In this document: positions 1 through 14,434 of the stretch, in pieces
How the letters are laid out: every line of letters starts with the position of its first letter
Numbering within the stretch: position 1 is the stretch's first letter
Assembly (NCBI GenBank): GCA_009704065.1
Contig: WLEX01000010.1
Span: 1-14,434 of the forward strand
DNA from: Actinomycetota bacterium
GTDB taxonomy: Bacteria > Actinomycetota > Acidimicrobiia > Acidimicrobiales > Ilumatobacteraceae
DNA: 14,434 bases
Direction: 5' to 3'
The notes under the pieces: model-generated
The model's database searches: none
What the model was told of the DNA's origin: nothing
The model's input: the letters and a program-made list of their open reading frames with translations, nothing else
Position numbers and translations under genes: made by a program

Positions 1-1
1 C

Positions 2-625
2 AAGACTGGTGTCAATATCGCAGAGGGCAAAAACTTGGTGGGAGCATTTTGGCAACCACATGGAGTGGTGTGTGATCTCAACACTCTTGCAACGTTGTCT
101 GATTTTGAGACACGTTGCGGACTTGGTGAAATGGCGAAATACCACTTCATAGTGAGAGAGGATCTCAATTCACTCTCAATGGTGGAAAGAGTTGCGCGGT
201 GTGTTCGTATCAAAGCCGACATTGTGTCTGCCGACGAACGTGAAGGTGGTGTGCGTGCCCTGTTGAATTACGGACACACACTTGCACATGCTTTGGAAAT
301 CGCTACTGATTTCTCTATCGCACATGGGGAAGCAGTCTCGATTGGATTGCTCTATGCGGCGCATCTAGCTCATCGCATGGGTCGTATTAGTGCCGACAGA
401 GTTGACCAGCACTATCACGTCGTGCACGAGGTATACGGTCTGCGCAATCCATTGCCGGTTGGTATTACCCCTGAGCAACTCATCATCGATATGGGTCGCG
501 ACAAGAAAGCCATTGATTCACTTACTTTCGTTCTCGATTCAGCCGATGGTCTCGAAGTGGTGACACACGTTTCAGAAGAAATGATTCGTGAAGCACTTAG
601 TGATCTTGTAGCCCGATTGGCATAA
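2..625 (+). CDS. aroB: 3-dehydroquinate synthase, 3' part (5' end outside window)
   Basis: AroB converts DAHP to 3-dehydroquinate in the cytoplasm, the second step of the shikimate pathway. The frame is open from base 2 and ends at TAA 623-625, giving about 207 C-terminal residues. The family signature GKNLVGAF is followed by GLGEMAKY, whose Glu (codon 128-130) is the expected metal ligand. The two metal-ligand histidines lie in NYGHTLAHALE (codon 275-277) and HGEAVSIG (codon 323-325). All three ligands of the C-terminal metal-binding part are present, so the visible portion looks functional. A TTG at 35 is internal to the protein and is not a start, because homology continues upstream to base 2. 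The next gene starts two bases after the stop. With aroQ downstream, this is a shikimate cluster, and aroC and aroK would be expected just upstream. Confidence 0.95.
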   Translation, partial: KTGVNIAEGKNLVGAFWQPHGVVCDLNTLATLSDFETRCGLGEMAKYHFIVREDLNSLSMVERVARCVRIKADIVSADEREGGVRALLNYGHTLAHALEIATDFSIAHGEAVSIGLLYAAHLAHRMGRISADRVDQHYHVVHEVYGLRNPLPVGITPEQLIIDMGRDKKAIDSLTFVLDSADGLEVVTHVSEEMIREALSDLVARLA

Positions 626-627
626 AC

Positions 628-1176
628 ATGTATCGCACTGCACGGCTGGTGTTGCGCGGCTGGCGTGAAGAAGATCTTGACCCATTTGCAGCCTTGTGTG
701 CAGATGTAGATGTAATGGAATTTTTCCCCTCAACTTTATCGGCGGATGAATCTGAGGCCATGGTGAATCGAATTTCTCAACGAATGAACGATGATGGTTT
801 TGGGCTGTGGGCGATAGAGGTTGATGGCGCCTTTGCTGGTTTCACGGGGCTTAACTCCGCTGCATCAATCGAGGGAACATCTTTTACTCCCTGTGTTGAA
901 GTGGGCTGGCGCTTGGCGAAGTGGGCCTGGGGTAAGGGATATGCCAGTGAGGCGGCGCGTGAGTCTCTGCGCATTGGATTCGAAGAGCACCAACTTCATT
1001 CGATTTTCTCATGGACCACGCAAAGCAATGCACGAAGTGAATCTGTGATGCGCCATATCGGAATGGCACGACGGCCTGACCTTGATTTTGACCATCCGAA
1101 TACCCCGAATTGGTGGGGTCAACCTCACATTGTTTATTCACTCGAGCGAAGTGCATGGGCAGAGTACGGTATGTGA
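628..1176 (+). CDS. GNAT-family N-acetyltransferase (RimJ/RimL type)
   Basis: This 182-residue protein resembles the RimJ/RimL-type branch of the GNAT acetyltransferases, which move acetyl from acetyl-CoA to an amine. The substrate cannot be told from sequence. It opens with the family's TARLVLRGWREEDLDPF (residues 4-20). An EVGW strand (91-94) is followed by the acetyl-CoA pyrophosphate-binding loop WGKGYASEA (101-109), and then by NARSESVMRHIGM (134-146), the usual helix and beta-bulge of motif B. The full family length is present. The ATG lies two bases after the aroB stop and lacks a clear ribosome-binding site, so translation is probably coupled to aroB. Its stop is one base before aroQ. 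It interrupts what is normally an aroB-aroQ pair, with no repeats or remnants of mobile DNA at either edge. Confidence 0.88.
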   Translation: MYRTARLVLRGWREEDLDPFAALCADVDVMEFFPSTLSADESEAMVNRISQRMNDDGFGLWAIEVDGAFAGFTGLNSAASIEGTSFTPCVEVGWRLAKWAWGKGYASEAARESLRIGFEEHQLHSIFSWTTQSNARSESVMRHIGMARRPDLDFDHPNTPNWWGQPHIVYSLERSAWAEYGM

Positions 1177-1177
1177 C

Positions 1178-1621
1178 ATGACATTGTCATCGATTCTCGT
1201 TTTACATGGACCCAATCTCAATTTGCTCGGCACAAGAGAACCAGAGGTGTATGGCACTGCGACGCTTGCATCGCATGTAGCAACAGTCTCAGCGGCTGCT
1301 TCACGACATGGAATTTCGGTGACCGATGTGCAGTCAAATACGGAAGGCGAATTGGTAAACGCAATTCATGCCGCCAATACTGCTCATGGTGGGATCATCA
1401 TAAATGCAGGAGCTTTCACGCACTACTCATGGGCCATTCATGATGCCCTCAAATCATTTCCAGGCCACGTTATTGAAGTGCATCTGTCTAACCCAGGGGC
1501 GCGCGAGCAATTCCGCCATATCAGTGTGTTGGCACCCGTAGTCGATGGAACAATTTCCGGCTTTGGCGGACTCGGTTATTCACTTGCTGTTGAAGCATTG
1601 GTCGAACTCGACAGTCAGTAA
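1178..1621 (+). CDS. aroQ: Type II 3-dehydroquinate dehydratase
   Basis: AroQ dehydrates 3-dehydroquinate to 3-dehydroshikimate, the third shikimate step. The type II enzyme is a dodecamer unrelated to AroD. The 147-residue length is typical. The N-terminal motif LHGPNLNLLGTREPEVYG (9-26) carries the active-site Arg20 and the catalytic Tyr25. His102 in EVHLSN is the expected general acid, and AREQFRH and the GFGGLGY turn follow as in the family. NAGAFTHYS matches the NAGG-THTS form seen in the mycobacterial enzyme. An in-frame extension to 1082 exists, but it runs inside the acetyltransferase gene. The ATG at 1178, directly before the conserved strand, gives the normal N-terminus. The stop TAA shares its last base with the ATG of the peptidase gene. 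Confidence 0.95.
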   Translation: MTLSSILVLHGPNLNLLGTREPEVYGTATLASHVATVSAAASRHGISVTDVQSNTEGELVNAIHAANTAHGGIIINAGAFTHYSWAIHDALKSFPGHVIEVHLSNPGAREQFRHISVLAPVVDGTISGFGGLGYSLAVEALVELDSQ

Positions 1622-2709
1622 TGAATGTCGCCAACCGAATAGGTCGTCTCGCATCGCGCGACGATTGTGAGTTCGAATTAGTTCTTAGGCTCGAAGACAT
1701 TCGATGGCTCACCGGTTTCACAGGCGGTACGGCTCAGTTAATCGTAAACACCGCGCGTGGTGAATCATGGCTTCTGGTCGATGGCCGTTATGTGGAACGA
1801 GCACAATCTGAATTAGCGATTGGGGGAGCATCCACATCAGTTGTTCCAGTAGTGAACGGTGCACAATTCCTTGATGTGCTCCTTGAGATAACTGCAGGTT
1901 CGGTTCTTGGTGTCGATTTGACCCACCTCACTGCAGCGCACTTGCAACAGTTACAACAGCGAACAACCGTTGTGGCAATTGAGAGTCAATTCGATGCAGT
2001 GCGCCGAATTAAGGACGAGAACGAGATTCGACTCATCTCAGATGCTGCACGCGTTGCAGACTTTGCTTTGCAAAGTGTTGTATCCGACGGTTTAGTGGGG
2101 AAATCCGAGCGGCAAATCCGCAATCGACTCGATCAGCTCATGCGTGAAGGTGGCGCAGACGATGTGGCATTTGAAACCATCGTGGCAACGGGCCCAAATG
2201 GTGCACGACCTCATCATGAACCGTCACATGACATCGTGGAAAATGGCCATGGGGTAATCATCGATATGGGGGCCATGATTGAGGGGTATCGCAGCGATAT
2301 GACTCGTACCGTCCTCGTGGGTTCGATTGATGCGCAATATCGAAAGATGTTTGACACTGTGATCGAGGCGCAGGCACGTGGAGTCGAGGCCGTTCATGAT
2401 GGGGTCGCTGGTTCAGATGTCGATGCAGCAGTTCGTCGTGTTTTTGCTCGGGAAGGACTAGAACACGAATATCCCCATGGCACAGGACATGGGATTGGGC
2501 TGTATATCCACGAGCAACCCATCCTGAGTCCTCGTTGCACTGCAGTGCTTCAGGCCAATGAGGTGGTGACCGTCGAGCCTGGGCTCTATCGTGGAGGGGT
2601 CGGCGGCGTTCGGATCGAGGATCTGGTCGTCGTCACCGGCACTACGTGTCGCACGCTTTCTCTTACTCCGAAGGACCTCACATGCCCGCGATCACCACAA
2701 ACGATCTAA
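1621..2709 (+). CDS. pepP: Xaa-Pro peptidase, M24B family (aminopeptidase P-like)
   Basis: This cytoplasmic metallopeptidase probably cleaves bonds next to proline. The two-metal pita-bread site is complete: Asp215 in IDMG, Asp226 in SDMTR, His290 in [12 protein letters not shown], Glu319 in VEPGLY and Glu333 in RIEDLV. The N-terminal creatinase-like domain (about 1-125) includes RWLTGFTGG (27-35) and LLVDGRY. The catalytic domain fills 130-355. At 362 residues it matches the shorter Gram-positive forms rather than the roughly 440-residue E. coli PepP. The symbol pepP is therefore tentative, and pepQ is often used for the neighbour of efp in actinobacteria. The last nine codons overlap the start of efp. 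Proximity to EF-P is a conserved arrangement; both proteins deal with proline-containing sequences, but a functional tie is only inference. Confidence 0.9.
2670..2675 (+). promoter_or_regulatory. Ribosome-binding site for efp
   Basis: GAAGGA lies six bases before the ATG at 2682, inside the last part of the peptidase gene. It decides the efp start in favour of 2682 over the upstream in-frame start at 2646, which would add 12 residues unlike any EF-P N-terminus. Confidence 0.75.
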
Positions 2710-3245
2710 AGAACGGAATTACCCTCGAGCTTGATAACGGTCTCTTCACCGTCGTTGAATTTCAACATGTGAAGCCAGGCAAGGGTGGGGCTTTTGTTCG
2801 CACAAAGTTGCGCAACCTGAAAAATGGAAACCTTCTCGAAAAAACATTTAACGCTGGTATCCGCGTAGAACAGGCCATTCTCGACAAGCGCGACATGCAA
2901 TTTCTCTACAAAGATGGTGATGATTTTGTGTTCATGGACACCGAGTCCTACGACCAAATGACCGTTACTCCTGTAGCGCTCGGTGATGCAGCCAATTATC
3001 TGGTGGAACAAGCAATGGCGATTATCGCGTATCACAATGGTGAAATCGTGACGGTTGAAATTCCTGCTTCGGCCGAGTTGATTGTTGCCGATACTGAACC
3101 TGGCCTGCAGGGAGACCGAGTGTCGGGTGCCCGTAAGCCGGCCACATTGGAAACAGGAAAAGTTATTCAAGTGCCGTTGTTCGTCAATGTTGGCGACAAG
3201 GTCAAAGTCGACACTCGCACCGGCGATTACGTGACACGCGTCTAA
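2682..3245 (+). CDS. efp: Translation elongation factor P
   Basis: EF-P binds ribosomes stalled at polyproline stretches and promotes peptide-bond formation. The 187 residues from the ATG at 2682 match the family length and its three beta-barrel layout (KOW-like domain about 1-65, then two OB domains). The tip of domain I reads [10 protein letters not shown], with the functional lysine at position 34. The C-terminal part has [19 protein letters not shown] and [17 protein letters not shown], both family signatures. I see no epmA, epmB or ymfI-type modification gene nearby, consistent with the unmodified lysine reported for actinobacterial EF-P. The loop lacks the second proline of the PGKGP form described in that group. 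The gene overlaps the preceding peptidase gene by 28 bases, and its TAA shares one base with the nusB ATG. Confidence 0.96.
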
Positions 3246-3670
3246 TGGCACGTGACCCAGAGTCGTTCCGCATGAGCGACGAACGGACAGATGCCCGTGA
3301 ACAAGCGGTTATTTTCCTCTACGAATCAGAGCAACGTGGAATCTCGCCACTTGAACTACTGGCCGACCGTGGCGTTGCCTCTGCAGATCTCACAAGTGAG
3401 CTGCTCAATGGCATCGAAGCGGTACGTGCCGACCTGGATGCTGAGATCGTTACTTTCGCTAAGGGCTGGGCTCTCGATCGCATGCCAGCACTCGACCGGG
3501 CCATCTTGCGACTAGCTATTTATGAGCTCCGATCTCGTCCCGATGTGCCAGTGGCAGTTGTCATCGACGAAGCAGTCGAGCTAGCAAAGCGTTTCTCCAC
3601 CGATGATTCGGGCCGGTTTGTCAATGGTGTGCTGGCGGCGGTAGCGAAGGAAGCTCGTCCCACCGCATAG
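3245..3670 (+). CDS. nusB: Transcription antitermination factor NusB
   Basis: NusB pairs with NusE (ribosomal protein S10) on boxA RNA and supports antitermination of rRNA operons. The 141-residue all-helical protein has the expected REQAVIFLYESEQRG helix near residues 18-32. WALDRMPALDRAILRLAIYE lies at 75-94, and the C-terminal VIDEAVELAKRFS (106-118) is followed by GRFVNGVLAAVAK, all hallmarks of the family. The ATG at 3245 overlaps the efp stop by one base. A second in-frame ATG at 3272 would remove nine poorly conserved residues and is possible, since neither start has a strong ribosome-binding site. This is the last gene of the aroB-nusB unit. The pyr promoter begins only a few bases beyond its stop, and I see no clear intrinsic terminator between them, so some read-through into the pyr leader is likely. 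Confidence 0.92.
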   Translation: MARDPESFRMSDERTDAREQAVIFLYESEQRGISPLELLADRGVASADLTSELLNGIEAVRADLDAEIVTFAKGWALDRMPALDRAILRLAIYELRSRPDVPVAVVIDEAVELAKRFSTDDSGRFVNGVLAAVAKEARPTA

Positions 3671-3675
3671 TCGCA

Positions 3676-3706
3676 CTGGCGTGGCACCGATCTGTGTGTC
3701 TATAAT
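3676..3706 (+). promoter_or_regulatory. Promoter of the pyr operon
   Basis: TATAAT at 3701-3706 is a perfect -10 box. The best -35 candidates are weak (CTGGCG at 3676-3681 with a 19-base spacer, or TGGCGT one base later with 18), so the -10 box carries most of the evidence. Transcription should start near 3711-3713, which puts the PyrR-binding hairpin at the very 5' end of the mRNA, as in mycobacteria. The promoter sits six bases after the nusB stop. Confidence 0.6.
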
Positions 3707-3714
3707 GAGAACGA

Positions 3715-3745
3715 CCGTAAAACGAGTCCTGTGAGGCTCGAACGG
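3715..3745 (+). promoter_or_regulatory. PyrR-binding RNA hairpin (pyr leader)
   Basis: The RNA carries AGUCCUGUGAGGCU (3725-3738), a full match to the known PyrR-binding consensus. It folds as a lower stem CCGU/ACGG (3715-3718 with 3742-3745), an internal loop with an A-run on the 5' side (3719-3722), and an upper stem CGAGUC/GGCUCG with one U-G pair. The hexaloop is CUGUGA (3729-3734), which fits the CNGNGA form. PyrR loaded with UMP is known to bind such hairpins and lower pyr expression. The 3' strand of the lower stem runs directly into the leader ribosome-binding site, so binding would block ribosome entry, as shown for Mycobacterium smegmatis. Confidence 0.9.
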
Positions 3746-3750
3746 AAGGA
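3744..3750 (+). promoter_or_regulatory. Ribosome-binding site of the pyr leader ORF
   Basis: GGAAGGA ends four bases before the ATG at 3755. Its first two Gs also belong to the lower stem of the PyrR hairpin, so PyrR binding and 30S binding should compete. The element is perfectly complementary to bases 3822-3830. Confidence 0.75.
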
Positions 3751-3754
3751 AAAT

Positions 3755-3838
3755 ATGACTTCATCATCTTTCATGTGTGCACGCCCCTCGCGAGGGGCGT
3801 TTTTCATGCCACAACTTCGAGTTTCCTTCCCACAATGA
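3755..3838 (+). CDS. Putative 27-residue pyr leader peptide
   Basis: An ATG at 3755 with a good ribosome-binding site opens a 27-codon frame ending at TGA 3836-3838. The stop overlaps the pyrR ATG at 3835 in an ATGA junction. The peptide starts MTSSSFMCARPSRGAFF; I recognise no domain, signal peptide or membrane segment. Its frame runs through the whole GC-rich terminator hairpin (codons 10-15) and the T-run after it. The peptide itself is probably not the product that matters. The likely role is that a translating ribosome keeps the hairpin open and delivers ribosomes to pyrR, which has no ribosome-binding site of its own. Evidence is start, spacing, coupling and context; expression is inferred. 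Confidence 0.65.
   Translation: MTSSSFMCARPSRGAFFMPQLRVSFPQ
3782..3804 (+). terminator. Intrinsic terminator/attenuator inside the pyr leader ORF
   Basis: CGCCCCTCGCGAGGGGCG (3782-3799) is a perfect 18-base inverted repeat, giving a seven-pair GC-rich stem with a CGCG loop. Five Ts follow at once (3800-3804). This is standard intrinsic terminator form. It lies about 70-90 bases after the predicted transcription start and before pyrR, so it would act as an attenuator. The T-run is short, so termination may be partial. I find no separate antiterminator that pairs strongly with the stem, which suggests that ribosomes decide the outcome. Confidence 0.7.
3822..3830 (+). promoter_or_regulatory. 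Anti-Shine-Dalgarno segment before pyrR
   Basis: TTTCCTTCC is the exact reverse complement of GGAAGGAAA at 3744-3752, which contains the leader ribosome-binding site. Pairing would close a long loop around the terminator hairpin and hide that site in the full-length mRNA. The run sits five bases before the pyrR start codon, where a ribosome-binding site would normally be. The function is inferred. Confidence 0.4.
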
Positions 3839-4380
3839 CCACGGTGTCGTCGCAACGCTCCGAGCTACTCGGCGAGGCAGATATCGAAAGAGCAATTACT
3901 CGTATTGCTCATGAAATCATCGAACGCAATGCCGACTTGTCGGTTGTTGTCATTATCGGTATGCAAACTGGTGGAACGTGGATTGCACAACGCCTACGTG
4001 ATGCTGTGAGCCGCATAGCGCCAGGAAACGACCTTTTGTTAGGGGCCATCGACATCTCGATGTATCGAGATGACTTCAGTCTGCGCCCTCGAGTACTGAC
4101 TGCACCCACCGATATTACGTTTGACCTCACTGAAAAAACCGTGGTGTTGGTCGACGATGTGCTGTTTACTGGTCGAACGGTACGAGCAGCCTTAGAGGCT
4201 CTCAATGATCATGGGCGACCACGTGCAGTGCAGTTGGCAGTAATGGTCGATCGTGGGCATCGTGAACTGCCCATTCGTCCCGATTATGTCGGCAAAAACA
4301 TCCCCACTCACTTCAGTGATGAAGTGAGTGTTGGACCTGGTGGTGTCGCAGTGATGGGCCTCGAAAAGAGCCAATCATGA
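3835..4380 (+). CDS. pyrR: PyrR, pyr mRNA-binding regulator / uracil phosphoribosyltransferase
   Basis: PyrR senses UMP and binds pyr leader RNA to lower expression of the operon. Many members also make UMP from uracil and PRPP. The 181 residues fit the family. The N-terminal half has ERAITRIAHEIIERN and a GMQTGG loop. The PRPP-binding motif VVLVDDVLFTGRT spans 103-115, and LAVMVDRGHRELPIRPDYVGKNIPT follows, as in known PyrR. The ATG at 3835 is chosen because it overlaps the leader ORF stop and gives the usual N-terminus. A GTG at 3775 in the same frame would translate through the terminator hairpin. There is no ribosome-binding site before 3835, so translation most likely depends on the leader ORF. 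A match to the PyrR RNA consensus lies directly upstream, so autoregulation is very likely. The stop overlaps pyrB as ATGA. Confidence 0.95.
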   Translation: MTTVSSQRSELLGEADIERAITRIAHEIIERNADLSVVVIIGMQTGGTWIAQRLRDAVSRIAPGNDLLLGAIDISMYRDDFSLRPRVLTAPTDITFDLTEKTVVLVDDVLFTGRTVRAALEALNDHGRPRAVQLAVMVDRGHRELPIRPDYVGKNIPTHFSDEVSVGPGGVAVMGLEKSQS

Positions 4381-5324
4381 AACATCTCTTGTCAACACAT
4401 GACTTGTCGGTCGAACAGATGATCTCATTGCTGGAAACTGCTGACTACATGTCGGAGATCAATACACGGTCGATTTCGAAGGTGCCTGCACTGCGCGGGA
4501 AAACTGTTGCGAGTGTATTTTTCGAAGATTCGACGCGTACACGCTTGAGCTTCGAAACAGCGGCGAAGCGTTTGTCTGCCGATGTTCTCACTTTCTCGGC
4601 TGCGTCTTCCAGTGTGAACAAGGGCGAGAGTCTGCGCGACACGATTGAGACCCTGTCAGCTATGGGGGTCGACGCATTTGTTGTTCGACACAAGTCGAGC
4701 GGAGCACCTCAGCAAATCACGCAATGGACCAATGCGTCAGTATTGAACGCTGGGGATGGTTGGCATCAGCACCCAACACAAGCTTTGCTCGATACGTACA
4801 CCATCACACGATCCTTTGGCCAGCTCGACTCTATGAAGGGTCGCACGATTGCCATCGTAGGAGACATCAAACATTCTCGTGTCGCGCGAAGCGACATCGA
4901 CATGTTCACGCGCTTAGGTGCCGAAGTCATTTTGGTAGCACCAAGTGCGTTGCTGCCAAGTCACATTGAAAACTGGGGAGTTACTACTGCGTCATCTATT
5001 GACGAGGTAATCAATTCGGTCGATGTTTTGTACATGTTGCGAATGCAAAGGGAACGTATCAGCGCATCGAATATGCCGAGCCTTCGTGAGTACAGCAGCC
5101 ACTACGCGTTAACCGTTGAACGAGCAGCAAGGTTGTCACCTCATGCTTTAGTGATGCACCCCGGTCCCATTAATCGAGGTATCGAGATGATGGTCGATCC
5201 ATCAGATTTACCAGGATCACGTATTTTGCAACAGGTAACAAATGGAATAGCCGTGCGCATGGCTGTTCTCTTCACGTTGCTTGGCGGAGATCTCACTGCA
5301 ACTGCAACAGGTGGAACGGTATGA
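4377..5324 (+). CDS. pyrB: Aspartate carbamoyltransferase, catalytic chain
   Basis: PyrB joins carbamoyl phosphate and L-aspartate to make N-carbamoyl-L-aspartate, the committed pyrimidine step. The 315-residue length is normal for the catalytic chain. The carbamoyl-phosphate loop FFEDSTRTRLSFE starts at residue 48 (S52-T-R-T-R56), with SVNKGESLRDT following as the mobile loop that carries the active-site lysine. HPTQALLDTYTI starts at His132. In the aspartate domain, MLRMQRER and HPGPINRG (His261 onward) are present. No pyrI regulatory subunit is nearby, so control is probably at the level of PyrR rather than allosteric by CTP. Starts by a 4-base overlap with pyrR and ends by a 4-base overlap with pyrC. 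Confidence 0.97.
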   Translation: MKHLLSTHDLSVEQMISLLETADYMSEINTRSISKVPALRGKTVASVFFEDSTRTRLSFETAAKRLSADVLTFSAASSSVNKGESLRDTIETLSAMGVDAFVVRHKSSGAPQQITQWTNASVLNAGDGWHQHPTQALLDTYTITRSFGQLDSMKGRTIAIVGDIKHSRVARSDIDMFTRLGAEVILVAPSALLPSHIENWGVTTASSIDEVINSVDVLYMLRMQRERISASNMPSLREYSSHYALTVERAARLSPHALVMHPGPINRGIEMMVDPSDLPGSRILQQVTNGIAVRMAVLFTLLGGDLTATATGGTV

Positions 5325-6607
5325 GTTCAGCAACACAATCAATAGTCATTCGTGGCGCTCAGATCGTGAATCCAGATGCAGTGTTTCTTGCCGATGTTCG
5401 TATCGTTAATGGAATCATTGAGGCGGTTGGTGAAAACCTACAAGGAGATCTCGTTCTCGATGGAACGGGTTGCTACATCTCGTCTGGTTTTGTTGATCTT
5501 CATACGCACCTGCGTGAGCCGGGCAAAGAAGAGGCAGAAACTATCGAATCGGGTTCCCGCGCTGCAGCCCTCGGTGGGTATACCGCCGTTGTAGCTATGC
5601 CGAATACTGATCCAGCCCAAGACAATGTGGCTACGGTTCTCTTTGTTCGAGAGCGCGGCATTGAGGCTGGTCTATGTGAAGTTGTGCCATCTGGCTGCAT
5701 CACAGTGGGAAGACTCGGGCGCGAACTAGTGCCGTACGACTCGCTATCTCGTGTCGGAGTCACACTCTTCACCGATGATGGCAATGGAGTGCAAGATGCG
5801 CATGTCATGCAACGTGCACTTACTGCGGCCGCGCGTCTTGGTGTCACGTTGGCGCAACACTGCGAGGTCTCGGCGCTCACCGAAGGTGCAGTGATGCACG
5901 ATGGAGCATGCTGCTCCTCAATGGGTGTACCTGGCTGGCCATCAGAAGCCGAAGAGCAAATGGTGCGACGAGATATCGCATTGGTGCGACTCACTGGCGC
6001 AAAGATGCACTTTTTGCACCTGTCTACAGCTGGAAGTGTTCAGTTGGTGCGAGACGCAAAGGCCGAGGGTTTACCTGTTACTGCTGAAGTGACACCGCAT
6101 CATCTTTCTCTTCTCGATGAAATGCTTTTGGGATTTGATCCCATCTTTAAGGTGAATCCACCATTGCGCACTGCTGAAGATATTGCAGAACTAAAGCGCG
6201 GACTAGCCGACGGCACCATCGATGCAGTTGCAACCGATCATGCGCCACATGCTGGTCACACAAAAGAACAACCACTCGACACAGCGCCCCCCGGAATGTT
6301 GGGATTAGAAACAGCCCTTGGAGTGGTCAATACTGCACTCACTCTCACCGCACAGCAAATTGCGCAGGTCATGTCGTGGGCACCGGCTCGCATCGCATCG
6401 CTTCCACAGCAAGGGCGTCCTATCGCGGTGGGCGAACCAGCAAATATCTCGGTCTGGAACACGACCGATGTGTGGACTGTGTCGAGACACGATCTAGCAA
6501 GCCGTAGCAACAATACGCCGTATCACGGCATGGAACTTCGTGGTCGCGTGCGGCACACGATCTATAACGGCCAAGTGGTCGTACAAGAAGGGAAGGCACT
6601 CAAGTGA
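5321..6607 (+). CDS. pyrC: Dihydroorotase (class I, zinc amidohydrolase)
   Basis: PyrC closes carbamoyl-aspartate to dihydroorotate, the third pyrimidine step. The 428-residue length and motifs fit the class I bacterial form, not the shorter E. coli type. Metal ligands are all visible: His61 and His63 in DLHTHLREPG, Asp153 in FTDDGNG as the bridging acid, His180 in QHCEV, His233 in FLHLSTAGS and Asp306 in ATDHAPH. PPGMLGLETAL follows as expected. Class I enzymes can need the aspartate carbamoyltransferase for full activity in some species; pyrB is directly upstream and overlapping. A short ribosome-binding stretch AGGTGG lies before the start. Mycobacteria have a small extra gene between pyrC and carA; here pyrC overlaps carA directly. 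Confidence 0.97.
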   Translation: MSSATQSIVIRGAQIVNPDAVFLADVRIVNGIIEAVGENLQGDLVLDGTGCYISSGFVDLHTHLREPGKEEAETIESGSRAAALGGYTAVVAMPNTDPAQDNVATVLFVRERGIEAGLCEVVPSGCITVGRLGRELVPYDSLSRVGVTLFTDDGNGVQDAHVMQRALTAAARLGVTLAQHCEVSALTEGAVMHDGACCSSMGVPGWPSEAEEQMVRRDIALVRLTGAKMHFLHLSTAGSVQLVRDAKAEGLPVTAEVTPHHLSLLDEMLLGFDPIFKVNPPLRTAEDIAELKRGLADGTIDAVATDHAPHAGHTKEQPLDTAPPGMLGLETALGVVNTALTLTAQQIAQVMSWAPARIASLPQQGRPIAVGEPANISVWNTTDVWTVSRHDLASRSNNTPYHGMELRGRVRHTIYNGQVVVQEGKALK

Positions 6608-7692
6608 GTTCCGGAATTACAGAGATTGCACTAGTACTCGAAGATGGTTCAGTCTTCGAAGGAGAAGCAATTGGGCATGTGCCCGACAATGGAATTGCTG
6701 CCGGTGAGGTTGTGTTCCATACCGCTATGACTGGTTATCAGGAAGTGTTCACTGATCCGTCATACGCCGGGCAAATTATTACGTTCACTACATCTCATAT
6801 CGGTAACTACGGAGTCACACCCATCGATTCTGAATCACGAGGAACCTATGCCCGTGGTGTCATCATGCGTGATATGGCGCGTCGTCGCAGCAATTGGCGA
6901 AGCGACAATGATCTCGATGCAATGTTGAAAGCACAGAAATTGCCAGGTGTTGCGGGTCTCGACACTCGTCGCTTAACTCGTTTGCTTCGTGACTCTGGGT
7001 CATTGCGTGGCGCATTCGGAACTGCTGATCAAGCGTCGCTTCTCACAGCGGCCCGAAACGAAAAGGGAACCTCTGGTATCGATTTAGTTTCGCAAGTCAC
7101 AACAGACAAGCCCTATGTCGTTGGTGACGGAAAGTTCCGTGTGGTGGCCTACGACTTCGGTATCAAGACAACGATCCTTCGTTGCTTGTCAGATATGGCA
7201 ACCGTCACGGTGGTACCGGCAAGCACTACCGCAGAAGAAGTTCTTGCCATGTCGCCATCTGGTGTGTTCTTGTCTAACGGACCAGGCGACCCAGAGATGG
7301 TGGGTGGAGCAACTGCGGCAATCAAAGCAATCGTTGAAGCAGGTACACCCACCTTTGGAATTTGCCTAGGCCACCAGTTGCTGTCACGAGCATTCGGTGG
7401 ACACACGTTTAAGTTGCCCTTTGGTCATCATGGTGCAAATCATCCTGTGCGCCACATTGCAACGGGCACTGTCGAAATCACCAGCCAGAACCACAACTTC
7501 TGTGTTGATCCCGATTCGCTGTCGGGAGTTGCCGACATTACGCATATCAACTTGAACGACAACACAAACGAAGGGATGCGTCTGCGTGATCTACGCGCCT
7601 TCAGTGTTCAGTATCACCCTGAAGCTGGCCCTGGTCCGCATGACAGCCGCTACTTGTTTGGACAATTCGCAGAACTTATGGAGAAGAACTAA
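6604..7692 (+). CDS. carA: Carbamoyl-phosphate synthase, small (glutaminase) subunit
   Basis: CarA hydrolyses glutamine and passes ammonia through a tunnel to CarB. The protein is 362 residues. Its N-terminal domain holds [15 protein letters not shown] and [20 protein letters not shown]. The C-terminal class I glutamine amidotransferase domain has [22 protein letters not shown] and the nucleophile elbow [10 protein letters not shown] with Cys254. His338 and Glu340 in YHPEAGPGP complete the triad. The start is a GTG that overlaps the pyrC stop (GTGA), supported by a GGAAGG-like ribosome-binding stretch just upstream. Product carbamoyl phosphate feeds both pyrimidine and arginine synthesis, but its place in this operon ties it to PyrR control. 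Its TAA shares one base with the carB ATG. Confidence 0.97.
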
Positions 7693-10600
7693 TGCCTCGT
7701 CGTAATGACATCCACACCATCTTGATTATTGGATCAGGACCCATCGTTATTGGTCAGGCGTGTGAATTCGATTATTCAGGAACACAAGCATGTCGAGTGT
7801 TGAAAGAAGAGGGATACCGCGTCATTCTTGCGAACTCCAACCCTGCAACAATCATGACCGACCCCGATTTTGCAGATCGCACATATATAGAGCCACTCAC
7901 TCCTGAAATTCTGGCCAAAATTATCGAAAGAGAAAAACCAGACGCTGTATTGCCAACTCTTGGTGGACAAACCGGTCTCAACCTCGCGATGGCACTATTT
8001 GAAAAAGGGCTCGTAGGAGTTCCTGGGACCCCTGAACTTATTGGTGCTAATGCAGAAGCGATTGCTACAGCAGAAGATCGCGACAAGTTCAAGCAAGCCA
8101 TGATTGAAATTGGTCTGAAGGTTCCAAAGAGTGGCATTGCCCACAACATGGATGAAGCACATTCGGTACTTGCCGAAATCGGACTACCAGTCATCATCCG
8201 CCCTGCCTACATCTTGGGTGGCAAGGGCACGGGCATCGCAAACACCATGGAAGAGTTCGCGAAGTTGGCTTCGAATGGTCTTGATGCAAGTCCGATTCGT
8301 GAGATTCTCGTGGAGACATCCATCGTTGGTTGGAAAGAATACGAACTTGAAGTGATGCGTGACCACGCCGATAACTGCGTCATTATCTGCAGTATCGAAA
8401 ACTTCGATCCGATGGGAGTGCATACAGGTGACTCCATCACTGTGGCTCCTGCGCAAACACTGTCAGATGTCGAGTACCAAGAAATGCGTGATGCGGCGTT
8501 TGCGTGCATCCGACGGGTTGGTGTGGAAACTGGTGGCTCTAACGTTCAATTTGCGTTAAACCCAGCAAATGGTGATCTTGTTGTTATCGAGATGAATCCT
8601 CGTGTATCGCGTTCATCGGCCTTGGCGTCGAAAGCAACTGGATTTCCCATTGCAAAAATTGCAGCCAAGTTGGCAGTGGGGTACACCCTCGATGAAATTC
8701 CTAACGACATCACAAAGATGACACCAGCAAGCTTTGAACCCACGATCGATTATGTGGTTACAAAGATTCCACGGTGGGCCTTTGAAAAACTTCCTGGTAC
8801 GTCAGGAATTCTGGGAACGCAGATGCAAAGTGTTGGCGAAGCAATGGCCATTGGTCGTACCTTTCCCGAAAGTTTGCAAAAGGGTTTGCGCTCTCTCGAA
8901 CAAGGACGTCTCGGACTTAATTGTGATCCGGGTGAAAGTCTGTACGACGCCCTCGATGACGAAGCTTTATTGAAGATGGCTGGCATCGCTACACCAGAAC
9001 GAATTTTCCAAGTGGGCGAAGCTCTCCACCGTGGCATCACAGTCGACCGGGTTCATGATGCGACAAAGATCGATTATTGGTTCCTTGATCAGATGCAGAT
9101 CATCATCGATGAGCGACATTCATTACAAACAAAGAAATTGTCAACTTTGTCGAAACATGAAATGCGTCGTGCAAAACGTCTCGGGTTTTCTGATTCTCAG
9201 TTGGCCTATGTGTTCGGTGTCGACGAACTTGAGGTTCGTGCACAACGTGAATCTCTCGGCGTCATACCTACATACAAAACTGTCGATACTTGCAGTGCTG
9301 AATTCGCAGCGCTTACTCCGTACCACTACTCAACGTACGAAGACGAAAATGAGGTGCGCCCATCAGATAGGCCTCGCGTCATCATCTTGGGATCTGGTCC
9401 GAACAGAATTGGACAAGGCATCGAATTCGATTATTGCTGTGTTCATGCGAGTTTCGCCCTACGTGCGGCTGGATTCGAGACTGTAATGGTGAACTGCAAC
9501 CCAGAAACTGTGTCGACCGACTACGACACGTCTGATCGCTTGTACTTCGAGCCACTCACACGTGAAGACGTGCTTAATGTGATTGCGGCTGAGACATTTG
9601 CATCGGGTGGTGTTGCTCCCAAAGTCATTGTGAGTCTCGGTGGACAAACTCCGCTGAAACTGTCTGGTCTTATTGATCCGGCTTTGATTGCTGGCACATC
9701 ACCACACTCCATCGACTTGGCAGAAGATCGTGAGAAGTGGAATCAACTGTGTAACAGTTTGTCGATACCGCAGCCTCCCGGAGGTACTGCGGTGACAGTT
9801 CCTGAAGCAAGCAAGATTGCAGCCGAAGTGGGGTTTCCGGTTCTGGTTCGCCCCAGTTATGTTCTCGGCGGGCGAGCAATGCAAATCGTTCACGATCAAG
9901 CAGCACTTGAACGTGCGATGGATCAGATGGCCCACGATGGGAGTCTGGGTAAAGAAGGCGGATTGTCTTCTGAGCGACCAGTACTTATCGATCGCTTTCT
10001 AGAAGACGCCACTGAAGTCGATGTCGATGCCATTCGCGACCATACAGGCGAAGTCCTGATTGGTGGAGTGATGGAACATGTGGAAGAAGCTGGTGTTCAC
10101 TCCGGTGACTCAGCGTGCGCCATCCCGCCACAAACTCTCCCAGCATGGGTCGTTGAAGTGATTAGTGCCTACACAACATCGATCGCTAACGCACTCGATG
10201 TTCGAGGCTTAATTAACGTTCAGTTCGCGGTGCTCGGAACCACTGTGTATGTCATCGAGGCCAACCCTCGTGCGTCGCGCACAGTGCCGTTCGTCGCTAA
10301 AGCGACAGGAGTACCTCTTGCAAAGGTTGCGAGCCGCGTCATGCTCGGCGCAACACTTGAGGAACTGCGAGTAGAGGGGTTGCTCACGCCTCCTGTTACT
10401 GGTGGCCACGTTTCAGTAAAGGAAGCGGTGCTGCCGTTTAATCGATTCCCCGACGTCGACACGGCACTTGGACCAGAAATGCGTTCAACCGGTGAAGTCA
10501 TGGGAATCGATCGAACCTTCGGGCGAGCATTTGTGAAATCTCAAACTGCTGCTGGCACGGTGTTGCCAACGTCAGGGACAGTGTTCTTGTCGTTGAATGA

Positions 10601-10985
10601 CGGCGACAAACCTGCGGGATTGGTTGTAGCTAAGCGACTACGTGAACTCGGACTCGGAATTGCCGCTACCACCGGTACTGCTGCCTATCTTGCAAAATTC
10701 GGGCTACCCGTTGACCGTGTGGTCGGAAAGCTCTCAGAGATTGCTGGATCCTCGATGGACAATGCAGCCGAATTGGTAGCTCAAGGTGAAATCACTTTTG
10801 TAGTGAACACGCCTCATGGGCGTGGGTCACGTGAGGATGGCGAGGCCATTCGTAAAGCGGCGAACTCAAACGGTGTGTCATCGGTGACCACGGTGGAAGC
10901 GGCTTTGGCTGCCGTAAACGGTTTGTGGGAACAACGATCAAGTGAAGTTGAGGTACGTTCACTGCAGGAGTATCACGGACGATGA
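7692..10985 (+). CDS. carB: Carbamoyl-phosphate synthase, large subunit
   Basis: CarB makes carbamoyl phosphate from bicarbonate, ammonia from CarA and two ATP. The 1097 residues show the normal duplicated plan. The first ATP-grasp half begins with [20 protein letters not shown] near residue 11, and an oligomerisation region follows at about 400-555. The second half begins with [17 protein letters not shown] near 565. A C-terminal MGS-like regulatory domain starts at about 960 ([14 protein letters not shown], then [13 protein letters not shown]). Both ATP-binding halves keep their [12 protein letters not shown] or [12 protein letters not shown] loops and [18 protein letters not shown] or [18 protein letters not shown] metal sites, so both steps look intact. 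The GGAG at 7680-7683 may help initiation. It ends in an ATGA overlap with pyrD. Confidence 0.98.
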
Positions 10986-11932
10986 TTCACATGCGGCGCG
11001 GCGCAAGTGCTCTCGAAGCACTGGGAGAAGTAGAGGTAGGTGGAGTCGTATTGGCTAACCCTTTTATGACTGCGTCGGGCACAAGCGGGCATGATGTTGA
11101 ACTTGGTAGGTATATGCCGCTTCACCGATTGGGTGCAGTAGTTGTAAAAAGTTTGTTCCACGAATTGTGGGAGGGGAACCCTGCTCCGCGAGTTCATGTT
11201 GCCCAGAGCGGCATGATGAATGCAGTTGGTCTTCAGGGACCAGGTGTTGTGTCATGGTGCGACACTTCTTTGCCATTGTTAGAACAACAACAAGTCACAG
11301 TGGTTGCAAGTATCTGGGGACGTAGTGTGCGCGAGTATGTGTTGGCTGCCGAACAATTGCAAGCAGTGGGTAATCGTGTTGCGGCAATCGAAGTCAACCT
11401 GTCGTGCCCGAACCTTGAAGGTCGAAGTGGAATCATTGCGCACGACCCATCGCTCGCCGGAGAAATCGTGGCGGCTGTCTCGGCTATTGCGTCTGTTCCT
11501 GTGTGGGCAAAGCTCAGTGCTAACACCGATCGCATCGTGCAAGTGGCAACAACGGTTATAGATGCAGGTGCATCTTCATTGACTCTCATCAACACCATGC
11601 TGGGAATGCAGATTGATATTGGAAAGCGTGGCTACACACTGGGAAATGGTGGCGGGGGATTATCGGGTCCAGCCATTCATCCCATAGCGGTGCGTGCCGT
11701 TCACGATGTGCGAAGCGCACTTCCCGAAATTTCTATTGTCGGTGTTGGTGGAATTGCCTCGGGTGCCGATGCAGTAGAGATGATGATGGCCGGAGCGAAT
11801 GCGGTGCAGGTAGGAACAGCGTCTTTTGCCCGACCCGACGCCACGTGGAGAATTGCATGTGATGCAGCGAATATTGCTCGCCAGCAAGGCGCTTCAACAT
11901 GGAGTGACATTGTGAATTCTGTCCACCGGTAA
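10982..11932 (+). CDS. pyrD: Dihydroorotate dehydrogenase, class 1B catalytic subunit type
   Basis: PyrD oxidises dihydroorotate to orotate using FMN, the fourth pyrimidine step. The 316 residues fit the soluble class 1 enzymes. [19 protein letters not shown] and [10 protein letters not shown] line the flavin and substrate site. Cys142 in VNLSCPN is the class 1 catalytic base, where membrane-bound class 2 enzymes have serine. [10 protein letters not shown] and [17 protein letters not shown] favour class 1B over the fumarate-using 1A form. Class 1B normally works with PyrK, an FAD and iron-sulphur subunit that passes electrons to NAD+, yet no pyrK lies between carB and pyrD (4-base overlap) or after it. 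AGGAG at 10966-10970 is a possible ribosome-binding site. It is the last gene of the pyr unit, and no clear terminator follows it. Confidence 0.92.
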
Positions 11933-11945
11933 AAATCAGAAATTC

Positions 11946-11974
11946 GAGACACATCGAGTTCTCGGAACTATCAT
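11946..11974 (+). promoter_or_regulatory. Probable promoter of mihF giving a leaderless mRNA
   Basis: GAGACA (11946-11951, four of six matches to TTGACA) and TATCAT (11969-11974, five of six to TATAAT) are separated by the ideal 17 bases. The start would fall on or next to the A of the ATG at 11981. No ribosome-binding site precedes that ATG. Leaderless mRNAs are common in actinobacteria, so the two observations fit together. Confidence 0.55.
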
Positions 11975-11980
11975 TGGCTC

Positions 11981-12271
11981 ATGGAAAGCACAGTTCGCGA
12001 TATGGAGACCGTTCGTCTTCTTCGTGAAGGTCGTGATACCACGGTGCGCTTGTCGCAGAACGGCTCACTTGCCGAGGTTTTGTCTGCTCCTCGCGATGTT
12101 CATCGTGACCATACATATGTGGTGAAGTTGCTTGATGTCCATCCAGCTCTTGGAAAAGTAAAGGGCCGTCGGCTTATGGCTGAACTCGCCATTAAGGCTT
12201 TTGCCCGCTTGGCCGATCTCGATTCCGATACTCGTGCTGCCTTGTTGATTGCAAGCGGGGAGGTGACATGA
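11981..12271 (+). CDS. mihF: Mycobacterial-type integration host factor (mIHF-like nucleoid protein)
   Basis: Proteins of this family bind and bend DNA and shape the actinobacterial nucleoid; they are unrelated to the E. coli IHF dimer. The 96 residues end in the conserved helix-two-turn-helix part, with GKVKGRRLMAELAIKAFARL (58-77) then LDSDTRAALL (80-89). It resembles the GKVKAQEIMTELEI segment of the mycobacterial protein. The N-terminal 45 residues are less conserved, with SQNGSLAEVL (25-34) matching the family's linker helix. Position directly before gmk is the usual actinobacterial site and supports the call. The ATG at 11981 is preferred because the promoter places transcription start there. 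A second in-frame ATG at 12002 cannot be excluded. The stop overlaps gmk as ATGA. Confidence 0.82.
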   Translation: MESTVRDMETVRLLREGRDTTVRLSQNGSLAEVLSAPRDVHRDHTYVVKLLDVHPALGKVKGRRLMAELAIKAFARLADLDSDTRAALLIASGEVT

Positions 12272-12822
12272 CCGACCCCATCATTGTCATCGTGTCTGGC
12301 CCAGGTGGCGCAGGGAAGGGAACACTGGTTGAAGCACTGGTGGCTCGCGATAAACAGCTGTGGCTCAGCAGGTCATGGACAACGCGTGCACAACGTGACG
12401 GTGAGCCAGACACTGCGTATGTCTTTGTCGCACGTGAAGATTTCGAAAAACAAATAGCGATAGACGGTTTTCTTGAGTGGACAGAGTTTCTTGGCAATTT
12501 GTATGGTTCGCCCCGACCCGAAATGGGTTCAGGACTCGACATCGTTCTTGAAATCGAGCTGCACGGAGCCGAACAGGTAAAGGCCAGCCATCCCGAGGCC
12601 ATCTTGGTATTTGTGAGCCCACCATCGCGTGAAGAGCAACAACGTCGCCTCCAGGGGCGCGGCGACCCTGAACATCACGTCGTTGAACGACTCAAAAAGG
12701 CCGAGGACGAAGAGCGTGAGGGTGCCAAAAAGGCTGATGTTTTGATCATTAATGACGATCTAGAGCGTGCAGTTGCTGAGATTCAGGGCATTATCGGTGC
12801 GGCCCGAACCGCACGCCGATAA
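12268..12822 (+). CDS. gmk: Guanylate kinase
   Basis: Gmk phosphorylates GMP to GDP with ATP, in purine nucleotide supply. The protein is 184 residues, a little short for the family. The P-loop reads GPGGAGKGT (11-19), where most homologues have GPSG. The GMP-binding segment has RSWTTRAQRDGEPDTAYVF, then FLEWTEFLGNLYGSP, and the late LEIELHGAEQVK strand and RRLQGRGD lid follow. A strong ribosome-binding site, GGGGAGGT, sits just before the ATG inside the end of mihF, so initiation need not depend on coupling. The gene lies between mihF and rpoZ as in other actinobacteria. Confidence 0.95.
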   Translation: MTDPIIVIVSGPGGAGKGTLVEALVARDKQLWLSRSWTTRAQRDGEPDTAYVFVAREDFEKQIAIDGFLEWTEFLGNLYGSPRPEMGSGLDIVLEIELHGAEQVKASHPEAILVFVSPPSREEQQRRLQGRGDPEHHVVERLKKAEDEEREGAKKADVLIINDDLERAVAEIQGIIGAARTARR

Positions 12823-12836
12823 CCTGTAGCGACTTC

Positions 12837-12841
12837 GGAGG
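12837..12841 (+). promoter_or_regulatory. Ribosome-binding site for rpoZ
   Basis: GGAGG lies six bases before the ATG at 12848 in the 25-base gap after gmk. It fixes that start over the in-frame ATG at 12869. Confidence 0.8.
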
Positions 12842-12847
12842 TCCACC

Positions 12848-13189
12848 ATGTCACGTCAAAACGACTCCATGATTCATCCACACATTGAGGGATTGCTCGA
12901 CCGCGTCGACTCCAAATTCAGTCTCGTGACTCTTGCGTCGTACCGCGCGCGCCAGATCAATTCGTATTTCAACCAGCTCGGCGAAGGTCTCGGCCATATG
13001 GTCCCACCTCAAGTGTCGTCAGTTGCCCGTAAGCCTTTGTCAATCGCTTTCGAAGAAATTGCTGCCGACAAAATCGTCAAAGTAGAGCGTTTGCCATACG
13101 ACGAGATGGAAGCAGACGCTGCTGAATTGTTCGGTGAAATCGAAGAAGACGCAGACGTAGCCGATGCCCCTGAGGCTGACGCCGAGTAA
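12848..13189 (+). CDS. rpoZ: RNA polymerase omega subunit
   Basis: Omega helps assemble and stabilise the beta-prime subunit of RNA polymerase. The 113 residues carry the family core: IEGLLDRVDSKFSLVTLASY (13-32), then RARQINSYFNQLGEG (33-47), typical of actinobacteria, and KPLSIAFEEIAADKI (62-76). After residue 84 comes a strongly acidic tail: 14 Asp or Glu among the last 29 residues and no basic residue. The tail is probably disordered, and its role is unknown to me. The gene has its own strong ribosome-binding site, so it is probably translated independently of gmk. A six-pair hairpin (CCGAGT/ACTCGG, 13182-13197) spans its stop codon but has no T-run after it. Confidence 0.93.
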   Translation: MSRQNDSMIHPHIEGLLDRVDSKFSLVTLASYRARQINSYFNQLGEGLGHMVPPQVSSVARKPLSIAFEEIAADKIVKVERLPYDEMEADAAELFGEIEEDADVADAPEADAE

Positions 13190-13223
13190 TCACTCGGGTC
13201 TCATCGCGACCGTTACATCTGTA

Positions 13224-13229
13224 GAGAAT
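13224..13229 (+). promoter_or_regulatory. Possible -10 box for coaBC
   Basis: GAGAAT matches TATAAT at four of six positions and would start transcription at about 13236, next to the coaBC ATG. I see no convincing -35 box, so this is only a suggestion prompted by the missing ribosome-binding site. Confidence 0.2.
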
Positions 13230-13236
13230 TTTTTCC

Positions 13237-14434
13237 ATGGAATCTGTGCGCGGTAAAAAAATTGTTCTTGCTGTTTCTGGTGGTATCGCTGCATACAAAG
13301 CAGTAGAGGTCTGTCGCCAGTTGGTCGACGCTGGTGCGCATGTAGCGCCCATCATGACCGAGGATGCACACCGCTTTATTGGCCCCGTCACATTGTCGGC
13401 ACTTGCTTCTGAGCCACTGCACACAAGCCTGTGGGACGATGCATCACCTATTCCTCATACCCGACTTGGTCAAACGGCTGATGTGATTGTTGTTGCCCCG
13501 GCAACGGCACGTGTGATCGCTGCATATGCGATGGGTTTATCGCATGATTTGTTGACTGCAACGTTGATTGCCACCCGTGCACCAGTGGTGTTGTGTCCGG
13601 CTATGCATACCGAAATGTGGGAACACCCTGCGGTGATCGACAACATTGCATTGCTACGTAAACGTGGCGTGATCATTGTTGAACCGCAATCTGGTCGCCT
13701 TGCAGGTGGCGATATTGGTACCGGGCGACTCGCCGATGTTGCTTCCATTGTTGGTGCTGTTTCTTCAGTACTTGCTGGTCGTCATCGCGATATGGAAGGT
13801 CTGTCGGTGTTGGTTACTGCCGGAGGCACTCGTGAACCAATCGATGCGGTACGTGTGATTGCTAATCGTTCCAGTGGTAAGCAGGGATACGCCATCGCCG
13901 AAGCCGCTGCCATCCGTGGTGCCACCGTCACCCTCGTCAGCACAGTCGATCGCTCTACATTGCCTGGTATCACCGTGGTTCCTGTTGAAACTGCGGCCCA
14001 GATGATGAGCGAAGTGGGAAAGTTCGGGCCACAGTCAGATGTCATTGTGATGTCAGCGGCAGTCGCTGATTTCCGACCTGTCCAAGCGGTTGCAGACAAG
14101 CTCAAAAAGTCCGATGGAATTCCCACCATTACCCTCGAGCCAACGCCCGATATTTTGGCCGCACTGGGTGCTGCGAAGGCTTCGGGGCAGACTTTGGTGG
14201 GTTTTGCAGCCGAGACGAGCAACCTGGTGGATAACGCTCGTGGCAAACTGCAACGCAAAAATCTCGACCTGATTGCGGCCAATGATGTGTCCGCTCCAGG
14301 GGTCGGTTTTGCTCACGATACGAACGCGGTCTCCATTGTGGATGCCACTGGAACAGTGACAGAAGTGCCACTTTCCGACAAACACAGCATCGCTAGTGCT
14401 GTTTTAGATAGCGTGCTACGGATGCGGTCGGCCA
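13237..14434 (+). CDS. coaBC: CoaBC bifunctional coenzyme A biosynthesis protein (3' end outside window)
   Basis: CoaBC joins cysteine to 4'-phosphopantothenate and decarboxylates the product, two steps of coenzyme A synthesis. The 399 codons seen are open to the window end; by family length only a few codons are missing. The N-terminal flavoprotein CoaC domain (about 1-185) has VLAVSGGIAAYKA, DVIVVAPATARVIA, and PAMHTEMWEHPA with His124. The CoaB ligase domain follows, with VLVTAGGTREPIDAVR near 190-205, NRSSGKQGYAIAEAA, SAAVADFRP (273-281) and VGFAAET. An in-frame TAG at 13222-13224 blocks any longer N-terminus. No ribosome-binding site precedes the ATG, so the gene may be read leaderless or from weak initiation. 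MetK and PriA genes would be expected next. Confidence 0.94.
   Translation, partial: MESVRGKKIVLAVSGGIAAYKAVEVCRQLVDAGAHVAPIMTEDAHRFIGPVTLSALASEPLHTSLWDDASPIPHTRLGQTADVIVVAPATARVIAAYAMGLSHDLLTATLIATRAPVVLCPAMHTEMWEHPAVIDNIALLRKRGVIIVEPQSGRLAGGDIGTGRLADVASIVGAVSSVLAGRHRDMEGLSVLVTAGGTREPIDAVRVIANRSSGKQGYAIAEAAAIRGATVTLVSTVDRSTLPGITVVPVETAAQMMSEVGKFGPQSDVIVMSAAVADFRPVQAVADKLKKSDGIPTITLEPTPDILAALGAAKASGQTLVGFAAETSNLVDNARGKLQRKNLDLIAANDVSAPGVGFAHDTNAVSIVDATGTVTEVPLSDKHSIASAVLDSVLRMRSA

Follow-up and report, generated by a model that had tools for sequence, protein, structure and literature searches.

PyrR is a well-studied RNA-binding attenuation protein, acting through antitermination in the Firmicutes and through a translational block in mycobacteria. 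The pyr leader found in the actinobacterial DNA analyzed here (the window, a stretch of 14,434 nt) raises the question of how PyrR might control an operon when its binding hairpin stands just before an open reading frame (ORF) that runs through an intrinsic terminator and ends on pyrR itself. From its sequence and that of its relatives, the element is probably a PyrR-controlled, ribosome-gated transcription attenuator.

Anatomy of the pyr leader and its operon

The leader and its surroundings comprise the following features:

3245-3670: nusB, directly upstream of the pyr leader
3701-3706, + strand: -10 box TATAAT of the pyr promoter (from the sequence; similar boxes in congeners)
3715-3745, + strand: PyrR-binding hairpin, core GTCCTGTGAGG (RF00515 match; two pairs changed on both sides)
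3744-3750, + strand: Shine-Dalgarno sequence GGAAGGA of the leader ORF (duplex energy -5.7 kcal/mol)
3755-3838, + strand: leader ORF of 27 codons, MTSSSFMCARPSRGAFFMPQLRVSFPQ (from the sequence; conserved in the genus)
3781-3804, + strand: intrinsic terminator, all within the leader ORF (stem 3781-3800, T tract 3800-3804)
3835-3838, + strand: ATGA, in which the leader stop TGA and the pyrR ATG overlap by 4 nt
3835-4380, + strand: pyrR (closest PDB sequences are PyrR proteins; Pfam PF00156)
4377-11932, + strand: pyrB-pyrC-carA-carB-pyrD, the remainder of the operon

All parts named in a preliminary description of this DNA, namely the promoter, hairpin, Shine-Dalgarno sequence, 27-codon ORF, terminator and stop codon overlapping pyrR, were found where it had placed them. 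Only the -10 box of the promoter is convincing, as a sigma-70 scan of the window returned no site meeting the scan rule; TATAGT or TACAGT boxes at equal spacing are visible by eye in congeners. Judging from the -10 box, the transcript would start near the 5′ base of the PyrR hairpin. This hairpin has a lower stem, CCGT/ACGG, an upper stem, CGAG/CTCG, and a core, AGTCCTGTGAGGCT, that fits the PyrR-binding consensus ARUCCAGAGAGGYU, as given in PMC7430163, at 12 of 14 positions; the hairpin previously described as perfect is thus present, the adjective being slightly too strong. With at most one mismatch allowed, the core pattern occurs once in the window compared to 0.14 occurrences expected by chance. 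The Rfam model RF00515 matches positions 3711-3807, end to end over the hairpin and the terminator, with 42.7 bits (E 7.9e-5), and a default Rfam scan showed nothing because this score lies below the curated cut-off, the gathering score being 54.

The PyrR site adjoins the first ribosome-binding site of the operon, the Shine-Dalgarno sequence and the lower stem of the hairpin having only 2 nt in common. The terminator, with an energy of -14.1 to -14.7 kcal/mol, begins about 27 nt after the leader AUG. When 3706-3838 is folded alone, the minimum-energy structure contains the terminator and lacks the PyrR hairpin, its stability being equaled or exceeded by 14 of 200 shuffles (z -1.71). A terminator belonging to the upstream gene was ruled out, as the stem lies beyond the -10 box and is kept where the upstream gene differs (by eye).

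By its sequence, the protein encoded at 3835-4380 is a true PyrR; its RGHRELPIR stretch is common to PDB chain 1a3c_A, from B. subtilis. The leader, pyrR, pyrB, pyrC, carA, carB and pyrD are joined by six successive stop/start overlaps of 4 or 1 nt (3835-11932), carB being identified from its length and position rather than from a domain scan. nusB also stands directly 5′ of the pyr leader in another genus of the same family (L030, by eye), and many congeners have other sequence upstream of the leader, which seems to travel with the operon.

Proposed mechanism and conservation within the genus

The best-supported reading of this sequence is that PyrR gates the ribosome and the ribosome gates the terminator. 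With UMP or UTP plentiful, PyrR would occupy the hairpin and, because the base of the hairpin adjoins the leader Shine-Dalgarno sequence, bar loading of the 30S subunit; the leader RNA, left without a ribosome, would fold the terminator at 3781-3804 and stop RNA polymerase before pyrR. With pyrimidines low, PyrR would be off the hairpin and a ribosome could start at 3755, move about four or more codons into the terminator, hold its stem open, end at the ATGA and re-initiate on pyrR, the first gene of the overlapping chain that leads to pyrD. Binding of PyrR with UMP, exclusion of the 30S subunit, termination in vivo and re-initiation are steps that we infer from the anatomy. Only 49 nt lie between the leader AUG and the end of the T tract, and the ribosome must therefore load very soon after the Shine-Dalgarno sequence emerges; the short distance from this sequence to the terminator calls for fast ribosome loading or for a putative polymerase pause.

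Conservation was examined in relatives, 58 of 61 genomes having a pyrR match. In the genus of the window, upstream sequence was usable at 28 loci, and at 27 of these the contig included the hairpin; L025, with 1 nt upstream, was left out and L010, with 72 nt upstream, was not scorable for the hairpin. An ORF led by a Shine-Dalgarno sequence, its stop overlapping pyrR by 4 or 1 nt, was present in all 27 assessable loci of the genus, compared to 4.1% for the leader-ORF/pyrR overlap in shuffled and frame-shifted control sequence, and two more loci found by the hairpin pattern (L257 and L259) have the same layout by eye. When a terminator inside the ORF was also required, 26/27 loci passed this full architecture test as opposed to 19/1080 dinucleotide shuffles, the one failure (L029) having a poor T tract. 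The architecture observed in the window is therefore beyond chance, and the alignment of relatives that the preliminary description had called for finds its hairpin, leader ORF and terminator conserved together in the genus.

In the alignment, the hairpin and Shine-Dalgarno sequence are nearly invariant, and indels in the leader preserve the reading frame both 5′ and 3′ of the terminator, the ORF measuring 78, 81 or 84 nt in the genus and 96 nt in L030, from another genus. The terminator is in register in 23 rows and almost unchanged there: five of its seven pairs are intact in all 23, the outer pair is intact in 21 (lost in L021 and L022), and the loop-closing pair is kept in 19, broken in four and compensated in L020 and L023. 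L026-L028 and L030 have well-formed terminator stems of unrelated sequence. A raw covariation count gave 5 of 17 pairs changed on both sides, and 0 of 500 shuffles scored as high; two of the three such pairs in the terminator come only from out-of-register rows, so the count is inflated in the terminator, where covariation is slight, and the two pairs changed on both sides in the PyrR hairpin stand. RNAalifold, applied to the full alignment, chose a small alternative helix in place of the terminator because L026-L030 are unaligned in that region. The mechanism put forward earlier therefore gains from the joint conservation of hairpin, ORF and terminator and from the frame-keeping indels, and the proposed test of the stem is less decisive, with unrelated stems in four loci and one pair compensated in two rows on one side, and the same pair broken in four rows and little variation on the other.

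A strict 31-base hairpin pattern, which would miss more divergent extra sites, occurs as one site in each of 26/32 genomes of the genus. Among the six without it, G020, G021 and G027 have a more divergent hairpin, G005 is cut by a contig end, and G016 and G031 have neither the strict pattern nor a pyrR match. G031 is 97% complete, so that one species may have lost PyrR control, unless its assembly has a gap there.

The features conserved in the leader ORF are its Shine-Dalgarno sequence, start, frame and stop position. Outside the terminator, the peptide is under no significant purifying selection (35/112 changes synonymous, 27% expected, p = 0.18), so that a prediction of selection on the peptide itself failed, and no amino-acid run common to the 28 leader peptides was seen by eye. 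Openness of the frame is weak as evidence, the +1 frame being open in 13/28 leaders and the +2 frame in 21/28. This pattern fits a role for the act of translation and not for its product. A freshly initiated ribosome covers roughly 15 nt downstream, and since the AUG lies about 27 nt from the stem, the ribosome must elongate a few codons to invade it, which fits the need for an open frame.

The leading alternative, which is unlikely, is translational repression only, as in M. smegmatis, where PyrR would block the first ribosome-binding site, pyrR would be silenced by coupling and the GC-rich hairpin would add little. The layout for occluding the Shine-Dalgarno sequence is identical, and starts led by such a sequence run straight into pyrR with no terminator in 9/14 loci from other genera of the family and in 10/40 loci from other families of the phylum. 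The Shine-Dalgarno sequence of pyrR itself is also weak (above -3 kcal/mol) in 12/27 loci of the genus, the window included (-2.5 kcal/mol); coupling alone could thus repress, and the leader probably also feeds ribosomes to pyrR. Against this reading, the terminator and T tract are kept in all but one of the genus loci, six of the seven stem pairs each hold in 21 or more of the 23 in-register rows, and unrelated stems replace the terminator in L026-L028 and L030.

Firmicutes-type attenuation, in which an antiterminator overlapping the PyrR hairpin would compete with the terminator and the leader ORF would be incidental, is very improbable. RF00515 does match hairpin plus terminator, and the upstream leader could pair with the terminator arm in a duplex of -7.7 kcal/mol (genus median -8.0), but this is about half as strong as in a comparison set of named, mainly Firmicutes loci (median -14.7 in 22/23 loci, L125 left out; genus vs set p = 3e-7). 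This duplex test gave no separation of Deinococcota from Firmicutes (p = 0.20). The gain from pairing the 5′ arm of the terminator upstream is 0.0 kcal/mol in the window, and its median is 0.6 in the genus (25 loci) as opposed to 4.3 in the 23 loci of the set; measured against the shuffles of each locus, the median z is -0.5 and 0.4, respectively, so that neither group stands out in a test of limited power. An antiterminator was rejected on the zero gain and the weak duplex, and a Firmicutes-type switch would leave the ORF and its 4- or 1-nt overlap in every assessable locus unexplained. The earlier remark that no antiterminator is evident in the window thus holds within the limited power of this test; like the anatomy and its conservation, the absence of any evident antiterminator across the genus can be read directly from the sequences.

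Sensing of UTP as in pyrBI, or amino-acid attenuation, with U-rich pausing or codon stalling setting termination and PyrR acting separately, is extremely unlikely: an ORF through a terminator recalls E. coli pyrBI, and the median U content of the stretch from AUG to terminator is 33% over 25 genus loci and 36% over 11 phylum loci, but U-richness is not conserved with the architecture because the median is only 8% over 21 loci of the order and likewise over 7 of Deinococcota, by which UTP pausing was rejected as a conserved principle, and amino-acid attenuation was rejected on the lack of both a shared run and detectable selection in the leader peptides.

Other lineages and a fused form

Outside the genus, the comparison covered other genera of the family (14/15 genomes used, G036 being cut by a contig end), other families of the order (28/36 genomes listed for the order, with further order genomes among the 61 set aside), 39 loci from the rest of the class, 40 families of the phylum with one locus apiece, and named loci returned by a search with PyrR of T. 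thermophilus. Only 1/14 loci from other genera of the family passed the architecture test, and L030 has no terminator by the architecture rule and has one by a looser rule. L038-L049, from these genera, mostly show a PyrR hairpin, a Shine-Dalgarno sequence and a direct pyrR start, with no terminator. Related genera thus seem to differ in their type of PyrR control.

As raw counts with no shuffle baseline, 16/39 class loci (10 fused, 6 separate) and 6/40 phylum loci (5 separate, 1 fused) passed; in the class, 12/39 loci led straight into pyrR with no terminator, alongside the 10/40 given above for the phylum. All seven loci from Thermus, Meiothermus, a Thermaceae MAG and a Truepera MAG passed, compared to 7/280 shuffles, L119 doing so only via an internal ATG, its leader ending about 25 nt inside pyrR by eye. 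Three Chloroflexota loci have leaders that are led by a Shine-Dalgarno sequence and end at pyrR, one of which passed with a terminator, and 5/29 hairpin-bearing loci of the named comparison set also satisfied the architecture rule. With strict filters, RF00515 matched in 0/198 genomes of the class at its gathering cut-off and in 7/198 at E 1e-3, as compared to a pyrR-like match in 186/198, the weak matches possibly belonging to other phosphoribosyltransferases. Most of this lineage escapes the Rfam model.

In the order's other families, the leader and pyrR form one continuous reading frame, here called the fused form. The start codon lies exactly 99 nt before the R-I-A-H-E motif in 27/28 loci, giving PyrR an N-terminal extension such as VAERERRLTPPYGGVFVAR, and 19/27 hairpin-bearing loci passed the test for the fused architecture compared to 8/1080 shuffles. 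The terminator stem falls within the translated extension in 17/27, since L069 and L071 pass with a stem outside it; L054 and L058 fail the rule as another start was picked, and both are fused with a terminator by eye. No stem was found in L064, L072 and L074, though much of the extension remains. Across L051-L077 the extension is conserved (such as VAERERR..TPPYGGVFVAR), its codons making up the terminator, and codons 3-7 of pyrR form a conserved Glu/Arg-rich stretch, often ERERR, just 5′ of the terminator. It is conceivable that a ribosome slowed at this stretch would cover the stem, which would link arginine supply to carAB expression.

Variation in pyrR codons 2-7 of the fused form falls mostly at third positions, with a synonymous excess of p = 1.6e-4 to 2.3e-7 over five random pairings; this region is therefore translated. 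The Pro-Pro...Gly-Gly peptide itself favors a stem, as an average of 46% of synonymous recodings give a terminator. The observed stems exceed most recodings in stability, with single p values of 0.025 to 0.57 and a combined p of 8.6e-7 over the 19 loci with a stem, a statistic that ignores kinship. These values lend the fused-form stems moderate support.

Judging from the fused form, the conserved start of a protein-coding sequence may house an intrinsic terminator that the Rfam cut-off misses. We know of no description of this form, and a literature search, with the main PyrR papers outside its reach, returned no account of it; it seems to be new and the more novel part of the finding. The wider picture, for which the case is evenly balanced, would be that PyrR control outside the Firmicutes widely takes the form of ribosome-gated attenuation, that in other families of this order the first ~20 codons of pyrR serve as protein, terminator and gate at once, the gene carrying its own attenuator in its coding sequence, and that the separate, fused and terminator-less forms in one order make up a natural series of switch types. 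These variants suggest that the sequence downstream of the hairpin sets whether translation, termination or both come under its control.

Comparison with known systems

In E. coli pyrBI, the leader ORF extends across the terminator, which is blocked by the ribosome, UTP being sensed via polymerase pausing with no PyrR involved. The window shares with this system the ORF through the terminator and differs in having PyrR. In M. smegmatis, Fields and Switzer reportedly described in 2007 translational repression by PyrR in a pyr leader without a terminator. The PyrR site stands beside the first ribosome-binding site of the operon there as it does in the window; unlike the M. smegmatis leader, the window has a terminator inside a separate leader ORF.

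According to the accessible text of PMC7430163, the B. subtilis pyr attenuators consist of a PyrR-binding loop, an antiterminator with an anti-antiterminator pairing, and an intrinsic terminator. The window shares the PyrR-binding loop and the downstream terminator, both of which are spanned by RF00515, whereas the antiterminator/anti-antiterminator pairing of B. subtilis is not evident in it, and its translated leader is no part of the B. subtilis model in that text (PMC7430163). At M. tuberculosis ppe2, a B12 riboswitch gates a translated uORF, and the passing on of ribosomes by re-initiation over an AUGA overlap after this switch-controlled uORF has been shown experimentally, as far as the accessible portion of PMC11260477 relates. 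A ligand-controlled element gating a translated leader with an AUGA overlap is thus common to ppe2 and the window, but the gate at ppe2 is a riboswitch and not a protein, and the same portion describes no intrinsic terminator inside the leader (PMC11260477).

The fetched Thermus loci share with the window the hairpin, a Shine-Dalgarno sequence on its 3′ flank and a leader ORF, of 28-33 codons, that runs through the terminator, and their leaders stop within the beginning of pyrR. This overlap is exactly 4 nt in the window, compared to 11 nt in L118 and L120 and ~25 nt in L119; the lower stem of the hairpin reads CCGT/ACGG in the window as opposed to CCTTT/AAAGG in Thermus, the phyla being different. 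For Thermus strain ZO5, whose own sequence is not among these loci, Van de Casteele et al. are reported to have proposed in 1997 a form of PyrR attenuation in which a translating ribosome stands in for the antiterminator. Like our reading of the window, this reported model has a PyrR site, proposes no antiterminator and lets the translating ribosome prevent the terminator. The preliminary claim of a third, undescribed mode of PyrR control is not supported, in view of this reported proposal and of the same layout in the fetched Thermus loci. A literature search found no account of the Thermus model or of this layout in Actinomycetota, which proves little as the main PyrR papers lay outside its reach.

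On the reported ZO5 model and on the Thermus sequences, the window may best be filed as an actinobacterial example of the Thermus-type PyrR attenuator. This would be a third PyrR arrangement, reportedly proposed so far for Thermus only, and the present data support its conservation in an actinobacterial genus and its presence elsewhere. Given that reported proposal, it is not a wholly new mode; what is new is the conserved actinobacterial example and the fused form, and with the variants side by side in one order, the Thermus idea becomes directly testable.
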